A DNA stretch of 64,000 nt from Actinomycetospora endophytica (GTDB taxonomy: Bacteria; Actinomycetota; Actinomycetes; Mycobacteriales; Pseudonocardiaceae). Below are positions 1 through 64,000 of the stretch, one piece after another; within the stretch, counting starts at the first letter, position 1, and each line of letters starts with the position of its first letter. Made by a program: the position numbers and the translations under genes. A model generated the notes under the pieces. The model did no database searches, was not told the DNA's origin, and saw only the letters and a program-made list of their open reading frames with translations. The stretch spans positions 1,240,001 through 1,304,000 of the forward strand of contig NZ_JAJNDB010000001.1 of assembly GCF_021026375.1 (NCBI RefSeq), given 5' to 3'.

Positions 1-287
1 TACTCACGGAGCGTCATGTTCACCTACTTCGACGTCGGTGGTCCTACACCCACCGCAACAGCACACACCACATCGGCCCGACAGGACAGGCGGTTGCTCC
101 AGGATTACCGCTTGGGCTCAATCGTTTCGACGCTGCGTGACCACGGCGCTCGCAATCCGTCCGAGACCATGCCGTGATCCGAGTGAGTTACACCCATGTC
201 GTTGCGGTATGCGCGGGACCGTCCGGGCCCGGCTCAGGGGGTCGACCGACGGGGCCTGGCGTCCGTGTAGGGTGATTGGCGCAGCAG

Positions 288-361
288 GCGAGTGTAGTTC
301 AATGGTAGAACATCAGCTTCCCAAGCTGAGAACGCGGGTTCGATTCCCGTCACTCGCTCCA
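288..361 (+). tRNA. tRNA-Gly (anticodon CCC), CCA encoded
   Basis: A complete cloverleaf can be folded. The 7-bp acceptor stem is 288-294 with 351-357, and the D stem is GTTC/GAAC. The anticodon stem TCAGC/GCTGA encloses the loop TTCCCAA, and the T arm has the TTCGATT loop. The anticodon CCC is at 320-322 and reads GGG glycine codons. Discriminator T358 is followed by an encoded CCA at 359-361. A -10-like TAGGGT at 268-273 sits 14 bases upstream and is a plausible promoter. The gene stands alone, with no other tRNA nearby. Confidence 0.95.
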
Positions 362-433
362 CGAAGGTTTTCCCCAGCTCACGGGCCCGCCGCCGGAACA
401 TCCGGAGGCGGGCCGTCGTCGTTCGGTGCCCGC

Positions 434-1870
434 TCAGGGGCTCGGCCGCACGTTGTTGTTCAGCCGGAAGAAGTTCTCCGGGTCGTACTCCGCCTTGACC
501 TTCCCCAGCCGTCGCAGGTTGCGTCCGAAGGCGCTCGCCACGTTGGCGTCCAGGGGCTCGTCGTCCAGCCCGGTGAAGTTGAGGAACGGCATCCCGTTCC
601 CGTAGCGCGTCATCTCCTGCCACGCCGACCGGGTCCACGCGATCGCGGACGCGTCGTCGGCCGGATCGGTCCACATGCTGTCGAACGACACCATGAACGG
701 CGCGGACCGCTCGGCGAACGCCGTCTCCTCGGGGCCGAGGTCGTGCACGGCGCCGCCGAAGTGGAAGGTGTTGGTGAGGCTCCTGGGACTGGGCCGGTTC
801 GCTGCACGGGCGGCGATCGCGTCGATCGCGTCGTCGGTGAGTTCGTCCAGGTACTGCGACTTCCAATAGGCCCGCAGCGTCTGGCGTGGGAAGAACGGGT
901 CGAACGCCGACTGCACCGCCGTGTAGGGCATCGGCTGGGACATGTCGAACAACGGAGCGCCCAGCTCCCGCAGGGGCTGCAGCGTCGCCATCCCGGCATC
1001 GACGTCCCCGCAGTGGACCGCGCCGACGATCGCGACGGGACGATCGTGGATCACGTCCGGCATGTCCGGATCCGCCGGGAAGGTCGTCGTCACGATGAAC
1101 GAGGTGACCTCCCGGGGGGCCTCGAGGACATAGCTGCGCCACCCGCGCTCGATCCGTCCGAGCTCCTCGAGCGGATAGAACACGCCGGCGAAGGCGACCA
1201 TCGGTCCCACCGGATGCAGCCGGAAGGTGAAGGAGGTGACGATCCCGAAGTTCCCGCCGCCCCCGCGCAGCGCCCAGAACAGATCCGGGTTCTGCTCGGC
1301 GGACGCGGTCACCACCCGACCGTCGGCCAGGACCACCTGGGCCTCGACGAGGTTGTCGCACGCCAGCCCGTACCTGGTGTCGAGGTGGCCGTAGCCCCCG
1401 CCGAGCGTGAGGCCGGCGACACCGGTCTCGGACACCCGACCGAGCGGGGTCGCGAGCCCGAACGCCTGGGTCTCGCGATCGATGTCGCCGAGCAGGGCGC
1501 CGCCCTGGACGTGGGCCAGTCGGCGATGGGGATCGACCTGGACACCGCGCATGAGCGACAGGTCGATGAGCATGCCGTCGGCCACCGAGGACAGGCCCGC
1601 CACCGAGTGCCCGCCGCCGCGGACCCCGACCAGGAGTCCGTGCTCGCGGGCGAAGCCGACGGCGTCCACGACGTCCGCCGTCCCGGTGCAGCGGGTCGAG
1701 ATCGACGGCCGTTCGGTGTGCATGGCGTTCCAGGCGACGCGCGGCTCGGTCGTGGCATCAGCCCCGTCGGGAGCCGTGACCGGACCGCGCAGGTGGGCCC
1801 GCAGGTCCTCCAGCACCGCCGCGCCCAGCTGCTCCCGCGAACCGTCCGGCCTGATCGCCGTCACAGTCAT
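434..1870 (-). CDS. FAD-binding oxidoreductase of the berberine-bridge (BBE) family
   Basis: The 478-residue protein resembles VAO/PCMH-type flavin oxidases, which oxidise alcohols or sugars with transfer of electrons to oxygen or another acceptor. An FAD_binding_4 domain covers about residues 50-190. The motif VRGGGHSVAGL contains His88, the residue that usually carries the 8-alpha-histidyl FAD link. A glycine-rich stretch LGGGYG follows at about 145. The C-terminal tail YDPENFF is the typical BBE domain end. The cysteine used by bicovalent members for a second flavin link is absent (RVSETG stands there), so FAD is probably held by histidine only. The ATG start is supported by a GAGAGGTGAG ribosome site just upstream. 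It is transcribed towards the tRNA and has no operon partner. The substrate cannot be told from the sequence. Confidence 0.85.
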   Translation of the reverse strand: MTVTAIRPDGSREQLGAAVLEDLRAHLRGPVTAPDGADATTEPRVAWNAMHTERPSISTRCTGTADVVDAVGFAREHGLLVGVRGGGHSVAGLSSVADGMLIDLSLMRGVQVDPHRRLAHVQGGALLGDIDRETQAFGLATPLGRVSETGVAGLTLGGGYGHLDTRYGLACDNLVEAQVVLADGRVVTASAEQNPDLFWALRGGGGNFGIVTSFTFRLHPVGPMVAFAGVFYPLEELGRIERGWRSYVLEAPREVTSFIVTTTFPADPDMPDVIHDRPVAIVGAVHCGDVDAGMATLQPLRELGAPLFDMSQPMPYTAVQSAFDPFFPRQTLRAYWKSQYLDELTDDAIDAIAARAANRPSPRSLTNTFHFGGAVHDLGPEETAFAERSAPFMVSFDSMWTDPADDASAIAWTRSAWQEMTRYGNGMPFLNFTGLDDEPLDANVASAFGRNLRRLGKVKAEYDPENFFRLNNNVRPSP

Positions 1871-2130
1871 GACTACTCACCTCTCCCGCCGCGCACGATG
1901 GTCGGTCATCGACCACTCCAGGTGACGATAGGACCGATACCGAGATCGAAGCGCCATTCGTTCGGACGCTTGACGGAGCAGAGTTGTCACGTCACGTCGC
2001 GACCTCAGATGCAGAGGCCACCTACACGCTTCCGGGGAGACCGGGCGGGGTCCGAGCACGGCCGAGCGGCACCCGAGGCTCGTGTCGACCGGCGGAGCGG
2101 GAGCAGGACGCCCGTGCCAGGCTCGCCGGG

Positions 2131-3063
2131 GTGAGCAGCGCCCTGGATCCCGAGCTCGCCACCGCGATCGATCGACTCGCCGCCGACGGCTGGCTCCCCC
2201 TCACCCGCGAGGACACCGCCGAGGCACGACGCAACTACCGCGACCTCGCGCTGATCCGCCGCGGAGCGGGAGACCAGCCCGTCGCCTCGGTCCACGACGA
2301 CGTGGTCGAGAGCCCGGACGCGGACGTCGTGGTGCGTGTCTACACCCCCGAGGCGCCCCGGGACCTCACCGTCGTGTGGCTGCACGGCGGCGGCTGGGTG
2401 CTCGGCGACCTCGACACCGCGGACGCTGCCGCCCGCCGCGTCTGCCATCACCTCGGGGCCACGGTCGTGTCAGCCGACTACCGCCTCGCCCCCGAGCACC
2501 CGCACCCCGCGCCGCTGCAGGACGCGCACGCCGTCCTGCGCTGGGCGTCGGGTCGGCCCGGGCGGCTCGTCGTCGGCGGGGACAGCGCCGGGGCCGGCAT
2601 CGCCGCGGGCTGCGCCCTGCTCGCCCGCGACTGGGGCCCGCGGCTCGACGCGCAGCTGCTCCTCTATCCCGGGCTCGACCCGACGATGTCGCACCCGAGC
2701 GTCACCGAGAACGCCGGCGGGCCCTTCCTCACCGCCGCGGACATGCGGTGGTTCTGGGACCGCTACGTGCCCGAGGAGCACGCACGGCTCGATCCGTCGG
2801 TGAACCTCGGCGAGGCCGCCCGGCTGGGCGAGCTGGACGACCTCGCCCCCGCCGTCGTCGCGACCGCCGCGCTCGACCCGCTGCGCGACGAGGGCCTCGC
2901 GTACGCGGCGGCGCTGTCCGCGGCCAACGTCGGAGTGCGCCTCCTGCACGGGGAGGGACTCGTGCACGGCTACTTCGGACTCGGGTCGGTCTCGGCGGCG
3001 GCCCGGGCCGAGGGTGATCGGGCCCTGGACGCACTCGTCGCGCTCCTCGACCCGACGGGCTGA
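2131..3063 (+). CDS. alpha/beta hydrolase, hormone-sensitive-lipase family esterase
   Basis: A 310-residue carboxylic-ester hydrolase of the HSL (family IV) group. The oxyanion-hole motif HGGGW is at residues 85-89. The nucleophile elbow GDSAGA is at about 150-155, with Ser152 as nucleophile. A late Asp (ALDPLRDEG) and a late His (LVHGYFG) complete the expected catalytic triad. A reading frame continues upstream, but that part is arginine/proline-rich and unlike the family, so I place the start at GTG 2131, which gives the normal family length of about 310. No signal peptide is visible, so the enzyme is probably cytoplasmic. It is divergent from the FAD oxidoreductase gene. The natural ester is unknown. 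Confidence 0.85.
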   Translation: MSSALDPELATAIDRLAADGWLPLTREDTAEARRNYRDLALIRRGAGDQPVASVHDDVVESPDADVVVRVYTPEAPRDLTVVWLHGGGWVLGDLDTADAAARRVCHHLGATVVSADYRLAPEHPHPAPLQDAHAVLRWASGRPGRLVVGGDSAGAGIAAGCALLARDWGPRLDAQLLLYPGLDPTMSHPSVTENAGGPFLTAADMRWFWDRYVPEEHARLDPSVNLGEAARLGELDDLAPAVVATAALDPLRDEGLAYAAALSAANVGVRLLHGEGLVHGYFGLGSVSAAARAEGDRALDALVALLDPTG

Positions 3064-3491
3064 GCGGGCTCGTCTGAGCCCGGACTGAGACGACTGGTCC
3101 GAACGCCGCGCTCGCCGCGCCCGGACGCGCCGAGCGCGACGAGAAGCCGGATCCCGTCGGCGGAAGGTCCTCGACCCGCCACTCGGTCGCCTTCCGGTCC
3201 GCGGCGGGCCACGGCGCCGCTCGTCCCGACCGTTCGACGCGGTCGCGACGCCGGTCCGAGGCCGGACGGTTCGGTGGGCGGTGGTCTGGGGCCGCCCGGG
3301 CTCACCGCGTCCTCACGACGACGGGACCGGATCTCGCTGACGTCGCTGTCCGGTCGACCCGCGTCACGCAGCGAGGTCGCGACCCCGCTATGTTCCACCG
3401 GTCCAGATCACGACGAGGTCACGACATCACGCCGGTGTCACGCTCCCCAGCGCCCTCGTCGACAGCGATCCCCTGCGGCGAAGGGCGACCA
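3064..3491. other. 428-base gene-free stretch upstream of the transglycosylase gene
   Basis: I see no credible coding region on either strand here. A -10-like TATGTT lies at 3390-3395. Downstream, TCACG occurs four times in 35 bases, starting at 3408, 3419, 3427 and 3438. This would form a leader of about 90 bases before the start at 3492. I looked for a c-di-AMP (ydaO) type riboswitch, which often precedes actinobacterial cell-wall hydrolase genes, and did not recognise its conserved blocks. Confidence 0.4.
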
Positions 3492-4409
3492 GTGGCGCGA
3501 CACGGCATTCCGAGCGGGGCCCCGACATTCGGGGCTACCCGGCCCGGATTCGGCTACACCCCCGCTTTCGCCGCCGCGGCACCTCCGCGCCCGATGCCCT
3601 CGCGCGTGGCCGTCCACGACCCGCGTCCCGCGCCGTCCCGTCCGGCGCCCCGATCGCTCTCCGCCGCCACCTCGGGGAAGATCCTCGTCGCGGCCGTGGC
3701 CGCGGGCGCGGTCGTCCCCGCCGTCCAGGCGCTCGACTCCTCGCACAGCGCCGAGGCCGAATCCGGCGCCACGACGCAGCTCTCCGCGGCCCAGATGTCG
3801 CTCGCGGCCCAGCACGGCGCCCCGGCCGCGGCTGCGGCACCGGCCGCCGCGCCCTCGTCGCAGGCGATCAGCGACGTCACGACGGTCGCCATGTCCAAGT
3901 CCGAGCTGGCCGCCGCCGCGAAGCCGGCCGACTCCGGAGTCGACGACCTCAGCAAGGCCATGTCGGTGGCGCGCGAGAACGGGCCGGTGGAGTTCGGCCG
4001 GCCCTACACCGCCGGGAACGACAGCAACCTCAACGGCCAGATCGCCCAGGCACTCGGCCTCATGGGGCTGCCCCAGAAGCTCGCGCCCGGGGTCAAGCAG
4101 ATCATCATGCGGGAGTCCACGGGCAAGCCCGACGCCGTCAACGGCTGGGACTCCAACGCCTCGGCCGGGACGCCGTCGAAGGGGCTCATGCAGCTCATCG
4201 ACACGACGTTCAAGAACGCGGTGCTCCCCTCGCTCGCCGACAAGGGCATCTTCGACCCGGTCGCGAACATCACCGCGGGCGTCCGCACCATGATCGCCAA
4301 CCACGGCCTCGACGCCGTGATGGACGGCGGCCTGACGAACTCCTCCGGCGGCTACATCGGCTACGGCGGCGCGAAGCTCCCGACCGACGGGCTGGGTCGC
4401 GCCTCCTAG
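3492..4409 (+). CDS. secreted or membrane-anchored lytic transglycosylase-like (SLT domain) protein
   Basis: A 305-residue protein expected to act on peptidoglycan outside the cytoplasmic membrane. A proline-rich N-terminus is followed by a hydrophobic segment at about 62-80 (signal sequence or anchor). An Ala/Ser-rich linker runs to about 160. A lysozyme-like SLT domain fills the rest. The candidate catalytic Glu208 lies in IIMREST and is followed by the typical GLMQLIDTTF motif. GTG 3492 is preferred over ATG 3390 because GAAGGG stands six bases before it, and the extra 34 residues of the longer form look non-coding. The upstream leader with repeated TCACG motifs could carry regulation. The domain is at the short end for the family, so binding without strong hydrolysis is possible. 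Confidence 0.75.
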   Translation: MARHGIPSGAPTFGATRPGFGYTPAFAAAAPPRPMPSRVAVHDPRPAPSRPAPRSLSAATSGKILVAAVAAGAVVPAVQALDSSHSAEAESGATTQLSAAQMSLAAQHGAPAAAAAPAAAPSSQAISDVTTVAMSKSELAAAAKPADSGVDDLSKAMSVARENGPVEFGRPYTAGNDSNLNGQIAQALGLMGLPQKLAPGVKQIIMRESTGKPDAVNGWDSNASAGTPSKGLMQLIDTTFKNAVLPSLADKGIFDPVANITAGVRTMIANHGLDAVMDGGLTNSSGGYIGYGGAKLPTDGLGRAS

Positions 4410-4428
4410 TGCCGGGTAGCCCGGTCGC

Positions 4429-5271
4429 ATGAGCGAACGGGTCTGGTTGATCACCGGTGCGTCCCGCGGCCTCGGCCGGGCGCTGGTGGAGAGGTGCCTC
4501 GAGGCGGGCGACACGGTCGTCGCCACCGCCCGGAAGGCATCGACGCTGGAGGACCTGCGCGGGACCTACGGCGACGCGCTGATCGCGAAGGACCTCGATG
4601 TCACCGACCGCGACGCGACGTTCCGGGTCGTGCGCGAGGCCGTCGACCAGGTGGGCCGGATCGACGTGCTGGTGGCCAACGCCGGCTACGGGCTCGGCGG
4701 CGGGGTCGAGGAGGTCTCCGAGGCCCAGGCGCGCGACCAGGTCGAGGTCAACCTCTTCGGTGCCCTGTGGTCGATGCAGGCGGTGCTGCCGACGATGCGC
4801 GCGCAGGGGTCCGGGCACGTCCTCCCGATCTCCTCGGTGGGCGGGGTCGGGGCGTTCCCGAACACCGGGCTCTACCACGCGACGAAGTGGGGACTCGAGG
4901 GCATGAGCGAGTCCCTGGCCCAGGAGGTCGCGGGCTTCGGGGTGCGCCTGACGATCATCGAGCCCGGCCCGTTCCGCACCGACTGGAACGGCGGCTCGAT
5001 GGTGCGCGCCGACCCCGTGCCCGCGTACGACGACGCCCTCGGCGCCCGTCGCGAGGCGATGGACGGGCGCGGGGCCTTCACCCAGCCCGGCGACCCCCGG
5101 CGTGCGGCGGACGCGATGCGCGAGGTCGTCGCGTCCGGGGAGCCGCCGCTGCGACTGCTCCTCGGCAACGCGGCCGCCGACCTCGCGCCGAAGCTCTGGC
5201 AGCAGCGCATCGACGAGGCGTCCGCGTGGGAGCGGCTCGCCCGCGGGGCGGACTTCCCCGCCGGCGACTAG
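4429..5271 (+). CDS. short-chain dehydrogenase/reductase (SDR)
   Basis: A 280-residue classical SDR that should oxidise or reduce a carbonyl or hydroxyl group with NAD(P). The cofactor motif TGASRGLG is at 9-16 and NAGYG at 84-88. The catalytic set is Ser135/136, Tyr149 and Lys153 (YHATK). Arg/Lys residues after the first beta strand (TARKAS) suggest NADP preference. The stop codon TAG is the first three bases of the palindromic element at 5269-5342, shared with the convergent propionyl-CoA synthetase gene. The substrate is not predictable. Confidence 0.88.
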   Translation: MSERVWLITGASRGLGRALVERCLEAGDTVVATARKASTLEDLRGTYGDALIAKDLDVTDRDATFRVVREAVDQVGRIDVLVANAGYGLGGGVEEVSEAQARDQVEVNLFGALWSMQAVLPTMRAQGSGHVLPISSVGGVGAFPNTGLYHATKWGLEGMSESLAQEVAGFGVRLTIIEPGPFRTDWNGGSMVRADPVPAYDDALGARREAMDGRGAFTQPGDPRRAADAMREVVASGEPPLRLLLGNAAADLAPKLWQQRIDEASAWERLARGADFPAGD

Positions 5272-5342
5272 GTGCGCTGCGCGCTCGTGAGCAGTAATTG
5301 ACGCCCAGGCATCAATTACTGCTCACGAGCCGCAGGCACCTA
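5269..5342. repeat. palindromic stop-codon/terminator element, copy 1
   Basis: A 74-base near-perfect inverted repeat. The left edge is TAGGTGCGC and the right edge is the mirror GGCACCTA. The core arm CTCGTGAGCAgtaATTGA pairs with TCAATtacTGCTCACGAG. It lies exactly between convergent genes: its left TAG is the stop codon of the SDR gene, and its right CTA read on the minus strand is the TAG stop of the propionyl-CoA synthetase gene. The same element occurs at 31251-31325 and 57635-57710, with different but complementary bases at the three lower-case positions. The best functional reading is a bidirectional transcription terminator. Confidence 0.85.
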
Positions 5343-7220
5343 CCCCTTCTGCAGCACCGGGCGCAGCGTGTCGAGCACCGTCGCGTCGTCGATCGTCGAG
5401 GGCACCATCGCGTCCTGGCCGTCGGCGATCTGGCGCATCGTCTTGCGCAGCACCTTGCCGGAGCGGGTCTTGGGCAGCGCGGGCACCACGGCGACGTCCT
5501 TGAACGAGGCCACCGCGCCCACCTCGTCGCGCACCAGCGCGACGAGCTCCGGGCCGATCTCGTCCTCGCCGCGCGTCACGCCCGCCTTGAGCACGACGAG
5601 CCCGCGGGGCACCTGGCCCTTGAGCGAGTCGGCCACGCCGATCACCGCGCACTCGGCGACGTCGGGGTGCCCGGCCAGCACCTCCTCCATCGAGCCGGTG
5701 GAGAGGCGGTGGCCGGCCACGTTGATCACGTCGTCGGTGCGGCCCATGACGAAGACGTAGCCGTCCTCGTCGAGGTAGCCGCCGTCGCCGGTGAGGTAGT
5801 AACCGTCGTAGCGCGACATGTACGACTCGCGGAACCGCTCGTCGTCGTCCCACAGCGTCTGCAGGCAGCCCGGGGGCATCGGGAGCTTGACGACGATCGC
5901 GCCCTCCTCCCCGGCGGGCAGCTGGGAGCCGTCGACGTCGAGGACCTCGACCTGGAAGCCGGGCACCGGCACCGAGGGTGAGCCGGCCTTGAGCTCGAGG
6001 GGCTCGAGGCCGCGCAGGTTCGCCGCGATCGGCCAGCCGGTCTCGGTCTGCCACCAGTGGTCCACCACCGGCACGCCGAGCTTCTCGGAGGCCCAGTGCC
6101 ACGTCTCGGGGTCGAGCCGCTCACCGGCGAGGAAGAGCGTCTGCAGCGAGGAGATGTCGTAGTCGGCGAGCAGTGCGGCGTCCGGGTCCTCCTTCTTGAT
6201 GCCCCGGAACGCGGTGGGCGCCGTGAAGAGCGCCTTCACCTGGTGGTCCTGGATGACCCGCCAGAAGGCCCCGGCGTCCGGGGTCCCGACCGGCTTGCCC
6301 TCGTAGAGGATCGTCGTCGCCCCGGTGAGCAGCGGCGCGTAGACGATGTAGGAGTGCCCGACGACCCAGCCGACGTCGGAGGCGGTGAACATGACCTCGC
6401 CCGGGCCCACGTCGTAGATCGCCGGCAGCGACCAGCGCAGCGCCACCGCGTGACCGCCGTTGTCCCGCTGGACGCCCTTGGGCTTGCCGGTGGTCCCCGA
6501 GGTGTAGAGCACGTAGAGCGGGTCGGTGGCCGCGACGGGCACGCAGTCCGCGGCCTCGGCGCTCCGCATCGCCTTGGCCCAGTCGACGTCACGATCGCCC
6601 ATGGCCGCCTGGGCCTGCGGGCGCTGCAGGACGATCGAGCGGCCCGGGTCGTGGTCCGCCAGCTCGATCGCGCGGTCGAGCAGCGGCTTGTACTCGATGA
6701 CCCGCTTGCCCTCGATGCCGCAGGACGCGGACACGATCGCGGAGGGCTTGGCGTCGTCGATGCGCACCGCGAGCTCGCGCGCGGCGAACCCACCGAAGAC
6801 CACGCTGTGGACCGCGCCCAGCCGCGCGCACGCGAGCATCGCGATCGCGGCCTCGGGGACCATCGGCATGTAGATGATCACCCGGTCGCCCTTGCCGACG
6901 CCGACCGAGCGGAGCACCCCGGCGAAGCGCGCGACGAGATCGCGCAGCTCGGCGTAGGTGAACTTCTGCCGGTCGTCGGTCACCGGCGAGTCGTGGATCA
7001 GCGCGACCTGGTCACCGCGGCCGGCGTCGACGTGGCGGTCGAGGGCGTTGTGGCAGGTGTTCAGCACGCCGCCTGCGAACCAGCGGGAGAACGGGAGCGC
7101 CGAGTCGTCCATGATCGTCTCGGGCTCGGTGTACCAGTCGATGAGCGAGGCGGCCTCACGCCAGAACCCGTTCGGATCGGTCATGCTCCGCTGATACGCC
7201 TGCTGGTACTCACCGCTCAT
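5340..7220 (-). CDS. prpE: propionyl-CoA/acetyl-CoA synthetase (AMP-forming, PrpE type)
   Basis: A 626-residue acyl-adenylate-forming ligase that joins propionate or acetate to CoA with ATP going to AMP and PPi. The adenylate motif YTSGTTGKPKG is at 239-249, followed directly by VQRDNGGHAVAL, which is characteristic of PrpE/ACSS3 rather than Acs. The C-terminal PKTRSGKVLRK carries the catalytic lysine that is usually controlled by acetylation or propionylation. Length matches the family. ATG 7220 starts MSGEYQQAY, the normal N-terminus. The stop TAG is part of the palindromic element. A monocarboxylate symporter at 25273 and PEP carboxykinase at 22312 elsewhere in the window fit short-chain acid use. 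Substrate choice between acetate and propionate is inferred. Confidence 0.88.
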   Translation of the reverse strand: MSGEYQQAYQRSMTDPNGFWREAASLIDWYTEPETIMDDSALPFSRWFAGGVLNTCHNALDRHVDAGRGDQVALIHDSPVTDDRQKFTYAELRDLVARFAGVLRSVGVGKGDRVIIYMPMVPEAAIAMLACARLGAVHSVVFGGFAARELAVRIDDAKPSAIVSASCGIEGKRVIEYKPLLDRAIELADHDPGRSIVLQRPQAQAAMGDRDVDWAKAMRSAEAADCVPVAATDPLYVLYTSGTTGKPKGVQRDNGGHAVALRWSLPAIYDVGPGEVMFTASDVGWVVGHSYIVYAPLLTGATTILYEGKPVGTPDAGAFWRVIQDHQVKALFTAPTAFRGIKKEDPDAALLADYDISSLQTLFLAGERLDPETWHWASEKLGVPVVDHWWQTETGWPIAANLRGLEPLELKAGSPSVPVPGFQVEVLDVDGSQLPAGEEGAIVVKLPMPPGCLQTLWDDDERFRESYMSRYDGYYLTGDGGYLDEDGYVFVMGRTDDVINVAGHRLSTGSMEEVLAGHPDVAECAVIGVADSLKGQVPRGLVVLKAGVTRGEDEIGPELVALVRDEVGAVASFKDVAVVPALPKTRSGKVLRKTMRQIADGQDAMVPSTIDDATVLDTLRPVLQKG

Positions 7221-7279
7221 GGTGGACGAGGCTGCCACGACGAGTGACCCGACGCACCCGTCCGGACGGACGCCGTTGA

Positions 7280-8599
7280 TCAGCCCTTGATCCGACGACC
7301 CGACGTCCGGGCGGCGGTCAGGATCTCCCCCGGATCCACCCGGGTGGGGGCGCGGTCGGCGAGCACCGGCTCGCCCGCGACCCAGACGTCGCGGACCGCC
7401 CGGGCGCCGGCCGACCACACCAGGTTGGAGACGAGCTGGGCGTCGTCGTCGGGGTCGACGAAGGCGGGGTCGTCCAGGTCGATGTGGATCAGGTCCGCCC
7501 AGGCACCCGGACGCACCCGGCCGAGGTCGTCGCGGCCCAGGGCCTCGGCGCCGCCCGCCGTCGCGAGCCGGAGCACGTCGGCCGCGGTGAGCGCGGTCGC
7601 GTCGGCCCCGCGCTGGCGGGCGAACAGTGACGCGAGCCGCTGCTCCTCCCAGAGGTCGAGGTCGTCGTTCGAGGCGGGCGAGTCGGTGCCGAGCCCGACC
7701 CGCAGCCCCGCGGTGAGCATCTCGGCGACCTTCGCGACGCCGGCCGCGAGCTTGGCGTTCGAGCCCGGGCAGTGCGCCACCGCGACGTCGTGCCGGGCGA
7801 AGATCTCCATGTCCTGGTCGGAGAGCTGGATGGCGTGCGCGGCGAGCACGCGGCCGTCGAGGCTGCCGGTCGTCTCGAGCATCGCGGGCACCGAGCCGTA
7901 GACCCCGCGGACCTCGTCGTCCTCGCCCTGCGCCTCGGCGACGTGGATGTGCAGCAGGGCGTCCCGCTCCCGGGCGGCGGCGGCCGTCGTCGCGACCGCG
8001 TCCGGGCTGAGCGTGTAGGCCGAGTGCGCGCCGTACCCGAGCTCGACGCGCTCGCCCGGCCCGAAGCGCAGTCCGTCGGCGTCGATCCAGCGGGAGATCC
8101 CGTCGCGCATCTGCTCCCAGGTGCCGAGCCGGTCCATGCCCGGGGCGGTGATGATCCCCGGCGTCATCACCACCCGGGAGCCAAGCTCGAGGACGGCGTC
8201 GACGACGGTGTCCGCCCAGAAGTACATCTCGGTGGAGGTGGTGACGCCGTGGCGCAGCATCTCGAGCCCGCCGGCGAGCATCCCGGTGCGCACGTCCGGC
8301 GCCTCGAGGCGCGCCTCGGCGGGCCAGACGACCTCGGTGAGCCAGCGCATCAGCGGCAGGTCGCCGCCCATCCCGCGCAGCAGCGCCAGCGGGGTGTGGG
8401 CGTGGGTGTTCACCAGCCCGGGCATGAGCAGGCCGGACAGCGTCGTCGTCGGAGCGCCGGTGGCGGGGGCGTCGGTGCGCGGCCCGACGAAGGTGATCCG
8501 CCCGGCGTCGTCGACGTCCACGGCCGCGTCGCGTCGGATCCCCGGGCCCTCGTCGTCGCAGGTCAGGACGATGGGGGCGTGGAATCGCCGGGCGCACAT
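7280..8599 (-). CDS. amidohydrolase, SAH/MTA deaminase-like (MtaD/TrzA type)
   Basis: A 439-residue metal-dependent hydrolase of the amidohydrolase superfamily. Metal ligands are visible as NTHAHTP (His66, His68), HIHVAEAQ at about 215, AHAIQLS further on, and the catalytic Asp in GTDSPAS at about 310. This order is that of the ATZ/TrzA and S-adenosylhomocysteine/methylthioadenosine deaminase group, which removes amino or other leaving groups from aromatic rings. The start ATG 8599 gives MCARRFHAP, leading straight into the N-terminal beta domain. It lies downstream of the SRPBCC gene with a 14-base gap, so co-transcription with the TetR and SRPBCC genes is likely. The exact substrate (adenosyl compound, guanine or another) is open. 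Confidence 0.8.
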   Translation of the reverse strand: MCARRFHAPIVLTCDDEGPGIRRDAAVDVDDAGRITFVGPRTDAPATGAPTTTLSGLLMPGLVNTHAHTPLALLRGMGGDLPLMRWLTEVVWPAEARLEAPDVRTGMLAGGLEMLRHGVTTSTEMYFWADTVVDAVLELGSRVVMTPGIITAPGMDRLGTWEQMRDGISRWIDADGLRFGPGERVELGYGAHSAYTLSPDAVATTAAAARERDALLHIHVAEAQGEDDEVRGVYGSVPAMLETTGSLDGRVLAAHAIQLSDQDMEIFARHDVAVAHCPGSNAKLAAGVAKVAEMLTAGLRVGLGTDSPASNDDLDLWEEQRLASLFARQRGADATALTAADVLRLATAGGAEALGRDDLGRVRPGAWADLIHIDLDDPAFVDPDDDAQLVSNLVWSAGARAVRDVWVAGEPVLADRAPTRVDPGEILTAARTSGRRIKG

Positions 8600-8613
8600 G
8601 GCGTCCAGTCTGG

Positions 8614-9222
8614 TCAGTAGGACGCCAGCGCGGCGAGACGGGTCAGCTGCCGGCGCATCATCACGAGGTCGCCCCAGGCGAGGGCCTGACGGGCCAGGGT
8701 CCCGACGACACCGCGGGTCCCGTCGACGACGACGGTCGCGACGAGCCGCGTCCGCTCGCCGTCCGGGCGCACCGCGTAGGTGATCGCGAACTCGGCCACC
8801 GGTCCGGGCCCCGGGCGGGCGAGCCGGACCGTGAGGTGCTCGCCGACGACGAACGAGTCGATCACGAACAGGACGAGCAGCGGCTGGCCGTCGCGCAGCT
8901 CCTCGGCGCCCGGCGTGAGGGTGCCGGGGCTGCTGCGGGCCCGCGGGAGTCCGCCGCGCGACCGGTCGAGGTTGTCGAGGTGGTCGTAGCTGTAGGGCGC
9001 CACGGTGAGCTGGCAGAGCCATCGCCAGAGGTGGTCGCGCGTGGTGGTGGCGGTGGTGCCGCGGGTCCAGCGCGCGACCGGGGCGGGCACGAGCCCGTCG
9101 GCGGGGGTCGCCCGTGCGCGCTCGACCGAGGAGGTCCCCCAGTGCTCCGGCGCGTCCACCGCCTCAGTCTGCTCGGGCGCCGCGACGCCCGACCCCTCCC
9201 GACGCGGGGGGCCGCGCCTCAC
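8614..9222 (-). CDS. SRPBCC-fold (START/polyketide-cyclase-like) hypothetical protein
   Basis: A 202-residue cytoplasmic protein without signal peptide. A strand-rich middle (LFVIDSFVVGEHLTVRL ... AEFAITYAV) and a late amphipathic helix suggest the helix-grip SRPBCC fold used for hydrophobic ligand binding. The phrase LWRWLCQLTVAPYSYDHLDNLDR is typical of actinobacterial members of this group. Start GTG 9222 overlaps the stop of the TetR gene (GTGA), so the two are translationally coupled and probably functionally linked. No catalytic residues can be named. Confidence 0.65.
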   Translation of the reverse strand: MRRGPPRREGSGVAAPEQTEAVDAPEHWGTSSVERARATPADGLVPAPVARWTRGTTATTTRDHLWRWLCQLTVAPYSYDHLDNLDRSRGGLPRARSSPGTLTPGAEELRDGQPLLVLFVIDSFVVGEHLTVRLARPGPGPVAEFAITYAVRPDGERTRLVATVVVDGTRGVVGTLARQALAWGDLVMMRRQLTRLAALASY

Positions 9223-9938
9223 CCGTGGGCGAGGCCGTCGACCATCAGGCCGACCGTGAAGTCGAACCGGTCGTGCCCCTCGCCCGCGGTGAGCTCGGCG
9301 GCATGACGCGTGGTGTGGGGGAAGGTGGCGGCGGGCAGGGCGGTGAACCGTCGTCGCAGCTCGTCGCGGTCCAGGACCCAGGCGGCGTCGTCGTCGGTCG
9401 AGCGCTGCCGCGCGATCGCGGTCTCCAGGCAGTAGGCGGCGACGTAGAGCAGGAGGGCGTCGACGGCCCAGGCCGCGTCCTGCGGGGCGACGCCGCCGCC
9501 GAGCAGGATCGCCAGCATGCCCTCGCTGACCCGCACGATCTCCAGGTCGGTCGGGACCATCGCGAGCCCGGCGCGGGAGATCCCGGGGTAGCGCAGGTAC
9601 TGGTCACGCAACTGGTCGCAGACCCCGCGGACCTGCTCGCGCCAGGCCGCGGGGTCGGGCTCCGGCAGCACCAGCTCGGCGCACAGCCGGCCGATGAGCA
9701 GCTCGTCGAGGTCGGCCTTGTTGACGACGTGGGCGTAGAGCGAGGCCGGTCCGGTGTCGAGCGCCCCGGCCAGGCGCCGCATCGTCAGCGCCTCGTAGCC
9801 CTCGGCCGCGACGAGGCCCAGCGCGCTGTCGACGACCTGGTCGACGGTGATCGGCGCCGTGCGCCGCGGCCGGGGCGCGGGCTCGCCCTCGGGGTCCGGC
9901 GGCCGGTGGCGCGCCGCGCGTCGCTCTCGCGGGTTCAC
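9219..9938 (-). CDS. TetR-family transcriptional regulator
   Basis: A 239-residue repressor-like protein. After a basic N-terminal tail, a helix-turn-helix covers about residues 30-75 (ALTMRRLAGAL ... ASLYAHVVNKADLDELL), the TetR_N signature. The C-terminal part is the ligand domain, with an actinobacterial TetR_C look. GTG 9938 faces the divergent flavin monooxygenase gene across a gap of about 50 bases that contains two copies of GAAC-3-GTTC. These are the obvious operators, so it should repress the monooxygenase and perhaps itself. It also leads the minus-strand unit with the SRPBCC and amidohydrolase genes. Confidence 0.88.
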   Translation of the reverse strand: MNPRERRAARHRPPDPEGEPAPRPRRTAPITVDQVVDSALGLVAAEGYEALTMRRLAGALDTGPASLYAHVVNKADLDELLIGRLCAELVLPEPDPAAWREQVRGVCDQLRDQYLRYPGISRAGLAMVPTDLEIVRVSEGMLAILLGGGVAPQDAAWAVDALLLYVAAYCLETAIARQRSTDDDAAWVLDRDELRRRFTALPAATFPHTTRHAAELTAGEGHDRFDFTVGLMVDGLAHG

Positions 9939-9952
9939 CCGGCCACCCTAGC

Positions 9953-9988
9953 TTGACTCGAACGTCGTTCGTCTATAGAACGGTGTTC
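9953..9988 (+). promoter_or_regulatory. divergent promoter with two TetR operators
   Basis: A -35 TTGACT at 9953-9958 and a -10 TATAGA at 9974-9979 are seen, 15 bases apart. Two imperfect palindromes of the form GAAC-GnY-GTTC lie at 9960-9970 (GAACGTCGTTC) and 9978-9988 (GAACGGTGTTC). Their centres are 18 bases apart, and they cover the spacer and the start region. The first is extended to a perfect CGAACG-T-CGTTCG. Binding of TetR here would block RNA polymerase. The predicted transcript start falls at about 9986, next to the GTG start codon, so the monooxygenase mRNA may be leaderless. Confidence 0.65.
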
Positions 9989-11509
9989 GTGCATGAGAGC
10001 CATGACGTGACCGTGGTCGGCGCCGGGCCGGTGGGCCTCGTGCTCGCCGCGGAGCTGGCGCTCGCCGGGGCGTCGGTGCAGGTCCTCGAGCGACTCGCCG
10101 AGCCGGCCGGGGCGATGAAGGCGCAGGGGATCAACGTCCCGACGGCCGAGGCCCTCGACCGCCGCGGTCTGCTGCCAGCCGCCGAGGCGATCCAGCGCGA
10201 GGTGCTCGAGCGGATCGGGGTGCCCGCGCCGGGGGCGGATCCGGCGCGGCCGACCGGGCACTTCGCGGGCATGGTCCTCGACGCCGACCTGGTGGACTGG
10301 TCCGATCCCGACCTCGCCGCGCACGCCGTCGTCGCGGGCGCCCGGATGGTGCCGCAGCCCCAGCTGGAGGCGCTGCTGGCCGAGCACGTCGCGCGGCTCG
10401 GCGTTCCGATCCGTCGCCGGGTGGAGGTCACCGCGCTCGAGGCCGGCCCGGACGGCGTGGTCGTCGGCACCACCGCCGGGACGGTGCACACCCGGTGGGT
10501 CGTCGGGTGCGACGGCGGGCACAGCGCCGTGCGCCGGCTCGCGGGCATCGACTTCCCGGGAACCGACCCGGAGATCACCGGCTACCAGGCGGTCGCCGAC
10601 ATCGCGGATGCGGAGAAGCTCGCGGACGGCTGGGTGGTGACGCCCCGGGGCGCCTACCGCTGCGGCCCGCAGCCCGGGCGGGTCGCCGTCATGGAGTTCG
10701 ACGACCCGCCGGCCGACCGCACGGCGCCGATCACCGTCGACGACGTCCAGGCGAGCCTGCGCCGCGTCTCGGGCACCGACGTGACGCTGCGGTCGCTGCG
10801 CGGCGCCGCGACCCGCTGGACCGACAACGCCCGGCAGGCCGCGACCTACCGCTCCGGGCGGATCCTGCTGGCCGGCGACGCCGCGCACGTGCACCCGCCG
10901 TTCGGCGGCCAGGGCCTCAACCTCGGGGTCGGCGACGCCATGAACCTCGGCTGGAAGCTGGCGGCCGTCCTCACCGGCCGGGCGCCCGACGGGCTGCTCG
11001 ACACCTACGACGTCGAACGGCGTCCCGTCGGTGCGTGGGTGCTGGACTGGACGCGGGCCCAGACCGGGGTGATGCGCGGCGACGCCAAGTCGGCCGCCGT
11101 CCGCGGGGTCGTCGCCGACCTGCTGGACACCCGGGACGGCACGACCTACGCGGTCAAGCAGATCGCCGGGGTCACGCAGCGCGTCGACCTGCCCGGCGAC
11201 CACCCGCTGGTCGGCCGGTTCGTGCCGGATCTGTGGCTGGCGGACGGTTCCCGCCTCGCCGACCACGGTCACGACGGCGGGTTCCTGCTGCTCGACCGCT
11301 CGCCCGACGGCGGGTTCGCCCGGCTCGCGGCGGCCTGGGGCGCCTCGGTGGTCGGTGTGGCCGACGAGGCCCCTGACCGGCGGCCGACCGGGGTGCTGGT
11401 GCGCCCGGACGGCGTGGTCGCGTGGGCCACCGACAGCGCCCAACCCATCGGCCTGGAGGACGCGCTGCACCGGTGGGCCGGCGCACCCGAGCACCAGCCG
11501 GTGGGCTGA
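9989..11509 (+). CDS. FAD-dependent aromatic monooxygenase (PheA/TfdB, Rox-like)
   Basis: A 506-residue group A flavoprotein hydroxylase that inserts one oxygen atom into an aromatic substrate using NAD(P)H. The dinucleotide motif GAGPVG is at 11-16. The DG motif (VGCDGGHSAVRR) is near 172, and the GD motif (LLAGDAAHVHPPFGGQGLN) near 295. The C-terminal thioredoxin-like domain of larger phenol hydroxylases is reduced, which fits the PgaE/RIF-monooxygenase branch. In-frame GTG codons stand at 9983, 9989 and 10007. 9989 is chosen because it sits just after the predicted transcript start. Control by the divergent TetR protein suggests induction by its own aromatic substrate or a drug. Its stop is one base from that of the convergent NYN gene. 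Confidence 0.85.
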   Translation: MHESHDVTVVGAGPVGLVLAAELALAGASVQVLERLAEPAGAMKAQGINVPTAEALDRRGLLPAAEAIQREVLERIGVPAPGADPARPTGHFAGMVLDADLVDWSDPDLAAHAVVAGARMVPQPQLEALLAEHVARLGVPIRRRVEVTALEAGPDGVVVGTTAGTVHTRWVVGCDGGHSAVRRLAGIDFPGTDPEITGYQAVADIADAEKLADGWVVTPRGAYRCGPQPGRVAVMEFDDPPADRTAPITVDDVQASLRRVSGTDVTLRSLRGAATRWTDNARQAATYRSGRILLAGDAAHVHPPFGGQGLNLGVGDAMNLGWKLAAVLTGRAPDGLLDTYDVERRPVGAWVLDWTRAQTGVMRGDAKSAAVRGVVADLLDTRDGTTYAVKQIAGVTQRVDLPGDHPLVGRFVPDLWLADGSRLADHGHDGGFLLLDRSPDGGFARLAAAWGASVVGVADEAPDRRPTGVLVRPDGVVAWATDSAQPIGLEDALHRWAGAPEHQPVG

Positions 11510-11510
11510 G

Positions 11511-12221
11511 CTACCGGTCGAGCAGCGAGCGCAGCGACCGGAGCGGTTGCAGCCAGGCACCGCCGGCCGGCAGCGTGTCGAGGCTGACGCGGGGCAGCGG
11601 CTCGCGGAAGACCCCGTCGATCTCCTCGAGGTCGAGGAACCCCACGACCTCGGAGGCCACCGCGAACGCGGCGTACTCCCGGAAGCCGATGACGGTGACG
11701 CGGACGCCCTGCTCGACGAGGTCCTCGAGCGGCTCGCGGAACGCGCGGCCGTCCCCCGAGGCGACCACGACGTGGACCAGCCCGCCCTCGGCGCGGCGCG
11801 CCTGGATGTGGGCGAGCATGTCGTCGTCGACGTCGGAGTCCTCGGTCGACTTGGGCTTGGCGAAGACCGCGAACCCGACGTTGCGCAGCGCCTCGACCCA
11901 GGGGCGCACGATCTCCGTCGACCCCGGCACGACGTTGGTGAACACCGTCGCCTCGGCGAGCCCGTCCGGTCCGGCGAGCCCGAGCAGCCAGCGGCCGACG
12001 GCGTCGAAGCGCGGCCGGAACGCCGAGGTCGGGCGCGCGCCGAGCAGCGACCCGAGACTCATGTCCATGTTCGGCGCGTCCCAGACGAGCAGGGTGCGCC
12101 CCGGTCCCTCGTGCTCGACGACGGGTGTGTGCTCGGTGTCCGACGCACCGCCGGCCAGTCCGTCCGGGGTGCTCACGGGGTGCGCGAGGTCGGCCGGGGA
12201 CGGCAGCGGGGAGGGTGACAC
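11511..12221 (-). CDS. NYN domain (PIN-like) putative ribonuclease
   Basis: A 236-residue protein with an N-terminal disordered stretch of about 40 residues followed by an NYN domain. The acidic residues expected of the metal site are visible: Asp48 in LLVWDAPNMDM, the cluster TEDSDVDDD, and VASGDGRAF. NYN proteins cut RNA. In mycobacteria the equivalent gene lies directly next to trmB, as here (established gene order Rv0207c-Rv0208c). A TAGAGT -10 box ends seven bases before GTG 12221, so the transcript is probably leaderless, although trmB upstream is only about 45 bases away and some read-through is expected. The RNA target is unknown. Confidence 0.78.
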   Translation of the reverse strand: MSPSPLPSPADLAHPVSTPDGLAGGASDTEHTPVVEHEGPGRTLLVWDAPNMDMSLGSLLGARPTSAFRPRFDAVGRWLLGLAGPDGLAEATVFTNVVPGSTEIVRPWVEALRNVGFAVFAKPKSTEDSDVDDDMLAHIQARRAEGGLVHVVVASGDGRAFREPLEDLVEQGVRVTVIGFREYAAFAVASEVVGFLDLEEIDGVFREPLPRVSLDTLPAGGAWLQPLRSLRSLLDR

Positions 12222-12265
12222 GGGGGCGACTCTAACCGCACGGCGATGCCGCGTGCGCCGCGCGA

Positions 12266-13054
12266 TCACGAGCCGGCACCCGACGTCGTGACCCCGTCGG
12301 TGCGCACGAGCAGCAGGTCGCGGCTGGGCCGTCCCTCGACCTCGGCCCGGCTCTCGAACTTGGTCCGCGGCCGCCAGTCCGGCCGGGGCGCGAAGCCGCC
12401 GTGGGGGTTGTCGAGCGACGGCTCGGCGTCGGTGACCTCGAGCATCCACTCGGCGTAGTCGGCGACGTCCGTGGCCAGGTGCAGCGTCGCGCCGGCCCGC
12501 AGCCGGGAGGCCATGAGCGCGACGGTCTCGGGCTGGATCAGGCGCCGCTTGTGGTGGCGGCGCTTCGGCCACGGGTCGGGGTAGAAGACCCGCAGCCCGG
12601 CGAGCGAGTCCGGGGCGATGCGGTCGGTGAGCGCGACGACGGCGTCGCCGCGCAGCAACCGCTGGTTGCGCAGGCCCGCCTCGTCGACGCGCATGAGCAG
12701 CTGTCCGAGGCCGGGCGGGTAGACCTCGACGGCGACGTGGTCGACGTCGGGCTCGGCCGCGGCGAGGGCCGCCGTCGTCTCCCCCATCCCGGAGCCGATC
12801 TCCACGTGGAGGTCGGCGTCGCGGCCGAACCACGCAGCGGGGAGGAGGCGCCCGTCGTCGTCGAGCAGGTCGGCGCGGCGCCCGTCGGGCGCGAGGTCGG
12901 TGAGGTCGGCGCCGAGGCGGTCCCAGGATCGCTCCCAGGCCCGCTGCTGGCCGGCGGTCATCCGCCCGCCGCGGTCGGCGAAGCTGACGATGCCCCGGCG
13001 GGCATGCGTCGCGCGCTCCTCCACCCCGACCGGCGCCGGGTGCTCCTGCCCCAC
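12266..13054 (-). CDS. trmB: tRNA (guanine-N7-)-methyltransferase TrmB
   Basis: A 262-residue SAM-dependent enzyme that makes m7G46 in tRNA. The SAM loop EIGSGMGE is clear. The TrmB signature FYPDPWPKRRHHKRRL covers the catalytic Asp and basic tRNA-binding residues, and TDVADYAEWML matches the conserved C-terminal part. GTG 13054 is favoured over GTG 13093 because GAGGA stands seven bases before it. It is followed by the NYN gene on the same strand, matching the mycobacterial order. Confidence 0.93.
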   Translation of the reverse strand: MGQEHPAPVGVEERATHARRGIVSFADRGGRMTAGQQRAWERSWDRLGADLTDLAPDGRRADLLDDDGRLLPAAWFGRDADLHVEIGSGMGETTAALAAAEPDVDHVAVEVYPPGLGQLLMRVDEAGLRNQRLLRGDAVVALTDRIAPDSLAGLRVFYPDPWPKRRHHKRRLIQPETVALMASRLRAGATLHLATDVADYAEWMLEVTDAEPSLDNPHGGFAPRPDWRPRTKFESRAEVEGRPSRDLLLVRTDGVTTSGAGS

Positions 13055-13136
13055 CCGACGATCCTCACATCCCGATCGTCCGGGCACGGTCACCGGCCGG
13101 TGGTCGCGAGGCGGCTCACACCGGGTACGACGGCGC

Positions 13137-13565
13137 TCAGCCGGACTCGATGACCTTCGTCTGGTTCTGGGCGTCGTGCGGGGGGCGACGCCCGCCGCCG
13201 CGCAGCGACGCGGCCATCCGCTGGACCCGGCTGTTGTTCCGGACGCGCGTGAGCACGAACAGCGTCCCCACGTGGAGGATGCCGAGGAAGAACAGGATCC
13301 CGCCGACCTTCGTCACGACCAGCTGGGCGGTGTTCTGGACGGTGATGGGATCCCACGTCGAGACCAGCGCGAGGAAACCGAGCGCGACGAGGTGGAACCC
13401 GACCCCGAGCAGACGCGTCATCGACAGCGCCACGTCGTTGTCGTCGAAGACGTCGCGGAGGAAGCCCACCCCGGATCGCATGAGGATCTGCCCGACGATC
13501 AACGTCAGGACGAAGCCGATCCCCACGATGAGCAGGTAGGTGCCCGTGTCGGCGCTGCTGGCCAC
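13137..13565 (-). CDS. small integral membrane protein, unknown
   Basis: A 142-residue protein with about three or four membrane segments (YLLIVGIGFVLTLIVG; LLGVGFHLVALGFLAL; VVTKVGGILFFLGILHVGTLFVL) and a basic cytoplasmic tail rich in Arg and Asn. GTG 13565 is chosen because AAAGG precedes it by seven bases. The longer frame upstream is not credible. I do not recognise the family. It is upstream of trmB by about 80 bases on the same strand, and divergent from the dynamin pair. Confidence 0.7.
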   Translation of the reverse strand: MASSADTGTYLLIVGIGFVLTLIVGQILMRSGVGFLRDVFDDNDVALSMTRLLGVGFHLVALGFLALVSTWDPITVQNTAQLVVTKVGGILFFLGILHVGTLFVLTRVRNNSRVQRMAASLRGGGRRPPHDAQNQTKVIESG

Positions 13566-13804
13566 GGTGGTGCCTTTCTGCCGTCGTCGAACCAGGTTCC
13601 ACCTGGTCCGAGGTCCAGCATCCCCGTCCACGCGATCGGGCGAAACCCGGTACGCGCGTGACACCAGCGACGGATGGGACCACGACGGATCCACTCGAAC
13701 GGACCCCGGGCGTCCGGAACGGTCCCTACGCTCGGCGCGAACGGCTCGGGGCGGGGCTCCAGGCGGCACGCTTGTAGCGCGCTCGGGCGGCGAGGGAGGT
13801 GGCG

Positions 13805-15283
13805 GTGGGACGCTGGTCCCAGGACACGGCCCGGGCGTGCCGGGCGGCCGCGCCGGCGGTGGCGCTGCCGACCGCCGACGCGCTGGACGCGGTGGCCGCC
13901 CGCGCCGAGGGAACGCCGGCGCTCGTCGTCACCGGGCCGGTCTCGTCGGGGAAGTCGACGCTGGTCAACGCGCTCGTCGGCCGTCGCGTCGCCCCCACCG
14001 GCGCCGGGGAGTGCACCCGCCTGGTGGCGCGGTACGTGCGCGGGCCGGTCGACCGCCTCGACGTCGTGCTCGCCGACGGCACCCGCCGCCCGCTGCCGCT
14101 GGCCGACGGCGGGCGTGTCCCGGCCGCCGTCAGGGACCGGCTCGGGGTCGACCCGGCCGACGTCGACCACCTGCTCGTCACGCTGACCAGCGACGCGCTG
14201 GACGGGCTCACCGTCGTCGACACCCCGGGCGCGGGGTCGGCGCGCCGCCGCGGCCCGGCGCTGCCCGACGACGCCGAGGCCGCGCTGGTCGTGCTGCCCT
14301 CCTCGGCGCGCGCTGACGAGGTGGACCGGCTCGCCGGGGCCGCCCGCCACGGACCGGCCGGTGTGGTCGCGGTCCTCGGCCGGGCGGACACCGTCGGGTC
14401 CGCCGACGACGCCGCGACGGCGGCGACGACGCTCGGGCACCGCCTCGGAGCCCGGCTCGGCCCGGTGACCCCGGTGGTCGGGCTGCTGGCCGAGACCGCG
14501 ACGACGGGTGCCCTGCGCGCCGAGGACCGGCACGCGCTCGCCGCCCTCACGGGCGCCGACCCGGCGGCGGTGGACGCCGCGCTCGCCGATCCGGAGCTCT
14601 TCGCCCGCGCCGACCTGCCGGTCGGTGTCCCCGCGCGGATGCGTCTGCTGGAGCTGCTGGACCGGCGCGGCATCACGCTCGCGGTGGGCGTGCTGCGGGA
14701 GCGCCCGGAGGCCGGGGTGGGCGACATCGCGGCGGCGCTGCTGGGTGCGTCGGGGCTGGATCGGGTCGTCGAGCGGCTGCGCACCGGGGTCCGCGAGCGG
14801 GCCGACCTGCTCGCCGCGGCCGCCGGAGAGCGACGGGTGGCCGGGCTGCTGGACGCCGAGCGTGCCGCGGTCCGGGCCGACCGGGACGCCGGCCGGCCGA
14901 CGGCGGCGGGCGCCCGGGACCTCGCTCGGCTGGGCGATCTGCTCGAGGACCTGCGCGCCCGGCCGTTGCACCTCGAGCTGGCCCTCGCCGAGGCCGGGGC
15001 GCGTGCCCGGTCCGGCGCGGTCGAGCTGCCGGAGGAGCTGGCGGCCGACCTCGAGGTCCTGGCCGGAGCCGGGGTCGCCGCGCCGGACCGGTCGCGGCTG
15101 GCGGATCTGGCCCGCCGTGTGGGTCTGGCGGACGCCGGCGCCGGGGAGCTGGCGGGGCATGCGGCGCGGCGCGCGGCGGCGTGGCGGTCGTATGCGACCT
15201 GGGGAACCCCGCCGGCCCGGTCCGACGTCGCCGACGCCGTGCATCGCGGCTGGGCTCGGCTCTGGGGGGAGCTCACCGGGTGA
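13805..15283 (+). CDS. dynamin-like GTPase (active member of a pair)
   Basis: A 492-residue dynamin-family protein. The P-loop GPVSSGKS is at 44-51, a switch I threonine region lies around ECTRLVARYV, and the G3 motif DTPGAG is near 139. G4 appears as LGRADTV near 195. The rest is an Ala/Arg/Leu-rich helical stalk with no clear membrane segment. Bacterial dynamins often come as adjacent pairs (IniA/IniC in mycobacteria, DynA/DynB in Streptomyces sporulation septa) and remodel or stabilise membranes. GTG 13805 is preferred to GTG 13799 because GGAGG stands five bases before it. The stop overlaps the start of the next gene (GTGA). Confidence 0.75.
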   Translation: MGRWSQDTARACRAAAPAVALPTADALDAVAARAEGTPALVVTGPVSSGKSTLVNALVGRRVAPTGAGECTRLVARYVRGPVDRLDVVLADGTRRPLPLADGGRVPAAVRDRLGVDPADVDHLLVTLTSDALDGLTVVDTPGAGSARRRGPALPDDAEAALVVLPSSARADEVDRLAGAARHGPAGVVAVLGRADTVGSADDAATAATTLGHRLGARLGPVTPVVGLLAETATTGALRAEDRHALAALTGADPAAVDAALADPELFARADLPVGVPARMRLLELLDRRGITLAVGVLRERPEAGVGDIAAALLGASGLDRVVERLRTGVRERADLLAAAAGERRVAGLLDAERAAVRADRDAGRPTAAGARDLARLGDLLEDLRARPLHLELALAEAGARARSGAVELPEELAADLEVLAGAGVAAPDRSRLADLARRVGLADAGAGELAGHAARRAAAWRSYATWGTPPARSDVADAVHRGWARLWGELTG

Positions 15284-16983
15284 GCGCGGAGGGCGGCACG
15301 GTCCCGGGCGGCGCTCCCGATGTCGCGCCCATCGAGGCGCGCGGTACGACCCCGGCCGAGCTGCCGGCCGCGCTGACGGGGCTGCCGGCCGGGCTGACGG
15401 GGCTGCCGGCCGAGGTCGGTGCGGCGCGGCGGGAGGTCGAGCGGGCGCTGACCGACGCGGGCCTGCCCGTCCCGGTGGTCGATCCCGGGCGTCGGCACCC
15501 GGTGGCCGCGCTCGTCGGCGCTCCCGGGCGGGGACGGCGGGCGCTCACCGCGGCCCTGCTCGACCTGCCCCCCGACGCCGTCGGGCCGGGCGTGACCCGG
15601 CTCGTCGGGACGGCGGCCGGGAACGGGCTCGTCGTCGACGTCCCGCTGCTCGAGGAGCTGGATCTCGCGCTGCCACCGCGGCTCGGACGCGCGTGGGAGA
15701 CGGACGCGTCGGTGCTCGTCGTGGTCGCCGGGGCCGGCGCACCGCTCGACGCGGGTGAGCTGGACGCGCTCGAGACCGTGGCGGGTGAGGTCGAGTCGGC
15801 CGTGTTCGCGCTGGTCGGGACCGAGGCGCACCGGGGCTGGCGCACCGTGCTCGAGGCCGATCGAGAGCTGGTGGCCGAACGGGTCCCGCGATGGGCCGAC
15901 GCGCCGTGGTTCCCGGTGTCGCCGGTGCTGGCCACGACCGCCCGCGGCACGGGGACCGCGGGCGAGCCGCTGCGACGCCAGGCCGGGATCGCCCCGCTGC
16001 AGCGCCACCTGTACGCCCTGCTCGCGCGCCGGCGTCGGATGCTCGACGAGGCCAACGCGCTGCGCGCGGGGGTGACGGCCCTCGCCTCCGTTCCCTCGCC
16101 GGCCGGTGACGACGCGACCGACGAGACCCTGCGGCGCCGCCGGGCCGACCTCGAGACGGCGCGGGCCTCGCTGCGACGTGAGCACCACGTGCGCTGGCGG
16201 GCCGAGCTCGCCGGCGCCCGGGTCGCCGTCGTCGACGATCTCGCCCGTCGCCTGCGGGCCATCGGTGCCGAGCACCGGGAGCGTCTGGACACCGCGACGC
16301 GCACCGATCTGGAGGGTCTCGCGGAGACCGTGGCCGCCGACGTCGCGCGGGAGGCGGAGGCGGTGGTCGCCGACCTGGGCGAGCGGCTGCGGGCCCTCGT
16401 CGTCGACACCCTCGCGGCCCTGCTGGCGCCCGCCGAGCTGGCGGCGCTGCGCATCCCGCCTCCGGAGGCGCGCCCGGATCTGCCGGTGCCGAGCCCGCGG
16501 CGGCCCGACCGGCTCCTGGTCGTGGCCGGGGCCTCCGGCGGGCTGGGCCTGTCGAGGTTGGCCCTGCTGCCGCTGCTCGCGGTACCCGTGGCGCCGGTGG
16601 TCGGCGCGGCGCTGGTCCCGGTCTCGGTGGGGATCGGGCTGGGCGCCGCTGGATGGCTGGCTCGTTCGCGGCGGCGAGCGGCCGACCGCGCGCATGCGCG
16701 GGCGTGGCTCGCGGAGGCCCTGGCCCAGGCACGGGCCGACCTGGAGCGGGTGCTCGTCGAGGCGCTGATCGTGGCCGAACGGGAGATCACTCTCGCGCTC
16801 GACCGCGCGCTGGACCGGCGGGCGCGCGAGGTGGACGCCGCGTTGCGCGGTGTGGGCGACCAGGTCCGGCAAGCGACGGAGGTCCGCGCGCAGGACGCGG
16901 CACGGGCTGCCCGCGCCCGGCAGGCCGCCGCTCGGGGCGAGGCGGTGCTCGCCCGGCTGGCGCTGGCGCGGGATCGGACGTAG
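15280..16983 (+). CDS. dynamin-like partner protein with degenerate P-loop
   Basis: A 567-residue protein translationally coupled to the active dynamin. At 80-87 the nucleotide loop reads GAPGRGRR, so the Lys and Ser/Thr of GKS/T are both Arg. The G3 position reads VDVPLLEE instead of DxPG. It is therefore probably unable to hydrolyse GTP. Residues about 30-45 contain a short tandem repeat (LPAALTG/LPAGLTG). Long Arg/Ala helices follow, and a hydrophobic hairpin at about 420-463 (LLPLLAVPVAPVVGAALVPVSVGIGLG) would serve as a membrane paddle. A second long helical region ends the protein. The pattern suggests a heteromer in which the first protein supplies GTPase activity and this one the membrane insertion. 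Confidence 0.7.
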   Translation: MSAEGGTVPGGAPDVAPIEARGTTPAELPAALTGLPAGLTGLPAEVGAARREVERALTDAGLPVPVVDPGRRHPVAALVGAPGRGRRALTAALLDLPPDAVGPGVTRLVGTAAGNGLVVDVPLLEELDLALPPRLGRAWETDASVLVVVAGAGAPLDAGELDALETVAGEVESAVFALVGTEAHRGWRTVLEADRELVAERVPRWADAPWFPVSPVLATTARGTGTAGEPLRRQAGIAPLQRHLYALLARRRRMLDEANALRAGVTALASVPSPAGDDATDETLRRRRADLETARASLRREHHVRWRAELAGARVAVVDDLARRLRAIGAEHRERLDTATRTDLEGLAETVAADVAREAEAVVADLGERLRALVVDTLAALLAPAELAALRIPPPEARPDLPVPSPRRPDRLLVVAGASGGLGLSRLALLPLLAVPVAPVVGAALVPVSVGIGLGAAGWLARSRRRAADRAHARAWLAEALAQARADLERVLVEALIVAEREITLALDRALDRRAREVDAALRGVGDQVRQATEVRAQDAARAARARQAAARGEAVLARLALARDRT

Positions 16984-17175
16984 CGGCGGTTCCGCGGTGA
17001 TTCGACGAGGGGCACTCGGCGCATCCCGGGCGGCTCACCGACCTGCCACCAGTGCTCCTGATCAAGACGCGAGGCGGCGCGCGGAGACGCGCGCCCCCCA
17101 CATCGATGACGCGACCTCCCACGAGTTCTGCCGAACCGCACCCACGCGGCCGGGCGACCTCCTACCGTCGGCGGC

Positions 17176-17553
17176 GTGTCCGATTTCGCCGCAACGCCCG
17201 ACGTGACCGTCCCGGACCCGGTGGCGCATCCGGAGGTGCCCGGTGTCGCATCCGGCCCGGTGATGCTCACCGGTGAGCTGGTGCCGGGCGCGCCCGTCCT
17301 CGGTGGGCCGACCGTCGACTCCGACCTCGACGGTGTCGCGGACACCGCCGTCGCCGAGATCTCCGACGAGCTCGTTCTCGCCACCGACCTCGACCACGAC
17401 GGCCGGGCCGACGCGGTCACCCGGATCGGCCCCGACGCCGTCCTCACCGCCCGCGCGGAGGACCCCGCTCCCGCCGTCGAGCACCCTTGGGACGCCCCGC
17501 CGCCACCAGCGCCGTCGGTGGACCCGCACACCGGCGAGTGGATTCGAGGCTGA
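17176..17553 (+). CDS. small protein with two DxDxDG repeats, unknown
   Basis: A 125-residue acidic protein. Two aspartate-rich loops, DSDLDGVAD at 48-56 and DLDHDGRAD at 71-79, have the D-x-D-x-DG-x-x-D spacing of calcium-binding loops (EF-hand, dockerin and thrombospondin type 3 style). The C-terminus is proline-rich. No signal peptide is evident. GTG 17176 is preceded by TACCGT with a seven-base gap, the leaderless pattern. Function unknown; calcium binding is an inference from the motif only. Confidence 0.6.
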   Translation: MSDFAATPDVTVPDPVAHPEVPGVASGPVMLTGELVPGAPVLGGPTVDSDLDGVADTAVAEISDELVLATDLDHDGRADAVTRIGPDAVLTARAEDPAPAVEHPWDAPPPPAPSVDPHTGEWIRG

Positions 17554-17605
17554 CGGGCGGGTCGCTCGGCCCGGAGATGTCGGTCCCCTCGGGTACGGTC
17601 CGGCC

Positions 17606-17683
17606 GTGTCGATCGAGAGCAGTGCCGCCGCCCACCGGGGCGAGCGGAGCGGCCGGGCATGCGAGCGGGGCGGCGGGGGATGA
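17606..17683 (+). CDS. possible 25-residue leaderless upstream ORF of tldD
   Basis: TACGGT at 17594-17599 stands six bases before GTG 17606. A 25-codon frame then runs to TGA 17681-17683, overlapping the ATG 17680 of tldD as ATGA. The peptide is Arg/Gly-rich with one cysteine near its end. It may be a small leader that couples translation of tldD, or simply the 5-prime leader of tldD. Evidence is positional only. Confidence 0.3.
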   Translation: MSIESSAAAHRGERSGRACERGGGG

Positions 17684-19218
17684 ACCGGCCCCTCGACGCG
17701 ACCCGTGAGGTGGACGCCGACTTCCTGGCCCTGCCGCTGCGCGAGGTCGCGGCCGCCGCCCTCGACGTCGCCCGGGCCGGCGGCGCCGAGCACGCCGACG
17801 TCCGCGTGCAGCGGATCCGCAGCGCCGCGCTGGAACTGCGCGACGCCCGCGTCGTCGCCTCCTCGGACACCGACGAGGTCGGGTTGGCGGTGCGGGTGCT
17901 GCACCGTGGGGTGTGGGGGTTCGCCGCCCACGTCGACCTCACCACCGCCACCGCGGCGGCCACGGCGCGGCGGGCCCTCGACGTCGCCACCACCCTCGCG
18001 CCGGTCGCCCGCGAATCGGTCGGCCTCGCGGCGGAGCCCGTCCACGCCGACGCCACGTGGGTCTCGCCGTACGACGTCGATCCCTTCGCGGTCGACCCCG
18101 GCGACCGGATCGGCCTGCTCACCGACCGCTCGGCCGCGCTGCTCGCCGCGCCCGGCGTCGACCACGTCGAGGCCAGCTGCCTGCAGGTCAAGGAGCAGAC
18201 CTTCTACGCCGACCTGGCGGGCACCGTCACCACCCAGCAGCGGGTCCGCGTCGATCCGGGGATCAGCATCACCGCCGTCGACCGCGAGGGCGGCGGCTTC
18301 GAATCGCTGCGCACCGTCGCGCCGCCGGCCGGGCGCGGCTGGGAGTACCTCACCGGCACCGGGTGGGACTGGGACGCCGAGCTCGCCGAGCTGCCGGGCC
18401 TGCTCGCGGAGAAGCTCGCCGCGCCTTCGGTGACCGCAGGGCCGACCGACCTGGTGATCGACCCGACGAACCTGTGGCTGGTGATCCACGAGTCGATCGG
18501 GCACGCGACGGAGTACGACCGCGCGATCGGCTACGAGGCCAACTACGCCGGCACCAGCTTCGCGACCCCCGATCAGCTCGGCACGCTGCGCTACGGCAGC
18601 GACATCCTGCAGGTCACCGGGGACCGGACGGAGCCGCACGGCCTGGCCAGCGTCGCCTACGACGACGACGGGGTCGCCACCGCCGAGACCGGCCCCTTCG
18701 ATCTGATCCGCGACGGCGTGCTGGTCGGCTACCAGGTGGACCGGTCGTTCGCGCCGCGCCTGGGCCTCGGGCGGTCGAACGGCTGCGCCTACGCCGACTC
18801 GGCGGGGCACGTGCCCCTGCAACGGATGGCGAACGTGTCGCTGCAGCCGGACGCCGGCACCGACACGACCACCGCGGAGCTGATCTCCCGGGTGCAGGAC
18901 GGCATCTACGTGGTCGGCGACCGGTCCTGGTCGATCGACATGCAGCGCTACAACTTCCAGTTCACCGGCCAGCGCTTCTACCGGATCTCGGGCGGGGAGC
19001 TCACGGGCCAGGTGCGGGACGTGGCCTACCAGGCCACGACCACCGACTTCTGGGGCGCGCTCGAAGCGGTCGGCGGCCCGTCGACCTGGCGGCTCGGGGG
19101 CGCGTTCACCTGCGGCAAGGCCCAGCCCGGCCAGGTCGCCCCGGTCAGCCACGGCTGCCCGTCGGCGCTGTTCCGCGGGATCAACGTGCTGAACACGGCG
19201 GCGGAGGCCGGCAAGTGA
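17680..19218 (+). CDS. tldD: TldD-type metalloprotease subunit
   Basis: A 512-residue peptidase U62 protein. The zinc-site helix HESIGH is at 270-275 (HExxxH), the mark of the active TldD subunit. Downstream Cys and Gly-rich segments (LGGAFTCGKAQPGQ ... VSHGCPSALFRG) match the C-terminal barrel. TldD and PmbA/TldE form a heterodimer that degrades unfolded peptides and, in enterobacteria, trims microcin B17 and matures CcdA. ATG 17680 is chosen; ATG 17659 in the same frame is possible. The stop overlaps the next start (GTGA), which ensures equal synthesis with its partner. Confidence 0.9.
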   Translation: MNRPLDATREVDADFLALPLREVAAAALDVARAGGAEHADVRVQRIRSAALELRDARVVASSDTDEVGLAVRVLHRGVWGFAAHVDLTTATAAATARRALDVATTLAPVARESVGLAAEPVHADATWVSPYDVDPFAVDPGDRIGLLTDRSAALLAAPGVDHVEASCLQVKEQTFYADLAGTVTTQQRVRVDPGISITAVDREGGGFESLRTVAPPAGRGWEYLTGTGWDWDAELAELPGLLAEKLAAPSVTAGPTDLVIDPTNLWLVIHESIGHATEYDRAIGYEANYAGTSFATPDQLGTLRYGSDILQVTGDRTEPHGLASVAYDDDGVATAETGPFDLIRDGVLVGYQVDRSFAPRLGLGRSNGCAYADSAGHVPLQRMANVSLQPDAGTDTTTAELISRVQDGIYVVGDRSWSIDMQRYNFQFTGQRFYRISGGELTGQVRDVAYQATTTDFWGALEAVGGPSTWRLGGAFTCGKAQPGQVAPVSHGCPSALFRGINVLNTAAEAGK

Positions 19219-20654
19219 CCGCGGGCCCCGCCGCTCTGGTCGAGCGGGCCCTCGACACCGTCGCCCGGATCCGTCCGGATGCGGGCGCCGCGGTGCTCGT
19301 CCGGGAGACCTCCGAGGCCGTGCTGCGGTGGGCGAACTCCACGATGACCACCAACGGCGCGACCACCGACCGCACCCTCGGGCTCGTCCTGCTCGTCCCG
19401 CTGCCCGCCGGCGGCACGGGAGCCGGTGTCGTCCGGCTCTCCGCACCCGACCGGCTGATCACGGGCGGGGACGACCACGCCGCCGCGGACAGCGAACTGG
19501 AGCACGGCGTACGCGCCGCGGTGCTCGCCGCCGAGCGCTCCGGCCCCGCCCGCGACGCCGCCGAGCTGCCCCCGCCGTCCGGCCCCGCGGACACCGACTT
19601 CGGCGACGCCGCCGGGGAGACCTCGGCCGGGGTCTTCCGCGGACTGGCCGAGGCGCTCGGCGACTCGTTCGGCCAGGACCTGTCGGCCGGATTCGCCGAT
19701 CACCACGTGACCACCACCTGGCTCGGGACGACGGCCGGGGTCCGGCGGCGCTGGGTGACCCCCGGCGGCGCGGTGGAGGTCAACCTCAAGGACCCGTCGA
19801 CCGGGTCCTCGGTGTGGGGCGGACAGAGCTCCCGCCACTTCACCGACGTCGACCTGCCCGGCCTGCTCGCGGGCCTGCGCGGTCGGCTCGCGTGGGGGAA
19901 GCGCCGGGTGGCGGTCGAGCCCGGCCGCCACGAGACGATCCTGCCGCCCTCCGCCGTGGCCGACTTCATGATCTACCTGGCCTGGTCGATGGGTGGGCGG
20001 CCCGCGCAGGAGGGCCGCAGCGCGCTGTCCCACGCGGGCGGCACCCGGCTCGGCGAGGCGCTGACCGCGCTGCCGCTGACCCTCGCGGGCGACCCGGACG
20101 CCCCCGGCTTCCCCGCACTGGCCTACGAGCCGGTCCTGGCGACGACGAGCTCCGGCGACGAGCTCTCGGTCTTCGACAACGGCGCGACGACGCGGCGGGT
20201 CGACTGGCTGCGCGAGGGCCGGGTGAACGAGCTGGCCTACCCGCGCGCGGCGGCCACCGAGTTCGCCGACGACGGGGCCCGCTTCGCGCCGCCGTCGGAG
20301 AACCTGCTGCTCACGGGCGGCTCGGACGCGTCGCTCAGGGACATGATCGCCTCGACGCGGCGCGGGCTGCTGCTGACCTGTCTCTGGTACATGCGCGAGG
20401 TCGACCCCGAGACCATGCTGCTCACCGGGCTCTCGCGCGACGGCGTCTACCTCGTCGAGAACGGCGAGGTCACCGCCGAGGTGAACAACTTCCGGTTCAA
20501 CGAGTCGCCGCTCGACCTCGTCCGCCGCGCGACCGAGGCCGGCGCCACCGAGCGCACCCTGCCGCGGGAGTGGAAGGACTGGTTCACCCTCGCCGCGATG
20601 CCGCCGCTGCGGATCCCCGACTTCAACATGTCCTCGGTGTCGCAGGCCAGCTGA
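19215..20654 (+). CDS. pmbA: PmbA/TldE subunit, partner of TldD
   Basis: A 479-residue protein of the same fold as TldD but without an HExxxH helix, as expected for the non-catalytic TldE subunit. The order of segments (RWANSTMTTNG, SSRHFTDVDL, RRETI-like PGRHETILPP, FDNGATTRRV, LLLTCLWYMREVDPETM) is typical. It begins at GTG 19215 inside the tldD stop. It probably acts with TldD as a cytoplasmic protease on small peptides. Confidence 0.87.
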   Translation: MTAGPAALVERALDTVARIRPDAGAAVLVRETSEAVLRWANSTMTTNGATTDRTLGLVLLVPLPAGGTGAGVVRLSAPDRLITGGDDHAAADSELEHGVRAAVLAAERSGPARDAAELPPPSGPADTDFGDAAGETSAGVFRGLAEALGDSFGQDLSAGFADHHVTTTWLGTTAGVRRRWVTPGGAVEVNLKDPSTGSSVWGGQSSRHFTDVDLPGLLAGLRGRLAWGKRRVAVEPGRHETILPPSAVADFMIYLAWSMGGRPAQEGRSALSHAGGTRLGEALTALPLTLAGDPDAPGFPALAYEPVLATTSSGDELSVFDNGATTRRVDWLREGRVNELAYPRAAATEFADDGARFAPPSENLLLTGGSDASLRDMIASTRRGLLLTCLWYMREVDPETMLLTGLSRDGVYLVENGEVTAEVNNFRFNESPLDLVRRATEAGATERTLPREWKDWFTLAAMPPLRIPDFNMSSVSQAS

Positions 20655-20724
20655 GCGGCCTCTTGATGGGATCGTGACCCCGATGGAGCCGCCGACGCGC
20701 CCCCTGAGGGGAAACTGGCCTGGC

Positions 20725-21090
20725 ATGACCGACCTCGGGGACCGTCCCGGCTCGCGCTCGATCGGACAGCGCGCCGGGGGCGTCATCCGCGGCGTCCTCG
20801 GGCTCCTCGGCGGGCTCGTCCGCCTCGTGACGGGGCTGTTCGCCGCCGTGCTGATCGTGCACATCGTGCTCGTCGTCCTCGGGGCGAACCCGGACAACAC
20901 CGTGGCCCGGGTGATCACCGAGCTCGCCGACTCGCTCACCCTGGGCCTGCAGAACCTGTTCCTGCTGGGCAACCCGACCCTGCAGGTCGTCGTCTCGTAC
21001 GGGCTGCCGGCCCTGGTGTGGCTGGCCGTCGGCGCCGTGATCGTCGGGCTCCTGCGCCTGCTCGGGCGGCCGCGCTCCGGCTTGGCCTGA
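20725..21090 (+). CDS. small membrane protein, unknown
   Basis: A 121-residue protein with a positively charged N-terminus and three hydrophobic segments (GLLGGLVRLVTGLFAAVLIVHIVLVVLG; LTLGLQNLFLLG; VVSYGLPALVWLAVGAVIVGLLRLL). ATG 20725 is preferred because the upstream part is proline/arginine-rich and unlike a leader. No family recognised. A long hairpin (21097-21138) follows its stop. Confidence 0.65.
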   Translation: MTDLGDRPGSRSIGQRAGGVIRGVLGLLGGLVRLVTGLFAAVLIVHIVLVVLGANPDNTVARVITELADSLTLGLQNLFLLGNPTLQVVVSYGLPALVWLAVGAVIVGLLRLLGRPRSGLA

Positions 21091-21096
21091 CCCGCC

Positions 21097-21138
21097 CGTG
21101 CGTGCGTTTCCGTCCTCGGACACGGAAACACACGCACG
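21097..21138 (+). terminator. hairpin between membrane protein and sirtuin genes
   Basis: 17-base arms at 21097-21113 and 21122-21138 pair with one G-T wobble around an 8-base loop. It begins seven bases after the stop at 21090 and ends 15 bases before the sirtuin start. A rho-independent-like terminator without a T run, or an attenuator of the sirtuin gene, is possible. Confidence 0.6.
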
Positions 21139-21153
21139 TATGCCGCAGGCATC

Positions 21154-22080
21154 ATGGAGATCGTGGGTCGAGTGGTGATGCGCTACCCGGGCGCCCCCGG
21201 GACCGTCGCACAGGCGGCGTGGGAGGCGGAGGTCCCGCTGCGGGGCGACGAGAGCGGCCTCGCCGCGCTGGTCGGAGCCGGCGGGGTGTGCGTGCTCTCC
21301 GGCGCCGGGATCTCCACCGACTCCGGCATCCCGGACTACCGGGGCCCGTCGAGCGCGGCGCGCCGGCACGCCCCGATGACCTACGACGCGTTCGTCGCCG
21401 ACCCCGACGCCCGGCACCGGTACTGGGCGCGCAGCCACGTCGGGTGGCCGCAGATCGAGCGGGCCCGGCCGAACGAGGCCCACGGCGCCGTCGCCGCGCT
21501 GCAGCGCACCGGGCTCGTCACCGACGTGATCACCCAGAACGTCGACGGCCTGCACCAGGCCGCGGGAGCCCGCGACGTCGTCGAACTGCACGGTGCGCTC
21601 GCGCGCGTGGTCTGCCTGGCCTGCGCCGTGACCCATGACCGGGCCGAGATCCAGGACCGGCTCGCCGTCGTGAACCGGGACTTCGACGCCGAGGTGTCCG
21701 CGCTGCGCTCCACCCAGGTCAACCCCGACGGCGACGCGGAGCTGCCGCCCGGGCTGGTCGAGCGCTTCACCATGATCGCCTGCCCGGCCTGCGGCGAGGG
21801 TCCGCTCAAGCCCGACGTGGTGTTCTTCGGGGAGTCGGTGCCCCGGCCGCGGGTGGCGACGTGCTTCGAGCGGGTGGCTCGGGCGCGGGCGCTGCTGGTC
21901 CTCGGGTCGTCGCTGGCGGTGATGTCCGGGCTGCGCTTCGCACGCGCCGCCGCGCGCGCCGGGACACCCGTGGCCATCGTGACCACCGGGCCCAGCCGGG
22001 GCGACGACCTGGCCACCGTGAGGCTCGTGTCGCCCCTCGGTGAAGCCCTTCCCGGGCTGGTCAGGGCACTCCGAGCCTGA
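21154..22080 (+). CDS. NAD-dependent protein deacylase (sirtuin, Sir2 family)
   Basis: A 308-residue sirtuin. The NAD site GAGIS is at 50-54, followed by DSGIPDYRG. QNVDGLH is near 129 and the catalytic His sits in ELHGAL near 147. Two pairs of cysteines (CLAC, CPAC) bind structural zinc. The later GSSLAV and TTGPSRGDD segments are typical of the class II (SIRT4-like) branch. It removes acetyl or longer acyl groups from lysines. Acyl-CoA synthetases such as the PrpE at 5340 are known sirtuin targets, but a link here is inference. Confidence 0.9.
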   Translation: MEIVGRVVMRYPGAPGTVAQAAWEAEVPLRGDESGLAALVGAGGVCVLSGAGISTDSGIPDYRGPSSAARRHAPMTYDAFVADPDARHRYWARSHVGWPQIERARPNEAHGAVAALQRTGLVTDVITQNVDGLHQAAGARDVVELHGALARVVCLACAVTHDRAEIQDRLAVVNRDFDAEVSALRSTQVNPDGDAELPPGLVERFTMIACPACGEGPLKPDVVFFGESVPRPRVATCFERVARARALLVLGSSLAVMSGLRFARAAARAGTPVAIVTTGPSRGDDLATVRLVSPLGEALPGLVRALRA

Positions 22081-22311
22081 ATCGTTCAGCTTGATCGTGG
22101 AAGTGAGGCCTTCGACACCGCCGAGCGGTTCCGTCGGCAACATCTGTCGTTAACGTCGAAGTACTCCGACGGGGCCTCACGGCGTGGTGTGCCTTGCCGT
22201 CACGCGTCCAGGTGCCGCCTGTGCCCGTGAATTCCGGCGGGGCCCCGTCATCTGGCGACCTCACGGTCGTCGCTCGGAGACCGGCGAGACGATCGAGGAG
22301 TGACACGACGC

Positions 22312-24141
22312 ATGACGGCCGCACCGACCATCCCTGGGCTCGACAACCCGCCGCTGCAGCGCCAGGAGGTGCTGGACTGGGTGGCTCAGGTCGCCGAGCT
22401 CACCACTCCGGACCGGGTGGTGTGGGCGGACGGGTCGCAGGAGGAGTGGACGCGCCTCACCGATGAGCTCGTGGAGGCCGGGACGTTCACTCGGCTCGAC
22501 CCCGAGAGCAAGCCGAACTCGTTCTACGCCGCCTCCGACCCGGACGACGTCGCCCGCGTCGAGGAGCGCACCTACATCTGTTCGGTCGATCCGGCCGACG
22601 CCGGGGTCACCAACAACTGGATGGACCCGGCCGAGATGAAGGCCACCATGACCGACCTGTACCGCGGGTGCATGGCCGGCCGGACGATGTACGTCATCCC
22701 GTTCTGCATGGGCCCCACGCACGCGGAGCGCCCGATGCTCGGCGTCGAGATCTCCGACAGCCCCTACGTCGTGATCTCGATGCACATCATGACCCGCATC
22801 GGCGCCGACGTGTACGAGCGTCTGAACGAGCCGGGCAGCGACTGGGTGCCGGCGCTGCACTCCGTCGGCGCGCCGCTCGAGCCCGGCCAGGCCGACGTGG
22901 CGTGGCCCTGCAACGAGACCAAGTACATCACCCACTTCCCCGAGGAGCGGACGATCTGGAGCTACGGCTCCGGGTACGGCGGCAACGCCCTGCTGGGGAA
23001 GAAGTGCTACTCGCTGCGCATCGCCTCGGCGATGGCCCGTGACGAGGGCTGGCTCGCGGAGCACATGCTGATCCTCAAGCTGATCAGCCCCGAGCAGAAG
23101 ACGTACTACGTCGCGGCGGCCTTCCCGTCGGCCTGCGGCAAGACGAACCTCGCGATGCTCGAGCCGACCATCCCCGGCTGGAAGGTCGAGACGCTCGGCG
23201 ACGACATCGCCTGGATGCACTTCGGCGACGACGGCCGCCTCTACGCGGTCAACCCCGAGGCCGGCTTCTTCGGCGTCGCGCCGGGCACCAACTGGAAGAC
23301 CAACCCGAACGCGATGCGCACCATCGAGCGCGGCAACTCGCTGTTCACCAACGTCGCCCTCACCGACGACAAGGACATCTGGTGGGAGGGCATGGAGGGC
23401 GAGCCCGACGCCGTGACCTCCTGGAAGGGCGTGCACCGCTCGCCCTCCGACGGCGGCGAGCCGGTGGCGCACCCGAACTCGCGCTACTGCACGCCGATGA
23501 GCCAGTGCCCGATCCTCGCCGACGAGTGGGACGACCCGAACGGCGTGCCGATCTCGGCGATCCTGTTCGGCGGGCGTCGCAAGACGACGATCCCGCTGGT
23601 CAACGAGGCGTTCGACTGGCAGCACGGCACCTTCATGGGCGCCACGCTCTCCTCGGAGAAGACGGCGGCCGCGAAGGGCAAGGTCGGCGAGGTCCGTCGC
23701 GACCCGATGGCCATGATCCCGTTCATCGGCTACAACGTCGGCGACTACTTCCAGCACTGGATCGACATGGGCAAGGGTGCCGATGCCGACAAGCTGCCGA
23801 AGATCTTCTACGTGAACTGGTTCCGCCGCGGCGACGACGGCCGGTTCCTCTGGCCCGGCTTCGGCGAGAACAGCCGCGTCCTCAAGTGGGTCATCCAGCG
23901 CCTCGAGGGCACGGCCGCCGCGACGGAGACGCCCATCGGGCACATCCCGAGCGCCGACCAGATCGACCTCGACGGCGTCGTCGAGCCGCTGGAGGACATC
24001 GAGGCCTCGCTGAGCTTCGACCGCGAGGAGTGGCTGGCGGAGCTGCCGCTGATCGAGGAGTGGTTCGACTCGATCGGGGAGAAGCTGCCGACCTCCATGC
24101 GCGACGAGTTCGAGGCCCTGAAGCAGCGGCTGGGCGCCTGA
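22312..24141 (+). CDS. pckG: phosphoenolpyruvate carboxykinase (GTP)
   Basis: A 609-residue GTP-type PEPCK, which converts oxaloacetate plus GTP to PEP, GDP and CO2, the first committed step of gluconeogenesis. The P-loop/active-site motif FPSACGKTN is at 271-279 with the hyper-reactive Cys275. [12 protein letters not shown], the NWFRR segment and the substrate arginine region [15 protein letters not shown] are all family marks. ATG 22312 has GAGGAG at a good distance. The 230-base upstream region has no other gene. A strong hairpin (24151-24201) ends the transcript. Mycobacteria also keep pckA near the NYN-trmB block. Confidence 0.96.
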
Positions 24142-24150
24142 CCTCTCTCT

Positions 24151-24201
24151 GAGCGAAGGGCCCCTCCGGTCGATCTACTCGACCGGAGGGGCCCTTCGCT
24201 C
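24151..24201 (+). terminator. perfect 23-bp hairpin after pckG (GAGCGAAGGG family)
   Basis: Arms 24151-24173 and 24179-24201 are perfectly complementary with a five-base loop, starting ten bases after the pckG stop. The outer part TCTGAGCGAAGGGCCCCT is repeated exactly at the end of the carboxylesterase gene (56811-56828), so this belongs to a second small family of terminator-like repeats. Confidence 0.85.
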
Positions 24202-24258
24202 GTTCCGGGGGCGTCCCGTCCGGTGGTCCTCATCCGCGGAACATCCCGACCGGGCACC

Positions 24259-24921
24259 ATGGACGGCGTGCTCGACTTCCTGCGTGCGATCGGCGAGAGC
24301 GTCGGCGGCTGGCTGTACGTGATCGCCGGCGGGCTGGCGTTCGCCGAGGCCGCGATCATGATCGGCGTCGTGCTGCCGGGCGAGACGGCTCTCCTGGTCG
24401 CCGGGTTCGCCGCGCACGAGGGGATCATCTCGCTCGTCCCGATGATCATCGTGGCGATCGTGTGCGCCATCGCGGGCGACTCCGTGGGCTACGAGGTCGG
24501 GCGGGCGATCGGTCCGCGGCTGCAGGGGTCCCGGCTCGGGCGCTTCGTCGGGGAGAGCCGCTGGCGGTCGGGCGAGGAGTTCCTGAACCGGCACGGCGGG
24601 AAGGCCGTCCTGCTCGGGCGCGGGACCGCGCTGCTCCGGGCCCTGGTGCCGGGGCTCGCCGGCATGGCCCGCATGCCCTACCTGCGCACGTTCCTGCCCT
24701 GGAACGCCGTGGGCGGCATCCTCTGGGGCAGCGCCTGTGTGCTGCTCGGGTACATCTTCGCGGCGAGCCTGCACCAGGTGGCGCAGTACCTCGCGTGGGG
24801 TCCGCTGCCGATCGTCCTGCTGGTCGTCGCCGTCGTCGTCTGGCGCGAGGTCCGGAAGCGCCGGCGCGAACGGCCCGCCCCGACCACCGCCGAGCCGACC
24901 GAGGACGCTACGGGGCGGTAA
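24259..24921 (+). CDS. DedA-family membrane protein
   Basis: A 220-residue protein with several membrane segments and the DedA/SNARE-associated signature: FAEAAIMIGVVLPGETALL near the start, GDSVGYEVGRAIG in the middle, and FLNRHGGKAVLLGR followed by RALVPGLAGMARMPYLRFL-like text. DedA proteins act in membrane lipid homeostasis, and some members flip undecaprenyl phosphate. The C-terminus is a basic cytoplasmic tail. ATG 24259 begins the first amphipathic stretch. Confidence 0.88.
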   Translation: MDGVLDFLRAIGESVGGWLYVIAGGLAFAEAAIMIGVVLPGETALLVAGFAAHEGIISLVPMIIVAIVCAIAGDSVGYEVGRAIGPRLQGSRLGRFVGESRWRSGEEFLNRHGGKAVLLGRGTALLRALVPGLAGMARMPYLRTFLPWNAVGGILWGSACVLLGYIFAASLHQVAQYLAWGPLPIVLLVVAVVVWREVRKRRRERPAPTTAEPTEDATGR

Positions 24922-24994
24922 CAGCACCTGGTGTGACAACGCACGGGGACTTAACATCCGCGGGTCCACTGCCGGAACGAAGGATCCGCCGCCG

Positions 24995-25276
24995 ATGTCC
25001 ATCAGTGCCCCGCCCCCACCGGATCCGTCGGCGACCAGTGCCGCGGCCACCGATCCCGCCCCGGCCGCACCGGCCTTCCGGTTCCGCGCGTGGAACCTGC
25101 TGCTGCTCGTCCCGCTGATCAGCCTCATCACGCCGCTGTTCAACACGACCGAGCCGCGCCTGGCCGGCCTGCCGTTCTTCTACTGGTTCCAGATGGCGGT
25201 GATCCCGCTCGGGATCCTCTGCACGCTCGCCGTCCACCTGCTCACCCGCCGCACCGACGAGGAGGGCGACCGATGA
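24995..25276 (+). CDS. DUF3311 small membrane subunit of the symporter
   Basis: A 93-residue protein with two membrane segments (LLLLVPLISLITPLF and FFYWFQMAVIPLGILCTLAVHLL) after a proline-rich N-terminus. DUF3311 proteins are commonly encoded directly before sodium:solute symporters and probably act as accessory subunits. ATG 24995 has GAAGGA upstream. The ATGA overlap with the next gene couples their translation. Confidence 0.85.
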   Translation: MSISAPPPPDPSATSAAATDPAPAAPAFRFRAWNLLLLVPLISLITPLFNTTEPRLAGLPFFYWFQMAVIPLGILCTLAVHLLTRRTDEEGDR

Positions 25277-26937
25277 CGGGCGCGCAGGTCGTGCAGCTGG
25301 TCGTGTTCGTGCTGCTGTTCGCCGCGGTGGCGGTCATGGGGTTCATGGCCAGCCGCTGGCGGCGTGCGGGCGATCCCGACCACCTCGACGAGTGGGGGCT
25401 CGGCGGGCGGCGGTTCGGCTCGTGGATCACGTGGTTCCTGCTCGGCGGTGACCTCTACACCGCCTACACCTTCGTCGCGATCCCGGCGCTGCTGTTCTCC
25501 TCCGGGGCGCTCGGCTTCTACGCGGTGCCCTACACGATCATCGCGTTCCCGCTGGTCCTGCTGCCGCTGCTGCGGTTGTGGTCGGTCTCGCGGGTGCACG
25601 GCTACGTGACCCCGGCCGACTTCGTCCGTGGCCGCTACGACTCGCCGGTGCTGGCGCTGGCGATCGCGATCACCGGGATCGTCGCGACGATGCCGTACAT
25701 CGCCCTGCAGCTCGCGGGGCTCGAGGCGGTGCTGCGCACCATCGGGCTCAACGGCTCCGGGTTCTGGGGCCACGCGCCGCTGTTCGTGGCGTTCGTGGTG
25801 CTCGCGGCCTACACCTACCAGTCGGGGCTGCGCGCGCCCGCGCTGATCGCGGTCGTCAAGGACGTCCTGATCTACGTCGTCATCATCGTGGCGATCATCT
25901 ACCTGCCCAGCAAGCTCGGCGGCTGGGGCGCGATCATCGACGCGGGGCAGGCCAAGCTCGCGAAGCCGTCCCCGACGACGGGTCAGCCCGCGGGCTCGAC
26001 GCTGCTCTCGGCGAACAACCAGCTCCAGTACGCCACGCTGGCCCTGGGCTCGGCGCTGGCGCTGTTCCTCTACCCGCACTCGGTCACCGGGGTGCTCTCG
26101 AGCTCGAGCCGCGCGACGATCCGCCGGAACATGACCGCGCTGCCGGCCTACTCGTTCCTGCTGGCCCTGCTCGCGCTGCTGGGCTACGTCGCGATCGCGG
26201 CGAAGACCCAGCCGATCGTCAACGGCTCGACCGGCAAGGCCGACTCCAACACCATCGTCCCGGCGCTGTTCGCCGGCCAGTTCCCGTCCTGGTTCGCCGG
26301 GGTCGCGTTCGCCGCGATCGGGATCGGCGCGCTGGTGCCCGCCGCGATCATGTCGATCGCCGCGGCGAACCTGTGGACCCGCAACATCTACAAGGAGTTC
26401 CTGCGCCGCGACGCCACCCCGCGCGACGAGGCCCGCCAGGCCAAGCTCGCGTCGCTGGTGGTCAAGGTCGGCGCGGTGCTGTTCATCGTCGGCGTCGACC
26501 CGCAGTTCTCGGTCGACCTGCAGCTGATCGGCGGCGTGATCATCCTGCAGACGCTTCCCGCCGTGGCGATCGCGCTCTACACCCGCTGGTTCCACCGCTG
26601 GGCGCTGCTCGCCGGCTGGGCGGTCGGGCTGATCTGGGGCATGATCATCCTCTACGGGATCCCGAACCCCGCTCAGGGCGGCAAGCAGCACTTCGGCGGG
26701 TCCGCGCTGGCGCTCGGCAAGCTGAACCTCTTCGGCTGGCACCCGTTCGGCGGCTCGATGGTGCAGATCTACGTCGGCGCGGTGGCGCTGATCGCGAACC
26801 TGGTCGTGGCCGTCGTCGTCACCCTCGCCCTGCGGGCCTACCGCTCGCCCGAGGGCGTCGACCACACCCGCGGGGCCGACTACCACGCGACGAAGGTCCC
26901 GGAGTCGACGACGCCGGACGTCGTCTCGTCGGTGTAG
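25273..26937 (+). CDS. mctP: sodium:solute symporter, probable monocarboxylate transporter (MctP-like)
   Basis: A 554-residue SSS-family permease with about 13 membrane segments. The early GGRRFGSWITWFLLGGDLYTAYTF and the later AAIMSIAAANLWTRNIYKEF are characteristic. The pairing with DUF3311 and the length match MctP-like carriers of acetate, propionate, lactate or pyruvate. It would feed the propionyl-CoA synthetase seen at 5340 and gluconeogenesis by the nearby pckG. A 17-bp hairpin (26959-27002) ends the unit. Substrate is inferred from context and family. Confidence 0.85.
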   Translation: MTGAQVVQLVVFVLLFAAVAVMGFMASRWRRAGDPDHLDEWGLGGRRFGSWITWFLLGGDLYTAYTFVAIPALLFSSGALGFYAVPYTIIAFPLVLLPLLRLWSVSRVHGYVTPADFVRGRYDSPVLALAIAITGIVATMPYIALQLAGLEAVLRTIGLNGSGFWGHAPLFVAFVVLAAYTYQSGLRAPALIAVVKDVLIYVVIIVAIIYLPSKLGGWGAIIDAGQAKLAKPSPTTGQPAGSTLLSANNQLQYATLALGSALALFLYPHSVTGVLSSSSRATIRRNMTALPAYSFLLALLALLGYVAIAAKTQPIVNGSTGKADSNTIVPALFAGQFPSWFAGVAFAAIGIGALVPAAIMSIAAANLWTRNIYKEFLRRDATPRDEARQAKLASLVVKVGAVLFIVGVDPQFSVDLQLIGGVIILQTLPAVAIALYTRWFHRWALLAGWAVGLIWGMIILYGIPNPAQGGKQHFGGSALALGKLNLFGWHPFGGSMVQIYVGAVALIANLVVAVVVTLALRAYRSPEGVDHTRGADYHATKVPESTTPDVVSSV

Positions 26938-26958
26938 GGGTCTCCCCGTTGATCAGGA

Positions 26959-27002
26959 GCACACCGGGCAGGTCCTACGGCGCGCGGACCTGCCGGGTGT
27001 GC
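26959..27002 (+). terminator. 17-bp hairpin after the symporter gene
   Basis: Arms 26959-26975 and 26986-27002 pair perfectly around a ten-base loop, 21 bases after the stop at 26937. The next gene has its own -10 box downstream of it. Confidence 0.85.
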
Positions 27003-27078
27003 CCCTCGACTGCGGGCAACGGATGATCCGGGCCGTGCCGCACCCGCCACCGAGCAACGCGCCCTACGATCACCCGCC

Positions 27079-28296
27079 ATGACCGTGGCCGGGATGGACG
27101 AGCCGTTCCTCCCCGCCTACGGGCACGGCACGCTCGCCGAGGTGATGCCGTCGGCGGCGGCGGCGCTCGACGTCGACGGGTTCAGCGACACCCTCGGCGT
27201 CGCGCGCCACCGCGGGGACGTCACCGCGGCCGGGGTGCTGCTCGTCGACGGCCTGGGCGCCGAGCTCCTCGCGTCGCACCCGCACGACGCCCCGGCCCTC
27301 AACGCGCTCGCGACCGCCCCGGACTCCCGCCGGCTGACCTCGTGCTTCCCCTCGACGACGGCCGTCAGCATCACCTCGCTGGGCACCGGGCTGGTCCCCG
27401 GGGCGCACGGCATCGAGGGCTACTCGATGGCCGTCCCGCCGCCCGCGGACCCCACGGCCGAGGCCGACCTCGTCCTGAACACCCTGCGCTGGTGCGCGCA
27501 CGGCGCCGTCGACCCGGTCGACCTGCTCGCCGACCTCCCGCCCGAGGACGTCCAGCCCGAGCCCACCGTGCTGCAGCGGGCGCTGCGGGCCGGGGTCGCG
27601 GTCACGCGGGTGGCACCGGAGATCCAGCGGCGCTCCGGGCTGACCCGGGCCGCGCTGCGCGGCGGACGGTTCCACGGGGTGTCGGCGCTCGGGGACCTGG
27701 CCGCGGAGTTCCTGCACGGGCTCGCGGTGGAGCCCGAGGAGCGTGCGCTCTGCTACGGCTACCACGGCGACCTCGACATGATCGGCCACCAGCACGGCCC
27801 GGGGAGCCTGCCGTGGCGGATGCAGCTCCAGATCGTCGACCGGCTCGTCGCGGCGATCGCGGAGTGCCTGCGCCCGGGCGCGGTGCTGCTCGTCGTCGCC
27901 GACCACGGGATGGTCGCGACCGACCGCGGCTGGCAGGTCGACATCGACACCAGTCCGGACCTGCTGACCGGGGTGCGCCGGCTCGCGGGCGAGACCCGGG
28001 TCCGGCACGTCCACGCCGCGGACGGCGCGGCCGGCGACGTCCTGGACACCTGGCGCGGCGAGCTGGACGGGAAGGCCTGGGTGATGGGACGCGAGGAGGC
28101 GATCGCGGCGGGCTGGTTCGGGCCGACCGTGACCGACGCGGCGCGCGGCCGGATCGGCGAGGTCGTGGCCGCCGCGCGGGGGAACTGGACGCTGGTCCGC
28201 TCGCGCATCGAGCCGCGGGAGACCGCGCTCGTCGGGCATCACGGGTCGCTGACCCCGGCAGAGCAGCTCGTGCCGCTGCTCGTGGCGCGTGGGTGA
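27079..28296 (+). CDS. alkaline-phosphatase-superfamily nucleotide pyrophosphatase/phosphodiesterase
   Basis: A 405-residue metal hydrolase of the NPP type. LLVDGLG provides the first metal Asp. CFPSTTAVSITSLGTG holds the Thr nucleophile, DLDMIGHQHG the next Asp/His set, and VADHGM and GHHGS the last ligands. No signal peptide is seen. It probably splits phosphodiester or pyrophosphate bonds of nucleotide-like compounds. A TACGAT box at 27065-27070 lies eight bases before ATG 27079, so the mRNA is likely leaderless. Confidence 0.85.
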   Translation: MTVAGMDEPFLPAYGHGTLAEVMPSAAAALDVDGFSDTLGVARHRGDVTAAGVLLVDGLGAELLASHPHDAPALNALATAPDSRRLTSCFPSTTAVSITSLGTGLVPGAHGIEGYSMAVPPPADPTAEADLVLNTLRWCAHGAVDPVDLLADLPPEDVQPEPTVLQRALRAGVAVTRVAPEIQRRSGLTRAALRGGRFHGVSALGDLAAEFLHGLAVEPEERALCYGYHGDLDMIGHQHGPGSLPWRMQLQIVDRLVAAIAECLRPGAVLLVVADHGMVATDRGWQVDIDTSPDLLTGVRRLAGETRVRHVHAADGAAGDVLDTWRGELDGKAWVMGREEAIAAGWFGPTVTDAARGRIGEVVAAARGNWTLVRSRIEPRETALVGHHGSLTPAEQLVPLLVARG

Positions 28297-28408
28297 CCGA
28301 TCACTGCGCCGTCGGGACGGATCCGCTCCGGCCTGTCGCATCCGGCGTGATCGCGCCATACGCTGCTTTCACGACGCGGTCGCGACGCCGCGGGGAGGGG
28401 TGGTGGGC

Positions 28409-28984
28409 ATGAACCGGCACGAGCACGAGGGCCCACCCATGGTCGACGTCGAGGCCGACGACGGGCCGTCGCGGCTCGTCCGTGTCCGCTCCTTCGTCGC
28501 GCACCACCCGCTGCTGCTCGGTGGGCCGCTCATCGCGGTCGCGATCGGGGCCGGATTCACCGACGCGCAGCAGAGCAGCGTGGTCTCGCTGGCCGCCGTC
28601 GTCGTCTTCATCGTCGTGCAGCTGTTCACCCTGGCCCACGACGACCGGCTGTGCCTGCGCTGCCTCGCCGAGAGCCCGGCCGACCCGGCGCGGGCGGTGG
28701 AGCGTCGTCGGCGCTGGCTGCGGCTCTTCCACTCGGCGACGACGGCGTCGGGGGTCGCGGTGCTCGTCGTCGTCGCGGCGGTCGGCGTCACCGCCGGGCT
28801 GCTGATCCGGCCCGGCTGGGGCGACCTCGTGCTGGTCCTGCCGCTGGGCACCATGGCCCTGACCGTCGTCCACCGCCGGATCGAGCCCTGGTGCCCGTAC
28901 TGCGGGTGGGGGCGCGACGACGACGGCGAGGACACCCCCGAGCCCACGCCGGATCCGGACGTCGCGGCGCCGCTGTCCCGCTGA
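28409..28984 (+). CDS. membrane protein with two CxxC motifs, unknown
   Basis: A 191-residue protein with about three to four membrane segments (LLLGGPLIAVAIGAGF; VVSLAAVVVFIVVQLF; GVAVLVVVAAVGVTAGLLI; LVLVLPLGTMALTVV). Two CxxC pairs, CLRC at 82-85 and CPYC at 162-165, lie outside the membrane segments and could together bind one zinc ion or be redox active. ATG 28409 has GGGGAGG upstream. Family not recognised. Confidence 0.65.
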   Translation: MNRHEHEGPPMVDVEADDGPSRLVRVRSFVAHHPLLLGGPLIAVAIGAGFTDAQQSSVVSLAAVVVFIVVQLFTLAHDDRLCLRCLAESPADPARAVERRRRWLRLFHSATTASGVAVLVVVAAVGVTAGLLIRPGWGDLVLVLPLGTMALTVVHRRIEPWCPYCGWGRDDDGEDTPEPTPDPDVAAPLSR

Positions 28985-29024
28985 GCACGTTTCCCGCGCC
29001 GCCGCCCGACCTATCCTGCGGGCC

Positions 29025-29456
29025 ATGAGCGACGAGCCCGCCCCCGACGACGAGCCCGCCCCCGACGACGAGCCCCCGGCCGACGTCGCCGAGCTCGCCG
29101 GCCGGGTCTTCGAGATGGCCCGTACCGGCGACGCCGCGAGCCTGGCGACCTACGTCGACGCCGGCGTCCCGGTGAACCTCACGAACGACTCCGGGGACAC
29201 GCTGGTCATGCTCGCGGCGTACCACGGTCACGCCGAGGCGGTCCGGGCGCTCGTCGCGCGGGGTGCGGACGTCAACCGGCTCAACGACCGCGGCCAGTCC
29301 CCGGTCGCCGGCGCGGTGTTCAAGGGTGAGGACGACGTGGTGCGTGCGCTCGTGGACGGCGGCGCCGACCCGGTGGCCGGTCACCCGACGGCCGTCGACA
29401 CCGCCCGGATGTTCGGGCGCGAGGACCTCCTGACGGTGCTCTCGCCACCGATGTGA
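29025..29456 (+). CDS. ankyrin-repeat protein
   Basis: A 143-residue soluble protein. The N-terminus contains a repeated EPAPDD hexapeptide encoded by an 18-base tandem DNA repeat. About three ankyrin repeats follow from residue 30 (SGDTLVMLAAYHGHAEAVRALVARGADVNRL is the clearest, seen as GDTLVMLAAYHGH then ALVARGADVN). Such small ankyrin proteins bind partner proteins; the partner is unknown. TATCCT at 29012-29017 lies seven bases before ATG 29025 (leaderless pattern). It lies 77 bases upstream of the AhpD-like selenoprotein. Confidence 0.85.
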   Translation: MSDEPAPDDEPAPDDEPPADVAELAGRVFEMARTGDAASLATYVDAGVPVNLTNDSGDTLVMLAAYHGHAEAVRALVARGADVNRLNDRGQSPVAGAVFKGEDDVVRALVDGGADPVAGHPTAVDTARMFGREDLLTVLSPPM

Positions 29457-29533
29457 ATCGCACACAACCTCGTCGTAACAAACCTTCCTGACCATCGGAA
29501 CCCGTCAGCTGATCCCGACAGGAAGGTGCCCCC

Positions 29534-30127
29534 GTGGCCCGCGTACCGCTCCCGAACCCCGACGACCCCGGGCTCGACCCGCACGCCAGGGCCCTGCTGG
29601 AGTCGGTGGCCGACGCCCAGCCGGAGGTGGGCGTGCTCAACGTCCACCGCGCCCTGGCCAACCACCCGACGGCGATGGAGCAGCTCTTCACGTTCCTGGA
29701 GACCGTGTACTTCCAGAACTCGCTGCCGACCACGCGTCAGCGGGAGCTGCCGTACCTGACCAGTGCGGTCGCCAACAACTGCTTCTATTGAACGCCGACC
29801 CACGTGGTGCTCGGTCGAGCATCGGGGTTGACCGACGAGGAGATGTCGCACCTCCTCGACGACCCGCTCCCGGAGGGCATGTTCTCGCCCGCCGAGGCAG
29901 CGATCATCGTGTTCGCGCGGACATCCACCTGGATGCAGCCGATCACCGATGAGATCTACGCGAACCTGCAGGAGCACTTCGACACGAAGCAGATCATGGA
30001 GATCTCCTTCACCGTGGGACTGGATCAGCTGATCAGCCGGTTCCACGCCACCGTGCGGACGGATCTCGACGGCGTGACCGCCGAGGCGACGAACGCCTGC
30101 GCGGTGCGGATCCCGGACGCACCCTGA
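29534..30127 (+). CDS. AhpD-like/carboxymuconolactone-decarboxylase-family protein, probable selenoprotein (TGA = Sec86)
   Basis: Read through one in-frame TGA (29789-29791), this is a 197-residue CMD/AhpD protein. AhpD proteins have the site E-x11-C-x2-C-x3-H, used for thiol-disulfide and peroxide chemistry. Here Glu71, Cys83, TGA at 86 and His90 fit it exactly, with TGA at the second, attacking cysteine. The frame continues after TGA with good family sequence (TPTHVVLGRASGLTDEEM) and no other defect to the stop at 30127. Eight base pairs with a GGTC loop follow 21 bases after the TGA, as in a bacterial SECIS. GTG 29534 has GGAAGG upstream. The alternative is a recent nonsense mutation. No selA, selB, selC or selD gene is present in this window, so the call depends on the rest of the genome. 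Confidence 0.75.
29805..29824 (+). promoter_or_regulatory. SECIS-like hairpin for selenocysteine insertion
   Basis: Bases 29805-29812 pair with 29817-29824 (eight pairs, two of them G-T), and the loop 29813-29816 is GGTC. The loop begins 21 bases after the TGA. In E. coli fdhF the SelB-binding hairpin also has a GGUC loop, about 18 bases after UGA, and bacterial SECIS loops start with G at about 16-37 bases. The hairpin lies inside the coding frame, as in all bacterial SECIS elements. Confidence 0.7.
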
Positions 30128-30253
30128 TGGAGCCGGCGTCGGTGGGTGCCGCGGCGGCATCCACCGGCTGCCCTCCCCGGTCAGAAGTCCACGACTCAAG
30201 GTCCGGGCCGGGCGGCCGGAATGACCGGCCGGGGCGGTCGCGTTGGCACCGAC

Positions 30254-31282
30254 ATGGGCATCCCGATCTCGGTTCTCGATCTCTCGCCGATCCCCTCCGG
30301 CACGCCCGCCTCGCAGGCCCTGCACGACACCGTCGAGCTCGCCCGCACCGCCGAGGCGGCCGGTTACCGGCGGTACTGGCTCGCCGAGCACCACAACATC
30401 GCGAGCGTCACGAGCTCGAGCCCCGAGGTGATGATCTCGGCGGTGGCGTCCGCGACGAGCACCATCCGGGTCGGCTCCGGCGGGATCATGCTGCCCAACC
30501 ACAGCCCGCTGAAGGTCGCCGAAACCTTCCGAGCGCTGAACGGCCTCTTCGCGGACCGCATCGACCTCGGGCTCGGCCGAGCGCCGGGGACCGACCCGCG
30601 CACCGCGATCGCGCTGCGCCGCTCCCACCAGGCGTTGACCGCGGACGACTTCCCCGACCAGTTCGCCGAGCTGCGCGGCTACGTCGACGGCTTCGACCCC
30701 GAGCACCCGTTCCGCGGGATCGTGGCGCTTCCCGACGACGTCCCGCTGCCGCCGGTGTGGATCCTCGGGTCCAGCTACTACGGCGCCCAGGCGGCCGCGG
30801 CGTTCGGGACCGGATTCGCCTACGCCGGGCACTTCGGCGGCGCGGACGCCGGCGAGGCCACGCGGATCTACCGCGAGGGCTTCCGCCCGAGCGAGGGCTC
30901 CGGCGCGCAGGAGCCGCACGTCATCCTCGGCGCGGCCGCGATCGCCCACCCCGACGCCGAGCGCGCCCAGCAGCTCGGCCGCGCGAACGCGCTGTCGATG
31001 GCGCGCCTGCGCACCGGCACCCCGGGCCCGCTGCCCAGCCCCGAGGAGGCCGCCGCGCACGACTGGAGCGCCGCCGAGGAGCGCGTCGCGCAGGGCATGG
31101 CGAGCAAGGTGTCGGTGGGCACGCCGGAGGAGGTCGCCGAGGACCTGATGCGCAAGGCCCGCGAGGCCGACGCCGACGAACTGATGATCACGACGGCGAT
31201 CCACGACGGTGCCGAGCGCCGGCAGTCGCTGCAGCTGGTCGCGGAGGCCCTGGGTGCCTTGCGGCTCGTGAGCACAAATTGA
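30254..31282 (+). CDS. luciferase-like (LLM class) flavin-dependent oxidoreductase, MsnO8 family
   Basis: A 342-residue FMN/F420-type monooxygenase-like barrel. The N-terminal [12 protein letters not shown] and [12 protein letters not shown] are the typical MsnO8 signature. [19 protein letters not shown] and [11 protein letters not shown] follow. ATG 30254 fits the usual N-terminus. The stop TGA (31280-31282) lies inside the core of palindromic element copy 2, so the last nine residues (GALRLVSTN) are encoded by that element and are not part of the family fold. Substrate unknown. Confidence 0.85.
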
Positions 31283-31325
31283 TGCCGGAGCGTCAATTTG
31301 TGCTCACGAGCGCGGAGCGCACCTA
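31251..31325. repeat. palindromic stop-codon/terminator element, copy 2
   Basis: A 75-base inverted repeat of the same family as 5269-5342 and 57635-57710. The core arm GTGAGCAcaaATTGA pairs with TCAATttgTGCTCAC. Its right edge CTA (31323-31325) is the TAG stop of pntB on the minus strand. The left edge reads TGGGTGC instead of TAGGTGC and is out of frame with the upstream gene, which therefore runs into the element and stops at TGA in its core. Confidence 0.85.
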
Positions 31326-32726
31326 CAGGGCCGAGATGATGTCCTCGACCCGCTGCTTCGCGTCCCCGAAGATCATCGAGGTGGCCTCCTTGAAGAACAG
31401 CGGGTTCTGCACCCCGGCGTAGCCGACCGCCATGGAGCGCTTGAACACGATGACGTTCTCGGCCTCCCACACCCGCAGCACCGGCATGCCGGCGATGGGG
31501 CTGTTGGGGTCCTCCTCGGCGGCCGGGTTGACGGTGTCGTTCGCCCCGATGACCAGGACGACCGACGTCTCCGGGAAGTCGTCGTTGATCTCGTCCATCT
31601 CGAGGACGATGTCGTAGGGGACCTTCGCCTCGGCGAGCAGCACGTTCATGTGCCCCGGGAGGCGCCCGGCCACCGGGTGGATGCCGAAGCGCACCTCGAC
31701 GCCCTTGTCCCGCAGCTTGCTCGTCAGTTCGGCGACCGGGTACTGCGCCTGCGCCACCGCCATGCCGTAGCCAGGGGTGATGATGACGGACGAGGCCTGC
31801 CGCAAGAGCTCCGCGACCTCCTCGGCCTGGACCTCGTGGTGCTCACCCTCGACGTCGGCGGCGGTCCCCGACTCCACCCCGAAGCCGCCGGCGATCACCG
31901 CGATGAACGAGCGGTTCATCGCGGTGCACATGATGTAGGAGAGGTACGCACCGGAGGAGCCGACGAGCGCCCCGGTGACGATCAGGAGCGTGTTGTCGAG
32001 CAGGAAGCCCGACGCCGCGGCCGCCCAGCCCGAGTAGCTGTTGAGCATCGACACGACGACCGGCATGTCGCCGCCGCCGATCGAGGCGACGAGGTGCCAC
32101 CCGAGCGCCAGCGCCACCGCGGTGAGCGCGATGATCACGCCGAGCCCGGGCGAGATCGTGAACGCCACGGTGAGCCCGACGAAGGCGACCAGCGCGCCGA
32201 GGTTCAGCACGTTCTTGCCCGGCAGGCTCAGCGGGCGTGACTTCATCCGCCCGGAGAGCTTGCCGAACGCGACGATCGAGCCGGTGAACGTCACCGCGCC
32301 GATGAACACGCCGACGCCGACCTCGACCGAGTGGATGCCGAGCAGCTCGGCCGGCACCTCGGTCTGCGCGGGGCCGACCGCCTCGACCTCGAGGTAGCCG
32401 TTCCAGCCGACGAGCACGGCCGCCAGCCCGACGAACGAGTGCAGCAGCGCGATCAGCTCGGGCATGCCGGTCATCTCGACGACCCGGGCCCGCCAGAGCC
32501 CGATCGCGCCACCGATCACGAAGCCGCCCAGCAGCAGGGCGATCGCCCCGGCCTGGAGCGACTGCGCCACCTCGACCACGGTCGCCACCAGCGCGATCGC
32601 GATCCCGGCGATGCCGTAGACGACACCCGCCCGCGCCGTCTCGTGCTTGGACAGGCCCGCGAGGCTCATGACGACGAGCAGCGCGGCGACGATGTAGGCG
32701 GCGGTCGCCGCGGTCTGCGGGTTCAC
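31323..32726 (-). CDS. pntB: proton-translocating NAD(P) transhydrogenase subunit beta
   Basis: A 467-residue membrane subunit. About nine hydrophobic segments fill residues 1-270. The C-terminal NADP(H)-binding domain III begins near 285 ([29 protein letters not shown]) and includes [25 protein letters not shown] and [12 protein letters not shown]. It uses the proton gradient to make NADPH from NADH. Start GTG 32726 overlaps the pntA stop (GTGA). The stop TAG comes from palindromic element copy 2. Confidence 0.95.
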
Positions 32727-34270
32727 TGCGCCGCCTTCGGGTCGGTGGTGAACATCGAGAGCATCCGGCGGGTCACGGCGAAGCCGCCGACGATGTTGAT
32801 GCTGGCCAGCACGATCGCGATCCCCGCGAGGATCGAGACGACGAGGCTGTGCTTCCCGAACTGCAGCAGCGCGCCGACGATCACGACGCCGGAGATGGCG
32901 TTGGTGACCGACATCAGCGGCGTGTGCAGGGCGTGGTGGACCTTGCCGATCACGTAGTAGCCGATCACCACGGCGAGCACGAACACCGTGAGGTTGACGG
33001 CGAGCTCGGCCGGGGCGAACGCGGTCGCCACGAACAGCAGCGCGAGCCCGACCGCGATCGCCCCGTAGCGCCAGGCGGGCGAGCGGGGCTCCTTGGGCTC
33101 CGGCTCGGGCTCCGGCTCCTTGGCCTCCGCCGCGGCCGGGGCCGCCGAGACCTGCACCGGGGGCGGCGGCCACAGGACCTCGCCGTCGTGGGCCACGGTC
33201 ATCCCGCGCTGCACCGTGTCCTCGAGGTCGAGGACCAGCTGACCGTCCTTCTCCGGCGTCAGCAGCTTCATGAGGTTGACCAGGTTCTGGCCGTAGAGCT
33301 GGCTCGCCTGCGTCGGCAGCTTCGTCGCGAGGTCGGTGTCGCCGAGGATCGTCACCTGGTTGTCGGTGACGACGACCTCGTCGGGCCGCGAGCCCTCGAC
33401 GTTGCCGCCGCTGCCCGCCGCCATGTCCACGACGACGCTGCCCGGCTTCATCGCCGCGACGTCGGCGGCGGTGATCAGCCGCGGCGCGGCCTTCCCGGGG
33501 ATCAGGGCCGTGGTGATGACGATGTCGACGTCGGCGGCCTGCTCGGAATAGATCTCAGCGGCCCGCCGATCGTAGGCCTCGGAGGTGGCCTTCGCGTAGC
33601 CGTCGGAGGACTTCTCGGCCTCCTCGCCCTCGACGACGACCTCGAGGTACTCCCCGCCGAGCGAGCCGACCTGGTCGGCGACCTCGGGGCGGGGGTCGGT
33701 CGCACGGACGACCGCACCGAGCGACGAGGCCGCCCCGATCGCGGCGAGGCCCGCGACCCCGGCGCCCGCCACCAGGACCTTCGCCGGCGGCACCTTGCCC
33801 GCCGCGGTGATCTGCCCGGTGAAGAAGCGCCCGAAGTGGTTCGCCGCCTCGATCACCGCGCGGTAGCCCGCGATGTTGGCCATCGAGCTGAGCACGTCGA
33901 GCGACTGTGCCCGGGAGATGCGGGGCACCGCGTCCGTGGCCAGCACCGTGATGCCGCGGCCGGCCAGGTCCTCGACCAGGTCGGAGTTCTGGGCCGGGCC
34001 GACGCGACAGACCAGCGTCGCGCCCTCCTGGAGCCGTGCGAGGTCGTCCGGGGGCGGCGTGTTGATCGCGAACACCACCTCCGCGCCCCAGGGGTCGCCG
34101 AGCTCCGCCCCGGCCTCGGTGTAGGCCTCGTCGGGGAACGACGAATCCTCCCCCGCCCCCGGCTCGACGATCACCGACCAGCCCAGCTTCTGCAGCCCCG
34201 CCACCGTGGTGGGGGTGGCCGCCACCCGCGTCTCGTGGTCCCGGGTCTCCCGGGGGACACCGATGCGCAC
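32723..34270 (-). CDS. pntA: NAD(P) transhydrogenase subunit alpha (fused, with membrane part)
   Basis: A 515-residue alpha subunit. Residues 1-370 form the NAD(H)-binding domain I ([57 protein letters not shown]). A Glu/Pro linker ([11 protein letters not shown]) follows, then about four membrane segments to the end. This is the fused E. coli-like form, not the split PntAa/PntAb. GTG 34270 opens the normal N-terminus and AGAGG lies upstream. It is divergent from the nitrate reductase gene, whose product pathway consumes reduced cofactor. Confidence 0.95.
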
Positions 34271-34536
34271 CCTCGCGCCACCTCTCGTCAGGCCGTCCCG
34301 CTCCACGGCTGCTGAGTCGCTCCGCAACCGTCCGGCGGAGGTTAACCGCCGCCCCACCTCAGGAGTGTGATCCACGCCTCGTTCTTCCAGGCTGAACGAT
34401 CGAGATGACGCGCGCCGCACGACCTGGACGTTCAGCGCCAGAACGAGACCCACGTCACTCCTGTTCCGGTGCGCGTGGCCCGGCTCGCACCCCGGTACGC
34501 CGTGCACACGGTGGCTCGCCCAGCTGTAGCGCCCGT

Positions 34537-34552
34537 GTCATCTCCCGGAAAC
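34537..34552 (+). promoter_or_regulatory. weak candidate GlnR half-box in the 305-base gap between pntA and nasC
   Basis: GTCAT, six bases, GAAAC resembles one half of the actinobacterial GlnR site (GTNAC-n6-GAAAC), the nitrogen regulator known to switch on nas and nir genes. It lies 24 bases before the nasC start. Only one half-site is convincing. The rest of 34271-34575 shows no gene. Confidence 0.3.
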
Positions 34553-34575
34553 GCCTCGCACGGAACGTGGGCCCC

Positions 34576-36717
34576 GTGTCACTCCCCCTCGTCGGCGCGT
34601 CGACCGGTCCGGTCGCGACGCACTGCCCGTACTGCTCGCTGCAGTGCGGCATGACGTTGACGGCACGTCCCGAGACGGCGGGCGGCGGCTTCACGGTCGA
34701 GGGCGCGAACTTCCCGACGAACCGCGGCGGGCTCTGCGAGAAGGGGCTCAGCTCGGCGGAGCTGCTCGCGCACCCCGACCGCCTCACGACGCCCCTGGTG
34801 CGGGACGCGCGGAACGAACCCTTCCGCGAGGCGACGTGGGACGAGGCCCTCGACCGGGTCGTCACGGGCTTCACGGTCGCCCAGGAGCGGTTCGGGGCGG
34901 ACGCCGCGGGCCTGTTCGGCGGCGGCGGCCTGACCAACGAGAAGGCCTACCAGGCGGGGAAGTTCGTCCGGGTCGCGCTGCGCAGCGCCTCGGTCGACTA
35001 CAACGGGCGCTTCTGCATGTCGAGCGCCGCGGCCGCGTCGAACAAGGCCTTCGGGATCGACCGCGGGATGCCGTTCCCGCTCGCCGACATCGCGCGCGCC
35101 GACACCGTCATGCTCGTCGGCTCCAACCCGGCGGACACCATGCCGCCGGCGATGCGCTGGTTCGCCGCCGGCCGGGAGCGCGGCGCGCAGCACCTCGTCG
35201 TGGACCCCCGCTACACCGCGACCGCCGCCGCGTCCGACGTCCACCTCCAGCCGGTGCCCGGCACGGACCTGGCGCTGGCCAACGGGCTCCTCCACCTGGC
35301 GATCAAGCACCGGCTGGTCGACACCACCTACGTCGCGGACCGGACCACCGGGTGGGACGCGGTGCGCCGGGCGGCGCGGCAGTACTGGCCGGACCGTGTG
35401 GAGCGGATCACCGGGGTGCCGGTGCGGGTCATGGAGCGCGCGGTGCGGATGCTCGCCGAGTCCCGCGCGACGATGATCCTCTCCGCGCGGGGCGCCGAGC
35501 AGCACGCGAAGGGCTCCGACACCGCGCTGGCCTGGATCAACCTGGCGCTGGCCCTCGGGCTCCCCGGCCGGCCGTACTCGGGCTGGGCGACGGTGACCGG
35601 GCAGGGCAACGGGCAGGGCGGGCGCGAGCACGGCCAGAAGGCCGACCAGCTGCCCGGCTACCGGATGCTCGCCGACCCGGAGGCGCGCGCCCACGTCGCG
35701 GGCGTCTGGGGCATCGACCCCGACGAGCTCCCGAAGCCCGGCGCCTCGGCCTACGAGATGCTCGACCGGCTCGGCACCGACGGCGGCGTCCGGGCGCTGC
35801 TGATCATGGCCTCGAACGTCGCGGTCAGCGCGCCGCGGGCCGACCACGTGCGTGAGCGGCTCGCCGAGACCGACTTCCTCGCCGTCTCCGACCTCTTCCT
35901 GTCCGAGACCGCGGAGCTCGCCGACGTCGTCCTGCCCTGCGCCCAGTGGGCCGAGGAGGAGGGCACGATGACCAACCTCGAGGGCCGGGTGCTGCGCCGC
36001 AGGCGCGCCGCGCGGGCTCCCGACGGCGTCCGCTCCGACCTGTCCGTCCTCGCCGACCTGGCCGCTCGCCTCGGCCGCGGGCAGTTCTTCTCCGACGACC
36101 CCGAGACCGTCTTCGACGAACTGCGCCGCGCCTCGTCGGGCGGGAAGGCGGACTACGCGGGCATCTCCTACGCCCGCATCGAGGCCGAGCGCGGCGTGTT
36201 CTGGCCCTGCCCCGACGAGGCCCACGCGGGCACGCCCCGCCTGTTCCGGGAGCGGTTCGCGACGCCGGACGGCCGCGCGCGGTTCCACGTCGTGCACCAC
36301 CGGGCGGCCGCCGAGGAGCCCGACGCCGAGTACCCGTACCGGCTGACCACCGGCCGGTCCCGCGCGCACTACCAGTCCGGCACGCAGACCCGTCGCACGA
36401 AGGCGCTGCTCGACGCCGAGCCGGAGCCCGTCGTCGACATCCATCCCGACCTCGCCGCGCGGCTCGGGATCGCCGACGGAGCGGACGTGGTGCTGCGCAG
36501 CCGCCGCGGGACGGCGCGGTTGCGCGCGCGGTTCGCCTCGACCATCCGGCCCGACACCGTGTTCGCGCCCTTCCACTGGTCGGGCGACCAGACGGTCAAC
36601 GCCCTGACCAACCCGGCGCTCGACCCGGCGTCGCGCATGCCCGAGTTCAAGATCTGCGCGGTGTCCGTCGAGGCCGCGCCTGCCCACCACCCCGCCGGAG
36701 AGGACGCCTCCCCATGA
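34576..36717 (+). CDS. nasC: assimilatory nitrate reductase catalytic subunit (molybdopterin oxidoreductase)
   Basis: A 713-residue cytoplasmic bis-MGD enzyme that reduces nitrate to nitrite. The N-terminal 4Fe-4S motif is CPYCSLQC followed by GGLCEKG. NGRFCMSSAAAASNKAFG and the VGSNPADTMPP region match NasA/NarB. The C-terminal dinucleotide-binding domain carries LTTGRSRAHYQSGTQTRR. GTG 34576 starts a short normal leader; the longer upstream frame is Arg/Pro-rich and not coding. The stop overlaps the next ATG. It leads the nas-nir operon. Confidence 0.92.
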   Translation: MSLPLVGASTGPVATHCPYCSLQCGMTLTARPETAGGGFTVEGANFPTNRGGLCEKGLSSAELLAHPDRLTTPLVRDARNEPFREATWDEALDRVVTGFTVAQERFGADAAGLFGGGGLTNEKAYQAGKFVRVALRSASVDYNGRFCMSSAAAASNKAFGIDRGMPFPLADIARADTVMLVGSNPADTMPPAMRWFAAGRERGAQHLVVDPRYTATAAASDVHLQPVPGTDLALANGLLHLAIKHRLVDTTYVADRTTGWDAVRRAARQYWPDRVERITGVPVRVMERAVRMLAESRATMILSARGAEQHAKGSDTALAWINLALALGLPGRPYSGWATVTGQGNGQGGREHGQKADQLPGYRMLADPEARAHVAGVWGIDPDELPKPGASAYEMLDRLGTDGGVRALLIMASNVAVSAPRADHVRERLAETDFLAVSDLFLSETAELADVVLPCAQWAEEEGTMTNLEGRVLRRRRAARAPDGVRSDLSVLADLAARLGRGQFFSDDPETVFDELRRASSGGKADYAGISYARIEAERGVFWPCPDEAHAGTPRLFRERFATPDGRARFHVVHHRAAAEEPDAEYPYRLTTGRSRAHYQSGTQTRRTKALLDAEPEPVVDIHPDLAARLGIADGADVVLRSRRGTARLRARFASTIRPDTVFAPFHWSGDQTVNALTNPALDPASRMPEFKICAVSVEAAPAHHPAGEDASP

Positions 36718-37061
36718 TGACCACGCCACGGTTCCTGCAGGGTGCCTTCGCGTTCGAGGGGCAGGGACTGGACAAGCCGGCCCTGCTGCACCCCTCGCTG
36801 ACCTACACCGTGCCGGAGGGCGTGACCGGCCAGGTGCTCTACGTCCGCGCGGGCAACTCCTCCGACGAGCTCGCCTCGCTGGTGCTGGTGTTCGACGGGG
36901 CACCGGCGCGCTGGCTGCCGATCGGCGCCAAGGCGGACATGCACGTGTCGCTGCGGGTCGTCGAGGACCTGCTGGCCGGCAGCTCGGTCGAGCTGCACTA
37001 CGCCGCGCCGGTCGGGGCGACCGGGACCCTCGTCGTCGACTGCGGTCTGGTGGAGGTCTGA
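36714..37061 (+). CDS. unknown 115-residue protein inside the nitrate/nitrite reductase operon
   Basis: A small, strand-rich soluble protein (LTYTVPEGVTGQVLYVRAGNSSDELASLVLV ... SLRVVEDLLAGSSVELHYAAPVGATGTLVVDCGLVEV, shown in part). It has one cysteine, no membrane segment and no signal peptide. Two adjacent ATG codons (36714, 36717) overlap the nasC stop, and its own TGA is directly followed by the nirB GTG, so it is made in step with both enzymes. I do not recognise the family. Its tight placement suggests an assembly, electron-transfer docking or stability role for NasC or NirB; that is inference. Confidence 0.8.
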   Translation: MMTTPRFLQGAFAFEGQGLDKPALLHPSLTYTVPEGVTGQVLYVRAGNSSDELASLVLVFDGAPARWLPIGAKADMHVSLRVVEDLLAGSSVELHYAAPVGATGTLVVDCGLVEV

Positions 37062-39566
37062 GTGACGGCGGCGGAGGCAGCCGACGGGCGCGCGCGGCTC
37101 GTCGTCGTCGGGAACGGCATGTCCGGGGCCCGGGCGCTCGAGGAGATCCTCGCCCGTGGGGGCGGCGAGCGGTTCGCGATCACGGTGTTCGGGGACGAGC
37201 CGTACGGCAACTACAACCGGATCCTCCTGTCGGAGGTCCTGGCGAACGCCGCCGCGGAGGACACCGACGATGACGAGATCTTCCTCAACCCGCGCAGCTG
37301 GTACGACGAGAACGGCATCGCACTGCACGCGGGCGTCCGGGTGGTCCGGATCGACCGGCACGCGAAGGTCGTCTACGGCGACGACGGGTCCGTGACCCCG
37401 TACGACACGTTGATCCTCGCCACCGGCAGCCGCTCGTTCTTCCCGCCCATGGACGGCATGTGGGCCGGCGACACCGAGCTCACCCCGGGCGTGTTCGGCT
37501 TCCGCAGTCTCGAGGACGCGACCGGGATGCTCCGCCACGTCAAGGGGCGGCACACCGCCGTCGTGATCGGCGGGGGCCTGCTCGGGCTGGAGGCGGCGGC
37601 CGGCCTGCAGGCGCACGGCCTCGCGGTGCACGTCGTCCACCCCACCGAGGTGCTGATGAACCAGCAGCTCGAGGCCGAGGCGTCGAAGGTGCTGCGCTCG
37701 AAGCTCGAGGGCATGGGCATGCACATGCACCTCGGCGTGAAGACGACCGAGATCCTCGTCGAGGGTGGCGCCGTCTCCGGCGTGCGGTTCACCGACGACT
37801 CGACGCTCGCCTGCGACACCGTCGTGGTCACCGCCGGGATCCGGCCGAACATCGGGCTCGCGATGGTGTCCGGGCTCGAGACCCAACGGGCGATCGTCGT
37901 CGACGACCGGATGCGTTCGGTGGACGACGACGACATCTTCGTGGTCGGCGAGTGCGCGCAGCACCGCGGCGAGGTCTACGGCGTCGTCGGGCCGCTGTGG
38001 GAGCAGGCCGCGGTCCTCGCCGACGTCGTCACCGGTGCGAACCCCGACGCCGAGTACCACGGCTCGCGGCTGGCGACGAAGCTGAAGGTGGCGGGCGTCG
38101 ACGTCGCGCAGATGGGGGTGAAGACCCCGGAGCGGGAGTCCGACGAGTTCGTGCAGTTCTCCGAGACCGGACGCGGCGTCTACCAGACAGTCGTGATCCG
38201 GGAGGGGACGCTGATCGGGGCGACGCTGGTCGGCGACGTCTCGAAGGTCGCCGCGCTGACGCAGGCGTTCGACTCCCGCTCGGCGCTGCCCGCCGAGCGC
38301 GTCAAGCTGCTGTTCGACCTCGGATCCGCCGAGGACGCCGCCTCCGCCGCCGACCTGCCCGACGACACCCAGATCTGCCACTGCAACGGCGTCTCCAAGG
38401 GCGACCTCGTGGGGTGCGTGCACGACGGCGCCGAGTCGGTGTCGGCGTGCATGGCGGCGACGCGGGCGGGCAAGGGGTGCGGGTCGTGCAAGGGGCTGGT
38501 GACGGAGGTCGTCGAGGCCGCCTCGGGTGGGGCGGGCGTGGCGGATCCGGCCGACTCCTACTACGTGCCGGCGATCCCGCTGGACAAGCCGGCGCTGATG
38601 GCGGAGATCCGGTCGCGGGGGCTGAAGAGCGTCTCGGCGGTGTTCGAGGCCCTCGCGCCGGAGGGCCGCGACCACGTCGGCTCCAAGATGGGGCTCACCG
38701 CGCTGCTGCGGATGATGTGGCCGGACGACTACGTCGACGAGCGCGACGGCCGGTTCATCAACGACCGGGTGCACGCGAACATCCAGCGCGACGGCACGTT
38801 CTCCGTCGTCCCGCGGATGTCCGGCGGGGTGACCTCGCCCGACCAGCTGCGCCGGATCGCCGACGTCGCCGAGAAGCACGAGATCCCGATGGTCAAGCTG
38901 ACCGGTGGCCAGCGCATCGACCTGCTCGGCGTCCCCAAGGAGAAGCTGCGGGAGGTGTGGGCCGACCTCGACATGCCGTCGGGCTGGGCCTACGGGAAGT
39001 CGTTCCGCACCGTGAAGACGTGCGTCGGGACCGACTTCTGCCGCTTCGGCCTCGGTGACTCCACCCAGCTCGGGATCGACCTCGAGGAGCGCTACAAGGG
39101 CGTCGAGGGCCCGGCGAAGATGAAGCTCGCCGTCTCCGGCTGCCCCCGCAACTGCGCGGAGTCGATGGTGAAGGACGTGGGTCTGGTCGCCGTGGAGGGC
39201 GGGTCCTGGCAGATCTACGTCGGCGGCGCGGCCGGGGCGACGATCCGGAAGGGCGACGTCCTGGCGACGGTGGACTCGCACGACGAGGCCCTGACGCTCG
39301 TGGGCCGGTTCCTCCAGTACTACCGGGAGAACGCCAACTGGCTGGAGCGGACGTACGACTTCGTGCCGCGGATGGGGCTGGACTACCTGATCGGCGTGGT
39401 CGTCGACGACGTGGAAGGCCTGGCGGCGGGGCTGGACGTGCGGATGCAGGAGGCCGTCGACGCCTATGCCGACCCGTGGGCGGCGGACCAGACCGAGGCG
39501 ACCCCGGGGCAGTTCCACGACTCGCTCCCGCTGATCCCGCTGTCGCAGGTGCCGGTGCGGTCGTGA
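37062..39566 (+). CDS. nirB: assimilatory nitrite reductase [NAD(P)H] large subunit
   Basis: An 834-residue enzyme that reduces nitrite to ammonium. An FAD/NAD(P) module occupies residues 1-400 (VVVGNGMSGARALEEIL, then the second dinucleotide loop VVIGGGLLGLEAAAGL near 167). A BFD-like 2Fe-2S domain follows (CHCNGVSKGD near 442 and CGSCKGL near 475). The sirohaem/4Fe-4S domain ends the protein with TCVGTDFCRFG near 652 and SGCPRNC near 694. Length is standard. It sits between the unknown 115-residue protein and nirD. Confidence 0.96.
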   Translation: MTAAEAADGRARLVVVGNGMSGARALEEILARGGGERFAITVFGDEPYGNYNRILLSEVLANAAAEDTDDDEIFLNPRSWYDENGIALHAGVRVVRIDRHAKVVYGDDGSVTPYDTLILATGSRSFFPPMDGMWAGDTELTPGVFGFRSLEDATGMLRHVKGRHTAVVIGGGLLGLEAAAGLQAHGLAVHVVHPTEVLMNQQLEAEASKVLRSKLEGMGMHMHLGVKTTEILVEGGAVSGVRFTDDSTLACDTVVVTAGIRPNIGLAMVSGLETQRAIVVDDRMRSVDDDDIFVVGECAQHRGEVYGVVGPLWEQAAVLADVVTGANPDAEYHGSRLATKLKVAGVDVAQMGVKTPERESDEFVQFSETGRGVYQTVVIREGTLIGATLVGDVSKVAALTQAFDSRSALPAERVKLLFDLGSAEDAASAADLPDDTQICHCNGVSKGDLVGCVHDGAESVSACMAATRAGKGCGSCKGLVTEVVEAASGGAGVADPADSYYVPAIPLDKPALMAEIRSRGLKSVSAVFEALAPEGRDHVGSKMGLTALLRMMWPDDYVDERDGRFINDRVHANIQRDGTFSVVPRMSGGVTSPDQLRRIADVAEKHEIPMVKLTGGQRIDLLGVPKEKLREVWADLDMPSGWAYGKSFRTVKTCVGTDFCRFGLGDSTQLGIDLEERYKGVEGPAKMKLAVSGCPRNCAESMVKDVGLVAVEGGSWQIYVGGAAGATIRKGDVLATVDSHDEALTLVGRFLQYYRENANWLERTYDFVPRMGLDYLIGVVVDDVEGLAAGLDVRMQEAVDAYADPWAADQTEATPGQFHDSLPLIPLSQVPVRS

Positions 39567-39901
39567 GCGGCCGCGAGACGGTCTCGACGCGGCTCGGGCC
39601 GGTCGAGCAGATCCCGCTCGGCGAGGGGCGCGCGTTCCTGGTCGGCGACGAGCCGGTCGCGGTGTTCCGTCCTCGCTCCGGCGGGCTGTCTGCGTTGCGG
39701 GCGGTGTGCCCGCACCGGGGCGGCCCGCTCGCGGACGGGCTCGTGGACGCCGAGCTGGTGATGTGCCCGCTGCACAACCACCAGTTCCGGCTGCGTTCCG
39801 GGGAGTGCGTGTCGGGTGGGGGCGTGTCCGGCGTCGCGGCGTACACGGCGTCCGACGACGACGGCGAGCTCGTCGTCAGTCTGGTGACGCCGGACGGTTG
39901 A
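39563..39901 (+). CDS. nirD: nitrite reductase small subunit, Rieske-type
   Basis: A 112-residue protein with the Rieske 2Fe-2S ligands CPHRGG near 48 and CPLHNH near 68. NirD assists NirB in electron transfer or stability. GTG 39563 overlaps the nirB stop (GTGA). Confidence 0.93.
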   Translation: MSGRETVSTRLGPVEQIPLGEGRAFLVGDEPVAVFRPRSGGLSALRAVCPHRGGPLADGLVDAELVMCPLHNHQFRLRSGECVSGGGVSGVAAYTASDDDGELVVSLVTPDG

Positions 39902-39930
39902 GGGTCGGGCAGGCTGGGCCGGTGTCCGTC

Positions 39931-40686
39931 ATGACCGACGAGCTGATGGTGCAGGTGACCGCGTTCGCGGACGCGGCGAGCGCGGGGGATCCGGGGACGC
40001 CGGTCCCGACCTGCCCGGACTGGTCGTTGCGCGATCTCGCCCGCCACCTCGGCCGGGTGCACCGGCGCGTGGCGGAGACGATCTCCGGGGCCGGCGACCG
40101 GCTGATCCCGCACGACCAGGTGGCCGACCCGGAGCCGCCGGTCGCGCCGGACGAGGTCGCGACGTGGCTGCTGGCCGGGGGCGCGCAGGTGGTGTCGGCG
40201 GTGACCTCCGCGGAGCCCGAGCGCCGGGTGGCCGGGTTCTCCGGGCCCGCGCGGGTGTCCTGGTGGGCGCGGCGGATGCTGCACGAGACGGTGGTGCACC
40301 GCTACGACGCCGAGGTCACCGTGGGGATCGAGCCGTGGGTCGGGGTCGGGCCGGACCTGGCCGCGGACGGACTGGCGGAGTCCTTGTCGCTGCTGGACAC
40401 GTTCGGCGAGCGGCGGGCCGCGCTCGCGGGGTCGGGCGAGACGATCCACGTGCACGCTCTCGACGAGGCGTCGTGCGAGTGGCTGATCACGCGCGGGGCC
40501 GGCGGGGTGGTCGTGGAGCAGCGGCACGCAAAGGCCGACGTGGCGGTGCGGGGACCGGCGGCGGCGCTGTTCGCGGTGCTGACGAATCGGTGCTCGGTGG
40601 ATGCCGTGCCGGGTGGGCTCGGGACGGTCGAGGTGCTCGGGGACGGCGCGGTGCTGCGGGACTGGTTGCGGGTCTCGGGGCTCTGA
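39931..40686 (+). CDS. DinB-like maleylpyruvate-isomerase-family, mycothiol-type enzyme
   Basis: A 251-residue protein of the actinobacterial MDMPI family. PTCPDWSLRDLARHLGRVHRR provides the first metal His, and RRMLHETVVHRYDAE the others, as in mycothiol-dependent DinB enzymes. The C-terminal domain is the SCP2-like MDMPI_C part. These enzymes transfer or isomerise with mycothiol. ATG 39931 or GTG 39922 may start it. It follows nirD by about 30 bases, but there is no evident functional tie. Confidence 0.8.
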   Translation: MTDELMVQVTAFADAASAGDPGTPVPTCPDWSLRDLARHLGRVHRRVAETISGAGDRLIPHDQVADPEPPVAPDEVATWLLAGGAQVVSAVTSAEPERRVAGFSGPARVSWWARRMLHETVVHRYDAEVTVGIEPWVGVGPDLAADGLAESLSLLDTFGERRAALAGSGETIHVHALDEASCEWLITRGAGGVVVEQRHAKADVAVRGPAAALFAVLTNRCSVDAVPGGLGTVEVLGDGAVLRDWLRVSGL

Positions 40687-40690
40687 GGGT

Positions 40691-40735
40691 CCGGGACTTT
40701 CGTGGGCTTTCGTGGGCTTTCGTGGGCTTTCGTGC
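40691..40735. repeat. tandem 10-base repeat after the MDMPI gene
   Basis: CGTGGGCTTT is repeated three times exactly at 40701-40730, with a degenerate unit before (40691-40700) and the start of another after (40731-40735). It lies in the convergent gap before two hairpins. Confidence 0.85.
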
Positions 40736-40760
40736 CCGCACGAGGGGAGCCCTCGTGCGG
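40736..40760. terminator. 11-bp hairpin, convergent gap
   Basis: Arms 40736-40746 and 40750-40760 pair perfectly around a three-base loop. Probable terminator of the MDMPI gene, directly after the tandem repeat. Confidence 0.7.
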
Positions 40761-40801
40761 CTCTAGCGACCGAATCCTCCCCTCGCGGCCGGGCGACCCA
40801 A

Positions 40802-40870
40802 CCATGATCACCGGAATGAGGAGGATCTGGACGCTGAGCCCTCACATCCTCGTCATCCCGGTGATCATGG
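40802..40870. terminator. 25-bp imperfect inverted repeat, convergent gap
   Basis: Arms 40802-40826 and 40846-40870 match at 23 of 25 positions with a 19-base loop. It lies 13 bases after the end of the minus-strand membrane protein gene. Probably a terminator for that gene, or for both genes. Confidence 0.7.
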
Positions 40871-40882
40871 CCGCGGCAGGGG

Positions 40883-41929
40883 TCAGACGACGAGCCCCAC
40901 GACGACCGCCGCCGCGCCGGCGCACGCCCCGAGCACGCCCATCAGGAGCCCGCGGGACGCCTCACCCGCCCGGAACATCGCGATCGCCCCGACGCCGAGC
41001 CCGATGACGCCGAGCAGGGCGCCCGCCAGGTTGAACACCGGGATCGCGCCGAGCGCCGACTGCGGCAGCACCCGGGGCAGCAGGCCCGACCACGGAGCCA
41101 CCCCGAGCACGACGCCGATCGCCCCGATCACGAGCGCGACCAGGCCGAGGCGGGCCGACGCGCGGTCGACCGGCGGCGTCTCCCAGGGCCGGTCGGTGCT
41201 CCGCGCCAGGAAGGGGCGCGACGGTGCCCCGCGTCGCGACGGCGGCTCGGCGGGCGCGACCTCCTCGGGGCGGTACGGGGAAGCCATCGCCTCCGGCCGT
41301 TGCACCGACAGCGGACGCAGGGACGGTGCGCCGAGGTCGTGCGCGGGGCCGGCCGTGCCCCGCGCGGCGGCGGCCCGGTCGAGGTCGTCGCGACGGACCG
41401 GGGCCGTCACGGCGTCGTCGTCGGCCACCGACGCCGGGCCGGCGTGCGCGGGGGCATCGGGAGTGGGCGTCGCCGACCCCGGGTGGACGGCCGTGTGCGG
41501 CGGGCGGTGCCGTGGGATCGCGGCCTCGCGCTGGACCGGGACGGCGCCGAGGGGCACCCCGATCGACGAGGTGCCGAACGAGGGACCACCCGGCGGCGGG
41601 GGCGCAGCGAACCCGGAGGGCGGGAGCGGCCGGAACCCTGCGCCGGGCCCGTCGCCCGCCGGACGCCTTGGGTTCTCGGCACCCCGCGGCGCGGGCACGG
41701 CCGCGTAGCTCCCGGAGGCCGGGGCCGCGTCCGGGGCGCGGTGCCGCCCACCCGAGCGGCGCGGTACCGGGAACGGGCCGGACGGATCCGTCGCGACGTC
41801 GTCGTCGGGCGCATCGTGGCCGCCGACCGGACCATGGGTGGTGGACGAGCCCCTCCCGCCGCTCGCGCGGTGGCGCGGCTCGGCCGGGCCGGACGACCCC
41901 GGCGGCGAGGACGGCGTGGAGACGGTCAT
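40883..41929 (-). CDS. proline-rich protein with C-terminal membrane domain (DUF4190-like)
   Basis: A 348-residue protein. Residues 1-250 are disordered, rich in Pro, Gly, Ala and Arg. The C-terminal 95 residues hold about three membrane segments (LGLVALVIGAIGVVLGV; IPVFNLAGALLGVIGLGVGAIAMF; LLMGVLGACAGAAAVVVGLVV), the usual DUF4190 pattern. ATG 41929 has GGGGGAAG upstream. Such proteins are common membrane-bound scaffolds in actinomycetes; role unknown. Confidence 0.7.
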   Translation of the reverse strand: MTVSTPSSPPGSSGPAEPRHRASGGRGSSTTHGPVGGHDAPDDDVATDPSGPFPVPRRSGGRHRAPDAAPASGSYAAVPAPRGAENPRRPAGDGPGAGFRPLPPSGFAAPPPPGGPSFGTSSIGVPLGAVPVQREAAIPRHRPPHTAVHPGSATPTPDAPAHAGPASVADDDAVTAPVRRDDLDRAAAARGTAGPAHDLGAPSLRPLSVQRPEAMASPYRPEEVAPAEPPSRRGAPSRPFLARSTDRPWETPPVDRASARLGLVALVIGAIGVVLGVAPWSGLLPRVLPQSALGAIPVFNLAGALLGVIGLGVGAIAMFRAGEASRGLLMGVLGACAGAAAVVVGLVV

Positions 41930-42085
41930 GACTTCCCCCGAACAGACGTATCCAGACCGCCATGTGCGCGGTCACGACCACTGTGTCCGTTGAACGGCCG
42001 CCGGTGTTACGAGATCCACCCGCACGGCGCAGCAGCTCGCCCCGATCAGGTCCGTCCGCAGCGGAAAGGCGTCGGACCCCCTCGG

Positions 42086-42099
42086 TAAACTCCGGTGAC
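42086..42099 (+). promoter_or_regulatory. -10 box of a probable leaderless valS promoter
   Basis: TAAACT at 42086-42091 is followed by eight bases and then the valS ATG. There is no room for a T-box leader. The 170-base gap upstream of it shows no other structure. Confidence 0.5.
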
Positions 42100-44697
42100 A
42101 TGACGCAGTCCCCCTCCGCCGCGGCGGCGCCGACGCAGCCGCAGGTCCCCGAGAAGCCGACGCTCGACGGCCTCGAGGAGCGCTGGGCGGCCGTATGGGA
42201 GGAGCAGGGGACCTACGCGTTCGACCGGTCGGCCGAGCGCGGCGACGTCTTCTCGATCGACACGCCGCCGCCGACGGTGTCGGGCTCGCTGCACGTCGGG
42301 CACGTCTTCAGCTACACCCACACCGACGTGGTCGCTCGGTTCTGGCGCATGCGGGGCAAGCAGGTCTTCTACCCGATGGGGTGGGACGACAACGGCCTGC
42401 CGACCGAGCGCCGCGTCCAGAACTTCTACGGCGTGCGCTGCGAGCCGAGCCTGCCGTACGACCCGGAGTTCACCCCGCCGGAGAAGCCCGGCAAGCAGCA
42501 GCTGGCGATCTCGCGGCGGAACTTCGTCGAGCTCTGCGAGACGCTGACCGCCGAGGACGAGAAGGCGTTCGAGGCGCTGTGGCGGCGCAACGGCCTCTCG
42601 GTCGACTGGTCGCACACGTATCAGACGATCGACGGCACGGCCCGCGCGATCAGCCAGCGCGCGTTCCTGCGCAACCTCGACCGCGGCGAGGCCTACGTGT
42701 CGATGGCGCCGACGCTGTGGGACGTCACGTTCCGCACCGCCGTCGCGCAGGCCGAGCTCGAGGACCGGGACCACACCGGCGCCTGGCACCGGATCGCATA
42801 CCACGGGGCCGACGGCAACATCGAGATCGAGACGACGCGTCCGGAGCTGATCCCGGCCTGCGTCGCGCTGATCGCCCACCCCGACGACGAGCGCTACCAG
42901 CCGCTCTTCGGCACGACGGTCCGCTCGCCGCTGTTCGACGTCGAGGTCCCGGTCCTGGCACACCCGGCCGCCGAGATGGACCGCGGCGCCGGCATCGCGA
43001 TGTGCTGCACCTTCGGCGACCTCACCGACGTGCAGTGGTGGCGCGAGCTCGACCTGCCGAACCGCACCGTCATCACCCGCGACGGCCGGCTGCTCCGCGA
43101 GACGCCGGAGTGGATCACCTCGGACGCCGGCCGTGGCCGCTACGAGGAGATCGCCGGCGCCACGGTCTTCACCGCCAAGGAGAAGATCGTCGCGATGCTC
43201 GCCGAGACCGGCGAGCTCATCGGCGACGTCCGGCCGGTCACGCGCCCGGTGAAGTTCTTCGAGAAGGGCGACAAGCCGCTCGAGATCGTCTCCAGCCGCC
43301 AGTGGTACCTGCGCAACGGCGGCCGCGACGCCGAGATGCGCACGGCGATGCTGGGCCGCGGGGACGAGCTGGTCTGGCACCCGGACTACATGCGGCACCG
43401 GTACGCCGACTGGGTCCGCGGGCTCAACGGCGACTGGCTCGTCAGCCGCCAGCGGTTCTTCGGCGTCCCGATCCCGGTCTGGTACGCGCTCGACGCCGAC
43501 GGCGAGGTGCTGCCCGCCGAGGTCCTCACCCCGGGCGACGACGCCCTGCCGATCGACCCGACGACGGACGTCCCGCCCGGCTACTCCGCCTCCCAGCGCG
43601 ACCAGCCGGGCGGCTTCACCGGCGACCCGGACGTCCTCGACACCTGGGCCACGTCGTCGCTGACCCCCCAGATCGCCGGGAAGTGGTCGGTCGACGACGA
43701 CCTGTTCGCCCGCGTCTTCCCGATGGACCTGCGCCCGCAGGCGCACGACATCATCCGGACCTGGCTGTTCTCGACGGTCGTGCGCAGCTCGCTCGAGTTC
43801 GGCGAGCTCCCGTGGGCGCACGCGGCGCTGTCGGGCTGGATCCTCGACCCGGACCGCAAGAAGATGTCCAAGTCCAAGGGCAACGTCGTCACGCCGATGG
43901 GCCTGCTCGAGGAGTTCGGCTCGGACGCCGTCCGGTACTGGGCCGCGAACGGGCGCCCCGGCGTCGACACCGCGTTCGACCGCGGCCAGATGAAGGTCGG
44001 CCGGCGGCTCGCGATGAAGCTGCTGAACGCCTCGAAGTTCATCCTCGGCGTGGGCGTCGGAACCGGCGAGCCGGACGCGTCGGCGGTCACCGCACCGATC
44101 GACCGGGCGCTGCTCGCGCGCCTGGCCGGCGTCGTCGAGAAGGCGACCGCCGCGCTGGAGCGGTTCGACTACGCCGTCGCGCTCGAGGTCACCGAGCAGT
44201 TCTTCTGGTTCTTCTGCGACGACTACCTCGAGCTGGTGAAGTCGCGCGCCTACGGCGAGTTCGACGAGGCCGGGCGCGACTCCGCGCGGGCGGCCCTGGC
44301 GGTGGCGCTGCGGGTGCTGCAGCGGCTGTTCGCGCCGGTGCTGCCGTTCGTGGCCGAGGAGGTCTGGTCCTGGTGGCAGGGCGGGACGGTGCACCGCGCC
44401 GCCTGGCCGGCCACCGGCGAGCTGCCGCTCACCGGCGGGGTCGACGAGGACGTCCTCGAGGTCGCCTCCGAGGTGATCTCCGGGATCCGCAAGGGCAAGT
44501 CGGACCAGAAGCTCTCCATCCGCACCGAGGTGGAGAGCCTCTCCGTGTCCGCCGCGCCGGACCGGCTGGACGCCCTGCGGGTGGTGCTGGGCGACGTGCA
44601 GGCGGCCGGGCGCGTCCGGGACGTCGAGCTGGTGCCGTCGGATGACGGCGAGCTGGTCACGCGGGTCGGCGGACCCGTGGAGGCCGTGCAGGCGTGA
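42100..44697 (+). CDS. valS: valine--tRNA ligase, archaeal-type
   Basis: An 865-residue class Ia synthetase. The HIGH-type motif is SGSLHVGHVF and the KMSKS motif is KKMSKSKGNV. Between them stands GWDDNGLPTERRVQN, typical of archaeal and rickettsial ValRS, where ordinary bacterial enzymes have the GTDHAG text. The editing domain and the C-terminal anticodon-binding domain are present. The long C-terminal coiled coil of the bacterial type is missing. ATG 42100 fits the -10 box eight bases before it. A 15-bp hairpin (44703-44736) follows. Confidence 0.93.
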   Translation: MTQSPSAAAAPTQPQVPEKPTLDGLEERWAAVWEEQGTYAFDRSAERGDVFSIDTPPPTVSGSLHVGHVFSYTHTDVVARFWRMRGKQVFYPMGWDDNGLPTERRVQNFYGVRCEPSLPYDPEFTPPEKPGKQQLAISRRNFVELCETLTAEDEKAFEALWRRNGLSVDWSHTYQTIDGTARAISQRAFLRNLDRGEAYVSMAPTLWDVTFRTAVAQAELEDRDHTGAWHRIAYHGADGNIEIETTRPELIPACVALIAHPDDERYQPLFGTTVRSPLFDVEVPVLAHPAAEMDRGAGIAMCCTFGDLTDVQWWRELDLPNRTVITRDGRLLRETPEWITSDAGRGRYEEIAGATVFTAKEKIVAMLAETGELIGDVRPVTRPVKFFEKGDKPLEIVSSRQWYLRNGGRDAEMRTAMLGRGDELVWHPDYMRHRYADWVRGLNGDWLVSRQRFFGVPIPVWYALDADGEVLPAEVLTPGDDALPIDPTTDVPPGYSASQRDQPGGFTGDPDVLDTWATSSLTPQIAGKWSVDDDLFARVFPMDLRPQAHDIIRTWLFSTVVRSSLEFGELPWAHAALSGWILDPDRKKMSKSKGNVVTPMGLLEEFGSDAVRYWAANGRPGVDTAFDRGQMKVGRRLAMKLLNASKFILGVGVGTGEPDASAVTAPIDRALLARLAGVVEKATAALERFDYAVALEVTEQFFWFFCDDYLELVKSRAYGEFDEAGRDSARAALAVALRVLQRLFAPVLPFVAEEVWSWWQGGTVHRAAWPATGELPLTGGVDEDVLEVASEVISGIRKGKSDQKLSIRTEVESLSVSAAPDRLDALRVVLGDVQAAGRVRDVELVPSDDGELVTRVGGPVEAVQA

Positions 44698-44702
44698 GGA
44701 GC

Positions 44703-44736
44703 CCGACGGCGGCCGCGAGCACGCGGCCGCCGTCGG
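44703..44736. terminator. 15-bp hairpin between convergent valS and HesB-like genes
   Basis: Arms 44703-44717 and 44722-44736 pair perfectly around AGCA. It begins five bases after the valS stop and ends 14 bases before the stop of the opposing gene, so it can end both transcripts. Confidence 0.85.
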
Positions 44737-44750
44737 CGTCCGTCGTCAGG

Positions 44751-45071
44751 TCAGGCCTGCAGCTCGGACTGCGGGGTGATCGCGAAGCGGTACTCGTCGC
44801 CCGAGCCCTCGGCTTCGGTCTCCGGGATCTTCTCGACGTCGAGGACCTTGTCGTCGAGCGCCGAGGCGGCCATGGGCTCCAGGAAGATCACGGCGCCGCC
44901 ACCTTCGAGGACGGTGTCGTCCGCGGCCGGGTTCGGCGCGACGGAGAGCTCGAGGCCCTCTTCGGCCATGTTGGGCGTCGCGGCGATCCGCAGACCGGAG
45001 CCTTCCGGCATCTCGTTGGTCTCGAGGATGTTGGAGATCGCCTCGGCCGCCGTCTCCGTCAGTGCCAGCAT
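44751..45071 (-). CDS. HesB/IscA-like protein lacking cysteines
   Basis: A 106-residue protein with the HesB/IscA fold pattern (LTETAAEAISNILE at the start, GLRIAATP, VIFLEPMAASALDDKVLDVE). Classical A-type Fe-S carriers need three cysteines; this one has none, so it cannot hold a cluster in the usual way. TATGGT stands eight bases before ATG 45071 (leaderless pattern). Role unknown. Confidence 0.75.
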   Translation of the reverse strand: MLALTETAAEAISNILETNEMPEGSGLRIAATPNMAEEGLELSVAPNPAADDTVLEGGGAVIFLEPMAASALDDKVLDVEKIPETEAEGSGDEYRFAITPQSELQA

Positions 45072-45175
45072 GCCCCGTTACCATACGGATCACAGAAAGG
45101 TCACGCATCTCATCGCATGCGCCGTCACACGGGCAGGTCCCCCGGACGGACGCACCGTCACGGAGGAGAGCGGTC

Positions 45176-46588
45176 ATGGCGCTCCCGGTCCCCGAGTCGG
45201 CCGCTGGGCCGCGGGAGGACATCATCCGGTTGCTGGCCGGGACTCCGGAGGGTTTTTCCGACGGGGAACTCGCCTGTGCGCTGGCCGATCGGCACCCGAG
45301 TCTGAACGCCAAGGCCGTGAATCACCAGTGCCGGAAGCTGGCGGCGGCCGGGATGGTCGAGCGGGTGGGGACGCGGCCGGTCCGGACCCGTCTGGCGGCT
45401 GGTGTGGACGTCGAGGCCGCGTCGGGGCCCTCGGACACCGATGCCGCCGGAGTTCTCGAGGGGCACATCACGCAGGCCGAGCAGGCCTCCGGGACGTCTG
45501 ACGTGCCCCTCGACGAGGTGGAGCCGCCGACGCCGGGACTGCCCGCCGTCCAGGAGGACATCCTCCGGGCGCTGACCGCGGCGGCGGAGGGCCTCACGGA
45601 CAACGAGCTGGCCGCGGCGCTGGCCGACCGTCACGGCGACGCCGACCCCAAGTCGTTCAACTACCAGTGCCGCAAGCTCGCCAAGGCCGGCCTCGTGGAG
45701 CGGACGGCGCGATCGAGGGACACGTCGATCCGCACCCGGCTCACGCCGGACGGCGAGGGGTACATCGCGCAGGCCCCCGAGGTGTCGACGCTGCCTGACG
45801 TGCCCCTCGAGGCGAGCGGCGACGCGACGACGGCAGCCTCCCTCGACGAGGGGCACACCACCCACCCCGCCGAGGTGTCGACGCTGCCTGACGTGCCCCT
45901 CGAGGCGGACGACGACGGCGCCGGGGCCGGCTGGGCACCCGCCGTCGGGACGCGGAACGGCACGGCGGTCCGGTCCCGCCGGCCGCGTCACCGCGCGAAG
46001 ACCCCGTCCGACGACGTGGCGCGCATGCGCCGCTCCGAGCGGGACGGCGACGACCCGGACGAGCCGCTGCTGCGCTTCCTGCCCTTCGCCTCGGCGGCGT
46101 CGGCGCGGACCGCGCTGCGCGAGCGGATGGCCGAGCGGGCCGCGCTGCGGCGGGTCCCGGAGCCGAGCGACGAGGTCGTCGTGCCCACGCGGGACGTGCT
46201 GCAGGGCTGGTCCCGGACCCAGAACGTGGCCGCGGCCGTCGCGGACTGGATCACCCGCCACGGCGGCACCATCCACGCGGCGAACGCCTCCGGGCCGGCG
46301 CACGACCTCGTCGCGACCGTGCACGGCTCCGAGGTGCACGTCGAGGTCACCGGCTGGCCGCCGGAGGGCGCGCGCAGCCACCCGACGACGCTCGCCGGCG
46401 ACTGGTTCCGCGCGGCGGCCCGGGCCGCGTCCCAACGGCGCGGGGCATCCCCCAGGGGCCGCGTGGTCATCGCCCTGCCGGACACCCGCCGCTACCGCGC
46501 CCTGGCCGGCGACGACGCCGAGACACTGCGGCGGGCGCGGGCCGAGGTGTGGTTCGTCGACGCGTCCGGGGAGATCCAGCGCTCCTGA
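45176..46588 (+). CDS. double winged-helix protein with C-terminal restriction-endonuclease-like domain
   Basis: A 470-residue modular protein. Residues about 10-65 and 120-185 are two similar winged-helix domains (each with ELAxALADRH ... NxQCRKLAxAGxVER). Each is followed by a linker with a repeated motif of the form EG(H/Y)-x5-EVSTLPDVPLEA; the three copies are near 94, 195 and 226. The last 120 residues look like a PD-(D/E)xK fold: GGTIHAANASGPAHDLVATV then VHVEVTGW, which parallels the GxxVxxxS..yDL...hvEVKG of DUF3883-like nucleases, with Thr in place of the catalytic Lys. It probably binds DNA; cleavage is doubtful. ATG 45176 has GGAGGAG upstream. Divergent from the HesB-like gene. Confidence 0.65.
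   Translation: MALPVPESAAGPREDIIRLLAGTPEGFSDGELACALADRHPSLNAKAVNHQCRKLAAAGMVERVGTRPVRTRLAAGVDVEAASGPSDTDAAGVLEGHITQAEQASGTSDVPLDEVEPPTPGLPAVQEDILRALTAAAEGLTDNELAAALADRHGDADPKSFNYQCRKLAKAGLVERTARSRDTSIRTRLTPDGEGYIAQAPEVSTLPDVPLEASGDATTAASLDEGHTTHPAEVSTLPDVPLEADDDGAGAGWAPAVGTRNGTAVRSRRPRHRAKTPSDDVARMRRSERDGDDPDEPLLRFLPFASAASARTALRERMAERAALRRVPEPSDEVVVPTRDVLQGWSRTQNVAAAVADWITRHGGTIHAANASGPAHDLVATVHGSEVHVEVTGWPPEGARSHPTTLAGDWFRAAARAASQRRGASPRGRVVIALPDTRRYRALAGDDAETLRRARAEVWFVDASGEIQRS
45779..45907 (+). repeat. 36-base exact direct repeat inside the winged-helix/nuclease-like gene
   Basis: Bases 45779-45814 and 45872-45907 are identical and 93 bases apart, encoding EVSTLPDVPLEA in the same frame. 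A third, diverged copy is near 45485-45520. A recent in-frame duplication is likely. Confidence 0.85.
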
Positions 46589-46627
46589 CGCGCGCGGCCG
46601 GTTGCCCGGCGACGGGGCCGGGTAGCA

Positions 46628-46658
46628 CCCGGGGAACCACCACACGCAGTTCCCCGGG
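46628..46658 (+). terminator. 10-bp hairpin upstream of the hemerythrin gene
   Basis: Arms 46628-46637 and 46649-46658 pair perfectly around 11 bases. The right arm ends at the ribosome-binding site of the next gene. It may terminate the upstream transcript or hold back translation of the hemerythrin gene. Confidence 0.5.
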
Positions 46659-46667
46659 AGGGCCCGC

Positions 46668-47186
46668 ATGTCCGCGGACATCACCGAGATGATCCTCGAC
46701 GACCACGACTGGTTCCGCCGTCAGTTCCTGCGCCTCGCGGACCTGCGGGACGATCCGGACCAGCTCGACGAGGCCACGAAGGTCTGGGACGAGCTCGCGC
46801 GGTATCTCGAGGTGCACGCCTCCGCCGAGGAGGAGCACTTCTACCCGTCGATGGCGCGGCGCGCGGACGACGAGCAGGCCTCGGCGACCGAGGACGCGAT
46901 CGGCGACCACGACGACATCCGGGCCGGGGCCCGCAAGGCGTTCGACGCGACGGCCGGCAGCGACGCCTGGTGGCAGGCCATCGACGAGACCGACCAGGCG
47001 AACAACCACCACATGTCCGAGGAGGAGACGGACGACCTCGCGCCGTTCCGCCGGACGACGTCGCTCGCCCTGCGCCAGGAGCTCGGGGCCAAGTTCGAGC
47101 AGTTCAAGGCCGAGCACCCCGGCGCGGCCGGCCTCGACTTCGCCGACAAGGACCCGGACGCCTACGTGCGGGCGGTCAGCGGCTGA
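46668..47186 (+). CDS. hemerythrin-like (HHE) domain protein
   Basis: A 172-residue helical protein. His/Glu ligands for a di-iron centre are placed as DDHDWFR near 12, HASAEEEHFYP near 52-60, GDHDDIR near 83, and NNHHMSEEE near 118. Such proteins bind oxygen or nitric oxide, or sense redox state. ATG 46668 has GGGAGGG upstream. Its end overlaps by 11 bases, antisense, with the end of the next minus-strand gene. Confidence 0.88.
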   Translation: MSADITEMILDDHDWFRRQFLRLADLRDDPDQLDEATKVWDELARYLEVHASAEEEHFYPSMARRADDEQASATEDAIGDHDDIRAGARKAFDATAGSDAWWQAIDETDQANNHHMSEEETDDLAPFRRTTSLALRQELGAKFEQFKAEHPGAAGLDFADKDPDAYVRAVSG

Positions 47187-49074
47187 CCGTCCACAGGTCG
47201 AGCGGCAGGAAGCCCGTCCCCGCGCCGAGGCCGGCGAACGCGGTGTCGATCTGGTCGGGACCGACGAGCAGCACCCCGACCGCGGCGAGCACGGCGAGCA
47301 CCACCAGCACGATCAGGACCGGGACCGCTCCCCGCGGGGCCTTGCCGGCACGGGGGTCGGCCTCCGGGACCGGCTGGGGGGCGGTGTCCGGCCCGCGCCG
47401 ACCGCGGACGGCCCCGCGAGGCTGATCGCCGCCGGCGGGGGCCGGGGCGGCCTCGGGCTGACCCTGGAGCGCGCCGGCCGGGCTCCGGCCCCCGGGCGGG
47501 GCGTCGCCGGCAGGCCGGACCTCGTGCGGGACCGCGCCGACGAGCGCCAGGTGGTCGGCCTGCGGGTCGCCTTCGACGTGGCCGTTCTGGGCCGGATCGG
47601 GCCGGTGGTCGCCGGGCGCCACGGGACCGCCCGGGTGGTGATCACCCGGCGCGGGGGCCGGCTCGCCGGGAGCGCGGTCCTCCGCCGCGGGCTCGCCGGA
47701 CGCGCGATCGTCCGCGGCGGCCACGCGGTCGCCCGGGCCGCCGGAGACGAGGCCGTGAGCGGCGAGGTCGTCGGCTGCCCCGACCCCGGCGCCGGCGTTC
47801 GGACCGCGGCGCTGCGCCTGGACCGGCGAGGAGGGCAGCCGGGCCTCGGGGATCGCGGTGTCCCGTTCGCCGTCGCCGTGCCCGTCCGCCACCGGCAGGC
47901 CGGTCTCGGGGGTGAGGAGCCCGTCGTCGGGACCCGGGCCGTCGCCGTCGTCGGGACCGGAGCCACCCGCACCGGAGCCGCCGATACCGGAGCCGCCGCC
48001 GACTCCCATTGCCGGAGCGCCGACCGCGGAGGCCCCGACCGGGGTGGGCGAGGTGCCGACCGTCCGGGCGGCCCGGATGGCCTGCGCCCCCGAGGCGGCG
48101 CGGGCCGCACGGGTCCGGGGCGGCAGCAGGAGCGCGGCGAGGCCGAGGACGCCGTCGTGGGAGGCACCGGGCAGGACCAGCGCCTCCGCGGCACGCTCCG
48201 GCCCGGCGGTGAGGTCCACGAGGCGGCGCGCGAGCGGGGTGGAGCGGTCGCCGAGGACGTGCACGACGGGACGGCGGGCCTCGTCGGGACCGTCGGTGAT
48301 CTCGCCGAGGGTCTCCTCGAGGGCGTGCTCGACGAGCTGGTCGAAGACGGCGCGCTCCAGCACGACCTCGTGGGCCTCGGCCGCGACGCGGGCCTCCTCG
48401 GCCTCGCCGCTCGCGAGCTGGGAGCGGGCGCGCCGGATCTCCCGGCGGAGGCGGGCCGCCTCACCGCGGAGGTCCCGGGCCTCCCCCGGCTTGCGGGACC
48501 CGGGACTGGGGCCGTCGCTCGCGGCGACGGCCGGGTCGAGCGAGCTCAGCTGGGCCCGGACCACATCGAGCAGGAGCTGGTCGAGGCGGGTGCCGGTCGC
48601 GACCGGCCCGCGGGACCCGATCTCGGCCCCGGACGACGTCCGCCGCACCGGCCAGGCGGTGAGCCCGCCGGCACGGGCGTCGAGCACGACGCTCTGGCCG
48701 CCGACCTCGACCTCGGCCGAGATCCGGTCACCGACCAGGGCGACCGGGGCGGGGAGCCACGCGGGGGCCGGCAGCCCGACGAGCGCCGTCGCCTCCGCGA
48801 TCTCCTCGAACCGGCGGCGCTCGGTGTCGGGCGGCGTCGCGATCACGAGGCGCGTCGGGCGCTCCGGGACCTCGCCGCGGTCGGGCGGGGCGGTCGAGCC
48901 CTCGACGACGCGCGCGAACGCGTCGGCGAGCACGTCCACCGGATCAGCCCCGTCGGTGTCCGTGTCGAGCGGGACGCGGCGCGCCCGGAGAGATCCCCCG
49001 CCGGTCGATCGGTCCACGTCGACCGCGACCAGCTCCGACGGCGTCACCTCGACCGCCATCACCCAGCTGCTCAC
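47176..49074 (-). CDS. large unknown protein: actin/Hsp70-like N-terminus, disordered middle, C-terminal membrane anchor
   Basis: A 632-residue protein. Residues 1-330 contain a possible actin-like ATPase fold (WVMAVEVTPSELVAVDVD at the start, SVVLDARAGGLTAWPV, HVLGDRSTPLARRLVDL). An Arg-rich helix at about 205-250 may be a coiled coil. Residues 340-580 are Gly/Pro/Ala/Asp-rich and disordered. One membrane segment near 600 (VPVLIVLVVLAVLAAVGVLLVG) and a short tail end the protein. GTG 49074 gives VSSWVMAVEV. The fold is suggested only by pattern; I cannot name a family. Confidence 0.55.
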   Translation of the reverse strand: MSSWVMAVEVTPSELVAVDVDRSTGGGSLRARRVPLDTDTDGADPVDVLADAFARVVEGSTAPPDRGEVPERPTRLVIATPPDTERRRFEEIAEATALVGLPAPAWLPAPVALVGDRISAEVEVGGQSVVLDARAGGLTAWPVRRTSSGAEIGSRGPVATGTRLDQLLLDVVRAQLSSLDPAVAASDGPSPGSRKPGEARDLRGEAARLRREIRRARSQLASGEAEEARVAAEAHEVVLERAVFDQLVEHALEETLGEITDGPDEARRPVVHVLGDRSTPLARRLVDLTAGPERAAEALVLPGASHDGVLGLAALLLPPRTRAARAASGAQAIRAARTVGTSPTPVGASAVGAPAMGVGGGSGIGGSGAGGSGPDDGDGPGPDDGLLTPETGLPVADGHGDGERDTAIPEARLPSSPVQAQRRGPNAGAGVGAADDLAAHGLVSGGPGDRVAAADDRASGEPAAEDRAPGEPAPAPGDHHPGGPVAPGDHRPDPAQNGHVEGDPQADHLALVGAVPHEVRPAGDAPPGGRSPAGALQGQPEAAPAPAGGDQPRGAVRGRRGPDTAPQPVPEADPRAGKAPRGAVPVLIVLVVLAVLAAVGVLLVGPDQIDTAFAGLGAGTGFLPLDLWTVSR

Positions 49075-49183
49075 CCGGTCCTCCTCGTCGCCGTCCCGGC
49101 CAGGGTCCGTTCACTCGACCCCGCCCCGCCATCCGGGCGCGCCCTACGGTAATGGGGATCCCACCCCACCCCGCCACCGGTGA

Positions 49184-49232
49184 CGGCGTGTCACCCGTGC
49201 TGGGCGAACCCATGGTCGGCGTCACACCCGTG
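49184..49232 (+). promoter_or_regulatory. two 16-base direct repeats upstream of the MacS-like kinase
   Basis: 49184-49199 and 49217-49232 match at 14 of 16 bases (CGGCGT-x2-CACCCGTG) and are 33 bases, about three helix turns, apart. They lie 104-152 bases before the kinase start and could be sites for the cognate regulator. The rest of the 261-base gap holds no gene. Confidence 0.35.
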
Positions 49233-49335
49233 GGGCATGCTGACGCCGGCCGATATTCCGGGTGGATCGGCCCACCCGACCTCTGGGACTTCCCGACCCC
49301 CCGATCGATGACGCGGCCCGGCCTGCGGAGGTCCG

Positions 49336-50523
49336 ATGAGCATCCCGGACACCTCCGGCACGGTGCCCGTCGCCCGCCGACGACGGGGCGCGACGGTCGA
49401 TGTGCACGCGGCCCTGCTGCCCCTGTGGCGCGGCCTCGTCGTCTTCCGGGTGGTGGCGCTCCTCTACGCGGTGGTCAACGTCGTCCGGGACGTCGGGCTC
49501 TACGCGCGGCCCGCGCTCGGCATCGCCGTGCTGGTGCTCATGGCCCTCTGGACGCTGGTCACGAGCGTGGCCTACCTCCGCGGTGCCGATCGTCGGCTCA
49601 CCGTCGTCGACCTGGTGCTCACGGTGCTCGCGACGACCAGCACGCTCGTCGTCGACGACCCCGCACGGATCGGCGCGGGCGGCCCGGTGATCACGACGGT
49701 GTGGTCGGCGGGCGCAGTCCTCGCGATCGCGGTGGCCTACGGGATCCGCCCGGCGATCGGGGCGGTGGCGGTGTCGGTGGGCGCGCTGTGGTTCACCCGC
49801 CGCGCGCTCGACGCCGCGCTGCTCTCCGACGCCCAGCTGCTGCTCGTGGCGGGCGTCGCGGTCGGGTTCGCGTCGGTGGCGATGCGCCGCTCCGCGCAGC
49901 GGCTGCAGGAGGCGATCGCCACCGAGGCGGCGGCCGCGGAGCGGGACCGGCTGGCGCGCGACATCCACGACGGCGTGCTGCAGATCCTCGCGCTGGTGCG
50001 TCGGCGGGGACCGCAGCTGGGCGACCCGGAGCTGGTCCGCGCGGCCGCCGAGCAGGAGGTCTCGCTGCGCCGGCTGATCACCCGCGGGCCGATCGGGCTC
50101 GACGGTCCCGACGACGAGCCGGTCGACCTCGGCGCGGCCCTCGGGGCCGCCCTGCCCGCCCGCGCGGTGCTCGCGGTGCCGCCCGACCCGGTGTGCGTCC
50201 CGGGCGGGCTCGCACGGTCGTTGCTCGCGGTGGTGCGCGAGGCCGCCGCGAACGCCGACGCCCACGCCGGCGAGGACACCGGGCTGTGGGTGCTGCTGGA
50301 GGACGAGGCCGACACCGTGACGATCAGCGTCCGCGATGACGGACCCGGGATCCCGTCCGGGCGGCTGGCCGAGGCGGCGGACCAGGGCCATCTCGGCGTC
50401 GCCTCCTCGATCCGGGGACGGGTCGCGGAGCTGGGCGGCACGGCCGAGCTGGTCACCGCGCCCGGCGACGGGGTGGAGTGGGAGCTGCGGGTGCCGCGGC
50501 AACAACGGGAGGGGGCGCGGTGA
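49336..50523 (+). CDS. MacS-family sensor histidine kinase
   Basis: A 395-residue membrane kinase. About six hydrophobic segments lie between residues 28 and 190. The HisKA_3 dimerisation helix has RDRLARDIHDGVLQIL with the phospho-accepting His near 212. The ATPase domain shows VREAAANADAHA (N box) and RDDGPGIP (G1). It belongs to the NarL-type kinases of actinobacteria and has no large external sensor domain, so it probably senses something in or at the membrane. GGAGG precedes ATG 49336, and its stop overlaps the regulator start. Confidence 0.87.
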   Translation: MSIPDTSGTVPVARRRRGATVDVHAALLPLWRGLVVFRVVALLYAVVNVVRDVGLYARPALGIAVLVLMALWTLVTSVAYLRGADRRLTVVDLVLTVLATTSTLVVDDPARIGAGGPVITTVWSAGAVLAIAVAYGIRPAIGAVAVSVGALWFTRRALDAALLSDAQLLLVAGVAVGFASVAMRRSAQRLQEAIATEAAAAERDRLARDIHDGVLQILALVRRRGPQLGDPELVRAAAEQEVSLRRLITRGPIGLDGPDDEPVDLGAALGAALPARAVLAVPPDPVCVPGGLARSLLAVVREAAANADAHAGEDTGLWVLLEDEADTVTISVRDDGPGIPSGRLAEAADQGHLGVASSIRGRVAELGGTAELVTAPGDGVEWELRVPRQQREGAR

Positions 50524-51164
50524 CGGTGCGGGTCATGGTGGTCGACGACCACCCGATGTGGCGCGAGGGCGTGGCGCGCGACCTCGGCGAGCGGGGCCTC
50601 GACGTCGTGGCCACCGCGGGCGACGGGGCCGCCGCGGCCCGGATCGCGCCGGCGGTGCGGCCGGACGTGGTGGTGATGGACCTGCAGATGCCGCACCTGG
50701 ACGGGGCGGGGGCGACGGCGGCGATCCTCGAGGTGCTGCCGGACACCCGGGTGCTGGTGCTCTCCGCCAGCGCCGAGCAGGGCGACGTCCTGGGCGCCGT
50801 GCGGGCCGGGGCGGCCGGATACCTGGTGAAGTCGGCCCAGGTGTCCGAGCTCGTCGACGCGGTCGAGCGGACCGCCGCGGGGCAGGCGGTGTTCGGGCCG
50901 GAGCTCGCCGGGCTGGTGCTCGGGGAGTTCCGGCGCCGCGAGCGGGAGGGAGGGACGGGCGGGCCCGAGCTCACCGCCCGCGAGACCGAGGTGCTCCGCT
51001 TCGTCGCGAAGGGGATGACCGCGCGGCGGATCGCCGACCGGCTCGGGCTCTCCCACCGCACCGTCGAGAACCACGTGCAGAACGTGCTGCGGAAGCTGCA
51101 GCTCGCCAACCGGGTGGAGCTGACCCGGTACGCCATCGAGCAGGGGCTCGACGCGGACACCTAG
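50520..51164 (+). CDS. LuxR/NarL-type response regulator
   Basis: A 214-residue regulator. The receiver domain has the acidic pair DD at 9-10, phospho-acceptor Asp54 in VVMDLQMP, and Lys near 105 in GYLVKSA. A LuxR helix-turn-helix covers about 150-205 (LTARETEVLRFVAKGMTARRIADRLGLSHRTVENHVQN, in part). GTG 50520 overlaps the kinase stop. Its own stop shares CTAG with the stop of the opposing gene. Confidence 0.93.
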   Translation: MTVRVMVVDDHPMWREGVARDLGERGLDVVATAGDGAAAARIAPAVRPDVVVMDLQMPHLDGAGATAAILEVLPDTRVLVLSASAEQGDVLGAVRAGAAGYLVKSAQVSELVDAVERTAAGQAVFGPELAGLVLGEFRRREREGGTGGPELTARETEVLRFVAKGMTARRIADRLGLSHRTVENHVQNVLRKLQLANRVELTRYAIEQGLDADT

Positions 51165-51967
51165 TTGAGGTGCGCCCGCCACGCCCGGGCATGACGCGCC
51201 AGCCGGGCGGCGTTGCGGGGGAGCCGCTCCGACCAGTCGTCGAGCATCCGGGCCGCCGCGAGATAGTCGCCTCGGCGGCCCCGGGTGGCGGCCAGCTCCA
51301 CGACCTCGTCGGCCCCGACCCCGGGCAGCAGCAGCCGCGCCTCGAGCACCCAGCGCAGCTCCGGGACCCGGCCCGCGGCGCGGTGGATCACCCGCAGGTT
51401 GGTGAGCATCCGGACGAGCACCGCGTGCACCGACACCGGGGACAGCAGGGCGGGGTGGAAGGCCACCTCGCGGCCGGCCCCGGTCGCGGCGCGGAAGAGC
51501 GCCTCGCACTCGTCGAGGTCGAGCAGGTCGCCGGTGAAGGGGTCGAGGTACCACCCGGAATCGCGCGGGTGGACCAGGAAGTGGCCCGGCATCCCGACCG
51601 GTTCCAGCTCGATCCCGGCCCGGCGGCCGACCTCGAGCACGACGACGGCGAGGGTGATCGGGATGCCGCGGCGCCGGGCGAGCACCTCGACCAGCGAGGA
51701 GTTCCGCGGGTCGTAGTAGTCCTCGCGGTCCCCGGCGAACCCCTCCTCGGTGTAGAGCCGCAGGACCAGCCCGTCGACGTCGGTGATCCCCTGCGCGAGC
51801 CGGTCGAGCTCCGCGAGCGCGCCGTCGACGTCGGCCTCCGGTGCCGCGAGGCGGGCGATCTGCAGCGCCGCGGCGTCGAGCGGCGGGTCACCGGCCGCGA
51901 GCAGTTGCTCGAGGCGCGCGAGCGCGTCCGCGACCCCGGGCGGAGGCGTGCCGGGCTCGACGTCCAT
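51161..51967 (-). CDS. SirB1-family (transglutaminase-like/TPR) protein
   Basis: A 268-residue cytoplasmic protein. The transglutaminase-like core YYDPRNSSLVEVLARRRGIPITLAVVVLEVGRRAG, then GMPGHFLV, then YLDPFTGDLL is the SirB1 signature, but the family lacks a proven catalytic cysteine. A TPR-like helical C-terminus follows. Function unknown. Its TAG stop overlaps the regulator's TAG within one CTAG. Confidence 0.85.
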   Translation of the reverse strand: MDVEPGTPPPGVADALARLEQLLAAGDPPLDAAALQIARLAAPEADVDGALAELDRLAQGITDVDGLVLRLYTEEGFAGDREDYYDPRNSSLVEVLARRRGIPITLAVVVLEVGRRAGIELEPVGMPGHFLVHPRDSGWYLDPFTGDLLDLDECEALFRAATGAGREVAFHPALLSPVSVHAVLVRMLTNLRVIHRAAGRVPELRWVLEARLLLPGVGADEVVELAATRGRRGDYLAAARMLDDWSERLPRNAARLARHARAWRAHLN

Positions 51968-52017
51968 CCGCCGTATGGTGCCGTGCTTCGCGCTCGCGCG
52001 CTCGTGCGTGCCGAAGG

Positions 52018-53580
52018 TCACCCGGCGACGGCGCCGGTCGCTCCGTCGACGCGCAGAACCCCGTGCTCGAACTGCTGCGCGCGCCCGCCGTCGACGGCGT
52101 GCTCGTCGCCCGTCGGCAGCCCGAGCGACGAGCGCTCCGCGCCGCGGGCCCGCCAGGCGTCGAGGATCGGCCCGGACACCTCGTGCGCGCCGGTGGCCGC
52201 GGACGAGTAGATCGAGCCGTGCTGGAAGTCGGTGAACCGCGCGCGGCCGTCCGCGGTCGGTTGTTCCACCCGATCGGGCTGACCGAGGTCCGGATGCGCC
52301 GCCCACGCCGAGCGGACGTCGGTGCCCGCCGCGGCGATCAGCTTGGCGGTCTCGGTCCGGATGGTGTCCATCGCCGCGTACCCGGCGTTGCCGGGGCACT
52401 CGGTGTTCCCGACGTCGCGGTGGGCGAACAGGGCGTCGACGGTCGCCGGCTGCCCCTTGGCGAACTTCGAGGTGCCGCCGCCGGCCGAGGTCAGGGTGAT
52501 CTGCTGGGCCGGGTCGCGGTACATCCCGCCGAGCTTCCAGGCCGCCAGGCGCTCCACCGAGGTCAGCTCGGCCGGCGTCGGCGGGGTGTCGGTCAGCGTG
52601 CCCATCATCGCGATGCCGAAGGTCTCCTGGTTGAAGCCGCCGGCGTGGGCGGCGACGACCGGCCGGTCCATGCCGCCCGCGCGACCCTCGAAGATCGTCC
52701 CGTACTTGTCGACCAGGGCGTTGTAGCCGATGTCGCCCCAGCCGTTCTGCTTCGAGTGGTACGCGTAGATCCCCCGCACGATGGCCGCCGACTGCTCGGG
52801 CGTGTAGTCGTTCGACTCGGCGGTGTGGTGGATCGTCACCGCCTTCGTGGTGTCGGCGTACTCCGGCGGCCAGGTCATCAGCGCCGGGTCGGCGCCCCAC
52901 TGCGCGCGGGTGACGTAGGCCGGGGCGGGCGGCGCGCCGGCCCGCGACGCGTCGCGCTCCCGGGCGCGGGCGCCGATCGCGGAGTCGTTGGCCGAGGTGC
53001 CGGGGTCGATGCGCTGCACGGTGAGCCCCTGGGTCATCGGCCGGCCGTCGCGGGTGGCCCGCACCTCGACCTGGGTGCGGTCGCCGACCCACACCGGGTC
53101 CGTCCCGCCGCCCGGGGCCGCCTTCGCGGGCGCGTCGTCACGCTCGTTCGCGTTGGAGTCCAGCGGCAGCCACGTGCCCCAACGCCCGGTGGCGTCGGTG
53201 GAGCGCAGCGCGAGGGACTCCGGCGTCGCCCCGGTCCAGGTCACGGCCACGAGCTGCAGGGGGCCGGTCGAGCGCGCCACCTGCGTCCCGTCGCCGTCCC
53301 GGGCCTGCGGCGCCAGCGGGAGCGCGCTGATCGAGGGAGCGGACGGGTCGGCCGGTGGCAGCGTCGCCGCCGGCAGGGAGGTCACCGCGCGGGCGGAGTC
53401 GGGAGCCGCGGCGTCCTCCGGGCCCGCGACCGCGGCCGGAGCGAGCGCGGCCGCCAGCACGAGCGCACCGAGACCGAGGACCAGGCGCCCACGACGGGGG
53501 CGGCGCCCGCCGCCGTCGTCGTGACCCGGCCCCCCGCGACCGTTCCGCCCCGCCCCGGAAGTCGACCACCGCGACGCCAT
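52018..53580 (-). CDS. secreted N-acetylmuramoyl-L-alanine amidase/PGRP-like protein with LGFP repeats
   Basis: A 520-residue exported protein. A basic N-terminus and hydrophobic segment at about 38-53 with AVAG form the signal peptide. A strand-rich domain follows, then the amidase_2/PGRP domain from about 235. Zinc ligands are visible in TIHHTAESN and in AHRDVGNTECPG, with HAGGFN between them. LGFP-type repeats end it (SSLGLPTGDEHAV near 490). It should cut the bond between muramic acid and the stem peptide in the cell wall. ATG 53580 has GGAGGGG upstream. Confidence 0.88.
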   Translation of the reverse strand: MASRWSTSGAGRNGRGGPGHDDGGGRRPRRGRLVLGLGALVLAAALAPAAVAGPEDAAAPDSARAVTSLPAATLPPADPSAPSISALPLAPQARDGDGTQVARSTGPLQLVAVTWTGATPESLALRSTDATGRWGTWLPLDSNANERDDAPAKAAPGGGTDPVWVGDRTQVEVRATRDGRPMTQGLTVQRIDPGTSANDSAIGARARERDASRAGAPPAPAYVTRAQWGADPALMTWPPEYADTTKAVTIHHTAESNDYTPEQSAAIVRGIYAYHSKQNGWGDIGYNALVDKYGTIFEGRAGGMDRPVVAAHAGGFNQETFGIAMMGTLTDTPPTPAELTSVERLAAWKLGGMYRDPAQQITLTSAGGGTSKFAKGQPATVDALFAHRDVGNTECPGNAGYAAMDTIRTETAKLIAAAGTDVRSAWAAHPDLGQPDRVEQPTADGRARFTDFQHGSIYSSAATGAHEVSGPILDAWRARGAERSSLGLPTGDEHAVDGGRAQQFEHGVLRVDGATGAVAG

Positions 53581-53660
53581 GTGCCCCTCCAGCTCCACCG
53601 TCACCCGCAGGCGACGATGACACCCACATGCGCATCATCTACACCACGACGCACCATGGA

Positions 53661-54320
53661 TCACTCGAACGGGGTCGGTGGGCGGCGTGCCCAGAAGGTC
53701 ACGTCCGCGTAGGTCGCGACCGATCGGGCGGCGATCCCGTCGGCGCCCGCCCCGATGGGCCCGGCGACGACGGGGATGAGCTTGGTCAGGTTGAGCACGC
53801 CACGGCGCCCGGCGCGGCTGGTGAGCCGGAAGCCGATGCGACGGTCCAGCTGCTCGCGGACCTCGGTCGGGAGCCGTCGCAGCCCGGCCAGCAACGAGAC
53901 CTCCTGCAGGTCGATCCCGGTGCGCTCGGCCAGCTCGGACCCGTCCGCGCCGAGCACGCAGAGCAGGACGGCGGTGCGGACGACGGGGTCGGCGGGGTCG
54001 TGCCCGCGCAGCATCGCGACCGCGGCGGCCAGCCGGGTGCAGACCAGGTAGAGGCCGGTGACGCCGGCCGGGGCGGTGACGACCATCGTGGCGGCGCCGC
54101 CGAGGCTGGTCAGCAGCCCGGAGCTCGCCGCGAGGCGGACATGGGTCCCGATGAGGCGGCGGACCGCGACCTCGACGTCGCCGCCCGCGTCGGTGAGGTG
54201 GTCCTCGGCGACGCGGCGCGCGGAGTTCCACGGCCCGGTGCCGCCGATCCCGCGGCGCACCAGCTCGCCGACGAGCCGGTCACCGGCCCAGGACGACTCC
54301 ACCGCGCCACCGTCCGACAC
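53661..54320 (-). CDS. EcsC-family protein
   Basis: A 219-residue protein with the EcsC pattern: a helical start (DRLVGELVRRGIGG), amphipathic central segments rich in Ala and Gly (GLLTSLGGAATMVVTAPAGVTGLYLVCTRLAAAVAML), and a repeated hydrophobic end (LTKLIPVVAGPIGAGADGIAARSVATYA). EcsC domains are named from B. subtilis but have no assigned activity. GTG 54320. Confidence 0.75.
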   Translation of the reverse strand: MSDGGAVESSWAGDRLVGELVRRGIGGTGPWNSARRVAEDHLTDAGGDVEVAVRRLIGTHVRLAASSGLLTSLGGAATMVVTAPAGVTGLYLVCTRLAAAVAMLRGHDPADPVVRTAVLLCVLGADGSELAERTGIDLQEVSLLAGLRRLPTEVREQLDRRIGFRLTSRAGRRGVLNLTKLIPVVAGPIGAGADGIAARSVATYADVTFWARRPPTPFE

Positions 54321-54377
54321 CGCCCCACCCTGTCACGCCGCCGACCGCCCTCGGGTGATCCGACGACGGCCGCAGGG

Positions 54378-55034
54378 TCAGTCCGGCGGGGTGGCGAGCA
54401 GGTCGAGGGCGGCGCCCAGGTCACCGGCCCAGGGCTCGGCGTGATCCCGGGCCGCTGCGCGCTCCAGGCGCTCGCGTTGCGGCCGGTCGCGCGCCCAGTC
54501 CAGCACCTCCGGGTCCACCCGCGCGCCGTAGTGCGCGTCGATGATCAGTTCGGCGAGGTGGTGGTCGGCGCTCGCGGTGTCCTTGTACTCCCAGATGCCG
54601 AGCAGGCGCCCGACGCCGTCGCCGAGACCGGAGGCGTCGTCGAGGAACGACGCGGCCGTGGCGACCGGCAGCACGGCCACCGGGCCGGGATGCCGGTCGA
54701 GGAGGGCGACCCAGAGCGTGTCGACGAAGTCCCGCACGGCGGCCCGCTCGGAGGTCGTCCACCGGTGCCAGAAGGCGGCGATGCGCGAGAGCACGGAGCG
54801 CAGGTCGACCCGGTCGTCGGTGACGACCGCGCGCAGCAGCCACGGGGTGAGGGCGCGCACGTCGTCGGGGGCACCGATGGTCTCGCCGAGCCCGAGGGCC
54901 AGCGCGAGCGGATCGGCCTCGGCGACCACGACGGGGCTCTGGCGGGGGGTGAGGCTCTCCAGGACATCGCGGGCCTGATGGGCGACGAAGGCGGCCTCCA
55001 CCTGCCACAACGCCGACGCCACCTCCGCTTCCAC
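54378..55034 (-). CDS. hypothetical protein, helical, unknown
   Basis: A 218-residue soluble, Ala/Leu/Asp-rich helical protein without signal or membrane segment. Recognisable text such as RIAAFWHRWTTSERAAVRDFVDTLW and LLGIWEYKDTASADHHLAELI does not match a family I know. GTG 55034 follows a TTGTCA/CACAAT promoter-like stretch. Divergent from the carboxylesterase gene. Confidence 0.65.
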   Translation of the reverse strand: MEAEVASALWQVEAAFVAHQARDVLESLTPRQSPVVVAEADPLALALGLGETIGAPDDVRALTPWLLRAVVTDDRVDLRSVLSRIAAFWHRWTTSERAAVRDFVDTLWVALLDRHPGPVAVLPVATAASFLDDASGLGDGVGRLLGIWEYKDTASADHHLAELIIDAHYGARVDPEVLDWARDRPQRERLERAAARDHAEPWAGDLGAALDLLATPPD

Positions 55035-55220
55035 GGCGCGATTGTGTGCGCTGACAAGGGGACACGCGCCACTGATCGGGCGTCTTCTACTCGATGGTGT
55101 CACTCTTCGTGTTCTCGCGTACGGCCGGGCGGGGAATGGCGTCGCGCCCGGTCGGAGGGCCCGGACACCGCCGTCAGGAGCGCCACTCCGACGGGCGTGG
55201 AGGTCGGGTCCGGGAGCACA

Positions 55221-56795
55221 GTGAGGAACGTGGACGGGAGCCGAACGGACGAGAGCACGGGCACGGACATCAGGACGACGGCCGGGATCCTGCGCGGGCA
55301 CGCGGGCCGCGGCGTGAACGTCTGGCGCGGGATCCGCTACGCGGCGCCGCCCGTCGGGCCCCGCCGGCTCCGCGCCCCCGAGCCCCCGGAGCCCTGGGAG
55401 GGCGTGCGGGACGCGGTGCGGTTCGGGCCCGTGCCGCCCCAGGAGCGCGTCGGTGAGTTCGTCGGCGCGGGCAGACACACCCCGATGGACGAGGACTGCC
55501 TGACGCTGAACGTCGTCGCGCCCTCGACGCCGGCCGAGCGCCCGCGCCCGGTGATGGTGTGGTTCTACGGCGGGGCGTTCGTCCTCGGGGCCTCGTCGGC
55601 CCCCACCTACCGCGGGCACGACCTCGCCCGCGGCGGGGACGTCGTGTACGTCAGCGTCAACTACCGGCTCGGGGCGCTCGGGTACCTCGACTTCTCTGCG
55701 TTCTCCACGCCCGAGCGGACCTTCGAGTCCAACCTGGGCCTGCGCGACCAGATCGCGGCGCTGCGCTGGGTGCAGGACAACATCGCGGCGTTCGGCGGCG
55801 ACCCCGACAACGTCACGATCTTCGGGGAGTCGGCCGGCGCGATCTCGGTGACCACGCTGATGACGGTTCCGGCCGCGCGGGGCCTCTTCCACCGCGCCAT
55901 CGCGGAGAGCTCCGCGCCCGGGCTCGCGTGGTCCACCGAACGCGCGGGCGGCTGGGCCCGCCAGTACGTCCGGACGCTGGCGGGCGTGAACGGCGTCCCG
56001 GTGCCTGGCGTCGACCGCGAGCCCCTGCCCGCGGCCACGGCGGCGCGGCTGCTCGAGGCCGCCTCGACCGAGGACCTCCTCGCCGCCTCCCGTCGGATGC
56101 GCCACGCCGCCGACGACACGCCGGGCGTCCTGCTCACCGCCCCGACCGTCGACGACGACCTCCTGCCCGAGGCCCCGCTGGACGCGTTCGCGGCGGGGCG
56201 CAGCCACCCGGTCCCGCTGATCATCGGCACCAACGACACCGAGGGGCGGCTCTTCGAGCTGCCCGGTCTGCGGCTGGACCTGCTCGTGTCCGACGACCGC
56301 GCCGACGCGCTCTTCGCCGCGACCCAGCCCGAGCTGGGCGAGCAGGTCCTCGCGGCCTACCGGAACACCGCCCACCGCAAGGACCTCGGCGGCGACTACA
56401 TGTTCTGGTACCCGTCGGTGCAGGTCATGGAGGCGCACGCGGCCGCGGGCCACCCCGTGTACGCGTACCGCTTCGACCTCGCCCCGCGGCTGCTGCGCCT
56501 GCTCGGGCTGCGCGCCACGCACGGCACCGAGATCTATCCGGTGTTCGGGCTCGCCGACACCCGCGCGGGCCGGATCATGACGATGCTGGGCGGCCGGAGG
56601 GGGCTGCGCGGCCTCTCGGCCCGGATGCAGCGCGACTGGACGACCTTCGCCCGCGAGGGGGCGCCGGCCGGCTTCTGGCCGCGGTACACCTCCGACGCGC
56701 GGCTCACCCGGATCCTCGACGAGACCGACCGGATCGAGAGCGATCCGCGCCGGGACCGGCGGCTCGCCTGGCAGGGTTTCCGCGGGTACCGGTGA
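55221..56795 (+). CDS. type-B carboxylesterase
   Basis: A 524-residue alpha/beta hydrolase of the COesterase family. EDCLTLNV and the oxyanion motif VWFYGGAFVLG come first. The nucleophile is in FGESAGAIS near 204, the acidic member near IIGTNDTEGRLF, and the His in ATHGTEIYPVF near 435. No signal peptide, so it is intracellular. GTG 55221 has GGGAG four bases before it. A short hairpin with the GAGCGAAGGG motif follows its stop. Confidence 0.9.
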   Translation: MRNVDGSRTDESTGTDIRTTAGILRGHAGRGVNVWRGIRYAAPPVGPRRLRAPEPPEPWEGVRDAVRFGPVPPQERVGEFVGAGRHTPMDEDCLTLNVVAPSTPAERPRPVMVWFYGGAFVLGASSAPTYRGHDLARGGDVVYVSVNYRLGALGYLDFSAFSTPERTFESNLGLRDQIAALRWVQDNIAAFGGDPDNVTIFGESAGAISVTTLMTVPAARGLFHRAIAESSAPGLAWSTERAGGWARQYVRTLAGVNGVPVPGVDREPLPAATAARLLEAASTEDLLAASRRMRHAADDTPGVLLTAPTVDDDLLPEAPLDAFAAGRSHPVPLIIGTNDTEGRLFELPGLRLDLLVSDDRADALFAATQPELGEQVLAAYRNTAHRKDLGGDYMFWYPSVQVMEAHAAAGHPVYAYRFDLAPRLLRLLGLRATHGTEIYPVFGLADTRAGRIMTMLGGRRGLRGLSARMQRDWTTFAREGAPAGFWPRYTSDARLTRILDETDRIESDPRRDRRLAWQGFRGYR

Positions 56796-56812
56796 CCGCG
56801 TCCCCCGGTTCT

Positions 56813-56833
56813 GAGCGAAGGGCCCCTTCGCTC
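56813..56833 (+). terminator. short GAGCGAAGGG palindrome after the carboxylesterase gene
   Basis: A 21-base palindrome with ten-base arms. Together with the two preceding bases it shares 18 identical bases with the arm of the pckG terminator at 24151-24173. Second member of that terminator-like repeat family. Confidence 0.65.
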
Positions 56834-56899
56834 GAATAGACGGGCGTGGGGCACCCCTGGCCGGAACGTGCCCGGCGCGGTGCTGCGAGGGTGACCGGC

Positions 56900-57637
56900 G
56901 TGGACGACGGACGCGGACGCCCGAGCGCCGACCAGGTGGCCGCCCTGCTGGAGGCCGGCGAGCCCGTCGAGGACGCCGACCTCTCCGGGCTGGATCTGCG
57001 CGAGCTGTTCGACGGCGCCCGCGACCCGGTCCTGCGCCGGTGCTCGGCCGACGAGCCGGACCTGCACGGCGTCGACCTCAGCGGCGCCACGCTCGAGGCC
57101 TGCCAGTTCCCGGGGGCCGACCTGCGGGGCGCGACGCTCGACGGGGCCCACATCCGTGGCGGGACCTGGTCCGGCGCGGTGATCATCGACGCGGACCTCA
57201 CCGACGCCGTCCTCGAGGCCGCCGACCTCTCACGCGCCCGGCTCACCGGCTCGCTGCTCACCGAGACCCGCTTCACCGACTGCCGCATGATCGGCGCCGA
57301 CCTCTCGGGCCTGCGCGGGCTCGCCGTGACCTACCGCCTCGACGGGTCGAACCTCGGGCTGGCGAACCTGCAGGACGTCGTCTGGCGCGGGGTGACGCTG
57401 CGCGGGCTGGACCTCTCCGAAGCAGACCTGCGCGGCGCGGACCTGCGCGACGCCACGCTCGTCGACTGCACGCTGCGCGACGTCGACCTCGCCCACACCC
57501 GGCTGGCCGGCGCCGATCTGCGGGGCGCCGACCTCGGGGAGCTCACCGAGGACGCGCCGCGGACCCTGCGCGGCGCGGTCATCAGCGAGGCGCAGGCCGC
57601 CGACGTGTGCCGGGCGCTCGGGGTCGTCGTCGGGTAG
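56900..57637 (+). CDS. pentapeptide-repeat protein
   Basis: A 245-residue protein. From about residue 55 it is built of A(D/N)LxG-type pentapeptides (GVDLSGATLEACQF, GADLRGATLDGAHI, EADLRGADLRDATL, GADLRGADLGEL), which form a right-handed quadrilateral beta helix. Some such proteins mimic DNA and protect gyrase; many have no known role. GTG 56900 has GAGG nine bases before it. The TAG stop is the left edge of palindromic element copy 3. Confidence 0.87.
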   Translation: MDDGRGRPSADQVAALLEAGEPVEDADLSGLDLRELFDGARDPVLRRCSADEPDLHGVDLSGATLEACQFPGADLRGATLDGAHIRGGTWSGAVIIDADLTDAVLEAADLSRARLTGSLLTETRFTDCRMIGADLSGLRGLAVTYRLDGSNLGLANLQDVVWRGVTLRGLDLSEADLRGADLRDATLVDCTLRDVDLAHTRLAGADLRGADLGELTEDAPRTLRGAVISEAQAADVCRALGVVVG

Positions 57638-57710
57638 GTGCGCCGCGCGCCTGTGAGCACTCATTGACGCCAGGGCATCAATGAGTGCTCACGAGCGCGG
57701 AGCGCACCTA
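57635..57710. repeat. palindromic stop-codon/terminator element, copy 3
   Basis: A 76-base inverted repeat of the family at 5269 and 31251. Core arm GTGAGCActcATTGA pairs with TCAATgagTGCTCAC. The left TAG (57635-57637) is the stop of the pentapeptide gene. The right CTA (57708-57710) is the TAG stop of the minus-strand membrane gene. Confidence 0.85.
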
Positions 57711-57986
57711 GTGGGCCGGAGCCTCGGTCCCGGACTTCGCGGCCTCGGCGGCGCCCCGGCGCATGCGGCCGATCACGTAGAGCGTGATCACCGCGGACAC
57801 GACCATGACGACGGCGAACACGATCCCGAGGATCGGCTCGTCGATCACCGCGAAGAAGACGACCGTGACGAACAGCGACAGAACGGTGCCGATGATGCCG
57901 ATCCCGGCATTCAGCTTGAGCTCGCTCTGCTTCTGCGGCGAGGAGTCGGGCAGCGCCGAGGGATTGCGGGCCTGGGAGGGGTCCAT
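57708..57986 (-). CDS. small two-segment membrane protein, unknown
   Basis: A 92-residue protein with two membrane segments (GIGIIGTVLSLFVTVVFFAVI; ILGIVFAVVMVVSAVITLYVIG) joined by a short acidic loop, a polar N-terminus and a basic tail. ATG 57986 follows a TATCTA box with eight bases between. No family recognised. Confidence 0.75.
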   Translation of the reverse strand: MDPSQARNPSALPDSSPQKQSELKLNAGIGIIGTVLSLFVTVVFFAVIDEPILGIVFAVVMVVSAVITLYVIGRMRRGAAEAAKSGTEAPAH

Positions 57987-58040
57987 GGCTGGAATAGATA
58001 CCCGACCCGGGGGTCCGTAGTCACCGCCCCCCGCCGAACG

Positions 58041-59896
<1,856 letters not shown>

Positions 59897-59900
<4 letters not shown>

Positions 59901-62900
59901 GGGGTCCTCCCGGCGAGCAGGTCGGACAGGGCGACGAGGAGCGCGGGCGGCGGCGACCAGCGGAACACCCCGCAGGTGGTGCCGGCGACGACCGGGGTCT
60001 CCGGCCCGCACATCCCCCGCAGGAACAGGTAGGCGACGCCGCCGAGGTGGGTCTCCGGGTCGTAGCCGGGCAGCCGCCACCGCAGGAACCGGTGCAGCGC
60101 GACCCCGTACAGGAGCGCCTGCAGCGGGTAGTGGGCCCGGATCATCGCGGTGGTCATCTGCGCCGGGCCGTAGTGCGCGCTGGTCAGGGCTTCGGGGACG
60201 CCGCCGTCGGCGGGCAGCGGCCCGAGCCAGTTCGTCTTGTGGTCGACGATGACGAACCGGCCGTCCGGGGCGCGCAGGACGGCGTCGATGCTGCCGGTGA
60301 GATAGCCGCGCAGCACCTGACCGGACAGCGATTCCAGCGCCTCCGGGTAGGCGGCGAGCGGGTCGTCGGGGGGCAGGTGCTCGCGCATCAGCGCCGCCGC
60401 CCGCCCGAGCGTGACCGTCTCCGGTGCCGGCCCGCGGTCGCCGCCCGCCAGCGGCAGCTCGAAGTCCAGCTCGGCGAGCCGGTCGGCGGGCGCGATGTCG
60501 GCGTAGGCCCAGGCCGGCGCCGCGGCGGGCCGGTCGACCGGGGTGCGCGCGACGGGCTCCAGCGCGGCCGCCAGCGCCACCGCGGTCACCCCGGCCAGCG
60601 GACGACGGGCCAGCTGCTCGCCGGCGGCCTCGACGAGGGCGGCCCCGAGGTCGGCGGCGGCGGTGTCGACGGTCTCCAGCACGGAGTGCACGAGCACGCC
60701 GAACGCCGCCCCGAACGGCAGGTCGGCCATCGGCGAGGGCGGCGCCACCGCGTCGGCGACCGGGTCGACCTCGAGGTCGGCCTCGTCGGTGACGGTCGAC
60801 TCCTCGGGCTCCGACGTGGCGGGGTCGGGCACCCCGGCACTGTGCGCGTCGGCGGTCAGCGACGAGTACGACGAACGCCGCCACGCCAGGTCCAGCGCGC
60901 GGTCGAACCGGGCGACGTCGAGGCGGCCGTGGTCGGCGGCCCCCGGCACGTAGGGCAGCGCCTCCCGCGCGGCGACCTGCTCCACCGCCAGGTGCGGGCC
61001 GGCATACGCAGCGAGCTCGGCCCACACCGTGGTGTCGTCGGTGATCGTGACGAACGAGTCGGGTTCGAAGCCCGGTGACCGGTCGCGCGAGCGCAGCACC
61101 CGGTTGAGCGCGGAGAACGCGGTCTGCGACGACGGGGTCCACCACGCGACCACCTGGCCCTGCGCGCGGGTGAGCGCCACGTAGAGCAGCCGCAGGTCCT
61201 CGCCGTCGTCCTCCTCGCGCTGCGCCCGGCAGTGCTCGGCCCACTCGGGGTCGGTGGGGCCCCCGACCGCGCGGATCCGGCGCCCCTGCGCGTCGTGGTG
61301 GAGCACCTCGCGCGGTTCGCCGGGCACCCAGCGGTCCCACCCGAACGGCACGTACACGACGGGGAACTCCAGGCCCTTGCACTTGTGGACGGTGAGGATC
61401 TGCACCGCGTCGGCGTCGGACTCGAGCCGCCGGGTGCGCTCCGGGCGGGCCTCGCCGCGCCGGTTCTCGCTCTCGACGATCCGCAGCCGCAGCCACTCGG
61501 TGAGCGCGACCGCACCGAGGCGCTGCGCGGCCGCCTCGGCGTGCAGCACCTGCCCGACGTGGCGGACGTCGGTGAGCAGCCGCTCCCCGCCGACGACGCC
61601 GAGCACGCGTCGGACCAGGTCGTGGCGCACCGAGGCCACTTCGAGCATCGCGGCCACCCCGCGGTCGCGCAGCACCGCGCCCCAGCGCCGGAGGTCCTCG
61701 CCGACCTCGGCGAGCACCGCGTCGGGGTCGGCGTCCAGGTCGGCCGCCCGCCGCCCGACGAAGCAGGTCAGCGCGGCCGCCCGCACCCGGGTGACCCGGC
61801 CGGGCTGCTCGATCGCCTCGAGCAGCGTCAGCCACTCCCGCGCGGCGTCGGTGGCGAACACGCTCGCCGCGCCCGCGAGGACGGCGGGCACCCCCGCGCC
61901 GGCGAGCGCCTCGCGCACCAGGTCGGCCTGCGCGTTGGTGCGCACCAGGACCGCGACGTCGCCCGGCCCGAGCGGCGCGCCGTCCCAGGTCGAGTTGGCG
62001 GCGAGCAGGGCGCTGACGTCGGCCGTGAGGTCCTCGGCGACCCGTGTCCGGGCCGGTCCGATCTCGGGCAGCCCGGTCCGGAAGTTCGCCCGCAGCCCCT
62101 TGCGCGGCACGACCCGCAGCCGGAACGGGGTCCCGTCGGGCGCCCCGGCCAGGCGCGAGCCCGGGTGGGCCGCCGCGACCGGGTGCACGACGATCCGCTC
62201 GTCGCCCAGCGCGGCGCCCCCGAGCACCGAGTCGAGCGCGGTGAGCAGGCCGGCGTCGCTGCGGTGGTTCGTGGCGAGGGTCGCGCGGGCGCCCGCCGAT
62301 CCGGCCGCGGCGAGGTAGGAGACGACGTCGGCGCCGCGGAAGCCGTAGATCGCCTGCTTCGGGTCGCCGATCACGGTGAGCGTGCAGTGCCCGTGGAACG
62401 CGACCCGCAGGATGTCCCACTGGATCGGGTCGGTGTCCTGGAACTCGTCGACCAGCACGACCCGGTAGCGGGCCCGCAGCCGCCGGCACGCCGCGTCGCC
62501 GAGCCGCGGGTCGACCAGCGCCGCGTGCAGGCGGGTGAGCATGTCGTCGAAGGTGAAGAGCCGCCGCGTGCGCTTGCGCCGGTCGACCTCCTCCCGGACC
62601 GCTGTCGCGAACCGGGACCGGGCGTCGGCCTCCCCACTGGTGACGCCCTTCGCCGGCGCGATGACCGCAGTCGGGTCGGTGACGGCGGCCCGACCGAGCG
62701 CGAGGGCGGTGGCACGGTCGAACGGCGGGGTCGGCGCCTGCTCGGGGGCGTAGGCGCGGACGTAGAAGTCGTCGACGACCTCGGTGACGACGTCGTCGAT
62801 CTGCTCGACGAACCGGGCGTCGGCGTCGGTGTCCCCGGCGACGCCGAGCCCGGCGAGCATGTCCTGACAGAACTGGTGCGTGGTGGCGATCGTCGCCTCG

Positions 62901-63259
62901 TCGAAGTGCGCGAGGGCGTGCGCGAGCCGACGACGGCGTCGGGCCCGCTCGGCGTCGTCCACCGCGACGATGGAGGCGGTCACCGCGTCGGTGCCCGGCT
63001 CCCCGTCGGCGAGGGCCTGCTCGACGGCGACCAGCCGCTCCCGCACCCGTTCCCGCAGCTCCCGGGTGGCCTCGCGGCCGAACGTGACGAGCATGATCGC
63101 GGAGAGCGGCACCCCGGCCTCGGCGACGTAGCGGGCCGCGAGCGCGGCGATCGTGTACGTCTTGCCGGTCCCGGCGCTGGCCTCGAGGACCGTCGTGCCG
63201 GTGGGTAGCGGCCCGAGGACGTCGAACGCGGCCGCGGTGTCGGTGGTCGGGGCGCTCAC
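59897..63259 (-). CDS. recB: exodeoxyribonuclease V subunit beta
   Basis: An 1120-residue helicase-nuclease. Walker A EASAGTGKTYT lies near 28, VDEFQDTDPIQW near 290, GDPKQAIYGFRGAD near 318, and VQILTVHKCKGLEFPVVYVP with LYVALTRAQ in the C-terminal motor half. The nuclease domain is intact, with the motif IDAVLRAPDGRFVIVDHKTN (D-x-DxK) near 1010. With RecC and RecD it processes double-strand breaks. GTG 63259 overlaps the recC stop. Confidence 0.96.
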
Positions 63260-64000
63260 CGGTAGTGCTCCTCGCGTCCGGACTCCGCCTCGCGCAGCGG
63301 GCGCCACAGCCGCACCGCGAGCTCCCCGAACCGCGTCGACTCGCCGCCCGCGTCCGGCCCGGCCCCGGTCGGGGCGCCGGCCACGTCGTCGAGCGCGCGG
63401 TCGCGCCCCCAGACGAGCACGTGGGCGGCGTCGCGCCCGTCGCCCCAGTCGGCCGACCAGGACCGGCGGGCACCGTCGAAGGCCTGCCGGGTGGTCTTGC
63501 GCGGGCGGTCGGCCACGTAGCGCTCCGAGGACTTCCCGAACAGTGGCAGCGGTGCGCGCAGGCCCTCGGCGCGCAGCGCGACGAGGTCGGCGAGCACGGC
63601 GCGGGCGTGCTCGGGGTCGATCCGGTCGATCTTCTCGGTGCGGGGTCCGTCCTGGCCCTTGCCGATCGTCGCCGACGACCACGCCTCGTCCGGGTGCGCG
63701 ACGGCCAGCGCCAGCAGCTGGACCCACGCCCCGACGCGGTGCTTCGCGCCGAGACGGGAGAACGTGACCGAGGCGAGGGTCGAGCCGCGGACCCCGGGCA
63801 CCGTCCCGACCACGGTGGAGCCGTCGTCGAGCGCCGCGGAGATCGTGAGGTCGCGCGCCGGGGCCTCCCACAGCGGCGTCGCGGTCCGGACCAGATCCTC
63901 GGCCTGGCGCCCGATCGAGCGGACCAGCCGGTTCCCCAGGGCACCGGGCGGGAGGGTCCCGCGCCGCATCTCGGCCGACAGACAGGCGGTGACCCCGTGC
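63256..64000 (-). CDS. recC: exodeoxyribonuclease V subunit gamma, C-terminal part (runs off the window)
   Basis: About 248 residues of the C-terminus. The text LASVTFSRLGAKHRVGAWVQLLALAVAHPD and KTTRQAFDGARRSW match the RecC end, which has a nuclease-like fold without catalytic residues. The gene continues beyond base 64000. Its stop overlaps the recB start. Confidence 0.9.
   Translation of the reverse strand, partial: HGVTACLSAEMRRGTLPPGALGNRLVRSIGRQAEDLVRTATPLWEAPARDLTISAALDDGSTVVGTVPGVRGSTLASVTFSRLGAKHRVGAWVQLLALAVAHPDEAWSSATIGKGQDGPRTEKIDRIDPEHARAVLADLVALRAEGLRAPLPLFGKSSERYVADRPRKTTRQAFDGARRSWSADWGDGRDAAHVLVWGRDRALDDVAGAPTGAGPDAGGESTRFGELAVRLWRPLREAESGREEHYR

Follow-up and report, generated by a model that had tools for sequence, protein, structure and literature searches.

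An AhpD-like gene of Actinomycetospora endophytica probably encodes a selenoprotein with a C-x2-U redox motif

Results

Overall organisation of the locus

The window analysed here is a stretch of 64,000 nucleotides from the genome of Actinomycetospora endophytica, which comprises 6.98 Mb in 17 contigs. Inspection of the window revealed a gene of the AhpD/CMD superfamily that is interrupted by one in-frame TGA and flanked by an ankyrin-repeat protein gene and a luciferase-like monooxygenase gene. The features are listed below, with the two neighbours given for context only.

29025..29456, plus strand: ankyrin-repeat protein, upstream neighbour (Pfam Ank_2, 1.6e-12)
29534..30127, plus strand: predicted AhpD/CMD superfamily selenoprotein gene, GTG start, 197 residues when Sec86 is counted, coordinates including the terminal TGA (frame, Pfam CMD, 16 relatives fully read)
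29744..29746, plus strand: codon for Glu71, a residue of the AhpD-type proton relay, with Glu in all 11 rows of alignment A1 and all 16 Sec rows
29780..29788, plus strand: Cys83-Phe84-Tyr85 codons (TGC TTC TAT) directly 5' of the Sec codon, Cys83 and Tyr85 invariant across the Sec rows
29789..29791, plus strand: in-frame TGA, putative selenocysteine 86 codon (frame reading; TGA in 17 of 17 close relatives including the window gene)
29801..29803, plus strand: His90 codon of the proton relay, invariant across the Sec rows
29805..29824, plus strand: SECIS-like hairpin, stem 29805-29812/29817-29824, loop GGTC at 29813-29816 (conservation, slide control)
30254..31282, plus strand: luciferase-like monooxygenase, downstream neighbour (Pfam Bac_luciferase, 4.9e-40)

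Translation of the frame meets one internal stop, the TGA of codon 86, beyond which 111 more codons lead to the terminal TGA at 30125-30127. An earlier note on this DNA, which proposed an AhpD-like selenoprotein from the letters of the window, gave a frame, coordinates and codon numbers that all hold on re-translation. Its expectation that an automatic gene caller would split the gene agrees with a mechanical listing of open reading frames, in which the gene appears as two pieces of 85 and 107 amino acids.

Active-site residues and family membership

The Pfam CMD domain spans the TGA, covering residues 45-122 of the read-through protein with a score of 36.5 bits against a gathering score of 23. 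Codon 86 sits exactly where the motif E-x11-C-x2-C-x3-H has its second cysteine, with Glu71, Cys83 and His90 at the other positions. Frame and domain match together confirm that reading the TGA as selenocysteine would give a C-x2-U motif, as had been proposed. We take the second cysteine of the AhpD motif, position 86 here, to be the attacking cysteine. The motif is common to the window protein, Mycobacterium tuberculosis AhpD and Pseudomonas aeruginosa PA0269, and Glu71, Cys83, Tyr85, position 86 and His90 correspond to the five proton-relay residues reported for AhpD and PA0269 (PMC3141380), with Sec replacing the second Cys. The accessible text of that study calls both AhpD cysteines catalytic and places a tyrosine between the cysteines of PA0269, as in the window protein. 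In addition, a match to 2o4d covers residues 71-170 of the window protein at 1e-5. The window protein differs from AhpD and PA0269 in having Sec for the second Cys and in the absence of ahpC among the immediate neighbours of its gene, which are the ankyrin protein and the luciferase-like monooxygenase.

AhpD-like CxxU selenoproteins have been published in the available texts of three studies (PMC2398784, PMC9312934, PMC13188914) as AhpD-like 1 (COG2128/TIGR01926) and AhpD-like 2 (PF02627), bearing out the earlier statement that such proteins were already described in genome surveys (PMC2398784, PMC13188914). One survey counts 299 sequences in one of its two families and 70 in the other (PMC2398784), and another distinguishes TIGR01926, NF041238, NF041047 and PF02627 forms (PMC13188914). 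Similar to these proteins, the window protein belongs to the CMD/AhpD family by profile, has a predicted Sec as the second redox residue of CxxU, and its gene carries a bSECIS-like hairpin just 3' of the UGA. For its two families the published survey text gives 902 and 207 homologues with Cys, whereas no Cys form above 100 bits was found in the close lineage of the window gene. The window protein scores 41 bits with the TIGR01926 peroxidase-related enzyme profile, whose cut-off is 81.8. NF041238 (AhpD_rel_CFYUT, alkylhydroperoxidase-related (seleno)protein) scores 33 bits against 175 over 75 residues of the 357-position model, and the window protein reads exactly C-F-Y-U-T, the string in the model name. 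NF041047 also stays below its cut-off. The name AhpD-like thus stands at the superfamily level given by Pfam CMD and not at the level of the NCBIfam models. Because the scores lie under the TIGR01926, NF041238 and NF041047 cut-offs, we file the window protein as a new lineage of the published kind. In the openly accessible literature on selenoproteins of Actinomycetospora and Pseudonocardia, we recognised no published description of this lineage.

Conservation of the in-frame TGA

Relatives were searched in 18 genomes of the genus, 390 of the family and 396 sampled evenly across the phylum, the source genome included. A match above 100 bits was taken as a close relative, and at most eight candidates per genome were scored in the family and phylum searches. 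The only named relatives that a protein scan returned are four Actinomycetospora records, from a genus that NCBI assigns to Pseudonocardiaceae. Within the genus, the gene is present in 6 of 18 genomes (own included) with 77-99% identity and one TGA each. Among the matches scored, the family yielded 12 copies in 11 of 390 genomes, namely the six of the genus and five of the sister genus g30, perhaps Pseudonocardia, and the next match falls to 31% identity and 62.1 bits. One g30 genome (G293) holds two copies (L129 and L130), both with the TGA and the same hairpin. The phylum sample added 5 copies above 100 bits in four genomes, all of family f19, again among the matches scored.

The TGA stands at the same place in all 17 genes above 100 bits among the matches scored (12 from the family and 5 from the phylum sample, window gene included); in G454 a second TGA was counted, which is the terminal stop. 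These genes form three groups that are 53-99% identical or reached only by profile, and good family sequence continues 3' of the TGA. No Cys form above 100 bits was found among the matches scored in the 390 family and 396 phylum-sample genomes. The earlier note had named TGC in related strains, together with random changes in the hairpin, as an outcome that would speak against its reading; this pattern is absent, both TGA (17/17) and hairpin being kept.

A tree was built from 52 proteins, comprising 16 Sec genes, two other TGA genes and 34 homologues taken from the 54 no-stop or weaker loci (L033-L050, L065 and L069 left out). The 16 Sec genes form one clade with a support of 99/99 and carry E-C-Y-U-H in 16 of 16 cases. 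The 34 no-stop homologues have Cys (17), Glu (16) or Val (1) at position 86.

Two further observations were made on these genes. A second copy in G465 (L151, C1:2705000-2706600) retains TGA and hairpin with its N-terminal half out of frame, and is either a decaying copy or a sequence error. The Tyr85 codon (29786-29788) is TAT in 12 of 12 family-level genes, whereas none of 40 Tyr codons in four gene stretches of the window is TAT. The four f19 genes that were fully read have TAC. The TAT before the TGA perhaps reflects stop-codon context.

The SECIS-like hairpin

The hairpin 3' of the TGA consists of 8 pairs, two of them G-U, with an MFE of -12.9 kcal/mol. The 8-bp stem with a GGTC loop claimed earlier is thereby confirmed, and the distance of 21 bases after the TGA holds for the start of the loop but not of the stem, which begins after 13 nt. 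The bSECIS layout in the accessible text of PMC13188914 has a loop of 3-9 nt with G in the first two loop positions, an upper stem of 4-16 bp, a UGA-to-loop distance of 16-37 nt and an MFE of at most -7.5. The hairpin of the window gene fits all these values (loop 4, stem 8, GG, 21 nt, -12.9 kcal/mol); the hairpin of G003, with an MFE of -7.4, lies just outside the -7.5 limit.

Taken alone, the single hairpin is weak evidence and ordinary for this DNA. A stem as long occurs in 254 of 5000 synonymous recodings and an MFE as low in 1016 of 5000, and four other gene stretches of the window have stems of at least 8 pairs at 30 of their 1875 codon positions. Since similar stems are too frequent in recodings and other window genes, hairpin strength was rejected as sole proof. 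The Rfam scan of the 64-kb window returned one tRNA-Gly only and no SECIS entry.

Among relatives, the hairpin is clearly conserved and partly covarying. In the 16 genes fully read it starts 13 nt after the TGA, and the loop begins GGTC. Counted by script across these genes, standard pairs fill 125 of 128 cells, whereas shifting one arm by 1 to 4 positions leaves 36-63; the loop is one base longer in 8 of the 16, and the register was set by group by the analyst. The non-pairing cells are A-C in G003 and T-C in each G293 copy. Two-sided changes occur at 4 of 8 pairs, within a scope of seven hairpin haplotypes in which full pairing survives 13 of 42 arm swaps. In addition, the codons GGT-CGA-GCA (94-96) are identical in 8 of 8 close genes despite their rarity in four gene stretches of the window (GGT 4/192 Gly, CGA 2/156 Arg and GCA 4/254 Ala codons), so that codon choice supports the hairpin. 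Block-wide synonymous conservation over codons 87-100 was considered and set aside, as it is not clearly raised (7/13 vs 37/90) and only the rare-codon identity speaks. The earlier argument from a single hairpin therefore stands as to its existence but not as to its weight, and the cross-genome comparison carries the case.

Selenocysteine machinery

The genome encodes a tRNA-Sec (70.3 bits against a cut-off of 47, anticodon tca); the other RF01852 matches are weaker and below the cut-off. SelA (407.8 bits, cut-off 267.9) and SelB (273.3 bits, cut-off 242.25) lie on the tRNA-Sec contig, and SelD (381.2 bits, cut-off 125) on another contig. All four components are thus present above curated cut-offs, among them SelA, SelB and tRNA-Sec, whose absence the earlier note had named as refuting the selenoprotein reading. 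tRNA-Sec exceeds the cut-off in 15 of 15 carrier genomes (11 at family level and four f19), and also in 74 of 80 genomes of both genera, including all 18 of the window's genus. As tRNA-Sec is so common, its co-occurrence with the gene is required but weakly telling.

Directly 3' of the tRNA-Sec lies a formate dehydrogenase alpha gene with one in-frame TGA (923 bits joint against 814.2) and a hairpin with a GGTCT loop 18 nt after its TGA. This molybdopterin enzyme is unrelated to the window protein, and only the recoding signal, an in-frame TGA with a GGTC-loop hairpin, is common to both genes. A second formate dehydrogenase piece (L146, G000:C10:705120-705560; 70.9 bits, below the cut-off) also has one in-frame TGA and GGTC in its hairpin. 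The three TGA-bearing genes examined in this genome therefore share GGTC.

Genomic context

In all six genus carriers the luciferase-like monooxygenase gene lies 67-129 bases 3' of the selenoprotein gene, and in five of them the ankyrin gene lies 5' of it. The monooxygenase gene is found in 17 of 18 genus genomes, 11 of which have no selenoprotein gene. In G008 (L114) about 70 bases separate the ankyrin and monooxygenase genes, and the selenoprotein gene is absent from this interval, an apparent empty site that fits the gain or loss of a single gene.

Four g30 genomes (L131 in G265, L132 in G291, L133 in G314 and L134 in G283) have the selenoprotein gene close behind tRNA-Sec and in the same orientation, its start lying 41 bases away in three of them and 49 in the fourth, whereas the tRNA-Sec of the window's genome is followed by the Sec formate dehydrogenase gene. 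Both copies of G293 are far from tRNA-Sec. The gene 3' of the selenoprotein gene in G265 was considered as a sel gene and rejected, being an amidase. Within the window, a molybdopterin oxidoreductase gene without internal stop (34405-36717, plus strand; 118.8 bits against the formate dehydrogenase cut-off of 814.2) is located five kilobases from the selenoprotein gene.

Discussion

We propose, with a probability of about 94%, that the gene encodes a full-length 197-residue AhpD/CMD selenoprotein made by SelB-directed Sec insertion at codon 86, as judged from the sequence comparisons. The Sec reading rests on one frame whose conservation extends to either side of the TGA, the TGA kept in all close relatives found, the conserved and partly covarying hairpin and the complete Sec machinery. 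The AhpD-like selenoprotein proposed earlier is thus supported, and neither finding named against it occurred. In the proposed mechanism, SelB carrying Sec-tRNA would bind the hairpin just 3' of the UGA, and insertion of selenocysteine at codon 86 in the cell would create the C-x2-U redox pair. Sec86 would act as the nucleophile on a peroxide or disulfide with Cys83 as the resolving residue, while Glu71, Tyr85 and His90 may relay protons. The protein would be re-reduced by a cellular thiol or a thioredoxin-type donor.

The relay residues, together with the weak reduction of H2O2 by PA0269 in the accessible text of PMC3141380, point to peroxidase or thiol-redox chemistry, and we somewhat favour reduction of peroxides or hydroperoxides as the function. 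There is nevertheless a considerable chance that the selenoprotein is no peroxidase at all, and serves instead as a thiol-disulfide carrier or as an enzyme linked to the luciferase-like monooxygenase encoded beside it. The weakness of the related PA0269 activity in that text (PMC3141380), a family membership that holds at superfamily level only (TIGR01926, 41 bits vs 81.8) and the monooxygenase gene 3' of the gene in 6 of 6 genus carriers would all fit such a role, but all five AhpD proton-relay positions are present and invariant. A tie to the monooxygenase in particular is opposed by the 11 of 17 monooxygenase genomes that do without the selenoprotein gene, and by the four g30 genomes in which it is found behind tRNA-Sec instead.

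Readthrough of the TGA by near-cognate suppression, or its decoding as another residue without SelB-directed Sec insertion, is very improbable. The TAT codon before the TGA (12/12 family-level genes vs 0/40 window Tyr codons) might hint at it, but the four f19 genes have TAC, and the TGA takes the place of a redox Cys, the pattern of known selenoproteins. Moreover, the hairpin fits the bacterial SECIS layout in the text of PMC13188914, and tRNA-Sec accompanies the gene in 15 of 15 carrier genomes. That the TGA is a nonsense mutation, a sequencing error or the mark of a decaying pseudogene, ending the protein and leaving two dead pieces, is scarcely credible given that all 17 genes of the three groups share this TGA, with good family sequence 3' of it, and that the genome has the Sec machinery, even though the frame falls into two ORFs (85 and 107 aa), the gene is dispensable as judged from its absence in 12 of 18 genus genomes, and one of the two G465 copies looks damaged in its N-terminal half.

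If the Sec reading is correct, a lineage with no Cys form found makes the question of why some enzymes do not revert to cysteine testable with Sec and Cys versions. A named strain with published proteome work, A. chiangmaiensis DSM 45062, carries the selenoprotein gene with its TGA (L019). Its formate oxidation requires selenite, and SelA, SelB and SelD were seen at low abundance in its proteome, according to the accessible text of PMC7176365. The Sec proteins which that text reports are formate dehydrogenases, and the word carboxymuconolactone is absent from its main text. The present gene likely adds a redox selenoprotein to A. chiangmaiensis beside those formate dehydrogenases. In addition, early TGA-terminated genes in these genera merit re-reading.

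The position of the gene in four g30 genomes, 41-49 bases behind a tRNA-Sec of the same orientation, suggests that the tRNA and the selenoprotein mRNA may be one transcript. As a tentative and rather speculative extension, this could be an actinobacterial AhpD-type lineage in which Sec is locked in, which is gained and lost as a single gene and is tied to Sec supply, possibly as a module of Sec-dependent peroxide defence or Sec status co-transcribed with tRNA-Sec.

Two other CMD-type genes also bear a TGA. One lies in tandem 5' of the main gene in G562 (L093:912-1412, plus strand), with the motif A-E-Y-U, which lacks the partner Cys, and an 8-pair hairpin of its own whose loop is GGCG. The other is a distant gene of G395 (L101:1501-2016, minus strand) in which C-P-W precedes the TGA and a 6-pair hairpin has the loop GGTC; it falls outside the Sec clade and is perhaps a separate selenoprotein origin.
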